Under the pieces are notes generated by a model. That model ran no database searches. It was given only the letters and a program-made list of their open reading frames with translations, and had not been told where the DNA came from. A DNA stretch of 64,000 nucleotides from Thermoplasmata archaeon (lineage in GTDB: Archaea > Thermoplasmatota > Thermoplasmata > Thermoplasmatales > Thermoplasmataceae), in the NCBI GenBank assembly GCA_021846395.1, contig JAJZXB010000007.1:1-64000 (forward strand). Direction: 5' to 3'. How positions within the stretch are numbered: the stretch's first letter is position 1; each line of letters opens with the position of its first letter. The position numbers and the translations under genes are program-made. This document shows positions 1 to 64,000 of the stretch, piece after piece.

Positions 1-2
1 GA

Positions 3-377
3 TGGATGAGATTATGGGGAAGGAAGATTCAAGGATCAGCAATAGGAGGAATAATGGATGATTTAAAGAGAAAATCACGTACTCCTAAGGTTGTTCCAGG
101 ATATACACCCACATCACAGGTATGCTCTAAATGCAACCACAGGCAGAAGATGCCTTTGAAGGAAAGAATATTCAACTGTGAATCATGCAATATCTCTATT
201 GATCGGGATCTAAATGCATCAATAAATATATTAGAATATATGGTACCTGCGGAACGTAGGAAATTTACGCCTATGGACATGAAAACCTATACCTGCATGA
301 TGGAATACCTGAACAGTATTCCAAACGTGAAGGCAAGTTTTGTGGTTGATATAGGAAGCTTCACTGCTTTAGCGTGA
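3..377 (+). CDS. tnpB: TnpB-type IS200/IS605 RNA-guided nuclease, C-terminal part (5' end outside window)
   Basis: The reading frame is open from the first bases of the window, so the gene starts upstream. The visible part holds the C-terminal zinc-finger region of TnpB: a CSKC pair followed by a CESC pair, then the IDRDLNASINI segment that carries the last catalytic acidic residue of the RuvC-like fold. The final 45 or so residues (from VPAERR) are a tail that recurs nearly unchanged at 16 kb. In TnpB systems the 3' end of the gene and the element's right end encode the guide (omega) RNA. Whether this copy is intact cannot be judged, because its N-terminal two thirds is not visible. Confidence 0.8.
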   Translation, partial: WMRLWGRKIQGSAIGGIMDDLKRKSRTPKVVPGYTPTSQVCSKCNHRQKMPLKERIFNCESCNISIDRDLNASINILEYMVPAERRKFTPMDMKTYTCMMEYLNSIPNVKASFVVDIGSFTALA

Positions 378-387
378 GGTAGTTCAC
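243..387 (+). repeat. IS200/IS605-type right end, copy 1 (candidate omega RNA scaffold)
   Basis: This segment matches 15995-16139 along its whole length, with scattered substitutions. It covers the last tnpB codons, the stop codon (375-377) and a terminal hairpin GTGAG-GTAG-TTCAC at 374-387. The similarity ends right after the hairpin, which places the element boundary near 387. By analogy with characterised TnpB systems, RNA from this segment would be the guide scaffold and the bases after 387 the guide. The hairpin and repeat are seen; the RNA function is inferred. Confidence 0.6.
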
Positions 388-645
388 ATATGCTCTTATA
401 AGCACATCGGCTGCACCCCCCTTTCTTGCCAGTCCAACTTCATGCCCAAGTTTTGGGAATACGACCGCCAGATTATTTATCGTTACAAGATCAATTGGCA
501 ACCCTCTTTTAACGAGAGAAACTGTCGAATCAAGAACTATATCTGCCCTCCCCTCCTTTGCAAATTCTATATCAATATCATCTCTCTCCATCTGTGCAGC
601 CACTATGGGGTAGCATACCGGTCCGGGTGCTGTTATTATTCTCAT
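361..645 (-). pseudogene. N-terminal fragment of a periplasmic-binding-like protein (DUF3834-like), cut by the IS insertion
   Basis: The natural start is probably the ATG at 645, giving MRIITAPGPVCYPIVAAQM. The frame reads as the N-terminal lobe of a periplasmic-binding-protein-II type fold, resembling the DUF3834 proteins of Thermoplasmatales (recognised by eye only). After about 85 residues the coding sequence runs into the transposon end at about 387. The last residues before the stop at 361 come from transposon DNA, not from the gene. The rest of the gene is not next to it and, if it survives, lies beyond the left edge. Function is unknown, and the fragment is unlikely to be functional. 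Confidence 0.55.
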
Positions 646-818
646 AACACATAATAGATAAGTCATTTATTAATATAATGTTTAATTATTGTATAATACA
701 CAAATAAATATTAAAAAAATATATTTTGTGCAGATAAATTAAAATTTTTAACATTAATTTTATCAAAAATATGGAAAGTAATATATGCAATTTTAAAATT
801 ACCTTTTTTAAGATTTAA

Positions 819-1874
819 ATGGACAAATACTTGATACTTGAAGATGGAACAATACTTAAGGGAAAAGGATACGGTTACACTGGGGAAACTCATGGTGAAA
901 TTGTTTTTACAACTTCGATGTCTGGATATATTGAAACCATAACCGACCCCTCCTTCGCAGGGCAGGTACTTATTTTTGCATTTCCAGAAATAGCAAATTA
1001 CCCATTAACTTACGAAAAGATGGAGTCTGAACGCATTCAAATATCAGGCCTTGTAACAAAAGATGCTCATGAAATTTTTTACGGGGGAAAATCCGGAAAG
1101 GATTTTAACGATTTCCTTATAAACTCCAGTGTACCGGCTATAGACGGTATTGATACCAGATTGCTGGTTGAAAAAATAAGAGAAAAAGGTGTTTTAAAAT
1201 GCTTTATTTCAAATTCACCAGAAATGCCTGATATTTTTGAGGACACAATGGAAGAAAACCTTGTTTCCAAAGTTTCAAGAAAAAATTATCAGTATTATAA
1301 GTCAGATAAAAAGAAGGAAATACTGTTCATAGATGTGGGAGCTAAAAATAGCTTAATCACAAATCTGGGGGAACTTGCATCAGTGCATATTGTACCCCAT
1401 GATTATGATTTTTTCAATATAAAATTTCATTACGATGCAATATTTTTGCCAAATGGCCCGGGAAATCCCGATCACAGTGCGTTGAAACCCATAGTTGAAT
1501 TCGTCAGGGAAGCATCACAGGAAAAACCAGTTATGGGCGTATGTCTTGGCAATCAATTGATAACGCTGGCATTCAATGGCAAAACAAAAAAAATGAAATT
1601 TGGCCATAGGGGCGTTAATCACGCTGTGACTGATGGAGAAAAGATATATATAACATCACATAACCATGGATATGCAGTAGATAAGGACTCACTAAAAAAT
1701 ACAGATCTAATCGCTCCATTGTGGGATATAAATGACGGTACAGTTGAGATGGTATCACACAAGAAGCTTGAAGTCTATTCAGTTCAATTTCATCCGGAGG
1801 CCCACCCGGGGCCTTATGATGGATCATGGTTTTTTGAAAAAATAAAAAGTACCTTGAGGGATATTAATGAATAA
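819..1874 (+). CDS. carA: Carbamoyl-phosphate synthase small (glutaminase) subunit
   Basis: Class I glutamine amidotransferase subunit that releases ammonia from glutamine for CarB; carbamoyl phosphate feeds pyrimidine and arginine synthesis. The N-terminal CarA domain begins LILEDGTILKGKGYGYTGE. The C-terminal GATase domain has the nucleophile motif GVCLGNQ near residue 243 and the His-Glu pair in QFHPEAHPGP near the end. Length (351 residues) is normal. The 3' end overlaps carB by 8 bases, so the two are translationally linked. The 150 bases upstream are very AT-rich and probably hold the promoter. Confidence 0.96.
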   Translation: MDKYLILEDGTILKGKGYGYTGETHGEIVFTTSMSGYIETITDPSFAGQVLIFAFPEIANYPLTYEKMESERIQISGLVTKDAHEIFYGGKSGKDFNDFLINSSVPAIDGIDTRLLVEKIREKGVLKCFISNSPEMPDIFEDTMEENLVSKVSRKNYQYYKSDKKKEILFIDVGAKNSLITNLGELASVHIVPHDYDFFNIKFHYDAIFLPNGPGNPDHSALKPIVEFVREASQEKPVMGVCLGNQLITLAFNGKTKKMKFGHRGVNHAVTDGEKIYITSHNHGYAVDKDSLKNTDLIAPLWDINDGTVEMVSHKKLEVYSVQFHPEAHPGPYDGSWFFEKIKSTLRDINE

Positions 1875-4800
1875 ATCTATTAAATGTACACTTGTTATAG
1901 GCTCAGGTCCGATAGTTATAGGCCAGGCGGCAGAATTTGATTATTCCGGATCCCAGGCATGTCTGGCTTTAAGGGAAGAAGGCATAAAGGTTGTACTTCT
2001 AAATTCAAATCCTGCAACAATCCAGACAGATAAGGAAATAGCTGACAAAATATATATAGAGCCGGTTGAACCGGAAACCGTTATACAAATTATTAAAAAG
2101 GAAAATATAGATTCAATATTGCCGTCAATGGGTGGGCAGGTGGCCCTCAACCTTGTAATTCTTCTTGACAAACTGGGGATACTTTCGGAATACGGAATTA
2201 AAATTCTTGGAACACCTGTGAAATCAATAGAGATAGCCGAGGATAGAAAAAAATTCTTTGAGCTTATGAAAAAAATAGATGAGCCCATTATAAATTCTTA
2301 CAATCTTTTAAAGGACGATTACAGGCAGATTATAGAAAACATAAAAAGATATCCACTTATACTGAGGACCGGATTTTCACTTGGTGGTTCAGGTGGAACC
2401 ATAATAAAGGATAGGGACTCTTTGCTGAACTACTGCGATGATTATTTTTCAATAAATGATGACACTCTGGAACTTGACGAATCATTGCTCGGATTAAAGG
2501 AAATTGAATATGAAATGATGAGGGATAACAATGGAAATTGCATATCAATATGCAATATGGAAAACCTTGATCCAATGGGCATTCATACAGGGGAAAGCAT
2601 TGTTGTAACTCCATCATTGACACTTAGCAATGACGATTACCAGAAATTGAGATCATCGGCAATACACATAGTAAGTGAAATAGGTGTTGTTGGATCATGC
2701 AATATCCAGTTTGCCCTTGACCAGAAAAGAAATGAATATTATGTTATTGAGGTAAATCCAAGGACATCAAGATCATCGGCACTTGCTTCAAAGGCATCTG
2801 GATACCCCATAGCAAGAATATCAACAAAAATTGCAATAGGATATAATTTAAATGAAATTAAGAATCCCATAACAAACAATACATACGCTGCTTTTGAGCC
2901 TTCAATGGATTATATAACGGTAAAAATACCGAGATGGCCCTTTGATAAATTTTCAGTTAAGAGGGATATTGGCATTGAAATGAAATCAATAGGGGAAGCC
3001 ATGGGCATAGGCCGAACGTTTGAGGAAGCACTGTTAAAATGCGTTTCATCCCTTGACATAGCATATTCTAAATCATTGAGATTATCTGTATCAAGGGAAA
3101 AAGCACTGGAACTTGTTGAAACACCAAATGACAGGGGGCTATATGCTGTATTTGAATTGTTATTTCACGGCATGGACGCTGAAGAAATATCTCTTAAATC
3201 AGGATATGACAGCTTTTTCATATATAAAATGAACAATATTGTTGAAAAATTAAAGGGCATTAAACATGACGAATATCCCGAAAATATGCTGGAATTAAAG
3301 CAGCTGGGAATATCAGACGAAACAATATCGTACTACTCAAGGATTGAGGAAATAGACATAATTAAAAAAAGGATGGAAAATAACATTTTTCCAGTGTATA
3401 AAAATATAGATACATGCTCAGCTGAATTTGAATCCAATACACCATATATGTATTCTTCATATGATACAAAAAACGATCTCAGCATTGTAAACAAAAAGAA
3501 AATTATTGTAATAGGCTCAGGGCCAAATCGTATTTCGCAGGGTGTTGAGTTTGACTATGGATCAGTAAAGGCCGTTAGCTCAATAAAATCACTTGGCTGC
3601 ATATCCATCATGGTTAACAGCAATCCCGAAACCGTATCAACCGATTTTGACATTGCCGATATCCTATATTTCGAGCCAATTACGCTTGAGCATATAGCCA
3701 ATATAGTTCACCGTGAAAAGCCTGAAGGCCTTATTATACAGTTCTCAGGCCAGACAGGGCAGAATATGGCCGCAGGGCTTGAAAAATTGTTTGGAAACAT
3801 AATTATTGGAACAAATCCAGAAAATATATACAGGATTGAGGAAAGAACAAAATTTTCATCTGAGTTGGATAAACTTGGCATAAAGCAACCAGAATTTATT
3901 GAAATAGACAATATTATAGATATAGACAGAAAAATAAAAACCATCAATCTTCCGGTAATTATTAGATCCAGTTTTATTATTGGTGGAAGGGCAATGGACA
4001 TCATATATGATTACAATATATTGATGGAGAGAGTAAGGGAGCTTTTTATGGAAAGGCCAGGATTTCCAATACTTGTAAGTGAATACATAAAAAATGCAAC
4101 TGAAATGGATGTTGATTTTGTTTCAGACAGCAAGAGATCAATAATAGCAGGCATCTCTGTGCATATTGAGGAGGCAGGAACTCATTCAGGGGATGCGACA
4201 ATGATTCTGGGCCCAAAAATGGTAACGGAAGAATTTGTTAAAAAAATAGAAATTATTGTTGAAAAGCTAAGGGAAAGTTTTCATCTTTCAGGATTGTCAA
4301 ATTTGCAGATTGCGGTTAAAAATGGGGAAATATTTATCATAGAGCTGAATGCAAGATCCTCAAGATCCATCCCCTTTGTCGCTAAGGCTACCGGCATTAA
4401 CTGGGTTGAACTTGCTGTAAAATCAATGCTTGGTGAGGAGATAAATGCAGAATTTAGAGTTCCAAAATCATATTTTATAAAGGTGCCAGTATTCCCATTT
4501 AAAAGATTCCATGATATGGATGTAATACTCGGCCCCGAAATGAAATCCACAGGAGAAGCTATGTGCTGTGGTCTTACATTCGATGAGGCCATGTCAAAGG
4601 TAATCAGGATCATGAAAAGAAAATTTGTGCTTGAATCGGCTGTAATAACGGTTAATGATGCCGATAAGGCTGAAGCGGCAAATATTGCTAAAAAACTGGC
4701 AAAGAATAATATAAAAATATACGCAACCCCTGGAACATCAAAGTTTTTATCAGACAACAATATAAAAAATACCACAGTATACAGAATAAAGGACATGCGG

Positions 4801-5022
4801 AGCCCAGGACTGAGCGATTTGATTAAGAACAACAATATTTCATTGATAATAAACACGCCATCAGAAAGTTACGGATCGTTCAGGGATGGATATACGTTAA
4901 GAGAAATTGCAATAAGGAGGGATATACCTGTAATAACAAACATAAAATTTGCCTCCGCCCTTGTTAATTCACTGGCATCCGGCATGCAGTCAGAATACCG
5001 TGAAATAGACGAATACGTTTAA
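1867..5022 (+). CDS. carB: Carbamoyl-phosphate synthase large subunit
   Basis: Synthetase subunit that makes carbamoyl phosphate from bicarbonate, two ATP and ammonia channelled from CarA. Two homologous ATP-grasp halves are visible. The first starts at IGSGPIVIGQAAEFDYSG (residue 11) with ATP-grasp signatures EVNPRTSRSSALASKA. The second starts at IGSGPNRISQGVEFDYG (about residue 550) with ELNARSSRSIPFVAKATG. A C-terminal MGS-like allosteric domain follows (IYATPGTSKFL). At 1051 residues it is a single full-length chain, not split into two genes as in some archaea. It overlaps carA by 8 bases. Confidence 0.97.
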   Translation: MNKSIKCTLVIGSGPIVIGQAAEFDYSGSQACLALREEGIKVVLLNSNPATIQTDKEIADKIYIEPVEPETVIQIIKKENIDSILPSMGGQVALNLVILLDKLGILSEYGIKILGTPVKSIEIAEDRKKFFELMKKIDEPIINSYNLLKDDYRQIIENIKRYPLILRTGFSLGGSGGTIIKDRDSLLNYCDDYFSINDDTLELDESLLGLKEIEYEMMRDNNGNCISICNMENLDPMGIHTGESIVVTPSLTLSNDDYQKLRSSAIHIVSEIGVVGSCNIQFALDQKRNEYYVIEVNPRTSRSSALASKASGYPIARISTKIAIGYNLNEIKNPITNNTYAAFEPSMDYITVKIPRWPFDKFSVKRDIGIEMKSIGEAMGIGRTFEEALLKCVSSLDIAYSKSLRLSVSREKALELVETPNDRGLYAVFELLFHGMDAEEISLKSGYDSFFIYKMNNIVEKLKGIKHDEYPENMLELKQLGISDETISYYSRIEEIDIIKKRMENNIFPVYKNIDTCSAEFESNTPYMYSSYDTKNDLSIVNKKKIIVIGSGPNRISQGVEFDYGSVKAVSSIKSLGCISIMVNSNPETVSTDFDIADILYFEPITLEHIANIVHREKPEGLIIQFSGQTGQNMAAGLEKLFGNIIIGTNPENIYRIEERTKFSSELDKLGIKQPEFIEIDNIIDIDRKIKTINLPVIIRSSFIIGGRAMDIIYDYNILMERVRELFMERPGFPILVSEYIKNATEMDVDFVSDSKRSIIAGISVHIEEAGTHSGDATMILGPKMVTEEFVKKIEIIVEKLRESFHLSGLSNLQIAVKNGEIFIIELNARSSRSIPFVAKATGINWVELAVKSMLGEEINAEFRVPKSYFIKVPVFPFKRFHDMDVILGPEMKSTGEAMCCGLTFDEAMSKVIRIMKRKFVLESAVITVNDADKAEAANIAKKLAKNNIKIYATPGTSKFLSDNNIKNTTVYRIKDMRSPGLSDLIKNNNISLIINTPSESYGSFRDGYTLREIAIRRDIPVITNIKFASALVNSLASGMQSEYREIDEYV

Positions 5023-5062
5023 AAATGCAATAAAATATATTTCATATTGGCATTATCCCAAA

Positions 5063-5704
5063 ATGAAAGATTTTGTTAAAATATATAAAAAAATAAAGGC
5101 AGTTTCACCGGAGCATCATTTTGAATTTACCGATGATCCTTTCTGGATTCTTATCACAACAATATTATCACACAGAACAAAGGACAAAGCAACTGATGAG
5201 GCAGCTAGATCCCTATACAATAAGTACAGGGATTACACTGGATTATCGGAGGCAAAAACATCGGATGTAAAAAACATTATAAAAAATGTTGGGTTCAGCA
5301 ATGTTAAATCTGAAAGAGTAATAGGAACAGCAAAAATTATTAAAGAGAAATATGATGGAATAGTTCCGGATACGCACGATGAACTAGTCAAAATTCCTGG
5401 AGTTGGAAGCAAAACAGCAAATATTGTACTCACCCAGGGATTCAAAATTCCTGCCATTGCAGTGGATACACATGTTTTTAGGGTAAGCAACAGAATTGGG
5501 CTGATAAGTGCCAGGAACCCTGATGAGGCTGAAGAGGCTTTAAAAATTATTGTTCCCCATGAATACCAGATAGAATTCAATCCCACATTTGTTGAATTTG
5601 GGAAAAATATATGCAAGCCAATAAACCCAAAATGCGAAACGTGCCCAGTACTTGCATACTGCGACTATTTTAAATCTTATCATTTGGAAAAAAACAAAAA
5701 ATAA
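5063..5704 (+). CDS. nth: Endonuclease III-type DNA glycosylase/AP lyase
   Basis: Base-excision repair enzyme that removes oxidised pyrimidines and cuts the abasic strand. The helix-hairpin-helix is LVKIPGVGSKTANIVL, with the catalytic lysine in GSKTA. The catalytic aspartate follows in AVDTHVFRVSNR. The C-terminal 4Fe-4S loop has the C-x6-C-x2-C-x5-C pattern (CKPINPKCETCPVLAYC). Length of 213 residues is typical. It starts 40 bases after carB on the same strand and is followed closely by the ferredoxin, so it may be read in the same transcript. Confidence 0.95.
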   Translation: MKDFVKIYKKIKAVSPEHHFEFTDDPFWILITTILSHRTKDKATDEAARSLYNKYRDYTGLSEAKTSDVKNIIKNVGFSNVKSERVIGTAKIIKEKYDGIVPDTHDELVKIPGVGSKTANIVLTQGFKIPAIAVDTHVFRVSNRIGLISARNPDEAEEALKIIVPHEYQIEFNPTFVEFGKNICKPINPKCETCPVLAYCDYFKSYHLEKNKK

Positions 5705-5729
5705 ATATATTAATGTGCCTTTTACACTT

Positions 5730-5939
5730 ATGGAATTAAAAATCAAAAGTGATATGGATGTAGACAGAAGCCTTTGCAATTATTGCGGGGCATGTGTTGG
5801 CATGTGTCCCACGGACGCCATATTCATGAATGAAACTGTGATAGATATAAATGAAGAAAAATGCATAAAATGTGGTTTTTGTGTAGTTGGATGCCCAACG
5901 GCAGCAATTTCAGCGGAGTGGTTCCATGCAAAATTATGA
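5730..5939 (+). CDS. Two-cluster 4Fe-4S ferredoxin, probable electron donor to the adjacent reductase
   Basis: A 69-residue protein starting at the ATG MELKIKSDMDVDRS. It carries two classical binding motifs, CNYCGACVGMCP and CIKCGFCVVGCP, each fit for one 4Fe-4S cluster. The frame is open further upstream to 5652, but that extension lies inside nth and looks spurious. The 3' end overlaps the geranylgeranyl reductase start at 5926 by 14 bases. Geranylgeranyl reductases of archaea need reduced ferredoxin or an equivalent, so the overlap suggests a dedicated donor (inference). Confidence 0.9.
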   Translation: MELKIKSDMDVDRSLCNYCGACVGMCPTDAIFMNETVIDINEEKCIKCGFCVVGCPTAAISAEWFHAKL

Positions 5940-7116
5940 TGTTCTTGTTATAGGCGCCGGGCCTGCCGGAAGTTCTGCAGCAAGATTCTCTGCACGTCTT
6001 GGGTTGAAAACATTGATGGTTGATAAAAGGCCAGACATTGGGTCTCCGGTTAGATGTGGTGAGGGTGTTTCCAAAGCATGGATGCCTGAAGTTGATCTCA
6101 AGCCCGAAGAGCACTGGATATCTGATGAAGTCAAGGGTGCAAGGATATTCGGGCCATCAGAGAAAAAGCCAATAATGTTGACAGCGGAAACGGCAGGAAA
6201 TGAGGTTGGATTTGTTGTGGAGAGAGATAAATTCGACAAGCATCTTGCCGCTCTTGCTGCTGAGGAAGGTGCAGATATCTGGGTAAAATCACCCGCCCTA
6301 TCTGTTATAAAGGAGGGAAATAAAATTGCCGGTGCTATGATAAAGCACAATGGTGAGATGGTGGAAATTAGGGCTAAAATGGTCATTGCAGCTGATGGAT
6401 TTGAAGCAGAATTTGCAAGATGGGCCGGATTAAAATCTACCATACTGAAAAAGAATGATATTATCTCAGCAATAGAATACCGAATGATAAATGTTGATTC
6501 AGACCAGGATTATACAGATTTCTATCTTGGATCATGTGCCCCTGCGGGATACATATGGGTGTTTCCAAAGGGTCCCCATGAGGCTAATGTTGGTATAGGT
6601 GTAACAATATCAAAGATGAATGATCGCTGGGATGTGAGGAATTATCTTGACGCATGGATTAAGAAACATCCGGGCTACAGCAAGGGAAAAACAATACAGA
6701 TGATAACCGGAGGGGTTTCAGTAAATAGGGTAAAGGATAAGATGTCCCTTCCCGGGTTGCTTGCAGTTGGAGATGCCGCAAGATTGATAGATCCCATAAC
6801 TGGAGGAGGCATAGCAAACGGAATCATCTCAGGAAAATATGCAGCAGAGGTTGCTAAAAAGGCAATAGATACAAATGACTACTCTGAAATGATGATGAAA
6901 AACTATGACTTAATGGTAAAAAATAAATTTGAAAGAAAGCATCTGAGAAACTGGTATGCAAAGGAAAAGCTTGGAACATTGAGTGACGATACAATGGATA
7001 AGCTGGTGGATGTCATATCTGATGTAAGAATAAAGGATATTTCAGTTGAAGAAATATTGAAAGCAGTGCAGATGAAATACCCCGAACTTGTAAGTCAGAT
7101 TGAAGACCTTATTTAA
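5926..7116 (+). CDS. Geranylgeranyl reductase (digeranylgeranylglycerophospholipid reductase)
   Basis: FAD-dependent enzyme that saturates the isoprenoid chains of archaeal membrane lipids. The start is the ATG giving MQNYDVLVIGAGPAGSSAAR, which places the dinucleotide-binding GxGxxG right at the N-terminus; longer frames start inside the ferredoxin. Other family marks are VRCGEGVSKAW, the second FAD motif GLLAVGDAARLIDPITGGGI, and the central segment GYIWVFPKGPHEANVGIG. The length of 396 residues fits the archaeal GGR family, including the Thermoplasma acidophilum enzyme. Overlap with ferredoxin implies coupled translation. Confidence 0.93.
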   Translation: MQNYDVLVIGAGPAGSSAARFSARLGLKTLMVDKRPDIGSPVRCGEGVSKAWMPEVDLKPEEHWISDEVKGARIFGPSEKKPIMLTAETAGNEVGFVVERDKFDKHLAALAAEEGADIWVKSPALSVIKEGNKIAGAMIKHNGEMVEIRAKMVIAADGFEAEFARWAGLKSTILKKNDIISAIEYRMINVDSDQDYTDFYLGSCAPAGYIWVFPKGPHEANVGIGVTISKMNDRWDVRNYLDAWIKKHPGYSKGKTIQMITGGVSVNRVKDKMSLPGLLAVGDAARLIDPITGGGIANGIISGKYAAEVAKKAIDTNDYSEMMMKNYDLMVKNKFERKHLRNWYAKEKLGTLSDDTMDKLVDVISDVRIKDISVEEILKAVQMKYPELVSQIEDLI

Positions 7117-7130
7117 TATTTTTTTATAAA

Positions 7131-8495
7131 TTATTTCATATCAATATTGTCAAGGCTTAAATCTCCGCCTTTTATCTGTGTTTTCAACATTTTCTTGAAA
7201 TTTCTATTTCTTTTCATCATCTTTAAATTATTTTTCATTGCACGATACTCTTTTAATAGGTTTCTGACATTTGTCTCGCCCTTTCCTGAACCAGCGGCAA
7301 TTCTTTTGATGCGCTTTGCATTCAATACATCTGGATTTTCTAGTTCGTAAAATGTCATTGAGTCAAGAATAACCCTATATAATTGAAGCTTCTCTCCTGC
7401 CTGGTCTATCTGGTTTTCATTTATTTTGTTCCCTCCTGGCATGGAAGCCAGTGGCAGGGATCCAAATATTTTTTTCAGTAAACCGGGCTTTGAAAATTTT
7501 TCCCACACATCATACATATCCTTCAAATTGAATTTTCCGGACATGAGCTTTTCCATGGATTCTTCAGCCTCTTCATCGGTAAAATTGGTTTCCTTAACTG
7601 CCTCCATCAAAGCATCTATGTCACCCATCCCTAGAAGGCGGGACAGGAATTTTTTTGGATTGAATATTTCTATATCATCCATATGTTCTCCTGTTCCAAT
7701 AAAATATACAGGGGACTTTATCTCTGCAACTGCACTGAGGGCTCCACCAGCCTTGCCAGTTCCATCCATTTTTGTAATAATTACGCCATTTATGTTTACG
7801 GCTTCATGAAATGTTTTTGCCTGTGGACCAGCCTGCTGTCCCATTGTTGCATCCAGCACAAACAAAACCGTGTCGGGATTTACTGCCTTTTTTATATCCT
7901 TTATTTCACTTATTAATGAATCATCAAGTGAATCCCTCCCACTTGTATCTATTATTTTTATTTTTGCATCAACGTTATTAATGCCTTCCTTAACAATTTT
8001 AACTGGATTTTTTTCCCCCTTAATTCCATAGAATTGTGAATTTACCTCCTTTGAAATCTGATAGAGCTGCTCATATGCACCCGCTCTGTGTACATCTGCA
8101 GCTATCAATGCAGTTGAAAAGCCCTTTTTTATAAAGAATTTTGCAAGCTTTCCTGCCGTCGTTGTCTTTCCATTTCCATATAATCCAGCAAGCATTATAA
8201 TACCCGGTTTTAAGTCGAAATTTATATTTTCCCCAAGTATTTTCAAAAGTTCTTCATAGATAATTTTTATTATGAAATCTTGATCGGTCATCCCAGCCGG
8301 TGGTTTTTCATTGGCTGCACGGGATCCAACACTGTTTGTCAGGCTAAGCACAAGTTTAACATTTACATCGGCTTTCAGTAAAGCCCTCTGTATATCCTTT
8401 GAAATATCCTTTAATGTATTTTTATCAATATAACTTGATCCGGAAATTTTTCTCATAATGCCCTTTAATGAATCTGATAAGCTGTCAAGAACCAT
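7131..8495 (-). CDS. ffh: Signal recognition particle GTPase SRP54
   Basis: Binds 7S RNA and signal sequences and delivers ribosomes to the membrane through its partner FtsY. The N domain comes first, then the G domain with P-loop GLYGNGKTTTAGKL, ADVHRAGAYEQL, DTSGR and TKMDGTGKAGGALS, then a methionine-rich M domain with the RIAAGSGKGETNVRNLL segment. Length (454 residues) is normal. Oddities: the P-loop has Tyr where Gln is usual (GxQGxGKTTT), and the G3 motif reads DTSGRD instead of DTAGRH. It converges with the geranylgeranyl reductase gene, with only 14 bases between them. Confidence 0.96.
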   Translation of the reverse strand: MVLDSLSDSLKGIMRKISGSSYIDKNTLKDISKDIQRALLKADVNVKLVLSLTNSVGSRAANEKPPAGMTDQDFIIKIIYEELLKILGENINFDLKPGIIMLAGLYGNGKTTTAGKLAKFFIKKGFSTALIAADVHRAGAYEQLYQISKEVNSQFYGIKGEKNPVKIVKEGINNVDAKIKIIDTSGRDSLDDSLISEIKDIKKAVNPDTVLFVLDATMGQQAGPQAKTFHEAVNINGVIITKMDGTGKAGGALSAVAEIKSPVYFIGTGEHMDDIEIFNPKKFLSRLLGMGDIDALMEAVKETNFTDEEAEESMEKLMSGKFNLKDMYDVWEKFSKPGLLKKIFGSLPLASMPGGNKINENQIDQAGEKLQLYRVILDSMTFYELENPDVLNAKRIKRIAAGSGKGETNVRNLLKEYRAMKNNLKMMKRNRNFKKMLKTQIKGGDLSLDNIDMK

Positions 8496-8595
8496 GTGTA
8501 ATTATGTAAATATTCTATTTAAATTTTCCATTTATTGATATCGAATTAAATTTTTGCCCGGGTTATTTTTATATCCATAATAAACATGCATATAT

Positions 8596-9384
8596 ATGGA
8601 AAAAATATTAATCATAGATGCTGGTGAAAGCACGGGATTCAGATTCATCAAGGAATTTTCAGGCAAATATGATTTAACATGGCTCGATCCCAGATCAAAC
8701 TTCTATGAGTTTATTGATAAAATAAACAATATGCCTGACGTATATGATTATGTGATCAATAATTTCGATATTTACTTTTTCAGCAAGAATCAGAATTTAA
8801 TAGACCTGAATTATAAGGTTCAGATTTTAATTGACAATATTTTCAGGCGTGCAAGAAAAATTTTAATTTCTTCACAATTTGTCTATAGCAGTTCAGAAAA
8901 AATGAAGGATGAGGCCTCTGATACAGATCCGGACACATACTATGGAAAAACAAAACTAAATGCGGAAAATGAAGTGAAAAAAACAGGTAATTACATAATT
9001 TTCAGGTCAGGCATGGCATATGGCAAATGCATGCATAACATATATACAGATATACTGGCTGCTATACGATCGGGAATTCCAATGAAACTCAATGCAAATG
9101 TGTATATTAATCCAACACTGAATCAAGATGAATCAACGGCAATAGAAAAAGCAATTCACGATACAGATAATGAAATATACAATACTGGCTCAGGAGACGG
9201 CATAACTATGTATGACTTTGGAAATTTAATTTACCGATCCATAAAATCTAAAAATTCCAATTTTATCAAAATTTACAATGATGTGCCCCTGAATTACAGG
9301 ATAAATTCAGGAAAAATATGCAATAGATACAATTTTAAATTCTCCAGCATAGGCGATATCAATTTTTTGACATTCTTAAGATAA
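8596..9384 (+). CDS. NAD(P)-dependent epimerase/reductase-like protein (extended SDR, RmlD-like)
   Basis: Reads as a small extended short-chain dehydrogenase of the RmlD / sugar-nucleotide type. A Ser-Ser core after a beta strand (ILISSQFVYSSSEK) is followed by the catalytic pair in YYGKTKLNAENEV (YxxxK). The usual TDP-sugar family segment IIFRSGMAYG comes next. The N-terminal nucleotide-binding loop is degenerate (IIDAGESTGFRFIKEF instead of GxxGxxG), so cofactor binding is uncertain. Length is 262 residues. Substrate unknown; dTDP-4-dehydrorhamnose reductase activity is only a family guess. The gene is followed on the same strand by an unrecognised gene 40 bases on. Confidence 0.7.
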   Translation: MEKILIIDAGESTGFRFIKEFSGKYDLTWLDPRSNFYEFIDKINNMPDVYDYVINNFDIYFFSKNQNLIDLNYKVQILIDNIFRRARKILISSQFVYSSSEKMKDEASDTDPDTYYGKTKLNAENEVKKTGNYIIFRSGMAYGKCMHNIYTDILAAIRSGIPMKLNANVYINPTLNQDESTAIEKAIHDTDNEIYNTGSGDGITMYDFGNLIYRSIKSKNSNFIKIYNDVPLNYRINSGKICNRYNFKFSSIGDINFLTFLR

Positions 9385-9423
9385 TAAACAAATAATTTAA
9401 AAGTATGATACATATAATGTTTT

Positions 9424-9969
9424 ATGAAAGTTATATCCTCAATTGGAAATATGCATGGTGAGATTTCAGGTTATAATTATGAAAAGTTTAGGGGAATTGT
9501 AGATGGATATGGCAATAAAAACATATTCATAACATATCTTTCAGAGGAAAAATATAAAAATAACAAAAATTCATATAAGGAAATACATAGCCTTGAAGGG
9601 AAATATAATTTATTTTTCAACGGTATTGATTTCAATTATTATTCCTCGCTTCGGGAAAAATACAGCATAAAGGCAATAGATGCTGAGACCATAACCAAAA
9701 AAAATTTATTGGACATGCTTGATTCCATAACAAAATCCTATCTTGAAGGTTTCTGGAAAGATGAAAATGCAATAAATTCGGAATTAACCGACAATGTGTT
9801 CAGGGCAAAGCACAAATTCATACTTTCACTGAATCCCGAATATGAAGAAAAATACTGGATTCCATTGCATGAGGAAATATATGATAATTTAAAAAAATAC
9901 AATAAAAATTTTATTATTCTCTCTGACGTTGAAAGCTCATTTTTTTTCAGGGAAAAAATTAATATGTAA
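9424..9969 (+). CDS. Uncharacterised protein, 181 residues
   Basis: No family is recognised. The protein has no clear signal peptide or membrane helix, is rich in Tyr, Asn, Lys and Glu, and contains a conserved-looking start (MKVISSIGNMHGEISGYNYEKF). It follows the epimerase-like gene closely and may be co-transcribed. Its last 11 bases overlap the 3' end of the convergent ribbon-helix-helix gene. The codon usage and AT-rich third positions match its neighbours, which supports a real gene. Confidence 0.6.
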   Translation: MKVISSIGNMHGEISGYNYEKFRGIVDGYGNKNIFITYLSEEKYKNNKNSYKEIHSLEGKYNLFFNGIDFNYYSSLREKYSIKAIDAETITKKNLLDMLDSITKSYLEGFWKDENAINSELTDNVFRAKHKFILSLNPEYEEKYWIPLHEEIYDNLKKYNKNFIILSDVESSFFFREKINM

Positions 9970-10447
9970 CAATTTTGTCAATAAAATTGCTTCTCAACAG
10001 TAATTTAGCCTTGCTTAATGTTGCGGGAATCCTGACAACTTTCACGTTTATCATAGATAGCACATATTCTGAAAACTGATCATTATCTACATCTGAAAAA
10101 GTAAGTGTTTCTATATTTCTGAAAACGATTTTCTTTCCGATTTCTTCAAGATCATCACCTGATATTTCAAGTTCCTTTATGTTCTCAACATACTGTGATG
10201 ACCCCTCTTTCAGACCTTTCATAAAGCTTTCCGATATATGCCTTGCACTGTCAATAGACCCGACAAATGATCTGTATGCTTCATCTGTTAACTGTCCTAT
10301 TGTTTTTCCAGTTTCATTTGACACTTTCTGAACTTTCTTGTACAGATCAGCGCTTACGCCTTTGATGGATATGGTTCTCCTTACCACTGTATCCTTTTCG
10401 TCTTCACTATTCTCTTCGTTATTTTCAAACTCTTTTTTTTCTGTCAT
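9959..10447 (-). CDS. Ribbon-helix-helix DNA-binding protein with C-terminal domain
   Basis: After an acidic, low-complexity N-terminus (residues 1-20) comes RRTISIKGVSADLYKKVQKV, then TGKTIGQLTDEAYRSFV. This matches the beta strand plus two helices of MetJ/Arc-type (RHH) regulators. The remaining 95 residues (EISGDDLEEIGKKIVFRNIE and onward) are an unassigned domain, perhaps for ligand binding or oligomerisation. Two TTTACC direct repeats flank a TATA-like stretch just upstream of the start, as expected for autoregulation (inference). It lies downstream of the DUF1805 gene on the same strand and converges with the 9424-9969 gene. Confidence 0.65.
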   Translation of the reverse strand: MTEKKEFENNEENSEDEKDTVVRRTISIKGVSADLYKKVQKVSNETGKTIGQLTDEAYRSFVGSIDSARHISESFMKGLKEGSSQYVENIKELEISGDDLEEIGKKIVFRNIETLTFSDVDNDQFSEYVLSMINVKVVRIPATLSKAKLLLRSNFIDKIVTY

Positions 10448-10503
10448 AGTTATCTATGATATATTATTTACCGGTATATAAGATTATTGGTTTACCATAT
10501 TAC

Positions 10504-10791
10504 CTATAATCTATCGATAATATCTATGATTTTGTCGCCAGGTTTTATTCCCAACTCCTGAGCCCTTCTGGAACATGAATTTACTTCAGTGTTCAGAACA
10601 TCATTGACATCATTTACACCTGCAACTCTCACTGCAATATCCCCAAGTGTGTTTGCGGCTTCCATATTCAGGTATCCACACATAATATACCCCGTGCTTC
10701 CTTTGAGTATAATCAATGGAGCATTTTCTCCAAGTTTCATATTAACATATTTATATTTTTTATCTTTTATAATTACTTCCTGAGATATCAT
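10504..10791 (-). CDS. DUF1805 family protein
   Basis: Small 95-residue protein matching the DUF1805 (YunC-like) family by eye. Family features are APLIILKGSTGYIMCGYLNM, then the segment LGDIAVRVAGVNDVNDVLN and the C-terminal ELGIKPGDK. Members occur widely in archaea and some bacilli; biochemical function is unknown to me. It is divergent from RNase Z (10860), with a short AT-rich spacer of about 70 bases holding both promoters. Confidence 0.8.
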   Translation of the reverse strand: MISQEVIIKDKKYKYVNMKLGENAPLIILKGSTGYIMCGYLNMEAANTLGDIAVRVAGVNDVNDVLNTEVNSCSRRAQELGIKPGDKIIDIIDRL

Positions 10792-10859
10792 GATAATATA
10801 TTGGGATTAGATATAATTAATTTATTAAATATAATATATTAATTTACGATAATGTTATT

Positions 10860-11798
10860 ATGGCATCAAACATTAAGATTACTTTTCTTGGAACTGGCGG
10901 ATCCGTCCCCAAGCCTGGAAGAGGTCTCCCCGCACTTGCAATACACATTGATGAAGTACTGAATATTTTTGATTGCGGTGAAGGAACACAAAAACAGTTA
11001 ATGAAAAGCGAGGTATCCTTTATGGATATTAGCAATATTTTTATAAGCCATTTCCACGCCGACCATTTTCTTGGTTTGCCTGGACTTTTAGACACACTAT
11101 CATTCAGCGGAAGAACGGATGATCTGAATATTTATGGCCCCGAAGGTGCAATAAAATTTGTGAAAAAGATCACTGAACTTGGATACGGAAGGCTTAATTT
11201 TAACGTCAATATCCATGAGCTGGAGCCGGGGAAATCATACAATTTTAAAAAATTTTATATAAAAACATTGAAGGCAAATCATCCAGTCCCATCACTATCC
11301 TATTCCATTGAGGAAATGGACATTATCAAAATAGATAAAAATCTTGTAGATAAAATCAAATTTCCAGTTTACAAGCTTGAGGAACTGAGAAACAATGGTG
11401 AATTGACAATCAATGATAAAAAATATTCAATAAACGATGTCGCAATGGGAATAAAAAAGGGAAGAAAAATTGTATATTCCGGAGATACCCGACCCTCAGA
11501 ATCCATGATCGAGTTTTCAAAAAATGCTGACGTTTTAATCCATGATACAACAATGGATTCATCAATGGAGCCAATGGTGAACCAATATGGGCATACTTCG
11601 GCAAGGCAGGCTGCAATAATTGCAAAGAAGGCAAATGTAAAAAAATTGTTTTTATTTCATTACAGCCAGAGATTTACCGATCTGGGCATATTATTGAACG
11701 ATGCAAAATCGGAGTTTAACAATTCCTTCTTGAGCCATGAACTGCTCTCATACGATGTTCCTAAAATAACAAAAATAATTAATTTAAGTTCTCGCTGA
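10860..11798 (+). CDS. rnz: Ribonuclease Z (tRNA 3' endonuclease)
   Basis: Metallo-beta-lactamase fold nuclease that cuts the 3' trailer from tRNA precursors. The N-terminus ITFLGTGGSVPKPGRGLPA is typical. The zinc-binding motif SHFHADHFLGLPGLL lies near residues 62-76, followed by the later ligands in KANHPVPSLSY, YSGDTRPSESM and the HTS segment YGHTSARQAA. The length of 312 residues matches the short, homodimeric RNase Z form. Its 3' end overlaps the convergent SRPBCC gene by 20 bases. Confidence 0.95.
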   Translation: MASNIKITFLGTGGSVPKPGRGLPALAIHIDEVLNIFDCGEGTQKQLMKSEVSFMDISNIFISHFHADHFLGLPGLLDTLSFSGRTDDLNIYGPEGAIKFVKKITELGYGRLNFNVNIHELEPGKSYNFKKFYIKTLKANHPVPSLSYSIEEMDIIKIDKNLVDKIKFPVYKLEELRNNGELTINDKKYSINDVAMGIKKGRKIVYSGDTRPSESMIEFSKNADVLIHDTTMDSSMEPMVNQYGHTSARQAAIIAKKANVKKLFLFHYSQRFTDLGILLNDAKSEFNNSFLSHELLSYDVPKITKIINLSSR

Positions 11799-12195
11799 AT
11801 TTTTTTATCCTATCAAGTGCATTTTCTGCTCCCGCTTCGAAATGATTTGTTAATTTAGGGGAAAATAACGCCAGCAGTGGTGATAATTTTATATTCCATT
11901 CAGTTGCCAATACTGTTTTACCATTTTTTTGGAATATGGAATTTTTTGTGAATCCTTTGAAGGGGCCACTCAAATAATTTTCTGTCAAACTATAATTTTC
12001 CCTGCTGGAAGCAAATGAAACCCACCCCTTTTGGGGAAAAGCAAATCTTACCATATATTCATTATCATTTATCTTATTTACTTCACGGGTCCCGTGCCAG
12101 AATTCTGGAATTTTGCTGATGTCAGAGATTATATTCCATATTTTCTCTATATCTGAGTTTATCTCAATTGTTTTTTTAAACCTTATTTGAACCAT
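11779..12195 (-). CDS. SRPBCC (START/Bet v1-like) family protein
   Basis: A 138-residue single-domain protein. The N-terminal strand-helix pattern IEINSDIEKIWNIISDISKIPEFWHG is characteristic of the SRPBCC superfamily (polyketide cyclase/dehydrase and coenzyme Q-binding relatives), which binds hydrophobic ligands in a deep pocket. The C-terminal long helix is HFEAGAENALDRIKKFSENL. No catalytic residues can be named, and the ligand is unknown. It lies just left of the IS4-superfamily insertion: its start at 12195 is about 30 bases from the transposon end. Confidence 0.75.
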   Translation of the reverse strand: MVQIRFKKTIEINSDIEKIWNIISDISKIPEFWHGTREVNKINDNEYMVRFAFPQKGWVSFASSRENYSLTENYLSGPFKGFTKNSIFQKNGKTVLATEWNIKLSPLLALFSPKLTNHFEAGAENALDRIKKFSENLN

Positions 12196-12224
12196 AAATA
12201 GCAGAATAAAAATTGGTATTTAAT

Positions 12225-13749
12225 CCTTAACTCTTCATTTTTTACGCAATATGTTTAAGTCAATATTGAGTTTCTCCACAATTTCTCTTGCCTTCTTTGG
12301 TATTTCACTTAATATTTCACTGTTTCCTGTAGTGTATATTTTTATCCTTGACAGTATCAACAATATGTCCTTTACACTGTATTTTCCATCTATAGCATTC
12401 AATATTTGAAAATGGAGGTACAGTGAGATCAGATTTAAGAACATGTATGAGAACAGCATATTGTCGTCACGCAAATATGACCTGTCCGCTTCAAGGTCAT
12501 TCTTCAAAACATTGAATGCATATTCAACGTATTCCCTTTCCTTGTATAACCTGTATATCTTTTCAGGATCATCTACAATATCAGAATACAGATATATCTT
12601 CCCAAAATTTACAGAATCATTATGAAATGACTTTTTGCTCTTCCTATTTTCCTTTACCCTTATTAAATAATCCTTTTCCTCTTCCATTTTGAGTATTGGG
12701 TCTTCATATGTATATATGTTATTTTTATATTTCCAGTACTTTACAGGCTTGCCATTATACAGGAATATGTTTAAAAACTCATCATCCTTAATTATCATTT
12801 TTGAATTCCTCCTTACAGGTATTATATATGATAAATGGCTTTTTTTAAGCATCTTGATATTGTTGGTGGGATAGAATCCCTTGTCTGCAACAATAATGCA
12901 TTTTTCTATATCTGCCATTTCTATAGTTTTTGACATTGCAGTTACATCCCTTACAGAGCCGGGAATTACCCTGATGAATGTGGGGAGCTTCCTTGATGAT
13001 GAGAATAACAGCATTATATTGACCTGCGGAATGTGCATATTGTGCGTATTATGGCCAGGCTCCAGCATTGATATGTTTGCTGACCTGGAGAATATTGCTG
13101 TAGAATCCATTAAAAGATATTCCCCCTTCAATGTCATCTCCTTCATTGCACTGTTGCATTTGTCATAGGAAAGTGATGAAACCATGGAGGACAGCGACCT
13201 TCCATTCATACTCTCATTTAGCCTGGTTAAATAGGTTTTTTCATACAGGTATTTGACTGATTTCATTGGAAGGGGATTTATATTCCTTAAAATAACATAT
13301 ATGATTATTTTACTGTACATATAAGGAAAATACTTCTTCAATACAGGTATTACTGTGTTTTCTGCAATGCCATATAACAGTGCAATATTCCCATATTCAT
13401 AATCTCCACTTATTTTAGAAATATCATCCTTCTTTACAATGCCATTTTTTGTTACAACACCCAGGTATTCAGGTGGAAGGCTTTTTGGCTTCCTGTTGAT
13501 TTTATCATAAACACACCTTGGATGGTATGCATAATAATTATTCCCAAACTGCCTTATCTGGACACCTTTTGTTTTATACCTGAGAACCCATTCAGGATAT
13601 TTATTATTCATATAATGTATATATACAACATATGAATATAAATGTTTTCATTATGCCATATACTTTCAAAATACTTGAAATACTATGCTGGTAATAAAAT
13701 TAAAAAATAATATACCAGGACATATTATGTAAAAAATGGAGAGTTAAGG
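12225..13749 (-). mobile_element. Complete IS4-superfamily insertion sequence with inverted repeats and target duplication
   Basis: The ends are near-perfect inverted repeats: left CCTTAACTCTTCATTTTTTA and, read on the other strand, right CCTTAACTCTCCATTTTTTA (one mismatch in 20). The direct repeat TTTAAT flanks both ends (12219-12224 and 13750-13755) and fits a 6-base target duplication. One transposase gene fills the element. The insertion lies only 12 bases past the apgM stop codon, so it probably did no coding damage. A 13-base match to its left end (CCTTAACTCTTCA) recurs at 16727, next to another transposase fragment. Confidence 0.85.
12235..13611 (-). CDS. DDE transposase, IS4 superfamily (IS1634-like)
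   Basis: 458-residue transposase that fills the element. The catalytic triad is readable: the first Asp in LLMDSTAIFS, the second in IIVADKGFYPTNNIKMLKK, and the Glu in the YKEREYVEYAFNVLKNDLEA block typical of this superfamily (Y-x2-R-x2-VE). The frame is uninterrupted, so the enzyme may be active. The start at 13611 (MNNKYPEWVLRYKTKG) is preceded by an AT-rich stretch with TATA-like sequence inside the right end of the element. Confidence 0.88.
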   Translation of the reverse strand: MNNKYPEWVLRYKTKGVQIRQFGNNYYAYHPRCVYDKINRKPKSLPPEYLGVVTKNGIVKKDDISKISGDYEYGNIALLYGIAENTVIPVLKKYFPYMYSKIIIYVILRNINPLPMKSVKYLYEKTYLTRLNESMNGRSLSSMVSSLSYDKCNSAMKEMTLKGEYLLMDSTAIFSRSANISMLEPGHNTHNMHIPQVNIMLLFSSSRKLPTFIRVIPGSVRDVTAMSKTIEMADIEKCIIVADKGFYPTNNIKMLKKSHLSYIIPVRRNSKMIIKDDEFLNIFLYNGKPVKYWKYKNNIYTYEDPILKMEEEKDYLIRVKENRKSKKSFHNDSVNFGKIYLYSDIVDDPEKIYRLYKEREYVEYAFNVLKNDLEADRSYLRDDNMLFSYMFLNLISLYLHFQILNAIDGKYSVKDILLILSRIKIYTTGNSEILSEIPKKAREIVEKLNIDLNILRKK

Positions 13750-13761
13750 TTTAATGGTTTA

Positions 13762-14970
13762 TTATGCCCCATATTTTTCGGCCCTTTCTGAATATGATAG
13801 AACTATCGGCATCAGGTCAGTACTTTTAATTTTATAAAATCCAGATGAAACGCCCAATTCATCAAAGGAGTTTACATAATCATATAATATACCTTCAGTT
13901 GAAAACAAAACTGGAACAGGGTCCCCTGTGTGGTCCCCATAACTGCACGGGGTACTGTGGTCTCCGGTGATCACAACAAGCGTATCACCGAGGATTTTTT
14001 TAAGTGGTTCCATAGCTCTGTCCACTCTTTCTATAACGGATTTTTTCAATTCAGGTTTTTTATCGTGGCCTGCGATGTCAGTACCCTTAATATTTACAAG
14101 GACAAATTCATAATTTTTTAAGCTTGATATGGCTGAATTAATAACATTCTCATAGTTTGTGTCGGTTCTGCCTGTCATGCCATCCACATTTATTATATCG
14201 AGGCCTGCAAGCTTTGCTATTCCCCTTATAAGCGGAGTTCCAGAAATACACGCAGCATTCATACCATATTTTTCACTGAAACTCGGCATTTCTGGTATTT
14301 TTCCGGCACCCCTTAACATTATTTCATTTGCTGGAAGTTCTCCCAGTTCAATTCTTTTTAAATTTACTGGATGCTCGTTCAATATTCTTCTTGAGCGTTC
14401 AATAAATTTATTTATCACGCTGGCTGTAAATTCCCCCTCTTTTTTCAATGGTTTTGTAAATAATGGCTCTGTATCAGTGTTATGTGGGTCGGTTTCGCTT
14501 ATTTTATCGGATAAATTTATTCCCCTCAATACAAGTGCAGCCCTGTGCTCAACGCCGGATTTTATTATAAACTCAACTCCATCTATGCTGGTTTCCAGCG
14601 ACTTTGACAATTCTGAAGTATCTTTTATCCTGCCCGCTCTTCTATCAACCAGTTTACCATCAACAACCGAACCAAAGTTTGCCCTGAAAGCGATATCTCC
14701 CGCTTCAAGGCCGATTCCCAGCCCCATTGCCTCAAATGGGCCTCTGCCAGTATAATATTTCTCAGGATCATATCCTAGTATTGACAGATGAGATGTATCG
14801 GAGCCACTCCTTATGCCAAATGATACTGGAGACATGAGGCCGGTGGCACCATTTGATGCCAGATAATCCAAATTTGGTTTGTATGCAGCCTGAAGTGCTG
14901 TTTTGCCATTCAATGAATTGTTAGGTCTATCACCAAGCCCGTCCATTATGATCAATAGAACTTTTTTCAT
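13762..14970 (-). CDS. apgM: 2,3-bisphosphoglycerate-independent phosphoglycerate mutase, archaeal type
   Basis: Interconverts 3- and 2-phosphoglycerate in glycolysis/gluconeogenesis. It belongs to the alkaline-phosphatase-like superfamily: metal site MDGLGDRP at the N-terminus, the catalytic Ser region in RSGSDTSHLSILGYDP, then GRGPFEAMGLG, the later metal ligands in GTDIAGHDKKPE and the C-terminal GDHSTPCSYGDHTGDPVP. The 402-residue length is that of the archaeal apgM group, shorter than bacterial iPGM. The IS4-superfamily element sits directly downstream. Confidence 0.95.
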   Translation of the reverse strand: MKKVLLIIMDGLGDRPNNSLNGKTALQAAYKPNLDYLASNGATGLMSPVSFGIRSGSDTSHLSILGYDPEKYYTGRGPFEAMGLGIGLEAGDIAFRANFGSVVDGKLVDRRAGRIKDTSELSKSLETSIDGVEFIIKSGVEHRAALVLRGINLSDKISETDPHNTDTEPLFTKPLKKEGEFTASVINKFIERSRRILNEHPVNLKRIELGELPANEIMLRGAGKIPEMPSFSEKYGMNAACISGTPLIRGIAKLAGLDIINVDGMTGRTDTNYENVINSAISSLKNYEFVLVNIKGTDIAGHDKKPELKKSVIERVDRAMEPLKKILGDTLVVITGDHSTPCSYGDHTGDPVPVLFSTEGILYDYVNSFDELGVSSGFYKIKSTDLMPIVLSYSERAEKYGA

Positions 14971-15295
14971 GATTGATAATTATGGCCATTAATTAATGTT
15001 TGCTATTGAAATGTGCAGTTTAAGGCTCCACCGTTTGAATATCTTTCCTCTTTTGCTTTGGATATGCGCTATCTGTATTTTTTGCCAAATTTTAACCAAA
15101 ATATTTATATTCATTAGTTATATTTTAAACTTCATTCTCACCTTTAGTTTTTTCAAAATAGCCCATGCCGAATGTTTTTTGTTGAAATCCCCACCTTCAT
15201 AATATATATCTGTTCTATGACACGATTTCCGTCCCTTTGTAAAAGATCTATTTTTATTGAAATATAGCCTTTGTGCCTGTTACGTTATAATTTAA
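14971..15295. other. Intergenic stretch without a supported gene
   Basis: Lies between apgM and the first tnpB remnant. The plus strand has a 68-codon frame (14996-15202) rich in Ile, Phe and Cys. The minus strand has a 52-codon open stretch without a start codon (ending at about 15119). Neither resembles a known family, and each shadows the other. The position downstream of a tnpB remnant suggests more decayed transposon DNA, but this is not demonstrable. Confidence 0.4.
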
Positions 15296-15583
15296 CTAAC
15301 TGTAACGTTTAAGTGTTATCATTTTTCCTACAGTCAAACTCTCTGGATGCAGCACATAATCCTTTATCCCGCCCTTGAATAATTTCTGTATTGCCTTTTT
15401 CATTATATTGTGTGATGCATTAACATCCGCATTTATCATGGCACCGTTGAATGATCTAAATATTCCCCTTGATATCCTATTTACTTTGTAGTTTTCATGT
15501 TGTTCTATAATTTCATTGTCAAGGAAGGAACATTTGCTTGTGTATGATTCTTTTATAATTATTGTATCTATTCCGTATTACTG
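15296..15583 (-). pseudogene. TnpB 3' remnant (IS1341-type), about 95 codons
   Basis: Translation of the minus strand is open from about 15583 to a stop at 15296, without a usable start codon. It reads ESYTSKCSFLDNE, then VNRISRGIFRSFNGAMINAD and VNASHNIMKKA. These are the C-terminal zinc-finger and catalytic-Asp blocks of the IS1341-type TnpB subfamily. A stop codon (TAA) interrupts the frame immediately upstream, so only the tail survives. It differs from the TnpB at the left edge of the window, showing that two TnpB lineages have been here. Confidence 0.75.
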
Positions 15584-15599
15584 TGGAATTTCTCACGAC

Positions 15600-15835
15600 G
15601 CTTCCGACTTAATTTAATGCTATGACACTATTGCTTGCTCGCACACCTATACGGTCCGAACTTTCGCTGGCGGTTACTCCCTCACCGGAGTTTGCATACA
15701 GACGATCACTCAATCGGCATGTCTGATTAGCTACTATGATTTTAGGTTCTTTCATAGATTGGTCTTCTCCCAATTGGTCTGGTGAAGTTTCAGGTTGCAC
15801 CCACCTATATGGAACTTTTCAGTATCGGTGAGAGA
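15600..15835 (-). ncRNA. GC-rich structured block, candidate IS605/TnpB right-end RNA or its remnant
   Basis: This block is visibly richer in G and C than all surrounding DNA, which in AT-rich archaea usually marks structured RNA. On the minus strand it contains short perfect stems such as ACTCC-GGTGAG-GGAGT and CAGAC...GTCTG. It also contains a 63-codon frame from a GTG (15609-15800) with no known domain. In IS605 elements such a GC-rich block spans the tnpB 3' end and the omega RNA. It sits directly upstream of the tnpB remnant in the same orientation. Identity is inferred, and other structured RNAs are possible. Confidence 0.35.
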
Positions 15836-15884
15836 AAATTAAATTACAATTCCAACAATCTATGCTCGGTATATAGTGTGAGAC

Positions 15885-16139
15885 AAAATTTATATATAGC
15901 TATATATTAGAAATGATTTAAAGCACGAAAGCCACTGGGCTTGTGATGTGGATAAAGTGCGAAAGTTTATATTGTTATACAGTATACATTTAGTGTACCT
16001 ATGGGGCGTAGGGAATATAAGCCTATGGACATAAAAACCTATACCTACATGATGGAATACCTGAACAATATTCCATGCGTGAAGGGAAGCTTTGTGGTTG
16101 ATATAGGAAGCTTCACGGCTTTAACGTGAGGTAGCTCAC
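15885..16139 (+). mobile_element. Internally deleted IS605-type element (MITE-like) ending in right-end copy 2
   Basis: The right part (15995-16139) is the second copy of the tnpB tail plus right end seen at 243-387. Only the last 44 codons of tnpB remain, still in frame to the TGA. The left part, before 15995, has palindromic DNA: a perfect 16-base palindrome ATATATAGCTATATAT and the hairpin AAGCC-ACTG-GGCTT. Such hairpins are expected in an IS605 left end. Together this looks like a palindrome-ended element that lost its genes and depends on a transposase supplied elsewhere. The exact left boundary is a guess. Confidence 0.5.
15995..16139 (+). repeat. IS200/IS605-type right end, copy 2 (orphan candidate omega RNA scaffold)
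   Basis: Matches 243-387 over its full length. The terminal hairpin here is GTGAG-GTAG-CTCAC (16126-16139), where copy 1 has TTCAC. The change turns a G-T(U) pair into G-C, so the stem is preserved. The sequences diverge immediately after it (TAATTGATG here against ATATGCTC in copy 1). A transcript running past 16139 would carry a different guide from copy 1 (inference from TnpB biology). Confidence 0.6.
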
Positions 16140-16279
16140 TAATTGATGTATAATGATGGATATCTTTACTTTCCATTTCTAACAAGTGGGAATCATAACA
16201 CTAATCCTTCAGAATATACTATAAGTATGATACCTCATTCATCTGTTTGACCTTCAGTGTCCCCACCGTGGTGATTTGG

Positions 16280-16717
16280 ATGGTAAATAAAAATTTAAAA
16301 AAAATTCGGATATATGGTGCCATTTCTTTAACTGTATTTATATTAGCATGTTTATTTTTAATTGATAGAATATTAACTATAGGTACCGGTTCCACTGAAA
16401 TTTCTCCTCAATATGATTTTTTAATAATAATTCTCCCCTCAATGATACTGATATATTTTGGAATTGATGTGTTATCATTTTTTAATTATTTATCTGTAAA
16501 AAGCAATAATACAAAAAATAAACAGAGTATCCTAAATTATGCATTTATACTTGCGATCAATTTTACAATTTTTATTGTATTCTCAACTACTATAACAGTT
16601 TTCTCTTATTATGAATGGATTTCACAGATTATTATTTTCATAATATCAATAACAATACCTATTCTCCTTTATCATAAAATCAATGTAATACAATCAAACC
16701 ACAAAGTTGATAAATAG
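16280..16717 (+). CDS. Uncharacterised membrane protein, four helices
   Basis: From the ATG at 16280 (MVNKNLKKIRIYG) the protein has 145 residues with four predicted membrane segments: ISLTVFILACLFLID, FLIIILPSMILIYFGIDVL, YAFILAINFTIFIVFSTTI and IIIFIISITIPILLYH. The frame also opens at a TTG at 16247, but the ATG fits the hydrophobicity pattern better. No family is recognised. It sits alone between transposon remnants, so it may be a passenger gene or a survivor of a disrupted neighbourhood. Confidence 0.5.
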   Translation: MVNKNLKKIRIYGAISLTVFILACLFLIDRILTIGTGSTEISPQYDFLIIILPSMILIYFGIDVLSFFNYLSVKSNNTKNKQSILNYAFILAINFTIFIVFSTTITVFSYYEWISQIIIFIISITIPILLYHKINVIQSNHKVDK

Positions 16718-16726
16718 GGTTAACAA

Positions 16727-17015
16727 CCTTAACTCTTCAGGCATCTTTTATAGGGAATATTTTTTTATGAGTTCTGATCCCCATATTCTCCAATATTATT
16801 GACCCGATGGCCAGTTAAATAAGATTCACAAAGAGAATACCCCTTGGCATTTCCCTTGTTATGGACTTTAAGGGATTCTTTAAAGAGAGAGGTTTTTGAT
16901 GATAGGAAGAGTTTCTCAACAGAATCATGCTTCCTGTACCTTTCAAAGATATTAATTGAATCATTCAGATTTTTATCCATGATAAAATACTGAATAGATA
17001 TAGGTTCATCATCAT
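16727..17015 (-). pseudogene. C-terminal fragment of an IS4-superfamily transposase
   Basis: The minus-strand frame carries IFERYRKHDSVEKLFLSSK followed by LKVHNKGNAKGY. This fits the Y-x2-R-x-x-VEK-x-F...LRVH block around the catalytic Glu of IS4/IS1634-type transposases. Upstream of the ATG at 16980 the frame stays open to about 17015 (NPHLNYDDEPISIQYF), then no transposase N-terminus is found. Just beyond its 3' end, 16727-16740 contains CCTTAACTCTTCA, identical to the first 13 bases of the intact element at 12225. It is therefore the tail and end of a related but different element. Confidence 0.55.
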
Positions 17016-17066
17016 AGTTTAAATGAGGGTTAGGAATAAAAGATATATTATTTATTATAGGACAAC

Positions 17067-18293
17067 TTATGTTCCTTCAGTATAGCTATTTATGTATTTT
17101 ATCTGTTCATTGCTCAGGTTGTCTATCCTGATGTTCAATGTTTTAAGCTCAATTTCTGCAACCTGCTTATCTATTTCTTCAGGAACTGCATAAACCCTTT
17201 TTTCAAGCTTATTTTTATTTTTTACAATATATTCTGCGGTTAATGCCTGCAGGGCAAAACTGAGATCCATAATTTCAACAGGATGGCCCTGACCTGCTGC
17301 AAGATTCAGCAATCTTCCATCAGATATCACATCAATGGTGTTTCCATTTTCAAGCTTATATTCCGTTACAAGATTTCTGACCTGAGTTTTTTCAATATTG
17401 TTTTTATTGAGCCTATCCACATCTATCTCATTGTTGAAATGCCCAACATTGCCCAGAATCATTCCTTTTTTTGCATTGAGCATATCATCATAAGAAACAA
17501 CATTTTTCATACCTGTTGCAGTGAAAACCAGGTCAGAATATTTTATCGCATTATGCATTGTATCCACATTGAATCCGTCCATAACAGCTTCTATGGCTTT
17601 AACAGGGTCAACTTCAGTAACTGTAACACTGGCACCCATCCCCTTTAAACGCATTGCAACACCCTTTCCAACATAACCATAGCCTGCAACAGTTACATGT
17701 TTTCCGGCAATCAATATATTTGTTGCGTTCATGAATCCATCAAGGGCGCTCTGGCCTGAGCCATATCTATTGTCAAAGAAATGCTTCATCTGTGCATCAT
17801 TTATATCAAACATTGGAAATTTCAATGCTCCAGCCTTTTCCATTGCCTTTAATCTCACAACACCCGTGGTTGTTTCCTCATTCCCTCCAATTATATTTTT
17901 TACAAGTTCGGGTCTTGAAGAAACAAGATTTGTAAGGTCCCCTCCATCATCGATGATTATATCTGGTTCCTCCTCAACGGTTTTTTCTATATACTCATAA
18001 TATTCGCTTTCTGATTCGCCCTTCCTTGCATAAACCTTAAAATTATAATCATTTTTCAGTGATTCAACAACGCTGTCATCAGAACTCAGTGGGTTGCATG
18101 AGGCCAACCTTACATCTGCACCCCCTTCCTTGAGCAAAAGTGCAAAAATTCCAGTTTTAGCCTCAACATGCAGTGCCATTGCTATTTTCATTCCACTGAA
18201 TGGCTTCTCCTTTAAAAATCGATCCCTGATATGTGAAGAGACGCCCATATGGTCCCTTGCCCATTTAAGTCTTAAATAACCATTTGATACCAT
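17067..18293 (-). CDS. ahcY: S-adenosyl-L-homocysteine hydrolase
   Basis: Hydrolyses S-adenosylhomocysteine to homocysteine and adenosine, removing the product inhibitor of methyltransferases. The NAD-binding motif is GYGYVGKGVAMRLKGMGA. Family segments include MALHVEAKTGIF, IDDGGDLTNLV, EETTTGVVRLKAM and GSGQSALDGF. The C-terminal tail ends in Tyr-rich sequence as in archaeal members (408 residues). The gene begins one base after the stop of the upstream reductase (arfC-like), so the two form a tight operon. Confidence 0.96.
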   Translation of the reverse strand: MVSNGYLRLKWARDHMGVSSHIRDRFLKEKPFSGMKIAMALHVEAKTGIFALLLKEGGADVRLASCNPLSSDDSVVESLKNDYNFKVYARKGESESEYYEYIEKTVEEEPDIIIDDGGDLTNLVSSRPELVKNIIGGNEETTTGVVRLKAMEKAGALKFPMFDINDAQMKHFFDNRYGSGQSALDGFMNATNILIAGKHVTVAGYGYVGKGVAMRLKGMGASVTVTEVDPVKAIEAVMDGFNVDTMHNAIKYSDLVFTATGMKNVVSYDDMLNAKKGMILGNVGHFNNEIDVDRLNKNNIEKTQVRNLVTEYKLENGNTIDVISDGRLLNLAAGQGHPVEIMDLSFALQALTAEYIVKNKNKLEKRVYAVPEEIDKQVAEIELKTLNIRIDNLSNEQIKYINSYTEGT

Positions 18294-18294
18294 T

Positions 18295-18873
18295 TTATCT
18301 CGTAATTGGTATACGTTTTATACTTAAAAGAATTCCGTTATCCGATTTTAAAATGGAATATTCCATGTCCTTTATTTCAACATTTTCAAACAGTGGTTTT
18401 CCGGACAATACGATTCCAGGGTTTATAAATATGTAAAATTCATTAAAAATGTTCTCATTAATAAACTGGTTTATAACATCTGCACCACCCTCAACAAGAA
18501 CACTATTAATTCCAATGCCCCTTATTTTATTCAATATGTTTTTCAGTGATGTATCATTCAGGGTTATTGTTTCTGCATTGTTTATTTTATTGTTTTTTAA
18601 GGAAAATATGTACGTTTTCACCGACCCATCAAAAACATGAAAATTTTCATTAAGCTTAAAATTGGCGTCAAGAATTATTCTTTTTTTTGCCTTTCTCAAT
18701 AGGGGATTATCTATCATTACTGTATTTGCACCTATAAGAACAGCATCCACCTTTTCCCTTAAATCCAATACCCTGCTAATATCCTCTTCTGTGGATATAT
18801 TGTATCTACCATGTGCTGACGAAATATTTCCGTTGATTGACATGGCAACGTTGATAATTATATAGGGAAACAT
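18295..18873 (-). CDS. 2,5-diamino-6-ribosylamino-pyrimidinone 5'-phosphate reductase (RibD C-terminal-like)
   Basis: NADPH-dependent reductase of archaeal riboflavin synthesis, corresponding to the C-terminal domain of bacterial RibD and to yeast Rib7. It has no deaminase domain. Key segments are IIINVAMSINGNIS, LREKVDAVLIGANTVMIDNP and SVLVEGGADVINQFI. I chose the ATG at 18873 (MFPYIIINVAMS); an alternative ATG lies 18 bases upstream. It is the first gene of a minus-strand unit with ahcY and is divergent from the amidohydrolase and rib genes. In the archaeal pathway reduction comes before deamination, so a separate deaminase is needed. Confidence 0.88.
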   Translation of the reverse strand: MFPYIIINVAMSINGNISSAHGRYNISTEEDISRVLDLREKVDAVLIGANTVMIDNPLLRKAKKRIILDANFKLNENFHVFDGSVKTYIFSLKNNKINNAETITLNDTSLKNILNKIRGIGINSVLVEGGADVINQFINENIFNEFYIFINPGIVLSGKPLFENVEIKDMEYSILKSDNGILLSIKRIPITR

Positions 18874-18938
18874 AATATGGCATACTTTCATACTATAACA
18901 ATATTGGGATACTACTAAAAAATAAGTGTTAAAAAATG

Positions 18939-18952
18939 AGTAATTACCAAAA
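18939..18952. promoter_or_regulatory. Candidate shared rib operator, copy 1
   Basis: The sequence AGTAATTACCAAAA contains the palindrome GTAATTAC. It lies in the divergent spacer between the pyrimidine reductase and the amidohydrolase gene. A near-identical 14-mer (AGTATTTACCAAAA) lies before ribB at 19992. Archaeal riboflavin genes are known to be controlled by RbkR-type regulators, but I cannot confirm that this is their site. Confidence 0.3.
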
Positions 18953-18981
18953 AATAAATATAATTAAGAAATAAGCGTATA

Positions 18982-19992
18982 ATGAAATTTACTGGCAATA
19001 TTTATATGGATGGCCAATTGAGAAAGGGCACAGTAAAGCTGGATAAGGGTGAATATGAATTTCATGAGGGGCTATCAAACGATGGGCTTTATGGCACACT
19101 GATTCCCATGCCAGTAAATGCGCATACACATATAGGAGATTCTTTCATAGGAGAAGAACCGGCCGGTACACTGCCAGAAATAGTCGGGCCAGGTGGCCTG
19201 AAACACAGAAAATTAAAGGAGGGCAGCAATTCCATAAAAATAAAGTATATGGGGCGGTCGAATAAATTTATGGAGGACAATGGAACATTATCATATTTTG
19301 ATTTTCGTGAGGAGGGCCTTCAGGGAATAAAAAACATTAAAAGCGCCCACAGAAAATTCATTTTGCCCGTAATATTTGGAAGATGCAATAATAATATAGA
19401 CAGCATTGAAGAGATATTGAAGGTCACAAACGGCATCGGAATAAGCTCAATATCAGATATTGATTATGACAATGCGCTTGATATAAGCTCTAAAACGCAT
19501 AGGAAGAATAAACTGATAGCCATGCATTTCAGTGAAAATAAAAGGGAAGATATAGACAGGGTGATAAATTTACATCCTGATATCCTCGTTCATGGCATTG
19601 TGGCAAAAGATGATGACCTTGAAACTGTACATAATTTCAAAATACCTGTTGTGATAACACCGCGGTCAAATATTTTCTATGGAAAAAGGCCAAATTATAA
19701 AAAATTTATCAATAAAAAAGTCGAACTGATGCTTGGCACAGATAATGTATTCGTGACAGAACCGGATATTTTTTCTGAAATGGACTTCCTTTACAGGTAT
19801 CAAAGGTTTATAGACTACATAAGCCCAGAATATATTTTAAAAATGGCAATAGACAATCCACGAAAATTCATGGAAAGAAATAATATAGAGATGCAGGAAA
19901 AATATATTTTTTTCAAGAACGAGTTGCTCAATGAATACCAGTTAATTACCAGGAAACATTATTTTACATCTGAAAATATTACTCATTATTAA
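18982..19992 (+). CDS. Amidohydrolase-superfamily protein in the riboflavin locus (candidate deaminase)
   Basis: 336-residue metal-dependent hydrolase. The readable metal-site motifs are MPVNAHTHIGDSF (HxH), then IAMHFSEN, DILVHGIVAKD and the terminal Asp in LMLGTDNVFVTEPD. This order resembles the adenosine/guanine/cytosine deaminase branch of the superfamily. The gene is sandwiched between the pyrimidine reductase (divergent) and ribB-ribC-ribH (same strand, 42 bases to ribB). In archaeal riboflavin synthesis the deaminase acting after the reductase is, to my knowledge, not assigned, so this is a good positional candidate. Alternatives are the formamide hydrolysis step (ArfB) or an unrelated base deaminase. 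Confidence 0.75.
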   Translation: MKFTGNIYMDGQLRKGTVKLDKGEYEFHEGLSNDGLYGTLIPMPVNAHTHIGDSFIGEEPAGTLPEIVGPGGLKHRKLKEGSNSIKIKYMGRSNKFMEDNGTLSYFDFREEGLQGIKNIKSAHRKFILPVIFGRCNNNIDSIEEILKVTNGIGISSISDIDYDNALDISSKTHRKNKLIAMHFSENKREDIDRVINLHPDILVHGIVAKDDDLETVHNFKIPVVITPRSNIFYGKRPNYKKFINKKVELMLGTDNVFVTEPDIFSEMDFLYRYQRFIDYISPEYILKMAIDNPRKFMERNNIEMQEKYIFFKNELLNEYQLITRKHYFTSENITHY

Positions 19993-20005
19993 GTATTTAC
20001 CAAAA
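19992..20005. promoter_or_regulatory. Candidate shared rib operator, copy 2
   Basis: AGTATTTACCAAAA overlaps the stop codon of the amidohydrolase gene and precedes ribB (start 20035). It differs by one base from copy 1 at 18939 and is also followed by AT-rich, TATA-like sequence. If it is a promoter/operator, ribB-ribC-ribH could be transcribed independently of the amidohydrolase gene. Confidence 0.3.
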
Positions 20006-20034
20006 TAATATATATTATGAAACAATGAACCATT

Positions 20035-21200
<1,166 letters not shown>

Positions 21201-21209
21201 GTGATAAAA

Positions 21210-21626
21210 ATGGAAAAAATAAAAATAGGAATAGTTGTGTCTGAATTTAATTATGATATAACGATGATGATGCTTCAGAGAGCGGAGGAATATTCGGAAT
21301 TCCTTGATGCGAATGTGTCCAGAGTTTTCAAGGTACCGGGCACCTTTGATATACCACTGGCAGTTAAAAAATTGCTGAAGATGGATGATATAGATGGTGT
21401 AGTTACCCTTGGGGCTGTGATAAAGGGTGAAACCGATCATCACAGGGTCATAATGGACAATGCTGCCAGAAAAATTACAGATCTATCTCTGGAGTATGAA
21501 AAGCCTGTGGCTCTTGGAATATCCGGATCTGGTGAATCAAGGCTTCAGGCCGAGGCCAGAATAGAAATGGCAAAGGATGCTGTTGAAAGCTGTATCAAAA
21601 TGGTAAAGCGTTTAAAATCCATATAA
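21210..21626 (+). CDS. ribH: 6,7-dimethyl-8-ribityllumazine synthase
   Basis: Condenses the ribitylamino-pyrimidine with the butanone phosphate from RibB. Conserved active-site blocks: GIVVSEFNYDITMMML, KVPGTFDIPLAVKKLL, VVTLGAVIKGETDHH (with the catalytic His) and ALGISGSGESRLQAEAR. I place the start at the ATG at 21210; the frame also opens at a GTG at 21201, but GGTGAT before the ATG looks like the ribosome binding site. It is the last gene of the rib cluster and precedes a tRNA gene. Confidence 0.95.
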   Translation: MEKIKIGIVVSEFNYDITMMMLQRAEEYSEFLDANVSRVFKVPGTFDIPLAVKKLLKMDDIDGVVTLGAVIKGETDHHRVIMDNAARKITDLSLEYEKPVALGISGSGESRLQAEARIEMAKDAVESCIKMVKRLKSI

Positions 21627-21669
21627 ATTTAAAAAAAATTAAATGCTATTGTACCATATTGAATAAAAT

Positions 21670-21744
21670 GGGCACGTGGCCTAGCATGGATAGGGCAACA
21701 GCCTCCTAAGCTGTAAATCAGGGGTCCAAATCCCCTCGTGCCCG
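21670..21744 (+). tRNA. tRNA-Arg (anticodon CCT)
   Basis: Cloverleaf readable by eye: acceptor stem GGGCACG paired with CGTGCCC, followed by discriminator G; anticodon stem ACAGC/GCTGT around the loop CTCCTAA, giving anticodon CCT; T arm AGGGG-TCCAAAT-CCCCT. CCA is not encoded. No intron is visible. It decodes AGG arginine codons, which are common in this window. Confidence 0.93.
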
Positions 21745-21817
21745 TCCTATTTCTAAAAATTTTTAAGGTAAATGCCATGAATTATGTTAAAATTTAAATT
21801 TTATATAAAAAATATTT

Positions 21818-22558
21818 TTAAGATTCCATTCTCGGAGCCAACAGAAATCTTCCCTTTATTCTATCTCCAGCACCACTTCCGAGGTTGAATTCTATTGTTA
21901 GGGGATAATCACTTTTGAATGAAATTTTTATATCTTCATTTGATGATATGGATTTAACCAGCTTTAAAAGATATTCAAGGGGGTAAGACGATTTAATTGT
22001 TTCATTGCATATGAGTTCCTTAACCATATCCTTCTGAAGTATCATCTCACTTTCATCAGAATCCGATACTGATTTGGCTGAAAAGGCAGTTTTATCAAGG
22101 GTAAGCCTTATTGCATCTGAAACGTCTTCAGCTGCTTTAAGTCCCTTTTCAAGCTCTGTCTTGTTTAAAACAATATAATCATCTGAAGCTATCTGTGGAA
22201 CTCTGGGCGTTGTAACCTGATCATTGTCGAGTAATGAAATGCTTTTAATTATGCTTCCTATTTCGAATTTAAGCTTGCTTTTTTCTTTTGTTATTATAAT
22301 GGACTCATTTGATGAGGATAATCTAATTACCGACCTAATTTTTTCAAGATCCACAGAAATTTCCTCCTCGGAATCAACATCATATTCGGAAAAAATGTTT
22401 TTGGGAACTTCTAGAGAAACCATCGCCACATGTGCTGGGTCCACCGCATTTACTGAAATTTCAGACATATCAATTTTAAATTTAGCCTCAGTAACAACCG
22501 TGCCAAGCATATCCACTATATCCTTAAGATTTTTTACAGAAATACTCATTCTTGTCAT
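21818..22558 (-). CDS. pcn: DNA polymerase sliding clamp (PCNA)
   Basis: Homotrimeric clamp that tethers replicative polymerases and other PIP-box proteins to DNA. Features are AVDPAHVAMVSLEVP in the first domain, the interdomain region around LLDNDQVTTPRVPQI, and a C-terminus KGRFLLAPRMES with the conserved LAPR. Length 246 residues is standard. Two close Met codons at the N-terminus (MTRM) leave the start uncertain by three residues. The upstream region is strongly AT-rich with TATA-like sequence. No neighbouring replication genes. Confidence 0.96.
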   Translation of the reverse strand: MTRMSISVKNLKDIVDMLGTVVTEAKFKIDMSEISVNAVDPAHVAMVSLEVPKNIFSEYDVDSEEEISVDLEKIRSVIRLSSSNESIIITKEKSKLKFEIGSIIKSISLLDNDQVTTPRVPQIASDDYIVLNKTELEKGLKAAEDVSDAIRLTLDKTAFSAKSVSDSDESEMILQKDMVKELICNETIKSSYPLEYLLKLVKSISSNEDIKISFKSDYPLTIEFNLGSGAGDRIKGRFLLAPRMES

Positions 22559-22644
22559 AATTATCTTATCTTTAATATAACACTTATAAATAGTTTTTTT
22601 GTTTAAAAATTAAAATATATTAAAAATTAGAATATATAATTGAG

Positions 22645-23895
22645 TTAATTATATACTCCCCTCAATTTCATGGCATCTGCAACTCTTTTTATGGCAATTG
22701 TATAGGCTGCCGTTCTTGGGTCAATGTTGTATTTTTTGTATATTTCCAGAACACCCTTTGTGGCCTCTGTCATTTTGCGGTCAAGTTTTCTGTATATATC
22801 CTCTTCAGTCCAGTAATCGCCCGTAATATTCTGTATCCATTCAAAATATGATACCGTCACACCGCCAGCATTTGAAAGAAAATCAGGTAAGAGCAATATC
22901 CCCTTTTTAAAGAATATATCATCCGCCTCGGGTGTAGTCGGTCCATTTGCAAGTTCAAGGATTATTCTTGCTTTAACTTTATCTGCATTTTCACCAGTTA
23001 ATTGATTTTCAATGGCCGATGGAATAAGTACATCTACATTCTGTTCAAGTAGTTCCTCATTTGTTATATTTGTTGACCCTTCAAAATTCATTACCGAACC
23101 TGTTTTATTTTTGTGTTCCAACAATTTTTCATAATCTATACCGGATTCCTTGTAAATTCCACCTTCAGAGTCTGATACTGCAACAACCTTTGACCCGAAC
23201 ATTGAAGATGAAAACTTTACTCCAAATTGACCCGCATTTCCAAAGCCCTGAACAGCTACCTTTGCCTTTGATAAATCAAGTCCTATACTTTTGGCAGCTT
23301 CTCTTAATACGTACATTCCACCTTTTGCCGTTGCGTCTCCTCTTCCCAGAGATCCACCAACTTCTATGGGTTTACCTGTAATAATTCCTGGAGAAGAATG
23401 CCGAACTATTTTTTCGTATTCATCCATCATCCATGTCATTATTTGTGGTGTTGTATAAACATCTGGAGCCGGTACATCTACCTCAGGCCCTATAAAATTT
23501 GCAATTGCATCTATGTAGCCCCTGCTAAGTCTTTCAAGTTCACCTTTGCTCATTTTTTTCGGATTGCAGATTATTCCACCTTTGGCTCCACCAAATGGAA
23601 GGTTAAGAAGTGCAGTTTTCCATGTCATCCATGCAGATAACGCCTTCACTTCGGATAATGTTTCCTTTTCATAGTAACGTATTCCGCCTTTCATTGGGCC
23701 ACGTGCATTGTTGTAATGCACTCTGAAGCCCTTAAAGACTCGCGTTTCACCATTATCCATTTTTACAGGTATGCTTACCTCAAGGATCTCCTTAGGAGAA
23801 CTCAAAAGAGCTAGTGCTTCATTGCTAAGACTAATAACTTTGGCAGCTTTATTTAGCTGCTCAACCGCTATATCAAACGGATCAAGATCTTCCAT
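22645..23895 (-). CDS. gdhA: Glutamate dehydrogenase (Glu/Leu/Phe/Val family)
   Basis: Oxidative deamination of glutamate or the reverse. Motifs: [14 protein letters not shown] (glutamate binding), the catalytic Lys in [14 protein letters not shown], the adjoining active-site run VPAPDVYTT, and the nucleotide-binding [13 protein letters not shown] chose the ATG at 23895 ([19 protein letters not shown]), which matches the usual archaeal GDH N-terminus and has GGTGTGAT just upstream. The frame also opens 25 codons earlier at 23970. With peptide degradation and amino-acid uptake genes nearby, a catabolic role is plausible. Confidence 0.95.
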
Positions 23896-23970
23896 AATCA
23901 CACCGCTGGTTAATTTGTCAGGAGTAGTTAATCTTTTCTTAAAGGGAATTATATGCGATATTTGATACAT

Positions 23971-24286
23971 TGTTTATGGATGCATAGTCATTAGAGGATT
24001 TCCAATAACTCTAAAAATTGCCTATTCCATGTAACTGCCTTATTATTAAAAATACGTATTTGCCCGAGTTGGAAGGAACTGGCAAATTAAAAAGCTTCTA
24101 AAAAACTGAGGTTTTTAGAAATTCTCATTAATAAAAAACATATAACACGCAATAAATGAGAACTGCTGTTAAAAAAGCACTGAATTGTGAAATATGGATA
24201 AATGAAAATCTAGACTTTCTAAGAGAAGGCAGATAAATTTAAACAATAGTTAAAAGTTATATATTGTTTAGATATCAAAGGATAAA
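23971..24286. other. Intergenic stretch with two inverted repeats
   Basis: No gene is supported between gdhA and tRNA-Gly. Two inverted repeats stand out: TTCTAAAAA...TTTTTAGAA (about 24097-24120) with a short loop, and TTCTCATT (24122-24129) paired with AATGAGAA (24155-24162). They could be a terminator for an unannotated transcript or remains of a small palindromic element. The last 50 bases hold the tRNA promoter region (AT-rich). Confidence 0.4.
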
Positions 24287-24359
24287 GCGATTGTGGTGTA
24301 GCATGGTATCACAATGGCTTCCCAAGCCTTTAACCCGGGTTCAAATCCCGGCAATCGCA
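24287..24359 (+). tRNA. tRNA-Gly (anticodon CCC)
   Basis: Acceptor stem GCGATTG pairs with CAATCGC, discriminator A. The anticodon loop TTCCCAA gives anticodon CCC; the stem ATGGC/GCCTT has one T-T mismatch in its second pair. The T arm is CCGGG-TTCAAAT-CCCGG. No intron and no encoded CCA. It reads GGG glycine codons. Confidence 0.92.
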
Positions 24360-24527
24360 TACCACAATAAAAATAAATGTGGGTAGACACCTCTTTTTTT
24401 ACACCATCTTATAAATTTTATATGAAAAATTGAAATCCTGTTGGCAACAATGTTTTGACCGCTCCCTGATTTAGTACTTAAATTTACTCCATAATCCATT
24501 AATATACGATTGGAATATTGAGGGATT

Positions 24528-26198
24528 ATGATGGAAAATAATACTACAAAAAAAGATAGTCATAAACGTATTATTGGCAAAAAACCGGGATTGAAAAAAG
24601 ATTTGACGTTTAATGAGATGCTTATGATCGGGCTGGTCGGCTCATTCGGCAATGGTGCCTTATTTGGTACGGTTATAATGGTTGCAGGGGCTGGTCCTTC
24701 CGCCATTCTTGCATTTGTTCTTGGAGCAATAATTTATTCATCAATTGGCTTCACTTATATGGAACTTGCAAGGGTTTATCCTGAAGCAGGAGGGCCAACA
24801 AGATATACGATATATACGCATGGCCGTTGGACAAATATAATAAATGCATTCTCGGATATAATATGGTACATATTTATACCTCCCATCGAAGTTATTGCTA
24901 TTGTGGCAGGTTTAAATTATTTCAACCCAATATTCCTGACCAGTAGTGGAGCACCAACCTACTATGGAGTTGTTATTGGTCTGGTACTTATGCTTGGTTT
25001 AATACCATTTAATTATTACGGTGTAAAACAGTTTGGCAGATCTTCACTGTACATAGGTGTAGTTAAAATTTTCTTTTATCTTTCAATGTCTCTGGGACTT
25101 ATTTTCGTCGTTTTTGATTTTAAAAACCTATACGTATACCACGGCATATTTCCATATGGCCCAACCGCCATATTTGCAATAATGCCATTTGCAATGTATG
25201 ATTTTGGTGCAATAAGGGTCATACCGGATCTTGCAGAAGAAACAAACATGAAGGATAAAATACCAAAGGCCATAGGGCTGGTTATATTTTTTGAAACATT
25301 AATATATATAAGTGTGGCTTTTGCCGTTTTAATGGCAACAAATTGGTCTCTGTTAGGTGTTGTTCCAGGCCATTTCAGTGACCTTGTTCCTGCTTTCAAC
25401 GGCAATAATCCCTTCTTCGTTTTATCAAAACAGAGCGGCATATTCTTTGTGTTTATAGCAGCCGTTATAACTGGCGTTCTGGCACCATTTGTTACCGGAT
25501 ACATATACTTAGGTTCAGGAACAAGGGTTTTATTCTCAATGGGCAGATCAGGATATATCCACGATTCTTTAAAAAATATTGATCAAAAACATTCAATCCC
25601 CCTTGTGTCGTTAATTATTTTTGCTGTTGCGGGAGTCGTTCTTGTTTTTATAACTGCCCCAGATCCAAGCATATATACATTCATTGATGACGCTACAGCT
25701 GCAGGCTATATTGGGCTGATTACCACACCAATAGCAGTTATGGTATCAAGAAGGCAGGGCGTTACAGAAAAGGGACAGATGGTTCGTGGAATGGGCATCA
25801 TTGCGCCCTTGGCCACAGGTGCAAGTGCATTGATTGTTTTCTGGACTGGATGGCCCTCTGAACCCTATGCAGTTATTTTAATTGCAGCAGCAAGCATCAT
25901 ATTTGGAATACTGGCAAAGGTTAAAATCGGTGCCAAAAATGCACTCTGGTATGTCTTTTTTATAGGCTTTGCTACATTCATGGTTGCTACAAGTCATGAT
26001 GGATTAACATCTTCCGTATTTCCACAATTCTTCAGTTATTATGAAGGAACACTGATAACATTTCTGGTAGGCGTTTTTATTGTATATCCTCTTGGTGTTC
26101 TATCTGGATTCAAGAAACAGTTCATACACAAAAAATTCACGGAAGATCTATATTCAACTGAAGGTGAAAGCACATGGAAGAAGTCCGAAAATAATTAA
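24528..26198 (+). CDS. APC-superfamily amino-acid permease
   Basis: A 556-residue integral membrane protein with about 12 hydrophobic segments. The first transmembrane unit contains the APC substrate-loop pattern MIGLVGSFGNGALFGTV. Helix-rich blocks follow, including YSSIGFTYMELARVYPEAGG, a hallmark of amino-acid/polyamine permeases. It probably imports amino acids by proton symport, which suits an acidophile with a large inward proton gradient (inference). Substrate unknown. A second ATG lies one codon after the first. It is monocistronic. Confidence 0.88.
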   Translation: MMENNTTKKDSHKRIIGKKPGLKKDLTFNEMLMIGLVGSFGNGALFGTVIMVAGAGPSAILAFVLGAIIYSSIGFTYMELARVYPEAGGPTRYTIYTHGRWTNIINAFSDIIWYIFIPPIEVIAIVAGLNYFNPIFLTSSGAPTYYGVVIGLVLMLGLIPFNYYGVKQFGRSSLYIGVVKIFFYLSMSLGLIFVVFDFKNLYVYHGIFPYGPTAIFAIMPFAMYDFGAIRVIPDLAEETNMKDKIPKAIGLVIFFETLIYISVAFAVLMATNWSLLGVVPGHFSDLVPAFNGNNPFFVLSKQSGIFFVFIAAVITGVLAPFVTGYIYLGSGTRVLFSMGRSGYIHDSLKNIDQKHSIPLVSLIIFAVAGVVLVFITAPDPSIYTFIDDATAAGYIGLITTPIAVMVSRRQGVTEKGQMVRGMGIIAPLATGASALIVFWTGWPSEPYAVILIAAASIIFGILAKVKIGAKNALWYVFFIGFATFMVATSHDGLTSSVFPQFFSYYEGTLITFLVGVFIVYPLGVLSGFKKQFIHKKFTEDLYSTEGESTWKKSENN

Positions 26199-26365
26199 AT
26201 ATTTTACAAATTAAAAAATAATTTTCTTTTTTATGAAGTTTTAAAACTTAAGCATATTGATTGTTATATAACCCATTTTCTTTGGGCAATTCGTTAATAC
26301 TATAAAATAACTGAATGTTAAAATAATATGTCTGTAGGGTTACAATATATCTTGGAATATTTTAT

Positions 26366-27316
26366 TTATTGTTTTTCAAGCTTTGATATTCTCTTCAATA
26401 TATTGTCCTTGCGCCTTTTAAAATAACTGTTTTTACTGTATTTGACATTATTTAACATGAATAATGTTATGGAGCCAAGTTCCTTTTCTAATAGGGATAA
26501 TAAGGCTTTTTTATTGCCTGTTATTTGCAATATTTTGTCATCTACATCTAAAAATTTATTTTGATAAAATTTGGAATACAAAATTACCAAAAGGTCAAAT
26601 AAAATTATTAAGGCTAATAATATAACAATGAAATACATGCCATATTTTGGACTTGTATTCATGGATATAATATATATAATTAAAAATGCATCAAAGTATG
26701 ATATAATAAATGCAGTTAATTTATTAACATTCAGACTCAAATTGCCAGAACTGTATATTTTTCCAGAATAATATGATTCCAGCAGGAGAGCATCTATTTC
26801 TTCCGGGTTTAATTCACTCATTGAATCCTTAAATAAAATTATTCTGTTTTTTGAAAATCCCGAAAACCTTCTCAATAAACTGCCATGATTCTTTAAATAT
26901 ACACTTGTATCGCTGTCGCTGGTAAGTGCCCTTATCCGCTCCGTTAGTTCTTCATTGTATTCTCCAATATTTCTAGATTTGTTTAAATATAACGGGAATA
27001 ATAAAATTATTGCATCAATTATTATTAAAAATAATAATGTTAGCCATGAATGTATTGTTATAATTATCATTATTGACTCAACAAATAACAGTGATATTGA
27101 ACCTATTAGAAATGAATAATAGATGGTTTTTTTGGATTTGAAGTTTCGACGAATGCCAAAATATGTTAAAAGGCCCATAAGTAATCCCACAATGGGCGAA
27201 AATATAAACAATCCCGAAAACCTCACAAATTTCACTCCTTTACTGAATGTAAATGACAAAAACAAAAAAGTCACTGCAAATGAAATCAGGGAATAAACAA
27301 TATTCTTATACTTCAT
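26366..27316 (-). CDS. HtpX/M48-like membrane protein lacking the zinc-binding motif
   Basis: The architecture follows HtpX/M48 peptidases: four N-terminal membrane segments (about residues 7-110), a soluble stretch, and two more helices (200-248). Where M48 has EEIxAVLAHELGH, this protein has NPEEIDALLLESYYSGK (residues 170-186), so HExxH is replaced by LESYY. The downstream region KFLDVDDKILQITGNKKALL (255-274) parallels the M48 third-ligand region ExxADxxAAxITGN but lacks its Glu. It should therefore not bind zinc and is probably a pseudoprotease with a regulatory or scaffold role. M48 kinship is inferred from motifs by eye. Confidence 0.6.
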   Translation of the reverse strand: MKYKNIVYSLISFAVTFLFLSFTFSKGVKFVRFSGLFIFSPIVGLLMGLLTYFGIRRNFKSKKTIYYSFLIGSISLLFVESIMIIITIHSWLTLLFLIIIDAIILLFPLYLNKSRNIGEYNEELTERIRALTSDSDTSVYLKNHGSLLRRFSGFSKNRIILFKDSMSELNPEEIDALLLESYYSGKIYSSGNLSLNVNKLTAFIISYFDAFLIIYIISMNTSPKYGMYFIVILLALIILFDLLVILYSKFYQNKFLDVDDKILQITGNKKALLSLLEKELGSITLFMLNNVKYSKNSYFKRRKDNILKRISKLEKQ

Positions 27317-27435
27317 AATATCATATTATAACTTTATATAAAAAATTTAATCATAATATCCCACAACACATGGAAAATTAATAAGAATAGTGCCCAATTA
27401 TTTTGATATCCTTGCACAATATCAATGTGAAAATA

Positions 27436-27675
27436 TTATTTTCTTAAATATATGTATATGTCTTTTCCATTTTCTGAATAGTCAAACAGTGTGAGATGTG
27501 ATTTATTTGCAATACCCTCAATAGTCTCCCTGCCCATTGAAAACTTTTCTTTCAAACCAATTATTTTTATTTCCTCCTTATCGTCCATATCAAAATAAAG
27601 GCCCTTGAAGTATGCTTTTAGGTAATTTTCAGGGTCACCACCGCAGACAACTGCTCTCTGATCATCCTCTTTCAT
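27436..27675 (-). CDS. Small Alba-like protein (divergent)
   Basis: 79 residues. The order of elements resembles Alba chromatin/RNA-binding proteins: a first strand and helix (AVVCGGDPENYLKAYFKG, cf. the Alba GKKPVMNYVLA segment), then EIKIIGLKEKFSMGRETIEG (cf. VxIKARGRAISKAVDVAE), and a final strand KDIYIYLRK (cf. IxIxLRK). The usual lysine cluster near the N-terminus is absent, so DNA binding is doubtful. No operon partners; flanked by AT-rich spacers. A small unrelated protein is the alternative. Confidence 0.45.
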   Translation of the reverse strand: MKEDDQRAVVCGGDPENYLKAYFKGLYFDMDDKEEIKIIGLKEKFSMGRETIEGIANKSHLTLFDYSENGKDIYIYLRK

Positions 27676-27861
27676 GCTTATTATATTGCACCAAATAATT
27701 TATGTTTTTTTATAAAAACTGTTAAAGGTTTTGTTGAACTGGTAAAAATCAATTATTTGGGATGAAGATACGGGGAATATAGCATTACGGGTTTTTATAT
27801 CTTCAACAAATATACAGTAATTGCCGAAAATTCGCAGTAGGTTAAAATGAGTGATAGTATA

Positions 27862-29517
27862 TTATCTATGCAGATAAAATCCCCTGTTATTTAAGAGGTT
27901 AACATACCCATATCTTTCCAGCTGAACAACACCATTTTTGCCGGATGCCAGTGGCTCAATTTTACCACTATCCACAGTTCCATCTGGTTTATATATTTCA
28001 ATATTGTCTGAACCCAATGGACACCACTGTATTATTTTTAGCTTTTTATCATTATTTTCGGGCACATATTTGAATTCATTACCACTTTTAAAGACTATGC
28101 ATAAATCCTTCAACCTTACTGTGCTGTTTTCGCCCAATTTATCAAATTCTTCCGAGGGAAAATATATGGGGGAATCAGGGTTTATTTCATATTCCCTATA
28201 TCCAAGTTCGGGCCTCTCTGGATGGATGGCTGCATGGCTTTTCAATTTCCCAGTGTTATTCAATTTAATTTCCACAGGATCTTTTACAAAGAAAAATCTT
28301 TTTGCATCATAATCTATGATTTCCCTGTTTATGGAATTGAATATCTCCCATGAAAACGTTGCATTGCTCTCCCTCATTCCTGAGTTTATCCAGTATTTTC
28401 TGAATGCCTCGGGCCTGTATCCCCTTTTTTTCAGTGCCATTATTGTGCCAAGCCTTATGTCGTCCCAGCCAGAATATTTTCCAGATTTAATGCCCTGTTT
28501 TATAACACTTGTTTTTAAAATTGTATCAGGTATACTGATAAATCCATAATGAAAATATTCCGGTATCTTCCACTTATTCGCCTCAAACATATATTTTTGC
28601 TTTTCAGTATTTACAAGATGGTCAATCCCTCTTATGACATGGGTTAGTCCCAAAAGATGATCGTCAACCGAAACAGAAAAATTCATAGTTGGGTACAGTG
28701 AATATTTGCTGCCCGTAAGTGGATGGGGGGATGTATTTATCCTGAAGGCTATCCAGTCCCTAACGGAAGGGTTTGGGTGGTTCAAGTCAGTTTTCATTAC
28801 CACAGCCGCTTCGCCCTCGTCGTAATATCCTGAAAGCAATCTGTCAAATTTTTCCTCATTTGTCTCCGGTGAATATGACCTCTCTTCAGCTGCAATTGAT
28901 TTCAATTTAAGCTCACGGAATAATTCCTGGTCCTTTTCAAGAATGTACAAAAATCCCTTTCTTATCATTTCTCTTGCAATATTATAGTATATATCCATTC
29001 TTGATGACTGTATGACTTTTTTTGTAACATGGACTCCAAGCCAGTTTAAATCCTGGGGTATCAAATCATATGCTTCAATATCGATATTTTCTGGGTTTGT
29101 ATCTTCAATTCTAAGTATCAATTCACCGCCATATCTTCTTACATATTCATCATTGAGAATGGCCATTCTTGAATGCCCTATGTGCAATGGCCCTGATGGT
29201 GATGGTGCCATTCTCATAACAACCTTTCCTGCAACATTTTCAAGTTCCGGCAGTTCATGTTTTTCATCCTTCTTTTCCCTTATCATAACTTCTGGAAATT
29301 CTTCCCTGACTATTCTGTTTATTTCCTCAATACTCAATGAGTTTACCCTTGATATCTCGCTTTTTACATCTTCCATAATTGATTTTATATTTTTCTTGAT
29401 ATCAGGATTTTCGGCTATTAATTTACTTATAACTGATGAAAATTCCGCCTTACCGTGATGCAAATATGCATTTTTAATTGCCTGTTTCCTTATTTCTGAT
29501 CCCATAAAATTCATCAA
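27862..29517 (-). CDS. gltX: Glutamyl-tRNA synthetase, archaeal type
   Basis: Charges tRNA-Glu, and in many archaea also tRNA-Gln before amidation. Class I motifs: [19 protein letters not shown] (HIGH) and [20 protein letters not shown] in the KMSKS position, as in archaeal/eukaryotic-type GluRS. The C-terminal half is the beta-barrel anticodon domain shared with GlnRS. Length is 551 residues. The N-terminal extension (residues 1-85) is normal for the archaeal group. The start overlaps the upstream GTPase gene by 32 to 44 bases depending on which of three Met codons is used. Confidence 0.95.
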
Positions 29518-30454
29518 CCTCTTTATAAATAATATCCATCAATTGATTTACATCACTGTTTTTTGATGATATGCAAACACTTTCGTGCTTTTCACTTATG
29601 TCGATTTTGGTTTGAACTCTTATAACCTTATTGTTGAATGTTTCTGAAATTTCTTTGTATAGACCTTCCTGTTCCTCAACAGTATATTTTGATGTTCCTG
29701 AATAATCAAAAAGAAATAAAATAATCCCATCTATTTTTGACAATGCAATAATAGCCCTCTTCTCTATGGGATTTCTCCGGCTCATATCCCTGTCAAGAAT
29801 GCCAGGCGTATCTATAAATTGGGCCCTCCTGTTGTTTATAATTTTATATCCAAGAAGAACATCCTTTGTTGTGAATGGATAATCTGCAACTTCAGGGTTT
29901 GTACCTGTTATTATGGTGATTAATGAGCTTTTTCCGGAATTTGGAATTCCCGCAATGATAAATGTTGGTATATCCATTATTATTCCAGGCAATCTTTTAA
30001 AATAATTCCTGCATTCCCCCAAAAATAAAAGGTCCTTATTTATATTTTTTATCAAGGATGAATATCTTCCATAGTAGCTTTTCATTATGCCATTTAGGGA
30101 GTCCACAGTTTTTGCAGATTTTAATTTTTTGATATAAACTGTGCTCAATTCCTTTATTTTATTTGAAGTCCATTGAATATTTCCAAGGCTCAACTTGTAC
30201 TTATCCACATCAAACATTAAATCAATAAGGTCAAAATAAAACGGATGCAATGTCTCTATCGTCGGAAATTTACGTATTAATTTATCAAAATGACCTGTTG
30301 AAATGCTTTCTATTGTAGAAATTCTATCCGTTATCTCCTTTCTTATTTTATCCTCTTTTTTTGGGAAATATGGCTCAACTATATTTGAGGCTTTCTTAAA
30401 TGATTTATCGATTATTTCCTGTGATCTTAAAACAGTTGGTATATATTCAAACAC
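29474..30454 (-). CDS. Nog1-type GTPase
   Basis: 326-residue GTPase of the Obg/Nog1 group, whose relatives act in large ribosomal subunit assembly. A helical N-terminal domain of about 160 residues (NOG1_N-like) precedes the G domain: G1 GIPNSGKSS (about residues 169-177), G2-like region [13 protein letters not shown]3 DTPGILD, G4 TKIDIS and a G5-like CISS. It is shorter than eukaryotic Nog1, as usual in archaea. It is the first gene of a pair with gltX, with overlapping ends, which links ribosome assembly and translation. Confidence 0.88.
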
Positions 30455-30506
30455 AGGACTTTATTTCATTGCCCTTAATATGTTTTTCATTTTACCCAAA
30501 AATTTT

Positions 30507-31319
30507 TTAAATATTTGAATCAAGCCCTGCTATTTTATATGTGCCTATCTTTTTAAAAAGCGATGTACTGTTTTTCACATCATCAAGGGCGTTTTTTGAA
30601 TACTGGTTGTCTTCGAAATCTATAAAATATATATAATTGAAAGGATTGTATTTTACTGGCCTTGATTCAATTTTTGACATGTTTATTCCATATTTTTCAA
30701 ATATACCCAGTATTTTATGCAATGCCCCTGGCTTGTTTTCAGTTGAGAAAACAATGGACGTTCTGGTATTTCCTGTGAATTCTTCTTCCTTTTTTGATAT
30801 TAAAAAAAATCTAGTATAGTTATTTTTATTGTTTTCTATATCTCTTTTCAATATTTCCATATTATAAATCCCTGCTGCAAGTTCACTAGCTATTGCTGCA
30901 TGTTCCACATTTTTCAGATTTTTTATTATGTTTATGCTTCCTGCAGTATCATACTCGCTTATGGGAATCATATTATTTCTGTATATGAAATCAGAGCACT
31001 GGGCCAGAGCCTGGGGGTGTGAATGGACACATTTTATAGCATCTATTTCTGTACCCTTAAAACCTATAAGGCAGTGATTTATTCTCAGGAAATATTCCTT
31101 CACAACATAGAAGTTCTCATTGAATAGATTATCATATGTTTCATTAACCGATCCTTCTATTGAATTTTCTATTGGCACAACACCATAATCTATCTCATTG
31201 CGTTTCATCGAATCAAAGATGGATTTGATAAATTTCATTGGCACATATTCTCCTGCCATCATACGCTTTGCCGCAATATTGCTATATGCGCCCATTTCAC
31301 CAAAATAACCTATTTTCAA
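30507..31319 (-). CDS. pheA: Prephenate dehydratase with ACT domain
   Basis: Makes phenylpyruvate for phenylalanine synthesis. The catalytic domain begins IGYFGEMGAYSNIAAKRM and includes VVPIENSIEGSVNETYDN, CVHSHPQALAQC and NNYTRFFLISK (the conserved T-R-F motif). The C-terminal ACT domain STENKPGALHKILGIFEKYG with ESRP is the usual phenylalanine feedback site. No chorismate mutase domain is fused. Length of 270 residues is normal for the monofunctional type. Flanked by a 329-base gap upstream. Confidence 0.94.
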   Translation of the reverse strand: MKIGYFGEMGAYSNIAAKRMMAGEYVPMKFIKSIFDSMKRNEIDYGVVPIENSIEGSVNETYDNLFNENFYVVKEYFLRINHCLIGFKGTEIDAIKCVHSHPQALAQCSDFIYRNNMIPISEYDTAGSINIIKNLKNVEHAAIASELAAGIYNMEILKRDIENNKNNYTRFFLISKKEEEFTGNTRTSIVFSTENKPGALHKILGIFEKYGINMSKIESRPVKYNPFNYIYFIDFEDNQYSKNALDDVKNSTSLFKKIGTYKIAGLDSNI

Positions 31320-31648
31320 GGAAGTATTATTAATAACCTATATATAAAATTTAGTGACTGTTCAGTTATAGATTTAACTGCAACATTTTAGATTTGCTAT
31401 TCTACTTGGGGTTAGATTATCCCAATGCAGAACTATGCCCTCTCTCCCTTATAGTTTTTCATGGTTTTCTATTGTTTCCTGTTTTATTTACAGGATTATT
31501 ATGAGAATAATCCTCAATATCCATATGTAAAAAGCATGTAGCCATAGCTAATAAATATTGCAGAATCATTCACAGGTGGCAATGTCTGATAAATACGGTT
31601 TATAGGGAATGCCAGTGCTATAAATAAAGGATTATTAGTAAAAACCCT
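31320..31648. other. Intergenic stretch with one hairpin
   Basis: No gene is supported. A perfect 9-base inverted repeat AGGATTATT-ATGAG-AATAATCCT lies at 31492-31514, and AGGATTATT occurs a third time near 31628. It may mark the end of the radical SAM transcript, but there is no clear T run. The part next to 31319 should hold the pheA promoter. Confidence 0.4.
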
Positions 31649-32734
31649 TTAGTATAAAGCCTCCTTTATGTCATACTCTGCTATTTTTGCATCCGTATTT
31701 AGAAGTTTTTTGAACTCCTGCACCTGACTTTCACCCTCATCAGATGTTAAGCTAACAATACCATTTATGGATGAATTCTTTTGATACTCGTCATATTCAA
31801 CAAGCCTTGATAAGTATATAATGTCACCCCTATCGAGGCTCAATTTTTTAATGAAATTCACCGTACCCCTCACATGGTTATGGTAATTTTTTACCCCCCC
31901 TGCACCGATCAGAATTATAATTCCCACATTTATTCCAGAGCTTTTTACCGTATTTATAAAATTGATTGCATTATTTACATCTATATTTTTATTCAATAAT
32001 TTCAGGACATTTTCATTTCCGCTTTCAAGGCCTATATACAGCCTTTTAACGCCATTGGCCCTCATCTGGATAAAATCGTTGAGTTTTTTTGTTTTATCAG
32101 TTGTAAAGACATCCATGAATGAATATATGTCAAGATTATACACTTCGTGAATATATTTTAAATATTCAATCAACACATTGTTATTTATGTTTATTGCGTT
32201 TGCATCCCCAAGAAAAACAGATTTTCTTGCCATTATTGAATCTCCAAAATAATTGTTTATTTCGTTTATCTCTTTTTTTAATGAGCTGAAATCAACAACA
32301 GAGTATTTCTGATTTTTATAAAGGTCACAGAATACGCATTTATTCCATGAGCAACCATTTGTTATACGGATATAAATTGAAAAATATTGGTCTGGAGGGA
32401 CTATGGGAATGCTTGACCCATATATATTTTCCATTTTTTCTGAGCTTGATTTAAGGTATCCATAAAAGTCCCTTTCAGCACTATCTTTAAATAAAATATT
32501 TCTAGTTTTTTCATAAAATCTTTTTGCAATATCCCTGCTTTCATTCTCATTTAGCTGATACACCATCCTTTTATGGTTTACGAAATATGTTTTTAAAAAT
32601 ATATTTTGCAGTGTTCTTCTGTAAGTTGCATTATCAAATGAATAATACATCATTCTGCCTTCTGCATCAGCAACTAAAACCTCATTATTATCCGATATTT
32701 TTATAAGGCCATTATTTTTTAAAATAAATGACAT
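31649..32734 (-). CDS. Radical SAM protein of unknown substrate
   Basis: 361 residues. The cluster motif is NGCSWNKCVFCDLYKNQKYS with cysteines at about 128, 133 and 136 (C-x4-C-x2-C), the spacing of the Elp3/HemN-like subgroup with GC-x-x-N-x-C-x-FC. A SAM-binding segment follows (KSVFLGDANAININ). The GLESGNENVLKLLNKNID motif is typical of Elp3-type radical SAM proteins. The first 115 residues form an unassigned N-terminal domain. Substrate is unknown. It is the downstream partner of the SpoIIM-like gene, 16 bases away on the same strand. Confidence 0.82.
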   Translation of the reverse strand: MSFILKNNGLIKISDNNEVLVADAEGRMMYYSFDNATYRRTLQNIFLKTYFVNHKRMVYQLNENESRDIAKRFYEKTRNILFKDSAERDFYGYLKSSSEKMENIYGSSIPIVPPDQYFSIYIRITNGCSWNKCVFCDLYKNQKYSVVDFSSLKKEINEINNYFGDSIMARKSVFLGDANAININNNVLIEYLKYIHEVYNLDIYSFMDVFTTDKTKKLNDFIQMRANGVKRLYIGLESGNENVLKLLNKNIDVNNAINFINTVKSSGINVGIIILIGAGGVKNYHNHVRGTVNFIKKLSLDRGDIIYLSRLVEYDEYQKNSSINGIVSLTSDEGESQVQEFKKLLNTDAKIAEYDIKEALY

Positions 32735-32749
32735 TCAATCATAATAAAA

Positions 32750-33409
32750 TTATTGCATATTAAATATGTCATCCACAGGTTTTTCCTCTTTTTTCTGGTG
32801 ATATTCGTCCCTGTCTATATACCTGTAAAGCATTATCAGGAATATTATTATTGGAATTGAAGGAATCCACATATAAAATGCATAAAACGGATGTGCAGAT
32901 TGTTCAAGTATAATTTCAGCACTTTCAATAGCGCCAGCCAATGCCAGTTCTATTACAACAAATAGGTACATGTATAGCAATTTCAGATATTTTCTTGCAG
33001 GGTACCTCTTAATAAGATAATAAATTAGGTATATGCTTGTGCTGACTGCAACCGCATACGCTGGCAATTCAAGCCATGAATGTGGCAGAATCATTAATGA
33101 GAGAAATATGAAAAATCCGGATATATGTGCGGCAGTACCCTCAACAGCAACAACAACTGATGTTGTAACCATTGAAAATGAAAACCACGCCGGTCCTATT
33201 ATTGGGATAAACTCAATTGAAGCTACCTCTAAATTATGTGGAAATATTGAAAGCCACATGGAAAAAAATGGTTTGGAAACTATGGCCCTGTCCTGTGACC
33301 TGAACGAAGTATACAATGCAGGGTCCTTGATTGGCAATGCCGATACAATTGCAAATATAAGCAATTCAGCTATGAATGTTAGCAGGAACAATCTTCTCAA
33401 TTTTATCAT
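32750..33409 (-). CDS. SpoIIM/DUF95-like integral membrane protein
   Basis: 219 residues with about five membrane segments. The motif LPHSWLELPAYAVAVSTSIYL is the hallmark of the stage II sporulation protein M-like family (PHG-x-x-ELPA in most members). Archaeal members are widespread and of unknown function; in bacilli SpoIIM takes part in septal peptidoglycan remodelling, which cannot apply to an organism without murein. It lies between the CLC channel and the radical SAM gene, all on the minus strand with gaps of 16 to 37 bases, so they may be co-transcribed. Confidence 0.72.
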   Translation of the reverse strand: MIKLRRLFLLTFIAELLIFAIVSALPIKDPALYTSFRSQDRAIVSKPFFSMWLSIFPHNLEVASIEFIPIIGPAWFSFSMVTTSVVVAVEGTAAHISGFFIFLSLMILPHSWLELPAYAVAVSTSIYLIYYLIKRYPARKYLKLLYMYLFVVIELALAGAIESAEIILEQSAHPFYAFYMWIPSIPIIIFLIMLYRYIDRDEYHQKKEEKPVDDIFNMQ

Positions 33410-33446
33410 TTATATCATATCCATATCGTAATTCTATTATAAATGT

Positions 33447-35215
33447 TTAATTATTTTCATCATTCATTTTATTTACTTCTTCATGATATTTATCCAGAAT
33501 GCTGTTCATTGTAACGATTCCCAAAAAATTTCCATTTTCTGCCACAGCACACCATGTGGTTCTGTTTTTCGTTATAACTTCCCATGCACTTTCTGCACTG
33601 TTCTCCAACTTCATATATGACGTTCCAGGCTTATAGTAATCCTTGATATACCCATAGGGTTTATTTTCAATATCCGATATATAAACTGTTCCCATTAAAT
33701 TTCCATTGTATATAACAGGCAGGGCAAGCATTCCATTTGTTCTCATTATATCTGCCGCCTTATTTATGGTATAGTATAGATCTGCATATATGTCATTGAC
33801 TATCTTTAAATCTGATACTTTTATATCCATCAGCAGGGGTGTATGATATTCTCCCATATTGGCTGGGGAATCCCTTCTTGTCATGACCTGCGATTCATAT
33901 ATGGAATATTTTGTTCCTGAAACTATATAGGCTATTGATACTGCTATCATAGCTCCAGGAAGCAGTTGCAGGCTGCCAGTCATTTCTACCACCATTATAA
34001 TCACCGCAAGGGGAGCCTTTCCGGCAGAGCCAAAAAGGGCAAGCATGCCTATAATTACAAAGGGCGCAATACCAGTAACAATTGAAGGAAAAAGCATATG
34101 AAAAAGAACTCCAGTAAATGCCCCAAGAGAGGCACCAATGAAAATTCCAGGTGCAAACACTCCGCCACTTCCTCCTGAGGAAACCGTAAATGATGTTGCC
34201 AAAATTTTGGCAAAAACAAGCAGTATTAAAAATATAAGGATGGGCATTCCAAAGGTTAAAAAACCACTGAATTTTCCATATTCAAGCAACTGAACCCATC
34301 CGTAACCAGTACCCATAATTTCAGGAAATGCCAGTGCAATTAGACCTGTAACTGCACCACCTATCATTGGCTTTACATGGTTGGGGACTCGAAATTTTTT
34401 AAATAGATCCCGTATGGTATAAAACGTTCTTATATACACAATTGACATAACTCCTGCTATTATTCCAAGAACCGCGTAAAACGGTATCCTCAATACATTG
34501 AAGGGCTCAATATAATCCCCAAATATAGGATTGAATCCAACTATAGATGCGAATATTGAATATCCTATTGCAGAAGCAACAAGAGAAGGAAAGATAACCT
34601 CAGATTCGAAATCCCTTCTATACAGTATTTCAGCTCCAAGAATAGCTCCCCCAATTGGTGCCTTAAATATAGTCCCTATACCAGAGCCTATCCCAACTGC
34701 CACAGCTATTCTTCTATCCTTTGGGCTCAGGCCAAGATAATCGGCAAGTATCGATCCTATTCCTGCTGCTATCAATGCAGTTGGCCCCTCCCTTCCCGCA
34801 CTCCCTCCAGATCCTATGGTAATTGCTGAGGCTATTGTTTTAACAAATGGTATTCTATGCCTGATCTTTCCCTGTTTATAATGGAATGCCTTTATTGCGG
34901 CATCAGTACCATGTCCTTCAGCCTCGGGTGCAGTGGTATATATCAAAATTCCTACTATAAGCCCACCAAGTGAGATTATTAAGGGGATAAGATAATATCG
35001 TAGGGCCACAAAATGATATGTTAAAGAACCCCCCTCACCAAGGGGGTGAGGTACGGCCATTCCTATAATATTACTTAAAAAAAGAAGTTCAAAAAATTTT
35101 ATTGCGAAATAAAATAAAGTTGCACCGATACCTGCAACAACTCCTATGATGGCACCAACTACCAGCCATCTCTCAAAATAGGGCCATGATGATAATTTAA
35201 GTGACGTTTAATCAT
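33447..35215 (-). CDS. CLC-type chloride channel/antiporter with CBS domains; apparent frameshift near the N-terminus
   Basis: From 35060 the frame is a CLC protein: selectivity-filter helices GSGGSAGREGPTALI, GIGSGIGTIFKAPIGG and TSFTVSSGGSGGVFAPGIFI, then a C-terminal pair of CBS domains (residues 410-530). The first ATG of this frame falls after the first helix. Upstream the same frame stays open and encodes WPYFERWLVVGAIIGVVAGI and more, clearly the missing first membrane helix, but has no start codon before a TAA. An ATG at 35215 in another frame (MIKRHLNYHH) would join it if one base were restored around 35183-35192. Either a real one-base loss or a sequencing error. Confidence 0.88.
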
Positions 35216-35420
35216 CTCCATTATATAAAATGCACGAGCACATTTAATTGTTAATTATATTCACGTATTAAAAATTTTAATTCTATTTCATAATATAACC
35301 CTCTAAAAAAACATTTTCTTAAATGCGGAAATACTGCATTTTTTCGTTAAAATAACGAATTAATGTGATAATTGCAATAGAGTTAAATATCGTAATGAAT
35401 TATCATACAGACCATATTAA

Positions 35421-38400
35421 ATGATTGAACATAATTCTTTTAAGGTAAAAGATACGTTGCCATTCCTTGATGACATAATATCAGAATGGTTTGATTTAAA
35501 TTACAGTGAATTGAGTGAACCGCAGAAGAAGGCAATACCATTAATACACGAAGGGAAAAACGTTCTTGTTTCATCGCCAACGGGAACAGGTAAAACTTTA
35601 ACCGGATTTCTATCAATAATTAATGAATTATTTAAAAAGGCAAAAAACAATAAACTTGAGGACAGAATATACTGTGTTTATATATCTCCATTAAAGGCAC
35701 TGGCAAACGATATAAATAAAAATTTAAGGGAACCCTTAAGCGAGATATACGCAATTGCAAGGGAGAAGAATATTGAAATACCTGAAATAAGGGTTGGAGT
35801 CAGGTCAGGCGATACCGCTCAAAGTGAGAGAAATAAAATGCTAAAAAAACCTCCACACATTTTAATTACAACACCAGAATCATTATCTCTGGCATTAACA
35901 GCAACAAAATTCAGGGAAAAATTTTCAGGAGTAGAATATGTTATATTGGATGAGATACATGAAATTTCATCCACAAAGAGGGGCTCATTATTATCTTTAA
36001 ATTTGGAAAGGCTATCAAATTTAGCAGGGGAATTTGTACGAATAGGGTTATCCGCGACACAGGCACCTCTGGATTTAATAGGCTCATATTTATGCGGCTA
36101 TAAAAATGAAATAAAAAGGGACTTTGAGCTCATTGAGGTCAATACCAATAAATATCTGGATTTAAAAATCATAACTCCTGTCAAGGACCTCACCATGGTT
36201 AGTTATGAAGTTGCAAATGAAAAAATGTATGATATTCTGGTTGATTTGATAAATTCCCATAAAACGACATTGATTTTTACAAACACAAGAAGCTCAACTG
36301 AGCATGTGGCCATAAGATTAAAGGCAAGAGGCATAGAAAATATAGAAGCGCATCATTCATCTCTGGGAAAGGAAACAAGAATAGATGTTGAAAATAAATT
36401 AAAAAATGGAGAATTGAAATGCGTCATAACATCTACCTCTCTGGAGCTCGGAATTGATATTGGCTACATTGACCTTGTTATACAGATAGGAAGCCCAAAA
36501 TCTGTGTCCAGGGCATTGCAGAGAATAGGAAGATCCGGGCATGGCGTCAAGGATTTATCACTGGGGAGGTTCATTGTTTTTGATCTTGATGATCTGATGG
36601 AATGTACAGTTATGACAAAGGCCGCATATGATCATGAAATAGATAGGGTTTCAGTGCCATTAAATCCACTGGACGTTTTATCCCAGGGGTTAATAGGAAT
36701 GTCCCTTGAACAGGTCTGGAATATAGATGAAGCATATAATTTGATAAGGGGCTCATTTTCTTTCCATACTCTGGAATACAGCGATTATATTTCAACACTT
36801 AAATATCTGGCTGGAGAAATTGAAGGAAACACATTATTCTCAAAGATATGGCTCGATGAGGAGGCAAAAACATTTGGCAAAAAAAGAAGCACAAGAATGA
36901 TATACTTCATGAATGTGGGCACAATTCCCGAAGAAGCAAATTATAATGTTGTAAACGAACACGGAAGAATAATAGGCCAGTTGAGTGATAAATTTGTTGA
37001 ACGGTTGAAGAAAGGAGATATCTTTGTTCTCGGTGCGAAAACATACATATTTGTGAGAACTTTAAGGAATAATATAACTGTAAAGGAGGCAAGGGGCTTG
37101 AAGCCAACTGTACCATCATGGAGTGGAGAACTTCTGCCCCGCAGCTACGATCTTGGCATATTGATTGGGGAATTCAGAAAGGAATTATCCAGAAAAATAT
37201 CCGAAAAAGAGGATGCTGAAAAATGGCTTGTTGATAATTACCGCGTGGACCATGCTGGGGCCATAAGCCTCATATCGTATGTAAAATCACAGGGCAAATT
37301 TGACATTCCCACAGAAGACCATCTTTATGTAGAGGGTTATATGGATGGTGATCTTTACAATGTAATTTTCCATATACCTCTGGGAAGAAGGGTAAACGAT
37401 GCTTTATCACGTGCTTATGGCCTTGCAATTTCCAATAAATACGATGTCAATACCAGAATAAGCGTGAACGATAATGGATTTATGATCACCCTTTCAAGGA
37501 AGATAAGGATCGAGAGCATTCTTGGCCTTTTAACATCAAAAAATTTTTCCGATCTGCTGAATAGGTCCATACTAAATACGGAAATGTTCAAACAGAGATT
37601 TCGATACTGTGCCACACGTTCACTGATGGTTTTGAGAAAGTATAAGCAAACTGATATATCCGTTTCAAGGCAGCAATTGAGAAGTGATAAATTACTGAGG
37701 GTTCTTGAATCAATAAAAAATTTTCCAGTGATAATGGAAACATTTAACGAGATAAAAAATGATCTAATGGATGTTGATCACGCTAAAAAATATCTTGAGG
37801 ATGTTATTGAAAATGGGCAATATAAAATATCGGATTATTCAAATGAGAGCAGCCCATTTTCCTACAATTTAATACTGTCCGGAGTTTCCGATATAGTACT
37901 GATGGAAGACCGATCAAAACTGTTGAGGGAATTGCAGAATAAGCTTCTGGATAAAATATACGGAACAAACGGTATCGATTTTATCGTTAAGGATTCAAAA
38001 ATGTGCGAAAACTATTTTAAAAACAAGATACCTGAAGTCAGAAATATGGATGATTATGTGAATTTTATTGACCATTTCTTTTACATAGACCCATTCAAGA
38101 GAAAATACAATTCTCCAATGAATTATACAGATACCGATATTGAAGATATAACTGAAAATTTGATAAAAAACGACACATTAATACATTCTTTTATAAGATC
38201 CGATCAGTGGATTAACATAAAATATTACAGTATTGCCATGAATCTGTTTAAAAAAAATATTGAAAAAACAGATATTGATAATGAGATATCTGATATTATC
38301 AATGAAACAACATTTAATGAATTGAAAAAAACAGGCTATTCAGATGAAGAAATAAGAAATGCATTGCTGCATCTAGAATCCTCATACTCAATCAGAAAAA

Positions 38401-40520
38401 AAATAAAAAATGGAAATGCGGTGTACATAAAAAACAACATAATAGCTGAACCGTGCAATGACTGTAAAGAACTGGCGATAAAATTAATTCTCTCCTCATA
38501 TGGGCCATTATCACTGGATGAACTCCTCATAAAGCTCCCTATAGATTCCAGCATTCTTGAAAATACCCTCAATAGCATGGTTATGAAAAATGATGTTGTT
38601 TTTGATTATATCACACCAATATTCGTGAAGCAGTACATAATGAAGGATGATCTGAACAACATTCTGAATATTACAGAAGAAAATTTGCAGGAAAAAAGGG
38701 TTGATAATTTCATATCAGGCGTCAGTGACGTCAAGGAGTATTTTGAAAAATATGGTTTTGCATTCGATATTTATGACATAATTATAAGAACAAAAAATTT
38801 TGCCACTTCAGATCTTGAAAAAATGATTAAAAATAAAAAGGTTTACCATTTAAAAATCATTAAAAACAAATATGTATATGCATCTGACTGGCTGGTAAAT
38901 GCCCTCTATTATTTGAGAGATGAAAAAAGTTCTGAAAATGAACAAAAGGTTCTTGACTTTATAGGGAGGGGATATGACACAGAGGAGAAACTCACTGGCA
39001 TAACAGGCTACGATTCCTCAATAATAAGGCTCATAATAAGGGAACTTGTTTTCAAAATAAAGATAATTAACAACAATGGCGTATATGAAAGATATACTCC
39101 TGCAGAAAAAATAGATGGAAAAATATTGATAGAAAAATATGGGCCAGTGACATCCTATGAACTTTCAAGATTTTTCTGGTTTAACCCCTCAAGAATAGAC
39201 TATACCGGCATTAAACCATATTATTACAAAAACGATGTTTATTATGGAGGAAATGAACATTCACAGAAAAATAATGGGTTAATATTGTCATCGTTTGACC
39301 CCGTGAATATTTACATGGGAAAATATATAAGAAATGATGAATTCAATTCCAGATTTATCTATAATGGAAAAGAAGAAGCAACATTTCAAATGATAAACAA
39401 GCCACCTGGATTGTGGATCGATAATATATTTGCAGAAAATGAAAGCATAATAAATGAGTTTATCAGCAGGATTGAGAAAGTTTCGGATAAGCTAAAACTC
39501 GATTCAATAATAATAAATTCCGACAGTGAAGATATAATTAAAATTGCTGAAAAAAGAAATTACAAAATTTCTGAAAATGTCGCTTATAAGGGTAATTTTG
39601 AAATAATGAATATCAATGACGATGATTTGTTGGAAATTACAGTAAAATTATCATCCCTGTACGATACGCCGCTGAACTACAATATACTTAATAAAACATA
39701 TTTTGGCATAAGGAATGAAATAGAATCTTCATATTTTGGAATAAGAAGCATTGAACTTAACAATTATTACAATTCCATACTTCTTTATAATTTCAACGGA
39801 CCATTCAGCGTAGGTGCCTTTGCTACAAAAAATGTCATTTCAGTTTATAAAAGCATCAGGAAAAGGGAATTAACTCAGGATGAAGAAACCGTTTTAAAAT
39901 CCCTCATATCTGAAAACATGACTGAAAATGAGCTGATAAAGACCATAAAAATGAATAGCTTTGTTATAAAAAACACAATCAAAAGCCTTTATAAAATAAA
40001 TGCAATAGCAAGAGACAAAAACAGAAAATATATTGTTATAGGAGACAACTATTCAGAACTTGAGGCCATTGATATACTTTTAAAGTACATGATAGAAACA
40101 ATGGGCTTTTTTGATGATGAAATATATTCTAAGCTCACTGATACCCCCATAAATGACAGTTATATAAAAACAGTCAGGGACATGATCGGCAAGAATATAA
40201 TAAAGGAAGTTCTATTGCCTTCTGAAAGGAAGATAGTATATATCTCTTCAAAGGTAAATATTGATAGAATTAGAAAAATGAAATTTACAAGAATAATTTC
40301 GCCAAAGGATATTGTATTTTTATTCTTCAGCGATTTTCTCAAGGCAAGATACAGATCATCAAGCTCATTTTATCTATTTGTGGATAATTCTATAAAAACG
40401 TATTTTACGGTTAAAAAAAGCGGTAAGTTTTTCAGTGTCAGGAATATTGAGGGCGATAAAACGTACAGGGACGTTGCCAAAAGGGAATTTGGAGATGCAG
40501 GCTACATCCTTTCACTTTAA
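35421..40520 (+). CDS. lhr: Lhr-type superfamily 2 DNA helicase with very long C-terminal extension
   Basis: 1699 residues. The N-terminal 850 residues are a standard Lhr (large helicase-related) core: Walker A SSPTGTGKTLTG (about 51-62), DEIHEISSTKRG, GLSATQAP, TSLELGIDIGYIDLVIQ and the motif VI QRIGRSGHG, followed by the Lhr winged-helix and beta-sheet bundle region. Archaeal Lhr is normally near 900 residues. Here some 800 more residues follow, with several winged-helix-like units (for example AIKLILSSYGPLSLDELLIK and QKVLDFIGRGYDTEEKLTG), as in the long bacterial Lhr forms. Likely a 3'-5' translocase in repair. Its 3' end converges with the aminopeptidase gene. Confidence 0.9.
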   Translation: MIEHNSFKVKDTLPFLDDIISEWFDLNYSELSEPQKKAIPLIHEGKNVLVSSPTGTGKTLTGFLSIINELFKKAKNNKLEDRIYCVYISPLKALANDINKNLREPLSEIYAIAREKNIEIPEIRVGVRSGDTAQSERNKMLKKPPHILITTPESLSLALTATKFREKFSGVEYVILDEIHEISSTKRGSLLSLNLERLSNLAGEFVRIGLSATQAPLDLIGSYLCGYKNEIKRDFELIEVNTNKYLDLKIITPVKDLTMVSYEVANEKMYDILVDLINSHKTTLIFTNTRSSTEHVAIRLKARGIENIEAHHSSLGKETRIDVENKLKNGELKCVITSTSLELGIDIGYIDLVIQIGSPKSVSRALQRIGRSGHGVKDLSLGRFIVFDLDDLMECTVMTKAAYDHEIDRVSVPLNPLDVLSQGLIGMSLEQVWNIDEAYNLIRGSFSFHTLEYSDYISTLKYLAGEIEGNTLFSKIWLDEEAKTFGKKRSTRMIYFMNVGTIPEEANYNVVNEHGRIIGQLSDKFVERLKKGDIFVLGAKTYIFVRTLRNNITVKEARGLKPTVPSWSGELLPRSYDLGILIGEFRKELSRKISEKEDAEKWLVDNYRVDHAGAISLISYVKSQGKFDIPTEDHLYVEGYMDGDLYNVIFHIPLGRRVNDALSRAYGLAISNKYDVNTRISVNDNGFMITLSRKIRIESILGLLTSKNFSDLLNRSILNTEMFKQRFRYCATRSLMVLRKYKQTDISVSRQQLRSDKLLRVLESIKNFPVIMETFNEIKNDLMDVDHAKKYLEDVIENGQYKISDYSNESSPFSYNLILSGVSDIVLMEDRSKLLRELQNKLLDKIYGTNGIDFIVKDSKMCENYFKNKIPEVRNMDDYVNFIDHFFYIDPFKRKYNSPMNYTDTDIEDITENLIKNDTLIHSFIRSDQWINIKYYSIAMNLFKKNIEKTDIDNEISDIINETTFNELKKTGYSDEEIRNALLHLESSYSIRKKIKNGNAVYIKNNIIAEPCNDCKELAIKLILSSYGPLSLDELLIKLPIDSSILENTLNSMVMKNDVVFDYITPIFVKQYIMKDDLNNILNITEENLQEKRVDNFISGVSDVKEYFEKYGFAFDIYDIIIRTKNFATSDLEKMIKNKKVYHLKIIKNKYVYASDWLVNALYYLRDEKSSENEQKVLDFIGRGYDTEEKLTGITGYDSSIIRLIIRELVFKIKIINNNGVYERYTPAEKIDGKILIEKYGPVTSYELSRFFWFNPSRIDYTGIKPYYYKNDVYYGGNEHSQKNNGLILSSFDPVNIYMGKYIRNDEFNSRFIYNGKEEATFQMINKPPGLWIDNIFAENESIINEFISRIEKVSDKLKLDSIIINSDSEDIIKIAEKRNYKISENVAYKGNFEIMNINDDDLLEITVKLSSLYDTPLNYNILNKTYFGIRNEIESSYFGIRSIELNNYYNSILLYNFNGPFSVGAFATKNVISVYKSIRKRELTQDEETVLKSLISENMTENELIKTIKMNSFVIKNTIKSLYKINAIARDKNRKYIVIGDNYSELEAIDILLKYMIETMGFFDDEIYSKLTDTPINDSYIKTVRDMIGKNIIKEVLLPSERKIVYISSKVNIDRIRKMKFTRIISPKDIVFLFFSDFLKARYRSSSSFYLFVDNSIKTYFTVKKSGKFFSVRNIEGDKTYRDVAKREFGDAGYILSL

Positions 40521-40534
40521 AAATATATAATGTT

Positions 40535-42895
40535 TTATACCCTGTTCAACAGTTTTTCATAAACATCAAGAAATTCAAGGCCTTTTTTGACTCCGCCGTA
40601 TATCTGTTCTGCCGTCAGCACTCTTGCCTTTTCCCGCATTTTTTCGGGATCCACAATGCCAGCATTTCCTATCATATTCTGCACACAGCGATTTATTCTC
40701 AAATTGCTCAATTTCAGTTTGAACATTGTATTTACAATATTCTCAATATTATCAAGGATGTACTTTCTTGAGTTGGGGTTATTTGCCATGGAAATAAAAA
40801 CTGTATCAGCATCCTGTTTTTTCAAATTTCCAGATTCAATTAAATCCATAATTTTACTGTAGTTACTGCCACCGGTTATGCTTCCAAGGGCAACAATTGC
40901 CTTTGTTTTATCCTCATCGTTTTTTGATTCTGTAATTATTTTTGAAAGAAATTCAACATCATTGCCAATTAAAGCCCGAGATATTAAGTAGGGCTGCCTG
41001 AAATCAGGGTCAATCATTTTGTAATCACTGTATTTTGAGACAATTTTATTCCTGAAATCTTTATCAATGTAAGAAAGTCTTGTGTAAAGCGAGGATAATA
41101 CAACCCTGTAATTTGTATCTTCAATTTTATTATTTTCTATGTATTCCTTCTTATCCTTAATATAAAACGATGCCAAGTCCTTATAATACTGATTGTCTGT
41201 AAGGTTGTACAGATTGAATAGCTGTTTGGATATTTCTTCTATTATAATTGTGTCATTTAAACGATAAAATATCTCAAGCCTTCTTACATATTCAGTCAGG
41301 TCAATTTTTCCAGAAAGCAAGAATGCATAAAGGTCATTTATCATGCCCCATTTTTCATATAAAGTTATTCTGTCAAGGTTTCTTGATATAATCTCAAAAA
41401 GATACCGGTCATATAGAACCCTGTAAAATCCGAAATGGTTATGGTTCAGGGAAATTATATCGCCTTCAAGGTCAATTGACCTGTCCTGCATCAATATGGC
41501 ATCATCCTGGCTGGCCTTATTTAAAAATACTGGAATTTTCCAAATTGCGTCATCACCATTTAAAAATAAAAATCTGTGCTGGGTAAGTTTCAATTTATCC
41601 TCTTCAAGCTTTGCCTCAATATATGGATAACCGGTAGATGATACCCACTGACCCATTATTTCGGGAATATTTTTCCTTGACACGCCTTCTATGGAATTCC
41701 AGAGATCCGAGCCTTCTGCATTTGAATATGAAAAGTTCTTTAGATAATTTCTTAACGATTCCATGAATTTATTATTGCCCACGTATGCCTCTATCATTCT
41801 CAATACATTGGACCCCTTGCCATATCTTATTTCATACGATAGCTGTGAAACGCTTAAATCATCAACTTTTGTGTTTATTGGGTGCGAATTAACGAGTGAA
41901 TCCATTGTATATGCACCATCAGTCTGATCCAGAAGAAAATCTCCATAAAAATCCCATTCTGGCATTGTCTTATTTACTGTTTTAAATGCAAAGAATGTGG
42001 CAAAGCTTTCATTTAGCCACAGATCATTCCACCATTTCATTGTTACCAGATCACCAAACCACTGATGCACAAGTTCATGCGTTACAACTTCTGCTACCCT
42101 TCTGTAGCTTCTTGCTGTTGAGGAATCGTTTATGCTAAGAAGAATCTCTCTGAAGGTTATTGCACCCCAGTTTTCCATGGCACCTGCCGCAAATTCTGGC
42201 ACCGCAATCAAATGAAGTTTTGGCAGCATATATTCAATGTTTGTATAATTCTGCAAATAATCAAGGGATTTTTTTGTTATTTCCAGTGGAAATTCGGTTG
42301 AATTGAGCGTGCCACTTTTGGCTGCCAGATATATCCTCTTGTTCCCAAAAATTGTTGACATTTCATCAAATTTACCAACACCTATATAGAGCAAATAGGT
42401 GGACATTACGGGTGTCTGTTCAAATGAAACTATTTTTTTATTTTTTTCAAATTCCTCATGCTTTATCGGCATATTGGAAATTGCATTTAAATCCTTATCA
42501 ATGGAAACCCGAAGGTCAAACGTTGCCTTGTATGAGGGATTGTCCAGACATGGGAATGCCCTTCTGGCATCTGATTCCTCAAACTGGGTTGAAAGTATAT
42601 AATCATCTCTGGTTCCTGCTATATAAAATCCCCTAAGCCCATTATCATTTGTTGTTGAAAATTCAATATATACTCTTATTTCATTTTTGCTGCCTCCATA
42701 ATTTATTTTTAATTTCTCATTTTCCACCTTAAAGTTTACATCAGCATTATCAATTTTGGTTTTAATGATATCTATTTCATTCAAATCAAATTCCAGATTT
42801 TTTACTGGATCCATGATCTTAATAATTTCAGTGCCCGAATATTTTTTATTTTTAAAATCCACATTCAATTTAATATCATAATTCTCAATGTTCAT
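40535..42895 (-). CDS. Tricorn protease interacting factor F2/F3-type aminopeptidase (M1 family)
   Basis: Zinc aminopeptidase of family M1 that trims peptides released by the proteasome/tricorn system to free amino acids. The exopeptidase motif GAMENWGAITFREILL and the zinc site HELVHQWFGDLVTMKWW (HExxH about residue 271) with the distal Glu in LWLNESFATFFAF are intact. The length of 786 residues and the domain order match the Thermoplasma F2/F3 factors. The cytosolic location is inferred from the lack of a signal peptide. Substrate preference (F2 or F3 type) cannot be decided by eye. Confidence 0.93.
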   Translation of the reverse strand: MNIENYDIKLNVDFKNKKYSGTEIIKIMDPVKNLEFDLNEIDIIKTKIDNADVNFKVENEKLKINYGGSKNEIRVYIEFSTTNDNGLRGFYIAGTRDDYILSTQFEESDARRAFPCLDNPSYKATFDLRVSIDKDLNAISNMPIKHEEFEKNKKIVSFEQTPVMSTYLLYIGVGKFDEMSTIFGNKRIYLAAKSGTLNSTEFPLEITKKSLDYLQNYTNIEYMLPKLHLIAVPEFAAGAMENWGAITFREILLSINDSSTARSYRRVAEVVTHELVHQWFGDLVTMKWWNDLWLNESFATFFAFKTVNKTMPEWDFYGDFLLDQTDGAYTMDSLVNSHPINTKVDDLSVSQLSYEIRYGKGSNVLRMIEAYVGNNKFMESLRNYLKNFSYSNAEGSDLWNSIEGVSRKNIPEIMGQWVSSTGYPYIEAKLEEDKLKLTQHRFLFLNGDDAIWKIPVFLNKASQDDAILMQDRSIDLEGDIISLNHNHFGFYRVLYDRYLFEIISRNLDRITLYEKWGMINDLYAFLLSGKIDLTEYVRRLEIFYRLNDTIIIEEISKQLFNLYNLTDNQYYKDLASFYIKDKKEYIENNKIEDTNYRVVLSSLYTRLSYIDKDFRNKIVSKYSDYKMIDPDFRQPYLISRALIGNDVEFLSKIITESKNDEDKTKAIVALGSITGGSNYSKIMDLIESGNLKKQDADTVFISMANNPNSRKYILDNIENIVNTMFKLKLSNLRINRCVQNMIGNAGIVDPEKMREKARVLTAEQIYGGVKKGLEFLDVYEKLLNRV

Positions 42896-42952
42896 GGGGT
42901 GTTTATTCTATGAAGTTTAATAAATTTTTTCGGATTAATGTAAAAATTTTCA

Positions 42953-44086
42953 TCATCCAGTATATTTAAATTTAATTTTCTCTATTATTTTTGGTATGGG
43001 GATCTGCATTGGGCAGACCACACTGCAACCTCCTGAATGCATGCACATCTCTGATTTGTCGTACTGTTTATAGACAATAGCAGACCACATTATTCCAGTG
43101 GGGCCTGTATATGGGCTGGTGCCGAATTCCTTTCCATACAGCCTGTATGCAGGGCATGAAAAATAACATCGGCCACATCTAATGCACAGCAATGATTCCT
43201 TTAAATCGGAGTTCATTGCTTCCCTCCTCCCATTATCTATGAGTATTACATGAAATTCCTTTGGCCCAGTTGCCGGCGTAACTTTTTGCAATTCAATATC
43301 GCCAGTAGCACTTGGCCCTGATGTTAAGTTGACGTATGTTGGAGGATAGAAACCTGCATTTGCTGCCTGAACTATAACCTCGTTGAATGCATCCTTTAAT
43401 GTTGGGACAATTTTGTCAATGCCAGTTATTGCTATATGTGTAGAAGGAAGAACTGTGTCCATTCTTATATTTCCCTCATTTTCTATTAGCAGTATGGAAC
43501 CGGTATCTGCAGAAACGGCATTTGCACCGGTTATGCCGACCTCAGCTGATAAGTACTTTGTTATTAAAAAGTCCCTTACTTTTTTAACCATTTCCTCTGT
43601 GGATGTATATTCATTTATTGTACTGTCAAGGTTTTCATTCAAAATTTCAGATATCCTTTTTTTTGATAAATGTACTGCAGGTGCGACCAGATGTGAAGGC
43701 ATATCATTGTTTATCTGAACAAGATATTCTCCAAGATCCGTTTCCCACACATCCATCCCCTCCTTTGAAAGTTCTTCTCTAAGTTTAATTTCATAAAGTA
43801 CGTTGGATTTTGAAAGTACAATCTTTGTTCTCTCCCCGATAATTTCTCGGACAATATTCATGGCCTCAGCGGAATCTCTTGCAATGTGAAAAATTCCACC
43901 ATTTTTCTTAACGCTTTCCTCTGTCCTTTTTATATACGTATCAATATCACTCAATACCTCAAGCTTTCTCTCTCTTAAATCCCTGGCAATGTCGTTTATA
44001 TACGGGTTTTCCCTTAAAATTTTATCTACCTTCGGAGCATTGTTAAGTATTGCCCTGTTCAATGAAACATTCCAATCATAATCCAT
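42953..44086 (-). CDS. lutB: LutB-like iron-sulfur protein (LUD domain plus ferredoxin domain)
   Basis: Subunit of a lactate oxidation complex by family. The N-terminal LUD domain covers about residues 1-290 (GITGANAVSADTGSILLIEN, a typical LUD segment). The C-terminal ferredoxin part has CIRCGRCYFSCPAYRLYG and CMHSGGCSVVCPMQIP for two 4Fe-4S clusters. Length is 377 residues, shorter than many LutB. It follows the CCG-domain gene by 10 bases on the same strand. A LutC-type third subunit is not present in the window. Confidence 0.85.
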   Translation of the reverse strand: MDYDWNVSLNRAILNNAPKVDKILRENPYINDIARDLRERKLEVLSDIDTYIKRTEESVKKNGGIFHIARDSAEAMNIVREIIGERTKIVLSKSNVLYEIKLREELSKEGMDVWETDLGEYLVQINNDMPSHLVAPAVHLSKKRISEILNENLDSTINEYTSTEEMVKKVRDFLITKYLSAEVGITGANAVSADTGSILLIENEGNIRMDTVLPSTHIAITGIDKIVPTLKDAFNEVIVQAANAGFYPPTYVNLTSGPSATGDIELQKVTPATGPKEFHVILIDNGRREAMNSDLKESLLCIRCGRCYFSCPAYRLYGKEFGTSPYTGPTGIMWSAIVYKQYDKSEMCMHSGGCSVVCPMQIPIPKIIEKIKFKYTG

Positions 44087-44096
44087 TCAATCACCT

Positions 44097-44990
44097 TTAA
44101 GAAATTACCTCTGCAAGGTCCTTTATGCTGCTTATGTGCTGTGAAAGATTCTCATAACACAATGGGCACATAACAAGAACATTCTCATTCACGGTTAAAA
44201 GGCTTTCTGCCCTCATTTTGGATATATCATCACTGTCCTTATTTGAAACCAGGGAAAGTGGCCCTCCACAGCATATGCCCATTTCCTTGCTCGTTACAAG
44301 GTAATTTTCGTCGAGTTTTATGCCAGATTCATCTATCTTTTTTCTCACTGTTGTATACATATTCATTGCCCTTGAATACAGGCATGAGTCATGAATAACA
44401 TATTCACCAGATCCTTCAAAATTCACAAGTTCAAGATAGTTTACCACATTTATATCAAAATTTATAAGTTCCTTCAGTCTCTTCAAGGCATTTGTTGTGT
44501 GGGGATCAATTGTAATCAATTCCTCAATCCCCTTTTCATGGAAAAAATCCCTTAATTTCTCTCCATATTTTTTGAATTCATACAGAAAACCTGATTCAAG
44601 CAATATGGCTCCTGAATACGGCTCATTTTCATATAGATAGCCAAAATCAACATTGCTTTTTTTTAATAAATTTGAAATATTGTTTATAATGTTAAATGCC
44701 CTTTTCAATTCACTGTCACCCGGCCTTATCATATATTTAGACAGGCTAATTAATTTCTTCGGCATATTTATTCTGTAAATTTTGGGAAATAATTTTTCAT
44801 ATTTTTTCAAAATTCCAGATATCTGATACATATATGAAGTGTATATGACCGTTTTCTTATTTTTTGAAAGGGAGGATGTCCATGATGAGAATAATTTTGT
44901 GTCCATGGGAAAGGGCAAAAGTGAATCCATTAAATTTTCAAAAACCATATCTTTCATTTTCATAATTCTCTCTCGAAGAACTTCAACCAT
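44097..44990 (-). CDS. lutA: LutA-like CCG-domain protein (lactate utilisation / HdrB-like)
   Basis: 297 residues. The C-terminal part holds cysteine-rich CCG motifs: HDSCLYSRAMNM, GICCGGPLSLVSN and VMCPLCYENLSQH. These bind an iron-sulfur cluster in HdrB/GlpC/LutA-type proteins. The first CCG repeat is degenerate: the N-terminal half has no matching cysteines. It is the upstream partner of the LutB-like gene. Together they probably pass electrons from lactate or a similar 2-hydroxy acid; a heterodisulfide reductase role is unlikely in a non-methanogen (inference). Confidence 0.72.
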   Translation of the reverse strand: MVEVLRERIMKMKDMVFENLMDSLLPFPMDTKLFSSWTSSLSKNKKTVIYTSYMYQISGILKKYEKLFPKIYRINMPKKLISLSKYMIRPGDSELKRAFNIINNISNLLKKSNVDFGYLYENEPYSGAILLESGFLYEFKKYGEKLRDFFHEKGIEELITIDPHTTNALKRLKELINFDINVVNYLELVNFEGSGEYVIHDSCLYSRAMNMYTTVRKKIDESGIKLDENYLVTSKEMGICCGGPLSLVSNKDSDDISKMRAESLLTVNENVLVMCPLCYENLSQHISSIKDLAEVIS

Positions 44991-45252
44991 AAGTATAAAA
45001 TATATAACAATATAATATCTTTTTGCTCGTTACAGTTCCGTATCAAATTACACCCTCCTTTGCCCAAAGAACATGTAGTTCCATCCTAAACTGCATGATT
45101 CACATTTTCATGTGATAGGCCGGTGCTCGCAGGCTTAAATTTAAACTTTCTGCCCCTTAAGAAATATATAGGCTGGGCCCATTTCCAGTAGAATCTTCAA
45201 TGCTCTTCACCAAATGCTGATCTTTTACCACTGAATTTTCAGATACAATAAA
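44991..45252. other. Intergenic stretch, no gene seen
   Basis: Holds the AT-rich promoter side of the LutA-like gene, then about 180 bases of more balanced composition without a supported frame on either strand. No repeat shared with the rest of the window was noticed. Confidence 0.4.
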
Positions 45253-46203
45253 TCATTCCCGGCTCTGGATATAGTCTTCAATAAGCTTTATGGCAATATC
45301 ATTCTCCTCCCTTTTACCTATTGTTAACCTTGATTTATTCTCCATAAAGGGCAATTTTCTGACGTATACACCATTTTTTCTCATATAGTCATAAATATCC
45401 TCTTTCAAAAGAAGGAAATTTGCATGGCTTGGATAGGACAGGTCCTTTATATTCCTGTATACTCTTTCCCTTTCATCTATTATATATTTCACATGTTCCT
45501 GTACGATTGAGTAATTATCAAGCATGATCTCTGCCATTTTTGATGAAAGCAAATTGAGATAAAACGGAGACTGCTTTCCCCTCAATTTTTTGGCCATGCT
45601 TTCATTTGCAATGCCATATCCAACTCTGAAACCGGCCATGCTGAACGCTTTGGAAAACGTTCTTAAAATAATTAGGTTATCATAATCATCGATTAAATCT
45701 ATATAATCCTCCCCTGAAAAATCCAAATATGCACAATCAAGAATTGTGGGTATGTTCATGCTTAGTACTTTCTCAATATCAGACCTTTTTATAATGTTTC
45801 CTGTCGGGTTATTTGGTGAGCACAGAATTATCAATTTTGCATTTTTCTTTGATAATATGGAGTCGGTATCTATGGAAAAATCATCATTAAGCGGTATATT
45901 TATTGTATTGTAATCAAAATTTTTTGCATAGAATGAATACATTTCAAACGTTGGGGTATTTATAACAATATCTCCCTTTGCATTTCCTATAATTAGATTT
46001 AACAGTTCATCACTTCCATTGCCAGCGATTATATTTTCTCCATTTAGCCCAAGAAAATTCCCAATTTTTTCAAGCAGGTGAGGAAGGCCTTTTTCTGGAT
46101 AACGATTCATTGCTGTATTTTTAATATATTCCAGCAATTGATATTTTATACTTTCAGGAATATCAAAAGGATTCTCATTTTTATCAAGAAATATATCATC
46201 CAT
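45253..46203 (-). CDS. hisC: Histidinol-phosphate aminotransferase-like PLP enzyme
   Basis: Fold-type I aminotransferase, seventh step of histidine synthesis by family. N-terminal LDKNENPFDIPESIK (the HisC start pattern), then PEKGLPHLLEKIGNFLGLNG, GNGSDELLNLII, CSPNNPTGNII and the PLP lysine in ILRTFSKAFSMAGFRVGYG. Length of 316 residues is at the short end for HisC. No other his genes are in the window, so the enzyme may also serve other 2-oxo acids (aromatic amino acids, for instance, as PheA lies nearby). Confidence 0.88.
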   Translation of the reverse strand: MDDIFLDKNENPFDIPESIKYQLLEYIKNTAMNRYPEKGLPHLLEKIGNFLGLNGENIIAGNGSDELLNLIIGNAKGDIVINTPTFEMYSFYAKNFDYNTINIPLNDDFSIDTDSILSKKNAKLIILCSPNNPTGNIIKRSDIEKVLSMNIPTILDCAYLDFSGEDYIDLIDDYDNLIILRTFSKAFSMAGFRVGYGIANESMAKKLRGKQSPFYLNLLSSKMAEIMLDNYSIVQEHVKYIIDERERVYRNIKDLSYPSHANFLLLKEDIYDYMRKNGVYVRKLPFMENKSRLTIGKREENDIAIKLIEDYIQSRE

Positions 46204-46378
46204 ATAGCTTTATTAAATTAAATATATTAAATTTAACCTATGTGGGTGAGGCGATCCAGTATATAGGCAGGATCAGGCTGTTAATCAAATAACGTATATA
46301 AAGGAATTAAATTCAAATAGGTATTATAACATAAAAATAAAATACTATTCAGAGATAAAAGATTAGAAAGGATGGACA

Positions 46379-47719
46379 ATGATAGATATAAAATTATTGA
46401 GGTCAAACAAAAAAATTTTTTACGATTCCTGCAAGGCAAGAGGTTTTGATTTAAAGTATCTTGATGAATTTTTTGTTCTTGATGATAGATGGAGGTCAAA
46501 CCTTAAAAAAATCAATGAAATAAAACATGATAAGAATACAATAACCATGGAAATTTCAAAGAATATAAAGAAAGGCAACGATGTTGAGCAATTGAAAAAT
46601 AATGTCGTACAGCTAAATAAAAAGATAGAAGAATTATCTACAGACCAAAATGAAATAGAAACTGAAAGGGACAAAATAATCCGACTTATACCAAATCTTC
46701 TTTACAGGGATGTCCCCGTGTGCAAGGGAGATGAAAATAATAAACTTGTTAGATATTCTGGAACAGCAAGAGTGTTTAGAGAGGATATGGGCTATTTCAG
46801 GGAAAATAGCGGCAATTCGGAAAATTATGAAATTCTTGAGAACAGGCCATTAAGCCATGTAGATTTAATGAATGATCTGGATCTGGTAGATCTTGACCGC
46901 GCAAGCAAAATCGCCGGCTCAAGATTTTATTTTATAAAAAATAGATTGTTCAAGCTTGAGCTTGCATTGACCACCTATGCCGTTGATTTTTTATCCCAGA
47001 GAAATTTTTCTATTGTGGAACCACCATTTATGATAAACTATGCATCTATGGCTGGAGCAACCGATATTGAAACATTTAAGGATACTTTATATAAAATTGA
47101 AGGGGATGATCTTTATTTAATTGCCACTGCAGAACATCCAATAGCCTCAATGCTTTCAGGAGAAATAATGAATGAAGATGAGCTACCTTTGAGAATTGGA
47201 GGAGTGTCATCATGTTTCAGGAAGGAAGCAGGAGCACACGGAAAGGATACAAAAGGCATATTCAGAGTGCACCAGTTCAATAAGATTGAACAATTCATAT
47301 TTTGCAAGCCAGACTTATCATGGGATTATTTTGATGAACTTGTTAAAAATTCTGAGGATATATACAAAAGCCTTGAAATACCCTACAGAGTTGTAAATGT
47401 CTGTTCCGGTGAACTTGGAAACCTTGCTGCAAAAAAATATGATATTGAGGCATGGTATCCATCACAGGGAAAATTCAGGGAAATAGTTTCTGCATCAAAC
47501 GATACCGATTATCAGGCAAGGTCTCTTAACATAAAATACAGGGCAGGATCCAAAAACGAGTTTGTGCATACATTGAACAGCACGGCAATTGCAACCACGC
47601 GTATTTTGGTAGCAATAATGGAAAATTATCAGAGAGAGGGATACATAGAAATACCAAAGGTATTGATACCATATACTGGATTTGATAGAATAGAAAAGGA
47701 GGGAAATAATGGAACATGA
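46379..47719 (+). CDS. serS: Seryl-tRNA synthetase
   Basis: Class II synthetase of the common (bacterial/eukaryotic-like) type, not the rare methanogen type. An N-terminal long coiled-coil arm (about residues 30-105) binds the tRNA-Ser variable arm. Motif 2 is SSCFRKEAGAHGKDTKGIFR with the class signature HQFNKIEQF, and motif 3 is NSTAIATTRILVAIMENYQ. Length 446 residues. It is the first gene of an overlapping run with mscS and the thermopsin-like gene. Confidence 0.96.
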   Translation: MIDIKLLRSNKKIFYDSCKARGFDLKYLDEFFVLDDRWRSNLKKINEIKHDKNTITMEISKNIKKGNDVEQLKNNVVQLNKKIEELSTDQNEIETERDKIIRLIPNLLYRDVPVCKGDENNKLVRYSGTARVFREDMGYFRENSGNSENYEILENRPLSHVDLMNDLDLVDLDRASKIAGSRFYFIKNRLFKLELALTTYAVDFLSQRNFSIVEPPFMINYASMAGATDIETFKDTLYKIEGDDLYLIATAEHPIASMLSGEIMNEDELPLRIGGVSSCFRKEAGAHGKDTKGIFRVHQFNKIEQFIFCKPDLSWDYFDELVKNSEDIYKSLEIPYRVVNVCSGELGNLAAKKYDIEAWYPSQGKFREIVSASNDTDYQARSLNIKYRAGSKNEFVHTLNSTAIATTRILVAIMENYQREGYIEIPKVLIPYTGFDRIEKEGNNGT

Positions 47720-48869
47720 AAGGAATAAAACACATTTTGAGCTTTTAAAAATAGCTTCAGAGATAATTGCCGGCATTATTCTGGTATTTGCAATTGCATT
47801 TTTACTTAATTATTTCATATCAGCTTTTTTTCCACATTATAAGCACTATGAAATATACATAATGGAAGGAGCAATTGCATTAATTACACTTGTAATAGGT
47901 TTAATGGTTACAAGATCAATATTGAAGTATATAGAGTTCAGGATTTCCACAACAAAAAGGGAGTTATACGGCATATCATTGATTATAAGAATTGTAATGT
48001 ATATAATTTTAATAGCCATTGTACTATCCATATTCCACTTCAACATAACTGGCATTTTGGCCGGAAGCGCTATTGGCGGGGTAGTTCTTGGTCTCGCAGT
48101 TCAAAGTGTGGCTTCAAATGTGTTATCAAGCGTATTTGTAACATCATCAAAAACATTGAAATATGGAGAGGTCATAAATATCAATTCATGGGCATGGAGT
48201 ATAAATACAACTGGCAAAATTATCGATATAAAAACACTGTTTTCAAAAATGCTGACCAAGGATAACAATATCATTCACATACCAAACTCCCAATTACTTG
48301 GCAATAGCGTAATAACAGAATTCAGAAATGAATCAGACGCATACACATACCCCGTAACAGTAACAACATTCGCCGATGTTCCATCCGATAAATTAATAGA
48401 TGCCTTTAAAAGCACTGATTTTGGGAAGGAAAATGACATTTATTTATACGAAAAATTAGGTACAACAAATGTATTTCTTGTATTGATGAAATTTAAAGAT
48501 GTAACAGAATTAAATAAAAAATTATCAGACGTGAATATGCTTGTGGACAGGTCATACTGGAATATTAAGTCAAACATAGCTTTGATGGGAAACAATGCTG
48601 TGTATGAAAACATAAGCGGCAACAAAATATATCCCCTGAACATAACTCTGAACTCCGATGTGCCATCAGATAGGATTATAGACTATGTAAACTCAAATAA
48701 GGGCGATTTGAATTTCACTGTTTTTCTCATAACAAAATCAGGTGGAACAAATACATTTACAGCAAAAATAACTTATGATGATATCAATAAAATTGACGAT
48801 GCAATAAACAGGATAAACATGATATTTGAAGAGGGGTACAGTTCAATAAAAAACAATGCAGCAAAATAA
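47709..48869 (+). CDS. MscS-family mechanosensitive channel with duplicated C-terminal domain
   Basis: Osmotic safety valve by family. Three membrane segments in the first 130 residues; the pore helix and MscS signature is AGSAIGGVVLGLAVQSVASN, followed by the beta domain (LKYGEVININSW through DNNIIHIPNSQLLG). The C-terminal part is an internal duplication: YPVTVTTFADVPSDKLIDAF...SYWNIKSN (about 215-290) and YPLNITLNSDVPSDRIIDYV...GYSSIKNN (about 307-383). Most MscS proteins have this domain once. It overlaps serS by 11 bases and the next gene by 14. Confidence 0.9.
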   Translation: MEHERNKTHFELLKIASEIIAGIILVFAIAFLLNYFISAFFPHYKHYEIYIMEGAIALITLVIGLMVTRSILKYIEFRISTTKRELYGISLIIRIVMYIILIAIVLSIFHFNITGILAGSAIGGVVLGLAVQSVASNVLSSVFVTSSKTLKYGEVININSWAWSINTTGKIIDIKTLFSKMLTKDNNIIHIPNSQLLGNSVITEFRNESDAYTYPVTVTTFADVPSDKLIDAFKSTDFGKENDIYLYEKLGTTNVFLVLMKFKDVTELNKKLSDVNMLVDRSYWNIKSNIALMGNNAVYENISGNKIYPLNITLNSDVPSDRIIDYVNSNKGDLNFTVFLITKSGGTNTFTAKITYDDINKIDDAINRINMIFEEGYSSIKNNAAK

Positions 48870-50520
48870 TTTAATAATAGATTTCATTATAGTAAATGTG
48901 AAGATAAAAATATTAACAATCCTCATAATTTTGATAATGATTTTTTCATTTGTTTTTGTTTCCAATCCCGATAATGCTTTCATAGGCCATAAAGTCGGAG
49001 TTTTTCCAGCCAATCCCATAAACGTTAATTCAGGGAAGAAAGTCAATCCATATGTGGCCTATAGTAAAGAACCCGCACCCATGGGAATTGGAGATTTTGG
49101 TATAGGCCCAAACAACACTACCTACTTAATGAATACAACATCATTTACCGGCATTGTAAACATTACTGCTTTCAAAACATACAACTCCTCCTTATCCAGT
49201 TCAGAAAAAAGGGAGGCTTCAATACAGCTGAACCTGCATCTTAACTTTACATATGCTGGTAAAACATATGTTTACTGGATACAGAATGTGGCAGTATTGA
49301 ATACAGCTCACAGCACCCCATCAATATCAATACTTGATAATGTTTGGAACCAGTCTAACAGCCGTAGCCCGACGATTTACCCAAACAGCATAACGGGAAA
49401 TGGGTCCGTATCGAAATATAATGGGGTAGGATTTTATGAGTATCAACTGAACAGTGTTTTGAATTCAAAATATATTGCACTCAGGGAGACCTCAGCTATG
49501 GTAAATGGTTACCCACATGTTTATATGTATTACAATTCTGGAAATGGATGGGCAAAATATGACAACATCAATTTTACCTTTGCACACAATTCAGTAAAGG
49601 ATAGAAATTTTGTTGTACAGGGGAAACACTACAACCCTCAACACAATATATGCGATGCCGAATTGATACTGGGGGGCCCTGGAAATGGAGCAAGTACAAG
49701 AGCCATATCCTCAAACCTGACAATGCAACTTCAATACTGGAATGGGCATAACTATCAGGCAGTCTTAAATGCATATGACTTTGGTTCTTCTACTAAGGAA
49801 ACAATCAGCAATTTAAATGTAACTCCCGATACCAGTTTCCCAGGGGCACACATAGTAAATGGAAGCGGAAGGCTATATCAGCTATACAATAAAAATAATT
49901 TATCCTTTTATAATTTAACTGCGGATTACATTATATCCGGATACGCCATAGTTAACAATGAACGGTACAGCTTTAAAAACGATAAAATTAACCTGGCCCT
50001 TTTGCCGGGAACATATAATGTATCCCTGTATTCATCATATAACCAGCTAATATACTCTACCAGCTTTTCTGTTAAGAAGGGAAGCACAAACTCATCCAGC
50101 ATTACTCCGATATATCCAGCAATATTTAACGAAAACGGCCTTTTTAAAGATACCTTCTGGGAGATAACCATAAACAACCTTACCCTTTCGACATACAGCA
50201 ATAAAATTATTTTTTATGAGTACAATGGCACTTACAATTATAGGGTATCTGGTGAATTTGGATATAGCATAAAAAATCAAACAGGATCGTTTAACGAAAC
50301 AGGAAAAACAGTTCTAATAAACATTGGTTTCCACGGAAATCCCCTGCTTCTAAACTTCGAAAAATATTATTTTTACTACTTAATATTTTTCGTTATACTT
50401 GGAACCGCCCTTATTCCATTCAGTTATAAGCCAAAAAAGCGTGGGCCTAATGCAAACAATTTGCCCGAAGATGAACCTAAAGATCCTGGGAATTCCGATA
50501 ATTCAAATAACAAATTATAA
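48856..50520 (+). CDS. Thermopsin-family acid protease, membrane-anchored
   Basis: 554 residues. An N-terminal hydrophobic signal/anchor (ILTILIILIMIFSFVFV) is followed by the thermopsin start pattern APMGIGDFGIGPNNTTYLMN, and then by YWIQNVAVLNTAHSTPSISI and ILDNVWNQSN. These are typical of the extracellular acid proteases of Sulfolobales and Thermoplasmatales (MEROPS A5). Many N-x-S/T sites suggest glycosylation. A C-terminal helix (YYLIFFVILGTALIPFSY) and a short charged tail anchor it in the membrane. It probably degrades proteins outside the cell at low pH. The start may instead be a GTG about 14 codons further in. Confidence 0.85.
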   Translation: MQQNNLIIDFIIVNVKIKILTILIILIMIFSFVFVSNPDNAFIGHKVGVFPANPINVNSGKKVNPYVAYSKEPAPMGIGDFGIGPNNTTYLMNTTSFTGIVNITAFKTYNSSLSSSEKREASIQLNLHLNFTYAGKTYVYWIQNVAVLNTAHSTPSISILDNVWNQSNSRSPTIYPNSITGNGSVSKYNGVGFYEYQLNSVLNSKYIALRETSAMVNGYPHVYMYYNSGNGWAKYDNINFTFAHNSVKDRNFVVQGKHYNPQHNICDAELILGGPGNGASTRAISSNLTMQLQYWNGHNYQAVLNAYDFGSSTKETISNLNVTPDTSFPGAHIVNGSGRLYQLYNKNNLSFYNLTADYIISGYAIVNNERYSFKNDKINLALLPGTYNVSLYSSYNQLIYSTSFSVKKGSTNSSSITPIYPAIFNENGLFKDTFWEITINNLTLSTYSNKIIFYEYNGTYNYRVSGEFGYSIKNQTGSFNETGKTVLINIGFHGNPLLLNFEKYYFYYLIFFVILGTALIPFSYKPKKRGPNANNLPEDEPKDPGNSDNSNNKL

Positions 50521-50598
50521 TTTTATAATTTTTCCCCATTATAATACTCTGTTTTTTTCCGAAATATTTATATTACACTGTTTTAATCATTATACACA

Positions 50599-51765
50599 AT
50601 GATGTATACGGATAAAATAACTGAAGTAAAGCAGTTTATGTCAAACAACTTTGTTGGAAGGGATGAGGTGATTAACGGCGTTCTTGCAGGGTTGATAGCA
50701 AGCGAACCAACATTGTTAATTGGCCCACCAGGAACAGCAAAAACCTCTATTATTGATACACTGAGCAGGCTTGTCAATGCAAAATATTTCTATTATCTGC
50801 TGACAAAATTCACAGAGCCTGAAGAGCTTCTGGGTCCAATAGACATAAGCGCCCTGAAAGCTGGAGAATACAAGAATATCACAAGGGGCAAACTACCGGA
50901 TGCAAATATTATCTTTCTGGATGAGGTTTTTAAGGCAAGTTCTGCCATAAGAAATACGCTGCTAGATATAATGCTGAACAGGCGGCTGCCAAACGGCAAT
51001 CAGATGCTCTCTCTGGATATTCTGGGAATATATTCCGCAAGCAATGAAATATCAAATGATGAGGAGGATATGGCATTGTATGATAGATACCCAGTAAAGA
51101 TATTTCACACCTATATTGAAAAATCCCTTGTGGGCGACCTTCTTGATCGGGGAATTGAGCTGATGGGTGATAATAATGAAGTAATGCCCATACTTGATGT
51201 AGAGGATATAATAAATCTCCAGAGAGAGGCCATAAACAGGCTTTCAACAATGAAAAAAAATAATCCAGATATACTGGAGAAATACACGGATGCCCTTTTC
51301 CAGCTTGAAGAAAATAATGTAACATTGAGTGACAGAAGAAAGATAAAGTTGTTGAAGGTTGCATCCGCTTTTAGCATTCTAATGAATTCCACCAGGGTTA
51401 CTGGAAATGACATAGCCATGGCAATGAGGTACAGTGCAGATTCGGAAGATGACATCCCAAAAATAGAGGCGGCAATTATTGATTCAAAGCTTGAAAATAA
51501 ATCTGAAATCATTCAGAAGGCTAATACAATAATAGAGGAAATTAGATCATTAATTTCGGGAACAGAAGATTCAATTCACAAAAATTCACCGTACAATGAA
51601 GTACTTGATAAGCTGAATCTGCTGGAAATATTTATCAAAAAACTTGAGGAAATAAAAATAGACATTGGGCCTGACAACAATCCCTACCACAGAGAAATTA
51701 TTAACAGAATAGATTCAACAATGGACTTTGCCGCTTCAAAATATGAAAAGCTAAAGGGAAAGTGA
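50599..51765 (+). CDS. MoxR-type AAA+ ATPase (RavA-like)
   Basis: 388 residues. Walker A GPPGTAKTS lies at about 42-50, Walker B with sensor region IIFLDEVFKASSAIRNTLLD at about 105-124, and the arginine-finger side at YSASNEISNDEEDMALYDRY. The C-terminal 120 residues are helical with heptad-like leucines. MoxR ATPases pair with VWA proteins and act as chaperone-like machines that load metals or remodel complexes. The LTKFTEPEELLGPIDISALK segment is closest to the RavA subgroup. It is translationally coupled to the VWA gene at 51771, five bases past the stop. Confidence 0.9.
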   Translation: MMYTDKITEVKQFMSNNFVGRDEVINGVLAGLIASEPTLLIGPPGTAKTSIIDTLSRLVNAKYFYYLLTKFTEPEELLGPIDISALKAGEYKNITRGKLPDANIIFLDEVFKASSAIRNTLLDIMLNRRLPNGNQMLSLDILGIYSASNEISNDEEDMALYDRYPVKIFHTYIEKSLVGDLLDRGIELMGDNNEVMPILDVEDIINLQREAINRLSTMKKNNPDILEKYTDALFQLEENNVTLSDRRKIKLLKVASAFSILMNSTRVTGNDIAMAMRYSADSEDDIPKIEAAIIDSKLENKSEIIQKANTIIEEIRSLISGTEDSIHKNSPYNEVLDKLNLLEIFIKKLEEIKIDIGPDNNPYHREIINRIDSTMDFAASKYEKLKGK

Positions 51766-51770
51766 TCAAT

Positions 51771-53057
51771 ATGATATCCGGATCATCTGGAAAAAGGTTA
51801 AAAAGCAATTTAACAGGAATAAATACAGATGGCAAATTATATAAAACAACGCGTGAAAGGATAGTTAGATATTCTGGTGAACTTGATTTAAATAACAAAA
51901 TCGGAGAGGATATTAAAACATCTGCAGCAGACCTGTATTTTCTTTATTATTCAAATATTGCATCAGTAAATGTGAATAAAAATGATGATGCTTTCCTTGA
52001 AAATGTAAGAACTCAATTGAATAATTATGTACAGACAGAAGAATTCAGCAAAATGAGGGCGCATTCCCATTTAAATGATAGAATTTCCATGGTTTACAGC
52101 ATAAATTTTGTCAAACAATTTAAAGAGGAGCTTAAAAAAAATAAAAATAAGAATGAAAGTATGGGGCAGAATACCATGGAAGAAATGATTGGCAGGGCAA
52201 TGTCGGAATCGGAGAAAAAAACAAAAAAAACAGATCAGCTGGAAAAACTCATAAAAGCAAACAGGCCATGTGGGAAGATGCCAACCCATGATGGCGTGGA
52301 TCTTGACAGGTTGATTGATCTGTCCGATAGAATCATGAACGTGCAGAATGCGGATAAAATACTTTCAATGTCAAATAAATTATTTGATATAATGCCAAAA
52401 TTTTCTAAGAAAATGAGAATGCATTCAAACATTGGTGAGCTAGGGGGTTATTATAAAACAAAAAATATATCAAATATTTTATCCAGGGAACTTGCATTGC
52501 CTGATGAAATATTTTATTCAAAAATAATAAATGGCTTTACCGGAAAGGAAAGGGTTCTTTTAACTGAGGGGTCATATTACGTTTTGCTTGATAAAAGCGG
52601 AAGCATGTACGAGTCCGATAAAATGGTATGGTCAAGATCTGTAGCTCTTGCATTATTCAAGCTCGCAATGTCAAAAAATAGGAAATATTTTTTCAGGTTT
52701 TTTGATAATAAACCACATGAACTGGTGAATGAGCCATATGATATAGTGAATAATATTTTAACAGTTGAAGCCAATAAGGGAACCTGCATAGAATGTGCTC
52801 TGGTCAGGGCAATTGAGGATATACAGATTCACGACATGTCTCAGAAAACCAATACAGTTATAATCATCACAGATGGTGAAGATAAGGTTAACCCCGCGGT
52901 GATTGAAAGAACGATTTCCAAAATTGACCTGAAGATAATAACAGTTATGATTAATGGTACAAATGATGGACTTAAATTATTGAGTGAAAAATATTTAACT
53001 GCAAAGCTAACTGAGGAAGGCGCATTAAAATTGCTTAACATTGCAAGGTCAATGTAA
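51771..53057 (+). CDS. VWA-domain protein (ViaA/CoxE-like), partner of the MoxR ATPase
   Basis: 428 residues from the ATG at 51771. The C-terminal VWA domain has the MIDAS motif VLLDKSGSMYESDK (about residue 270) with the later TCIECALVRAI and VIIITDGEDKV segments. The N-terminal 260 residues are helical and charged, as in ViaA. It probably captures a substrate or metal complex for the MoxR ATPase. The frame also opens at a GTG at 51762, but the ATG is preceded by GGAAAGTGAT, a better ribosome-binding context. An IS256 element has landed about 320 bases downstream. Confidence 0.85.
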   Translation: MISGSSGKRLKSNLTGINTDGKLYKTTRERIVRYSGELDLNNKIGEDIKTSAADLYFLYYSNIASVNVNKNDDAFLENVRTQLNNYVQTEEFSKMRAHSHLNDRISMVYSINFVKQFKEELKKNKNKNESMGQNTMEEMIGRAMSESEKKTKKTDQLEKLIKANRPCGKMPTHDGVDLDRLIDLSDRIMNVQNADKILSMSNKLFDIMPKFSKKMRMHSNIGELGGYYKTKNISNILSRELALPDEIFYSKIINGFTGKERVLLTEGSYYVLLDKSGSMYESDKMVWSRSVALALFKLAMSKNRKYFFRFFDNKPHELVNEPYDIVNNILTVEANKGTCIECALVRAIEDIQIHDMSQKTNTVIIITDGEDKVNPAVIERTISKIDLKIITVMINGTNDGLKLLSEKYLTAKLTEEGALKLLNIARSM

Positions 53058-53379
53058 TATTTAATTTGCAATAATGTTATTTCTACCCGGTTTTACAGTG
53101 ATTTCCTGTAATTTTTAAAGGCGTTCTCTATTGCTTTTGCCATGTTTTTCTTGTGGAGGGAACATAATGTTATGTAGTCTTAATGGTGGCCTCCCATTTT
53201 AGGAATTGTTAGTAATAACCTTAATATTGGTTCCTATTCAAAGGCCTAAACATGTACGTGTTTCGTATACATAAATATTTGTTACTTTCAGGCTTATTAT
53301 TTTATGGTTCAATAACAATTTGCAATGAAAAAGATATATGATATTCTGAAAAAACAATTCAATGAAACATCTGAAGAAA
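53058..53379. other. Intergenic stretch up to the IS256 insertion, with a split 23-codon frame
   Basis: No known gene. A short frame begins at the ATG at 53325 (MKKIYDILKK...) and runs into the IS at 53380. If the insertion and one target copy are removed, it continues for five codons after the right junction to a TAA (...EEMEIYE). It is too short to judge, but a TATA-like stretch (ATACATAAATATTT) precedes it. Confidence 0.35.
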
Positions 53380-53437
53380 CATAGTGTCATAAATGTTGTG
53401 TAAATATAAATAAAAATCTAAATAATACATTTAAAAA

Positions 53438-53459
53438 TGCCTCCATAGGATCGGAGGCA
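53438..53459 (+). promoter_or_regulatory. Hairpin that holds the transposase ribosome binding site
   Basis: TGCCTCC (53438-53444) pairs perfectly with GGAGGCA (53453-53459), around the loop ATAGGATC. The right arm is the GGAGG Shine-Dalgarno core, nine bases before the ATG at 53467. In RNA the stem would hide the ribosome binding site. Transcripts starting inside the hairpin would not be inhibited. Confidence 0.55.
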
Positions 53460-53466
53460 ATAAAAT

Positions 53467-54633
53467 ATGGAAAACACAGATAAAAACATATCGGAAATAA
53501 TAGATGGCTTTAGCAGCATAATGGATGCAAAGGTAAAGGAATACATAAAATATTTCATAGAAACACTGGTAAAAGCAGAGATAGATGCATATTTAGAAGA
53601 AAATACAGGTATAAAGAATGGGTACTATGAAAGGGATATCAATACAAAGTATGGAAATATAGATGAACTGAAAATGCCCAGGGAAAGGAATAATAATTTC
53701 CATACAAAACTATTCCAGCCATATATAAGGAATACAGGAATAGAAGATATGGTAATATCATTATATTCCAAGGGAATGTCAACAAGGAAGATAGAGTCCT
53801 TTATTGATGAAGTGTACAACTACAATTTAAGCAGGTCATCAGTATCAAAAATAACAGATATAATGAAGCCAGAGATAGAGAAATGGAAGAACAGGAAATT
53901 GAATAAAAGGTATATAGCAATATATCTGGATGCATTGTTTATCAATATAAGAAGGGGCACTGTGGAAAAGGAGGCAGTAATCTTTGCTTTAGGTGTGGAT
54001 GAAAATGGCTATTATGAAATACTTGGTTTCTATATAAACCCAAAGGAAACACATTACCAGTACAGGGATATATTGGAAGACCTTTATAACAGGGGTGCTG
54101 AAGAAGTATTATTGTACATAGCAGATGGCCTGAAGGGGATAGAAGAGGAGGTTAAACTTGCATACCCAAAGGCTGATTTCCAGTTATGCACAATACATAT
54201 TGGAAGATACATTAGATCTAAGGTAAGGGCAAATGACAGGGATGCTATTGAAAAGGGTTTGAACCATATATTCTTTTCAGACAATAAGGAAACAGCAATA
54301 AAAAGAATGGATGATTTTAAAGGTACATACAGTAATAAATATCCTGGAATAATTGAAACACTCTATAACCACCAGGGTGCACTGTTGAAATACTTTGATT
54401 ATCCTGAACCGATAAGGAGGTCTATAAAATCAACAAATATAATTGAAAGGCTGAATAAGGAGTTAAGGAGAAGAACAAAAGTAATAGATTCATTCCCTTC
54501 TGTGGAAAGCACTGAGAAAATAACATATTTAAGGTCAATAGAAGTAAACAATAATTGGTCTAAAAGGGTAATAAGGGGATATTTTAAATGCAATTACGAA
54601 ATACAGGAAATGTTCCAAGGGAGGTATCTTTAA
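53467..54633 (+). CDS. IS256-family (mutator-type) transposase
   Basis: 388 residues, full length for the family. DDE triad: first Asp in YIAIYLDALFINIRRG, second in VLLYIADGLKGIEEEVK, Glu in STNIIERLNKELRRRTKVID. The C-(x)-H signature PKADFQLCTIHIGRYIRSKV lies between the second Asp and Glu, as in the family. N-terminal zinc-free DNA-binding region with EENTGIKNGYYERDINTKYG. No disruptions seen. Confidence 0.93.
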   Translation: MENTDKNISEIIDGFSSIMDAKVKEYIKYFIETLVKAEIDAYLEENTGIKNGYYERDINTKYGNIDELKMPRERNNNFHTKLFQPYIRNTGIEDMVISLYSKGMSTRKIESFIDEVYNYNLSRSSVSKITDIMKPEIEKWKNRKLNKRYIAIYLDALFINIRRGTVEKEAVIFALGVDENGYYEILGFYINPKETHYQYRDILEDLYNRGAEEVLLYIADGLKGIEEEVKLAYPKADFQLCTIHIGRYIRSKVRANDRDAIEKGLNHIFFSDNKETAIKRMDDFKGTYSNKYPGIIETLYNHQGALLKYFDYPEPIRRSIKSTNIIERLNKELRRRTKVIDSFPSVESTEKITYLRSIEVNNNWSKRVIRGYFKCNYEIQEMFQGRYL

Positions 54634-54701
54634 ATATACACAGGATAAATGACACTATCGAAGAAATGGAAATATATGAATAATAGGCCTTTTGTTTGTT
54701 A

Positions 54702-55079
54702 TTAAAGGCGCATATTGGAAATAATCGTTTTATATTTAATATGGTAATATATGCTTATAATGATTATTGGAGCATAAAACAGTTCAACAATTATTGATTC
54801 AATGTTAGGAGGAAGAATATTCTTCCAATATCCTGCTAAAATACCACGGGATGTAAACCAAAGAAGAAAACCGAATATTATTACAATATAAATAAGGTTT
54901 AAATTTTTACTACTATTCAAAACCTGGTTTGATGCAAAAATAAAACGAGGATATAATGATACCATTGTTATAATACAAAAATAAAATAAATTTAAATTCA
55001 TATATAAAGTCATTACTGAACCCATTGCCAAAATAAGAGAAGTAAGGGTTATAGAAATCCAATTTTTATATATCTTCAA
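54702..55079 (-). CDS. Uncharacterised membrane protein, four helices
   Basis: 125 residues, almost entirely membrane segments: ISITLTSLILAMGSVMTLYM, FYFCIITMVSLYPRFIFA, LIYIVIIFGFLLWFTSRGI and IIVELFYAPIIIISIYYH. No family is recognised. It sits between the IS256 element and the decayed IS630 transposase, so its neighbourhood tells nothing about function. Codon use resembles the other AT-rich genes. It could be a passenger or a degrading remnant. Confidence 0.45.
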   Translation of the reverse strand: MKIYKNWISITLTSLILAMGSVMTLYMNLNLFYFCIITMVSLYPRFIFASNQVLNSSKNLNLIYIVIIFGFLLWFTSRGILAGYWKNILPPNIESIIVELFYAPIIIISIYYHIKYKTIISNMRL

Positions 55080-55117
55080 TTTTTATCACCTTACCTTAAG
55101 TTAATACGTATAACTTT

Positions 55118-56030
55118 TTAAGTTCTTCGTTTTTTGTTGTATTTGCCAAATTCTTTTACCAATGCATTCCTGAGGTCATTCAACTGCTGAAAATATATAT
55201 TGTGCGTGGCGTGTTTCTTTACAAGTTTCCAAACCCTTTCAATGGGGTTTAGCTCAGGAGAATAAGGAGGAATGAAAAGAATCTCCATATCGATCAAGAA
55301 TTCATAACCCGTTACAATGATGCTGTTGGGAAATTTTACATTTATTGTTGAAAGGAATTCAAGAAAGGTCATTGCATTGTATTTATCTGTTATCCCCGTT
55401 ATAAGGTCTCCATTTCCTATATTTGCAACACCAAATACGCTTATCCCCTTTCTATTTGGTTCCTGAAAAACAAAGGGATCAATATCCTCTGGTAGATACA
55501 ATCATCTAAAAATACAAGAGATCTTCCTGATCTTAACAATTCCCTTATTTTTTAAAAATTCCTCTTATCTTCAGAATTTCCTTTTGCTATTTCTGGCCTT
55601 GGTTTCCTCAACCTGAATCCAAGCTTTCTGAATACCCTCTGGCATTGCCTTGTTCCAAGATTAATTCCATATATAGCCTTAAGATGGTAGCTGAGAAGTT
55701 TTCCATCCCACAGGTTCTGTGAATAGCCAAATTCTACAGGATTCCTTCTGAGGTCCTCTGCAATATTGTACATTATGTTTGATAGCCTTGGAGGCCTTCC
55801 TTGCTTTACCGGTTCTTTCAGTCTGTTGAAGCATTCTTTTAGGAACATATTTACCCAGTTCCCTATACTCTTCGGGCTATCTCCAATAATCTTAGATGCT
55901 TTATATGGACTCATACCATTTGCTACTAAAAGTAATCCTGCAACCTGTGGTCATATTTTGATTCATCACTGCGTTTTATCTCTTTTATAATTTCATCTTT
56001 CTTTTCTTCAGAAATTGTAAGTTTCTTCAG
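55118..56030 (-). pseudogene. Decayed IS630-family transposase
   Basis: Reading the minus strand with frame changes recovers an IS630 protein: an N-terminal helix-turn-helix (VAGLLLVANGMSPYKASKII then DSPKSIGNW), a linker with GRPPRLS, the first catalytic Asp in RSLVFLDDCIY, and the C-terminal PPYSPELNPIERVWKLVKK block with the Glu. At least three frame changes are needed, near 55945, 55550 and 55505. The second catalytic Asp region (normally DN-x3-H) is missing and replaced by IIVTGYEFLIDMEILFIPP, which implies an internal deletion. Inactive. Element ends were not resolved. Confidence 0.75.
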
Positions 56031-56199
56031 GGCACAAATAATGCAGAGTGGTATTTAAATGATATGCAATAACTTATGACGTTATGTTTAACTCGAATCA
56101 TGGATGAACTTGATCAAAATCTAACCAAATTTTGACGCCATATATTTTTATATGGTCAATCAAACATAAAAACAAATATGGTAAAGATATTATCCTTTA

Positions 56200-57495
56200 A
56201 TGGGCAAAGTTTATTTAATCGGTACAGGACCTGGCAATTCCGGCCTATTGACCTCAATGGCCATTGAGATACTGAAAAAAGCAGATGTGGTGGTTTATGA
56301 TCATCTGATAAATCCCGAAATCATGAATGAATTAAAAAGTGGATGCAAACGTATCTATGTGGGAAAAAGGCCATATAAGTCAACCGTAAGGCAGAATCAA
56401 ATAAATAAGGTCCTTATTGACAGTGCAAGTAAATTCAATCTGGTTGCAAGATTGAAGGGGGGAGACCCATTTCTATTTGGCAGGGGCGGTGAGGAAGCGG
56501 AAGTATTATTCGCCCACAAGATAGAATATGAGCTTATCCCGGGGATATCCTCATTAACAGGTGTTCCTGAATACGCTGGAATACCGCTAACACACAGGGA
56601 AGTTAGCCATGGCATTATAGTAGCCACAGGGCACAATGTTGAAAATTTAAACATTCCAGTTCTGGAGAATAAGCTAAAGGACACATACACACTTGTAATT
56701 TTCATGGGATCAAAGCACCTGGATATGATAAGAAATAAATTAATTTTAATGGGGTTTGATAAAAATACGTCCATGGCAGTGGTGGAAAATGGCACATATC
56801 CACATCAGAAGGTTTATACCGGCACACTTGAAAAAATAAACTATGAATATAATGAATATCCTGCATTGCTCATTATCGGCAAGGTTGTTGAATACTATGG
56901 GAAATTTGGAGTAAAAAATAGAAATTTCAAAAAAATTTTAATATTTTATGAAATTGAAAAGATAGATGATGATTTTTTGAACAGTAATTTTAGCGTTCTG
57001 AATATACGTTATTCAGATATTTATTATAATAAAATCGATAAAAAAACCATATCTGGCAGAAACATTGTAATCAACCACAGATATTTGAAACATTTTTTCA
57101 ATTTTTTAAGGGAGAATCATATTGATCTGAGAAATCCAGGCGACATTATCACAGATAAACCTGAATGCCTTGAAAAATATGGTATATTTTCGCATGCTGA
57201 TTTATCAAATTACACAGTCAAGGATGATGATATTTTAGTTGGAATTGACGGCCATCAGGACAGCATCAATATGATGACCCGCAAATGCATAGAAATAAAT
57301 GATTACATAATCGATTTAATTGAACAGTCAGATTACTTAATTTTCGCTGATGAATCCTACAAAATGATCGGCCAGATTGAAAGCTTGTTAAAGTTCAAAA
57401 AAATTTTCATATACGGCCATCAAGGCAATGAATATAACAGCACATTTTACATTAAGGATATATCTGACTTTTTATCAAATATAAGGGGGGATTAA
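56200..57495 (+). CDS. cobA: Uroporphyrinogen-III C-methyltransferase with fused C-terminal domain (possible HemD)
   Basis: The N-terminal 240 residues are SUMT, which makes precorrin-2 from uroporphyrinogen III using two SAM. Motifs: VYLIGTGPGNSGLLTSMAIE, VVYDHLINPEI, RLKGGDPFLFGRGGEEAE, PGISSLTGVPEYAGIPLTHR. The C-terminal 190 residues sit where CobA-HemD fusions carry uroporphyrinogen-III synthase, but no clear HemD motif is seen, so that part is tentative. It opens the corrin cluster; cbiET starts one base after its stop. It begins about 170 bases from the IS630 remnant. Confidence 0.85.
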   Translation: MGKVYLIGTGPGNSGLLTSMAIEILKKADVVVYDHLINPEIMNELKSGCKRIYVGKRPYKSTVRQNQINKVLIDSASKFNLVARLKGGDPFLFGRGGEEAEVLFAHKIEYELIPGISSLTGVPEYAGIPLTHREVSHGIIVATGHNVENLNIPVLENKLKDTYTLVIFMGSKHLDMIRNKLILMGFDKNTSMAVVENGTYPHQKVYTGTLEKINYEYNEYPALLIIGKVVEYYGKFGVKNRNFKKILIFYEIEKIDDDFLNSNFSVLNIRYSDIYYNKIDKKTISGRNIVINHRYLKHFFNFLRENHIDLRNPGDIITDKPECLEKYGIFSHADLSNYTVKDDDILVGIDGHQDSINMMTRKCIEINDYIIDLIEQSDYLIFADESYKMIGQIESLLKFKKIFIYGHQGNEYNSTFYIKDISDFLSNIRGD

Positions 57496-57496
57496 T

Positions 57497-58681
57497 TTGC
57501 AAAGAATAGTCATTATCGGCTCATTTCCGGGATATGGATTCAGTGACCCAGAAATCAAGGAAATGGAAAACAGTGATATAATATTTGCCGGACGCAGAAA
57601 TATGGAATTGATAACTGGCATTCACAGGGAAAAATTCATTATAGGACATTTAAATGAATCCGCTGAACATATTGAGAAATTGCTATCCCAGAATAAAAAA
57701 GTCTTGATTATAGCTTCAGGGGATCCACTGTTTTATGGAATTGGAAAATACGTTGTTAATAAATTTGGGAAAGACAATGTTAAAATTATGCCGCATATTA
57801 GCTCAGTTCAATATGCAATGTCACTCATCAATGAAAGCTATGAAGATTTATATGTGGTTAGCCTGCACGGTAGGCCAATTAAGGGACTTGCCCAGAAGAT
57901 TTTTAACAGGAACAGGGTAATCATATTTACTGATAACACCAATACACCCTCAACTATTGCCCGATATCTGGCAGATTTCAACATATTGAATTACAGTATG
58001 CATGTTTTTGAAAATCTGGGTTACTGGAATCAGAAGATAAAGTCAATTGAAATAATGGACGCAGTGAATGAATCTTTTTCTGAGCTCAATATCATCTATT
58101 TAAGAAGAAAAGATTTCATAAGGAATAATTACAGTGATGAGGAATTCATTAAAATTAACAATAACATAACAAAAAAGGAAATACGTGATATCTCTGTTTC
58201 AGAGATGGAAATACAGGAAAATGACACAGTATGGGACATAGGTTCTGGTTCAGGGTCAATATCTATTCAGGCATGTGCTTTCAACAGGCATGGCAGAATA
58301 TTTTCAATTGAAAAAAATGCAAAATCATATGAAAATATAATCTTAAACATGAAAAAATTTCACTGTGATTTGGATGTTATATATGGTCAGGCTCCGGAAA
58401 TATTGAAGGGCCTTCCGGATCCAGACGCTATATTCATTGGGGGAAGTTCGGGCAAAATTGAAGATATACTTGACACATCCTTTAAAAGGTTGAGGCATGG
58501 TGGGAGACTGGTAATAAATACTGCAACAATGGATAATTTTGTGAGGTCTGTAAACTTTTTTAAAAAAATTGGGAAATCAACAGAAATTATACAGGCAAAT
58601 ATTTCACGGAATAAAAATATAGAAAACAGTATAATGCTGGTTCCACTGCATCAGATATATATAATAAAGGTGATTAAATGA
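57497..58681 (+). CDS. cbiET: Fused precorrin methyltransferase CbiE-CbiT (cobalt-precorrin-6B/7 methylation and decarboxylation)
   Basis: The N-terminal half is a tetrapyrrole methylase (CbiE, C5 methylation): FAGRRNMELITG, IIASGDPLFYGIGKYVVNKF, MPHISSVQYAM and VVSLHGRP. The C-terminal half (from about residue 205) is a class I SAM methyltransferase (CbiT, C15 methylation and C12 decarboxylation) with motif I WDIGSGSGSISIQACAF and IFIGGSSGK. It corresponds to bacterial CobL. The start codon is TTG at 57497 (TTGCAAAGA). Its 3' end overlaps cbiL by 4 bases. Confidence 0.88.
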   Translation: MQRIVIIGSFPGYGFSDPEIKEMENSDIIFAGRRNMELITGIHREKFIIGHLNESAEHIEKLLSQNKKVLIIASGDPLFYGIGKYVVNKFGKDNVKIMPHISSVQYAMSLINESYEDLYVVSLHGRPIKGLAQKIFNRNRVIIFTDNTNTPSTIARYLADFNILNYSMHVFENLGYWNQKIKSIEIMDAVNESFSELNIIYLRRKDFIRNNYSDEEFIKINNNITKKEIRDISVSEMEIQENDTVWDIGSGSGSISIQACAFNRHGRIFSIEKNAKSYENIILNMKKFHCDLDVIYGQAPEILKGLPDPDAIFIGGSSGKIEDILDTSFKRLRHGGRLVINTATMDNFVRSVNFFKKIGKSTEIIQANISRNKNIENSIMLVPLHQIYIIKVIK

Positions 58682-59328
58682 ATTTGCTGAATGTTGTTGG
58701 ACTTGGCCCGGGAGACCCCGAGCTCATTACCATGAAGGGATATAAAATGCTTTTATCGGCTGATATTATATTCTATCCTGAAACCTCTTTGAAGATGGCC
58801 GAAAATATCCTAAAATTTTACAGCATAGACCAGAAAAAGCTATTTCCTTTAAATTTCAACATTAACAGTATGGAATCAAAAACAGATTTTAAAAAATATG
58901 CCAGTATGATAAGTGAAAAGCTGAAAGATGGCTTTAATGTCGTTTATGCGGTTGAGGGAGAGCCTATGCTTTACAGCACGTTTCTTGACATTGTACCATA
59001 TATTGATTTCAACTTTACAGTTATACCCGGTATAAGTTCTGTTAATGGTGGATCGGCAGAGTTAAAGATCAGTCTGGCAACAAAAAATGAGCCCCTGCTA
59101 ATTTTACCCGCCATTAATGATTATAATTACATGAAGAGAATGATAGATTCATTCAGGAATGTTGCAATTATAAAGGTGAAAAAGGCAAAAAACACTCTAA
59201 AAAGGATTTTATCAGAAGGAAGATACAATTACTATATAATCGGAAATGTTACAGGAGAAAATCAGAAAATATACAGGGATATGGATGAAGTTCAGGATTA
59301 TATGGTCATTCTTTTTATATTTCATTGA
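58678..59328 (+). CDS. cbiL: Precorrin-2 / cobalt-factor II C20-methyltransferase
   Basis: Tetrapyrrole methylase that adds the C20 methyl to the CobA product. Signature VVGLGPGDPELITMKGYKML, the YPETSLKMAENIL segment and the C20-specific VEGEPMLYSTFLDIVPYI followed by VIPGISSVNGGSAEL. Length 216 residues. Starts inside the cbiET stop (ATGA overlap). The next cluster gene follows only after a 293-base gap, an unusual break in an otherwise tightly packed set. Confidence 0.88.
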   Translation: MNLLNVVGLGPGDPELITMKGYKMLLSADIIFYPETSLKMAENILKFYSIDQKKLFPLNFNINSMESKTDFKKYASMISEKLKDGFNVVYAVEGEPMLYSTFLDIVPYIDFNFTVIPGISSVNGGSAELKISLATKNEPLLILPAINDYNYMKRMIDSFRNVAIIKVKKAKNTLKRILSEGRYNYYIIGNVTGENQKIYRDMDEVQDYMVILFIFH

Positions 59329-59621
59329 TTAAACAATTAAAATGGAAATATTATCGCCATTTATTCTTTTATAAATGTAGTTGTAGTTTGGTGGAAAGCT
59401 GTTCAACTTCGATCTTTCTGGATAGAGACACAGTGGCATATCCCATGGAAATTGTAGTTTCACTAACATCGGACGGATAAATGCTAACATGGCAGGAGGG
59501 CACAGTTCATTGTATATGGCTCAGGAAGCCTGCATTCTTTATACTGGGTGGATGCCAGAGAGTTGGCAATTTGTTCATTGGGGAAATATTATAAGGATAA
59601 TTAATTTACAGTATTGATAAA
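59329..59621. other. Gap within the corrin cluster, no supported gene
   Basis: A plus-strand frame of about 41 codons from an ATG near 59490 (MAGGHSSLYM...) is rich in Trp and matches no corrin enzyme known to me. It could be a remnant of a lost gene between cbiL and cbiF. No terminator-like hairpin or known riboswitch is recognised. Confidence 0.35.
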
Positions 59622-60377
59622 ATGATACACATCGTTGGGGCTGGCCCGGGAGATCCCGAATTGCTGACAATAAGGGCCAAAAGAATTATTGACAGTGCAG
59701 ATGTAATTCTATTTGCAGATTCACTCGTTAATCAGGATATATTGATCGATTCAAAGGCTAAGGTGATTATTCGAACCTCTGATTTGAATATTGATGAAAT
59801 TAATGGAATGGTGTATGATTATTACATGAAGGGTATGGATATAGCAAGAATACATAGTGGAGATCCGGCAATTTATGGTGCAATAAATGATGAAATCTCA
59901 TTTTATAAAAAAAACAATCTGGATTTTGATATAGTTCCCGGAATACCCTCTTTATTCGCTGCCTCTGCAAAAATTGGAATTGAGCTAACATCTCCGGGCA
60001 CGACACAGACAATTATAATTACCAGAGTACCAAGAAGAACGGAGATATTTGAAAATGAAGACCTTTCTATGCTGGCCGCGCATAAAACATCTATAGCAAT
60101 ATTTTTGAGTGCATCTAATTCAAAAAATGTGGTAAAAAAACTACTTAAAGCGGGATACAGTGAAAACGATTCAGCAATAATTGCTTATAAAATTTCGTGG
60201 CCTGATGAAAAGATTATTTTAACAACTATTGGCAACATTGAAAAATCATTATTTGAAAACAGAATAAACAGGCAGGCTCTTATACTTGTGGGTGGAAATG
60301 TATCAGCCTATTCAGATAAAAAATCATTTTTATACAGTCCTGATTTTACCCATCTGTTCAGAAAATCAACTAAATAA
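59622..60377 (+). CDS. cbiF: Precorrin-4 / cobalt-precorrin-4 C11-methyltransferase
   Basis: Tetrapyrrole methylase acting after ring contraction. Features: HIVGAGPGDPELLTIRAKRI, the CbiF-type LFADSLVNQDIL, ARIHSGDPAIYGAINDEI, DIVPGIPSLFAASAKIGIEL and IIITRVPRRT. Length 251 residues. The enzymes normally between CbiL and CbiF (CbiH, CbiG) and the later ones (CbiD, CbiJ, CbiC, CbiA) are not in the window. The 3' end overlaps the convergent hypothetical gene by 12 bases. Confidence 0.9.
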   Translation: MIHIVGAGPGDPELLTIRAKRIIDSADVILFADSLVNQDILIDSKAKVIIRTSDLNIDEINGMVYDYYMKGMDIARIHSGDPAIYGAINDEISFYKKNNLDFDIVPGIPSLFAASAKIGIELTSPGTTQTIIITRVPRRTEIFENEDLSMLAAHKTSIAIFLSASNSKNVVKKLLKAGYSENDSAIIAYKISWPDEKIILTTIGNIEKSLFENRINRQALILVGGNVSAYSDKKSFLYSPDFTHLFRKSTK

Positions 60378-61433
60378 TATTTTTTTGTATCTTTCTGACT
60401 CATTTTCAAGTGTGTTTATTCTATTTATGATGAAACTTCTTGTTATCTGATCTGCATTGTCGGATGTATCCGGAACATTTTTTACCAGATTTTTCACATA
60501 ATCTGTTGAAAGAAGCCCCTCCATGAAATCATCCACGTTCATTTCCCTCAATATATCTTTACCCTGAAATGTTAAATGCAGAAGTTCACCTTTATTGTCC
60601 TCAACTTCCATTACAATTTTATATAGTTTTTTAAGGGCATTTATAGTTGACTCACGATTAAGATTTTCATAAAGGTCAGGATTGGACACTATATCCACTT
60701 GTTCGATCCCATTGTCAAATTTTATGGCTGTGATCTGAAAATCCACGGATTCAAAAGAAATACGATGCCCATTATCATCACCTGCAAATAATACCGTCAT
60801 TTTATTGCCTTCAATTTCCACATTTTCCAGGCTGTACCTGCCAATATCTTCATTATAAATTTTATCCCTTTCAATTTTTATTGGAATTTCAGCGCCATAT
60901 CCCAGTGATGAAAAATAAGGAGCCTTAAAAAATTCACCCTCAATCAATTCAATTGAAAATGCATATTCTATATCAAGCATGCATGTATAATCTAAAATTA
61001 AATGGATAATACCCTTATTATTGCTCACTCTTATACTTTTTTTCTTTATAATAGAGGTGGTCTGTCTTAAAAATTCACACACATTTTTAGTGGCATTTGC
61101 ATCATCATTTTTTATTCTGGCATCTATTTTTTCATTGTCCATTAGCATCTCTGCTCGTAACCCTGCAAAAAAAAGATCAAGATTTGTGGCGGCGTTTTCA
61201 TTTATTCTTTCGGAATAGGTTTGAAAATTTTTATGGTCAAATTTTTTATCATATGTTTCCATAATATTTCTTATATCACTTTTTATATTTTCCATTTCAT
61301 TTTTTGTATTCTCAATATTGTAACGAATTGTGTCAGCTTCTGCAATATTACTTTTTTTATCAATGATATATGATACGGAGTCAAGCAAATACGAAAATAT
61401 ATTTTTAAGCATTAATTCACCGTTATCTACCAT
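60366..61433 (-). CDS. Uncharacterised protein with N-terminal coiled coil
   Basis: 355 residues, no membrane segments. Residues 30-75 look like a coiled coil (IENTKNEMENIKSDIRNI). The centre is beta-rich (LILDYTCMLDIEYAFSIELI onward) and the C-terminus is helical. No family recognised. It is near a YrhK-like gene that points the other way, with a 246-base AT-rich spacer between them that must hold both promoters. Confidence 0.55.
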   Translation of the reverse strand: MVDNGELMLKNIFSYLLDSVSYIIDKKSNIAEADTIRYNIENTKNEMENIKSDIRNIMETYDKKFDHKNFQTYSERINENAATNLDLFFAGLRAEMLMDNEKIDARIKNDDANATKNVCEFLRQTTSIIKKKSIRVSNNKGIIHLILDYTCMLDIEYAFSIELIEGEFFKAPYFSSLGYGAEIPIKIERDKIYNEDIGRYSLENVEIEGNKMTVLFAGDDNGHRISFESVDFQITAIKFDNGIEQVDIVSNPDLYENLNRESTINALKKLYKIVMEVEDNKGELLHLTFQGKDILREMNVDDFMEGLLSTDYVKNLVKNVPDTSDNADQITRSFIINRINTLENESERYKKILFS

Positions 61434-61679
61434 TATCTCTCTATTAACTTATTGTATAATAAATTATTTAACTTTAATGAGCGAGAAACTCCCTTTATAG
61501 AGGAGAAAAAAGGCATATTAAAAAAAGTATAATAATCGAATCAGTAATCTTATTTTATCTAATATATAATAGGAAAAATACAATCATTTCACGTTTTTAT
61601 TGCCAAACTGAAAGGGTTAGAATTGAGGTTTTATGAAATACCATCAATAATTATTTTAAACATATTTCCATGAAGTATA

Positions 61680-62630
61680 ATGGAAAACGACAACAATATC
61701 CCATCCGCCCTATATTTTTTATATACCCTTCAAAGAAGCCAATATGGCCTTGAACTGAAATGGAAAGATATCAAGGAAACTGTTGTTTACCTTTTCGGCG
61801 AAGGCATACTTGAAAATTTAAAAAAAAATGATATAATAAGCACATATTCTGACGATAACCTGCTGGAAGTAATAAATTTAAATGACGTTGGATATAATAT
61901 TGGAAGACAGGAAAAGGAAAAATTATTTGAAAAAGCAATCAATTTTTTTTCAAAGGACAAGCAGATAGGCGGATTGATGAGAATAATATACCTTTACAGG
62001 AAAATAGCCAGCTTAATTATTGAATCATTAAATCTAAATATCACAATGAGCAACCCTTCCCAGGAAAGCCCATATTTCAAGGTTGCTGTACCATTAATAA
62101 CATCTAATGACTTTTATTATTCCAATGCCTTTGCGGTTTACTCACAAAAAACGTTGAAAGAGGTACAGTTCGATCTAAAAAATTTTGAGGAATACCTTCA
62201 ATACAGCTGGTTTATTCGGATTGTAATACTGATAAAGGATGGTATTTCAGGCAATTACGGGTACTCAAAATCAGTTGAGAATATTGATGCGGGCTATCTT
62301 TCAGGACTTTTAAAATTAATATCAAACGACTATATTTCTGCAATAATGATGCATCTGGATATCTTTTTAAACGACAAAAAAATCAATCAGGCATTAATAA
62401 AAAATGAATATAAAACTATAAGAAAGGAAAAGATTCAACGTTTCTACGACTGGCTGGCAATAGCCAATGACATTGCAGTGGGTTTTGAATTTGTAATCGG
62501 GAGTATATTGTTTTTGCCGCACCATGATGCCACACTTGGTGTATATCTATTTATAATCGGCAGTTCACAATTGCTTATAAGGCCAATAATTCAAATAGCA
62601 AGGAAAGTACAAATATATATTCTCAAATAA
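61680..62630 (+). CDS. Membrane protein with C-terminal YrhK-like domain
   Basis: 316 residues. The N-terminal 240 residues are soluble, helical and unassigned. The last 60 residues contain DWLAIANDIAVGFEFVIGSI, then LFLPHHDATLGVYLFIIGSS and LIRPIIQIARK, two membrane helices with the layout of YrhK-like domains (ND...F-x-x-GS-x-x-FL...G-x-x-LF-x-x-GS). Function of the domain is unknown. Divergent from the coiled-coil gene at 60366. Confidence 0.55.
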   Translation: MENDNNIPSALYFLYTLQRSQYGLELKWKDIKETVVYLFGEGILENLKKNDIISTYSDDNLLEVINLNDVGYNIGRQEKEKLFEKAINFFSKDKQIGGLMRIIYLYRKIASLIIESLNLNITMSNPSQESPYFKVAVPLITSNDFYYSNAFAVYSQKTLKEVQFDLKNFEEYLQYSWFIRIVILIKDGISGNYGYSKSVENIDAGYLSGLLKLISNDYISAIMMHLDIFLNDKKINQALIKNEYKTIRKEKIQRFYDWLAIANDIAVGFEFVIGSILFLPHHDATLGVYLFIIGSSQLLIRPIIQIARKVQIYILK

Positions 62631-62669
62631 TTATAGATAAATTTAATTTTATATTATACATTCCCTTTT

Positions 62670-62912
62670 ATGAGAATTCGTGTTGAAGTAAAATACTTGG
62701 AAAATGTAGAAGATCCGGAAGCTCTTAGCATACAGAGAAATTTATCACTTTTGGGCTATGGAAACATAAACAGGGTTAAAACATACAGGGTTTATGAATT
62801 TGAAACTTCACTTGATGAACATGATTCATTTGAAGAAATAAACACAATTTCTGAAAAAATATTGACCAATCCAGTAATTCAGGAATATAAAATTGAAAAG
62901 ATAAGTGATTAG
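62670..62912 (+). CDS. purS: Phosphoribosylformylglycinamidine synthase subunit PurS
   Basis: Small structural subunit that bridges PurL and PurQ in the FGAM synthase complex (fourth step of purine synthesis). Pattern VEVKYLENVEDPEALSIQRN, then LGYGNINRVKTYRVYEFE and a C-terminal NPVIQEYKIEKIS, as in the family. 80 residues. It ends directly at the PurL start (no gap). Confidence 0.9.
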   Translation: MRIRVEVKYLENVEDPEALSIQRNLSLLGYGNINRVKTYRVYEFETSLDEHDSFEEINTISEKILTNPVIQEYKIEKISD

Positions 62913-64000
62913 ATGTATGATATAATTGGATTTGATGATGAACAACTGAAGGGTGCAGGTATTGACCTGGGCTTGACATTAAGCGAGATGCAATCACTGA
63001 GAGAATATTTTATACATTTTGGCAGAAACCCTGAAGAAATTGAAATACAGGCTGTAGCCCAGGCATGGAGTGAACATTCATGCTATAAAAGTTCAAAAAT
63101 TTATTTAAAAAAATATTTTTCAGATTTAAAATCTGATTATACAATATTAACCATGGAAGATGATGCTGCAGTTGTTTCAATTAATGAGGATTATGCCTAT
63201 GTTGTCAAGATGGAAAGCCACAACCATCCAAGTGCTGTGGAACCATACGGTGGAGCAGCCACTGGAGTTGGTGGCATTATCCGGGATGTTTTATGCATGG
63301 GTGCACAGCCCGCTGTACTTATAGACTCCCTGTATTTTGGCAATCCTGAAAATTCCAGTGGGATTTTAACCGAGCGATTTATAATGAACAGGGTTATTGC
63401 GGGGATCAGAGATTACGGTAACAGGGTCGGCATTCCAACAATAGCAGGATCTGTAGATTTTGATGAATCATACAACACAATTCCGCTGGTCAACGCAGGC
63501 TGTATAGGGATTGTAAAAAAAGATAAAATTGTCAGGAGTTTTGTGAATAAGGTAGGTGATTTGCTTATTGTATGTGGTGGTAGAACAGGAAGAGATGGCA
63601 TTCACGGTGTAAATTTTGCATCCAAAATACTTGATAAAAGCAATGAGGAAAACAAAAATGCAGTCCAGCTTGGGAATCCAATTATAAAGGAGCCATTGAT
63701 TCACGCCGTACTGGAAATTAATGATATGGGAATCATAGACGGCATGAAAGATCTTGGCGGCGGCGGATTCTCCAGCGCAGTAAGCGAAATACTCTATGCC
63801 GGAGGAGTGTCTGCCGAAATTGATCTGGACAGGGTTCTTCTGAAAGATAAAAATATGAAATCCTGGGAAATATGGGTCAGTGAATCACAAGAAAGAATGC
63901 TTCTCGCCCTGAGTGAACAGAACCTGAAAAAAGCTGAGGACATATTCAATAAGTGGGGAATTGAATTTTCTGTTATTGGCAAGACAGTAAGTAATGAAAA
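62913..64000 (+). CDS. purL: Phosphoribosylformylglycinamidine synthase subunit PurL (3' end outside window)
   Basis: ATP-dependent catalytic subunit. The start ATG follows the purS stop without a gap. Visible motifs: VAQAWSEHSCYKSSKIYLK, MESHNHPSAVEPYGGAATGV, GGIIRDVLCMGAQP, FVNKVGDLLIVCGGRTGRDG and DLGGGGFSSAVSE. The frame runs uninterrupted to the window edge (about 362 codons), roughly half the expected length of a small PurL. Glutaminase PurQ is not visible; it may follow downstream or lie elsewhere. Confidence 0.95.
   Translation, partial: MYDIIGFDDEQLKGAGIDLGLTLSEMQSLREYFIHFGRNPEEIEIQAVAQAWSEHSCYKSSKIYLKKYFSDLKSDYTILTMEDDAAVVSINEDYAYVVKMESHNHPSAVEPYGGAATGVGGIIRDVLCMGAQPAVLIDSLYFGNPENSSGILTERFIMNRVIAGIRDYGNRVGIPTIAGSVDFDESYNTIPLVNAGCIGIVKKDKIVRSFVNKVGDLLIVCGGRTGRDGIHGVNFASKILDKSNEENKNAVQLGNPIIKEPLIHAVLEINDMGIIDGMKDLGGGGFSSAVSEILYAGGVSAEIDLDRVLLKDKNMKSWEIWVSESQERMLLALSEQNLKKAEDIFNKWGIEFSVIGKTVSNE

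Follow-up and report, generated by a model that had tools for sequence, protein, structure and literature searches.

A candidate riboflavin-pathway deaminase of the amidohydrolase fold in Thermoplasmatota

The 336-aa amidohydrolase encoded within the riboflavin locus of the window (the whole stretch of 64,000 nucleotides analysed here, from an acid-loving archaeon of the Thermoplasmataceae) is predicted to be a metal-dependent, amidohydrolase-fold deaminase of the riboflavin pathway acting after ArfC, a reading to which we attach a probability of roughly 0.86. It rests on catalytic motifs, the predicted fold, gene linkage, co-loss with the pathway and mutual exclusion with bacterial-type RibD, and from these we infer the substrate, the metal and the details of the reaction.

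Organisation of the riboflavin locus

The features of the locus, including the active-site codons (all in invariant alignment columns and with coordinates counted from the ORF start), are the following:

18295..18891, minus strand: pyrimidine reductase, ArfC-like, RibD_C only, 198 aa (PF01872, E=2e-29)
18894..18915, no strand assigned: conserved 22-bp box TATAACAATATTGGGATACTAC in the divergent reductase/amidohydrolase promoter
18982..19992, plus strand: candidate deaminase (amidohydrolase, PRK07213-like), 336 aa, ATG start
19123..19131, plus strand: codons of the H48-T-H50 metal motif
19525-19527, plus strand: H182 codon
19534-19536, plus strand: E185 codon
19591-19593, plus strand: H204 codon
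19741-19743, plus strand: D254 codon
20035..20712, plus strand: ribB (TIGR00506, over cut-off)
20694..21200, plus strand: ribC, archaeal riboflavin synthase (TIGR01506, over cut-off)
21201..21626, plus strand: ribH, lumazine synthase (TIGR00114, over cut-off)

The ORF, the six motif residues and the flanking genes all agreed with the original prediction of an amidohydrolase with deaminase motifs located between the reductase and ribB-ribC-ribH. Its claim that the reductase lacks the deaminase domain of RibD was also upheld, since Pfam and NCBIfam searches of the 18295-18891 product recovered RibD_C only and no cytidine-deaminase domain (PF00383 or the N-terminal TIGR00326). Comparison with Ferroplasma places the start of the reductase probably nearer to 18873 than to 18891. 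The 22-bp box was kept in every related locus that retains the reductase/amidohydrolase pair, no other good match to it was found among the loci examined, and it may be the site of a putative regulator. Elsewhere in the window, a 458-aa ORF (12235-13611, minus strand) resembles by eye an insertion-sequence transposase.

Family assignment, active site and predicted fold

The best NCBIfam family for the window protein was PRK07213 ("chlorohydrolase", NF005552), with 180 bits and E=6e-53 against 22 bits for the next family; this score falls short of the curated cut-off of 294 bits, and by its sequence we class the protein as PRK07213-like and not as a formal member of the family, which is longer at the C-terminus and whose name carries no riboflavin role. 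PRK07213 was also the best family for the methanogen (274-287 bits) and haloarchaeal (246-270 bits) relatives, which are likewise under the 294-bit cut-off. Pfam gave zero matches to the window protein, hence none to the creatininase-family PF02633 or to PF00383, and the cut-offs of PRK06380, PRK07228 and PRK06038 were not reached, with at most 22 bits each. A PRK07213-like homolog was also observed on plasmid pNRC200 of Halobacterium salinarum (L139:4992-6011), near gas-vesicle genes.

The active site was analysed in an alignment of 65 sequences, the members of which were 29-82% identical to the window protein. The HxH motif corresponds to H48 and H50, the histidine expected in the middle of the protein turned out to be two residues, H182 (with E185, in HFSE) and H204, and D254 (GTDN) is the Asp towards the end. 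None of these six residues varied among the 65 sequences, and therefore the motif is not due to chance. Together they make up the complete set of a COG0402-type amidohydrolase deaminase: the HxH, the beta-5 His with HxxE, the beta-6 His and the beta-8 Asp. The remaining invariant positions were N46, T49, D53, G72, K74, D107, R109, E110, G151, S155, P199, G252, N255 and E266. A PRK06380-type paralog of the same genome has the equivalents of H48, H50, H182, E185, H204 and D254 but is without D53, R109 and E110, from which it may be proposed that the six residues common to both amidohydrolases serve chemistry, and that D53, R109 and E110, a signature of the window protein's own, serve specificity.

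The AlphaFold model of the window protein (pLDDT 96, pTM 0.93) is an amidohydrolase barrel, and the nearest solved folds included TM0936 and aminofutalosine, guanine, MTA/SAH-type and isocytosine deaminases. The comparison with 1j6p gave E=6e-15 and a TM score of 0.74. The MTA/SAH deaminase TM0936 (1j6p, 1p1m) and the PRK06380-type enzymes have the fold and the six catalytic residues in common with the window protein, but identity to the solved folds is only 13-16%. Guanine and isocytosine deaminases (2i9u, 7ww2), fold neighbours of low sequence identity, take free-base substrates. They deaminate a 2-amino-4-oxo-pyrimidine unit, which isocytosine and guanine have in common with the riboflavin intermediate.

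Co-occurrence with the riboflavin pathway

RibD_C, RibB, ArfB, GTP cyclohydrolases II and III, cytidine-deaminase and amidohydrolase proteins were mapped in 101 Thermoplasmatales genomes, and presence and absence were tallied in the 48 that were at least 90% complete. The amidohydrolase was found in 39 of the 40 RibB-positive genomes and in none of the eight RibB-negative ones (0/8), the sole RibB-positive genome without it being a draft (G055). Among the 39 is G066, which was rejected as a counter-example because its gene, split by a frameshift, was recovered by profile search. Genera g6 and g9 showed losses of the amidohydrolase, as did parts of g15 and g17, in which RibB and the amidohydrolase are both retained by G044 (g15) and G034 (g17). 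Provided that the genera are natural groups, at least three of these losses are independent.

A PF00383 protein of about 170 aa was rejected as the pathway deaminase, since it occurs in 91 of the 101 relatives, including riboflavin-less ones, and so is not pathway-specific. Two further observations were made in these genomes. Many Thermoplasmatales genomes, including some without RibB (e.g. G032), encode a weaker RibD_C paralog in addition, about 190 aa long. GTP cyclohydrolase II (RibA) is kept without RibB or the RibD_C reductase in G007, G025, G039, G050, G058, G010 and G016 (for example at L133:1958-2542; the RibA of G025 is over the TIGR00505 cut-off), and in genomes lacking both RibB and the reductase it must serve something besides riboflavin.

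Mutual exclusion with bacterial-type RibD

The survey was extended to 141 Thermoplasmatota genomes of at least 93% completeness. The amidohydrolase was scored as present from 120 bits upwards, and also in G014, where the match is in two pieces in one frame. Fifteen of the 141 had a full-length RibD of the bacterial type (one f20 genome, with a bacterial-style ribD-ribE-ribBA run, nine f25 and five f29 genomes). The amidohydrolase was absent from all 15, as had been anticipated for genomes with a RibD of the cytidine-deaminase type, and present in 111 of the 116 genomes with RibB and without full RibD. The five exceptions were G103, G176 and G185, which have the reductase, G132, which yielded no reductase either, and the draft G129, which belongs to f29 and has relatives that carry RibD. 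Two of the ten RibB-negative genomes (G198 and G207) had the amidohydrolase, and both retain the reductase. The exclusion between RibD and the amidohydrolase gave a Fisher p = 8e-16, a value to be read with the relatedness of the genomes in mind; only some five or six events are independent, and those of RibD are few (f20, and f25/f29).

RibD provides the reductase and deaminase activities and no phosphatase, and ArfC is the reductase; therefore the second gene displaced by RibD is expected, by a narrow inference, to be the deaminase.

Gene neighbourhood in relatives

The layout of the window, with the reductase on the minus strand and the amidohydrolase and ribB-ribC-ribH on the plus strand, was also found in Acidiplasma and several related MAGs. 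The ribH-ribC-ribB-reductase genes stay together in Ferroplasma acidarmanus, with the amidohydrolase divergent from them, and another layout is seen in L047, where ribB-ribC-ribH and the amidohydrolase share one strand. Linkage was also found in methanogens, which belong to a different lineage: in Methanotrichaceae (L112) and Methanosarcinales (L114) the amidohydrolase is divergent from a reductase over the cut-off of the archaeal reductase family TIGR01508. Outside the Ferroplasma group, most homologs have no rib genes beside them, and about 40 of the 77 loci that were parsed have the amidohydrolase close to genes for a CBS-domain protein and a glycyl-tRNA synthetase (NCBIfam). The expected linkage of the family was thus borne out in part: it holds for rib or arfC genes in some lineages, in distinct arrangements, and is mostly missing elsewhere, where the homologs are usually unlinked to rib genes. 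Because co-occurrence is directly testable, these unlinked homologs are not decisive against the deaminase reading. As a separate observation, a conserved run outside the Ferroplasma group (e.g. L115:7908-12001) contains the candidate deaminase, a Usp protein, a four-CBS-domain protein and glycyl-tRNA synthetase.

Co-loss with the pathway, the exclusion with RibD and the linkage to arfC and rib genes in distinct arrangements strengthened the original prediction that the protein is the archaeal deaminase.

Proposed mechanism and alternative functions

In the mechanism that we propose, 2,5-diamino-6-ribosylamino-4(3H)-pyrimidinone 5'-phosphate is first reduced by ArfC to its ribityl counterpart, and the amidohydrolase would then exchange the 2-amino group for oxygen to yield 5-amino-6-ribitylaminouracil 5'-phosphate. 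Water would be activated by a divalent metal with H48, H50, H182 and D254 as its ligands, and E185 and H204 would aid proton transfer. The activity proposed is that of the RibD deaminase domain of bacteria and of Rib2 of yeast; the amidohydrolase would do the job of the RibD domain, but the latter has a cytidine-deaminase fold unrelated to the window protein and RibD has a distribution exclusive of it. An archaeal order in which reduction is followed by dephosphorylation and only then by deamination, with the dephosphorylated ribityl intermediate as the substrate, unlike bacteria and yeast, appears unlikely.

We consider it improbable that the window protein serves purine or methionine salvage as a deaminase of the adenosine/SAH/MTA type tied to ahcY. 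This gene does lie two genes upstream of the amidohydrolase in the window and in several relatives, and the nearest fold of the model is that of the MTA/SAH deaminases. However, the second amidohydrolase of the same genome (L002; 631 bits, over the PRK06380 cut-off) already covers an MTA/SAH-type role, and amidohydrolases of the PRK06380 type persist in genomes without the riboflavin pathway. Furthermore, ahcY is not adjacent to the amidohydrolase in Ferroplasma (L038), and the presence of the amidohydrolase follows RibB and RibD, not ahcY. Independently of this question, a PRK06380-like second amidohydrolase (MTA/SAH-deaminase type) was observed about 150 bp from ribA in G012, G016, G028 and G032 (L134:2337-4258) and 2-7 kb from ribA in several more genomes, riboflavin-less ones included.

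A role in another riboflavin step, the dephosphorylation, is more improbable still. The archaeal phosphatase is a gap in the pathway (PMC8305020) and a phosphatase would show the same co-loss, but the HxxE motif and the closest solved structures are those of aminohydrolases. Moreover, RibD comes without a phosphatase, so that its exclusion with the amidohydrolase fits a deaminase, unless a bacterial-type phosphatase arrived together with RibD.

Hardly tenable is the replacement of the formamide hydrolase ArfB, which the original prediction had offered as an alternative: no creatininase-type ArfB was found in the same genome and the amidohydrolase superfamily includes amide hydrolysis, but GTP cyclohydrolase III, whose product would be deformylated, was not found in the 101 relatives, ArfB and the amidohydrolase occur in the same genomes in families f4 and f5, and such a role would leave the exclusion with RibD unexplained. 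GTP cyclohydrolase II deformylates on its own, and it is present in the same genome (over the TIGR00505 cut-off); therefore a separate deformylase is unneeded, and this together with the co-occurrence in f4 and f5 contradicts the replacement. ArfB is an archaeal riboflavin hydrolase too, but of another family (PF02633) and for another step. We also observed that f4 and f5 have ArfB though searches for GTP cyclohydrolases II and III both came up empty there.

Discussion

The window protein would be the Thermoplasmatota candidate for a riboflavin-pathway deaminase of a kind that has already been predicted. PMC8305020 counts three remaining riboflavin gaps and credits the candidates for two of them to Rodionova et al. 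2017; in the table of PMC8305020, HVO_1235 stands as the candidate for ArfB, HVO_2483 and MJ0699 are marked as predictions, and the phosphatase is left as a gap. This leaves HVO_2483/MJ0699, by exclusion, as the published deaminase candidate. They would belong to the family of the window protein, and haloarchaeal plasmid homologs match the same PRK07213. M. jannaschii is among the control genomes matching PRK07213 and absent from those matching PF00383, a pattern consistent with MJ0699 as the deaminase. The literature searches found no experimental archaeal riboflavin deaminase, and a 2026 review (PMC13028884) leaves the archaeal deaminase unnamed in the passages found. The earlier view that this enzyme is unassigned therefore stands for experimental assignment, but it has to be amended with regard to computation, given the MJ0699/HVO_2483 prediction cited in PMC8305020. 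The deaminase idea is already known as a prediction, and what is new here is the distributional test, the linkage in a second lineage and the evidence against the ArfB alternative.

Archaeal riboflavin synthesis, as well as that of coenzyme F420 in methanogens, requires this deaminase step, and the distributional test lifts the published candidate to a strong candidate. If the reading is true, the name "chlorohydrolase" given to the best-matching NCBI family is misleading for annotation, and if the pNRC200 homolog is a riboflavin deaminase, a vitamin step sits on a large plasmid. The deaminase reading, if true, would also provide a clear example of one vitamin step carried out by two folds that are unrelated.
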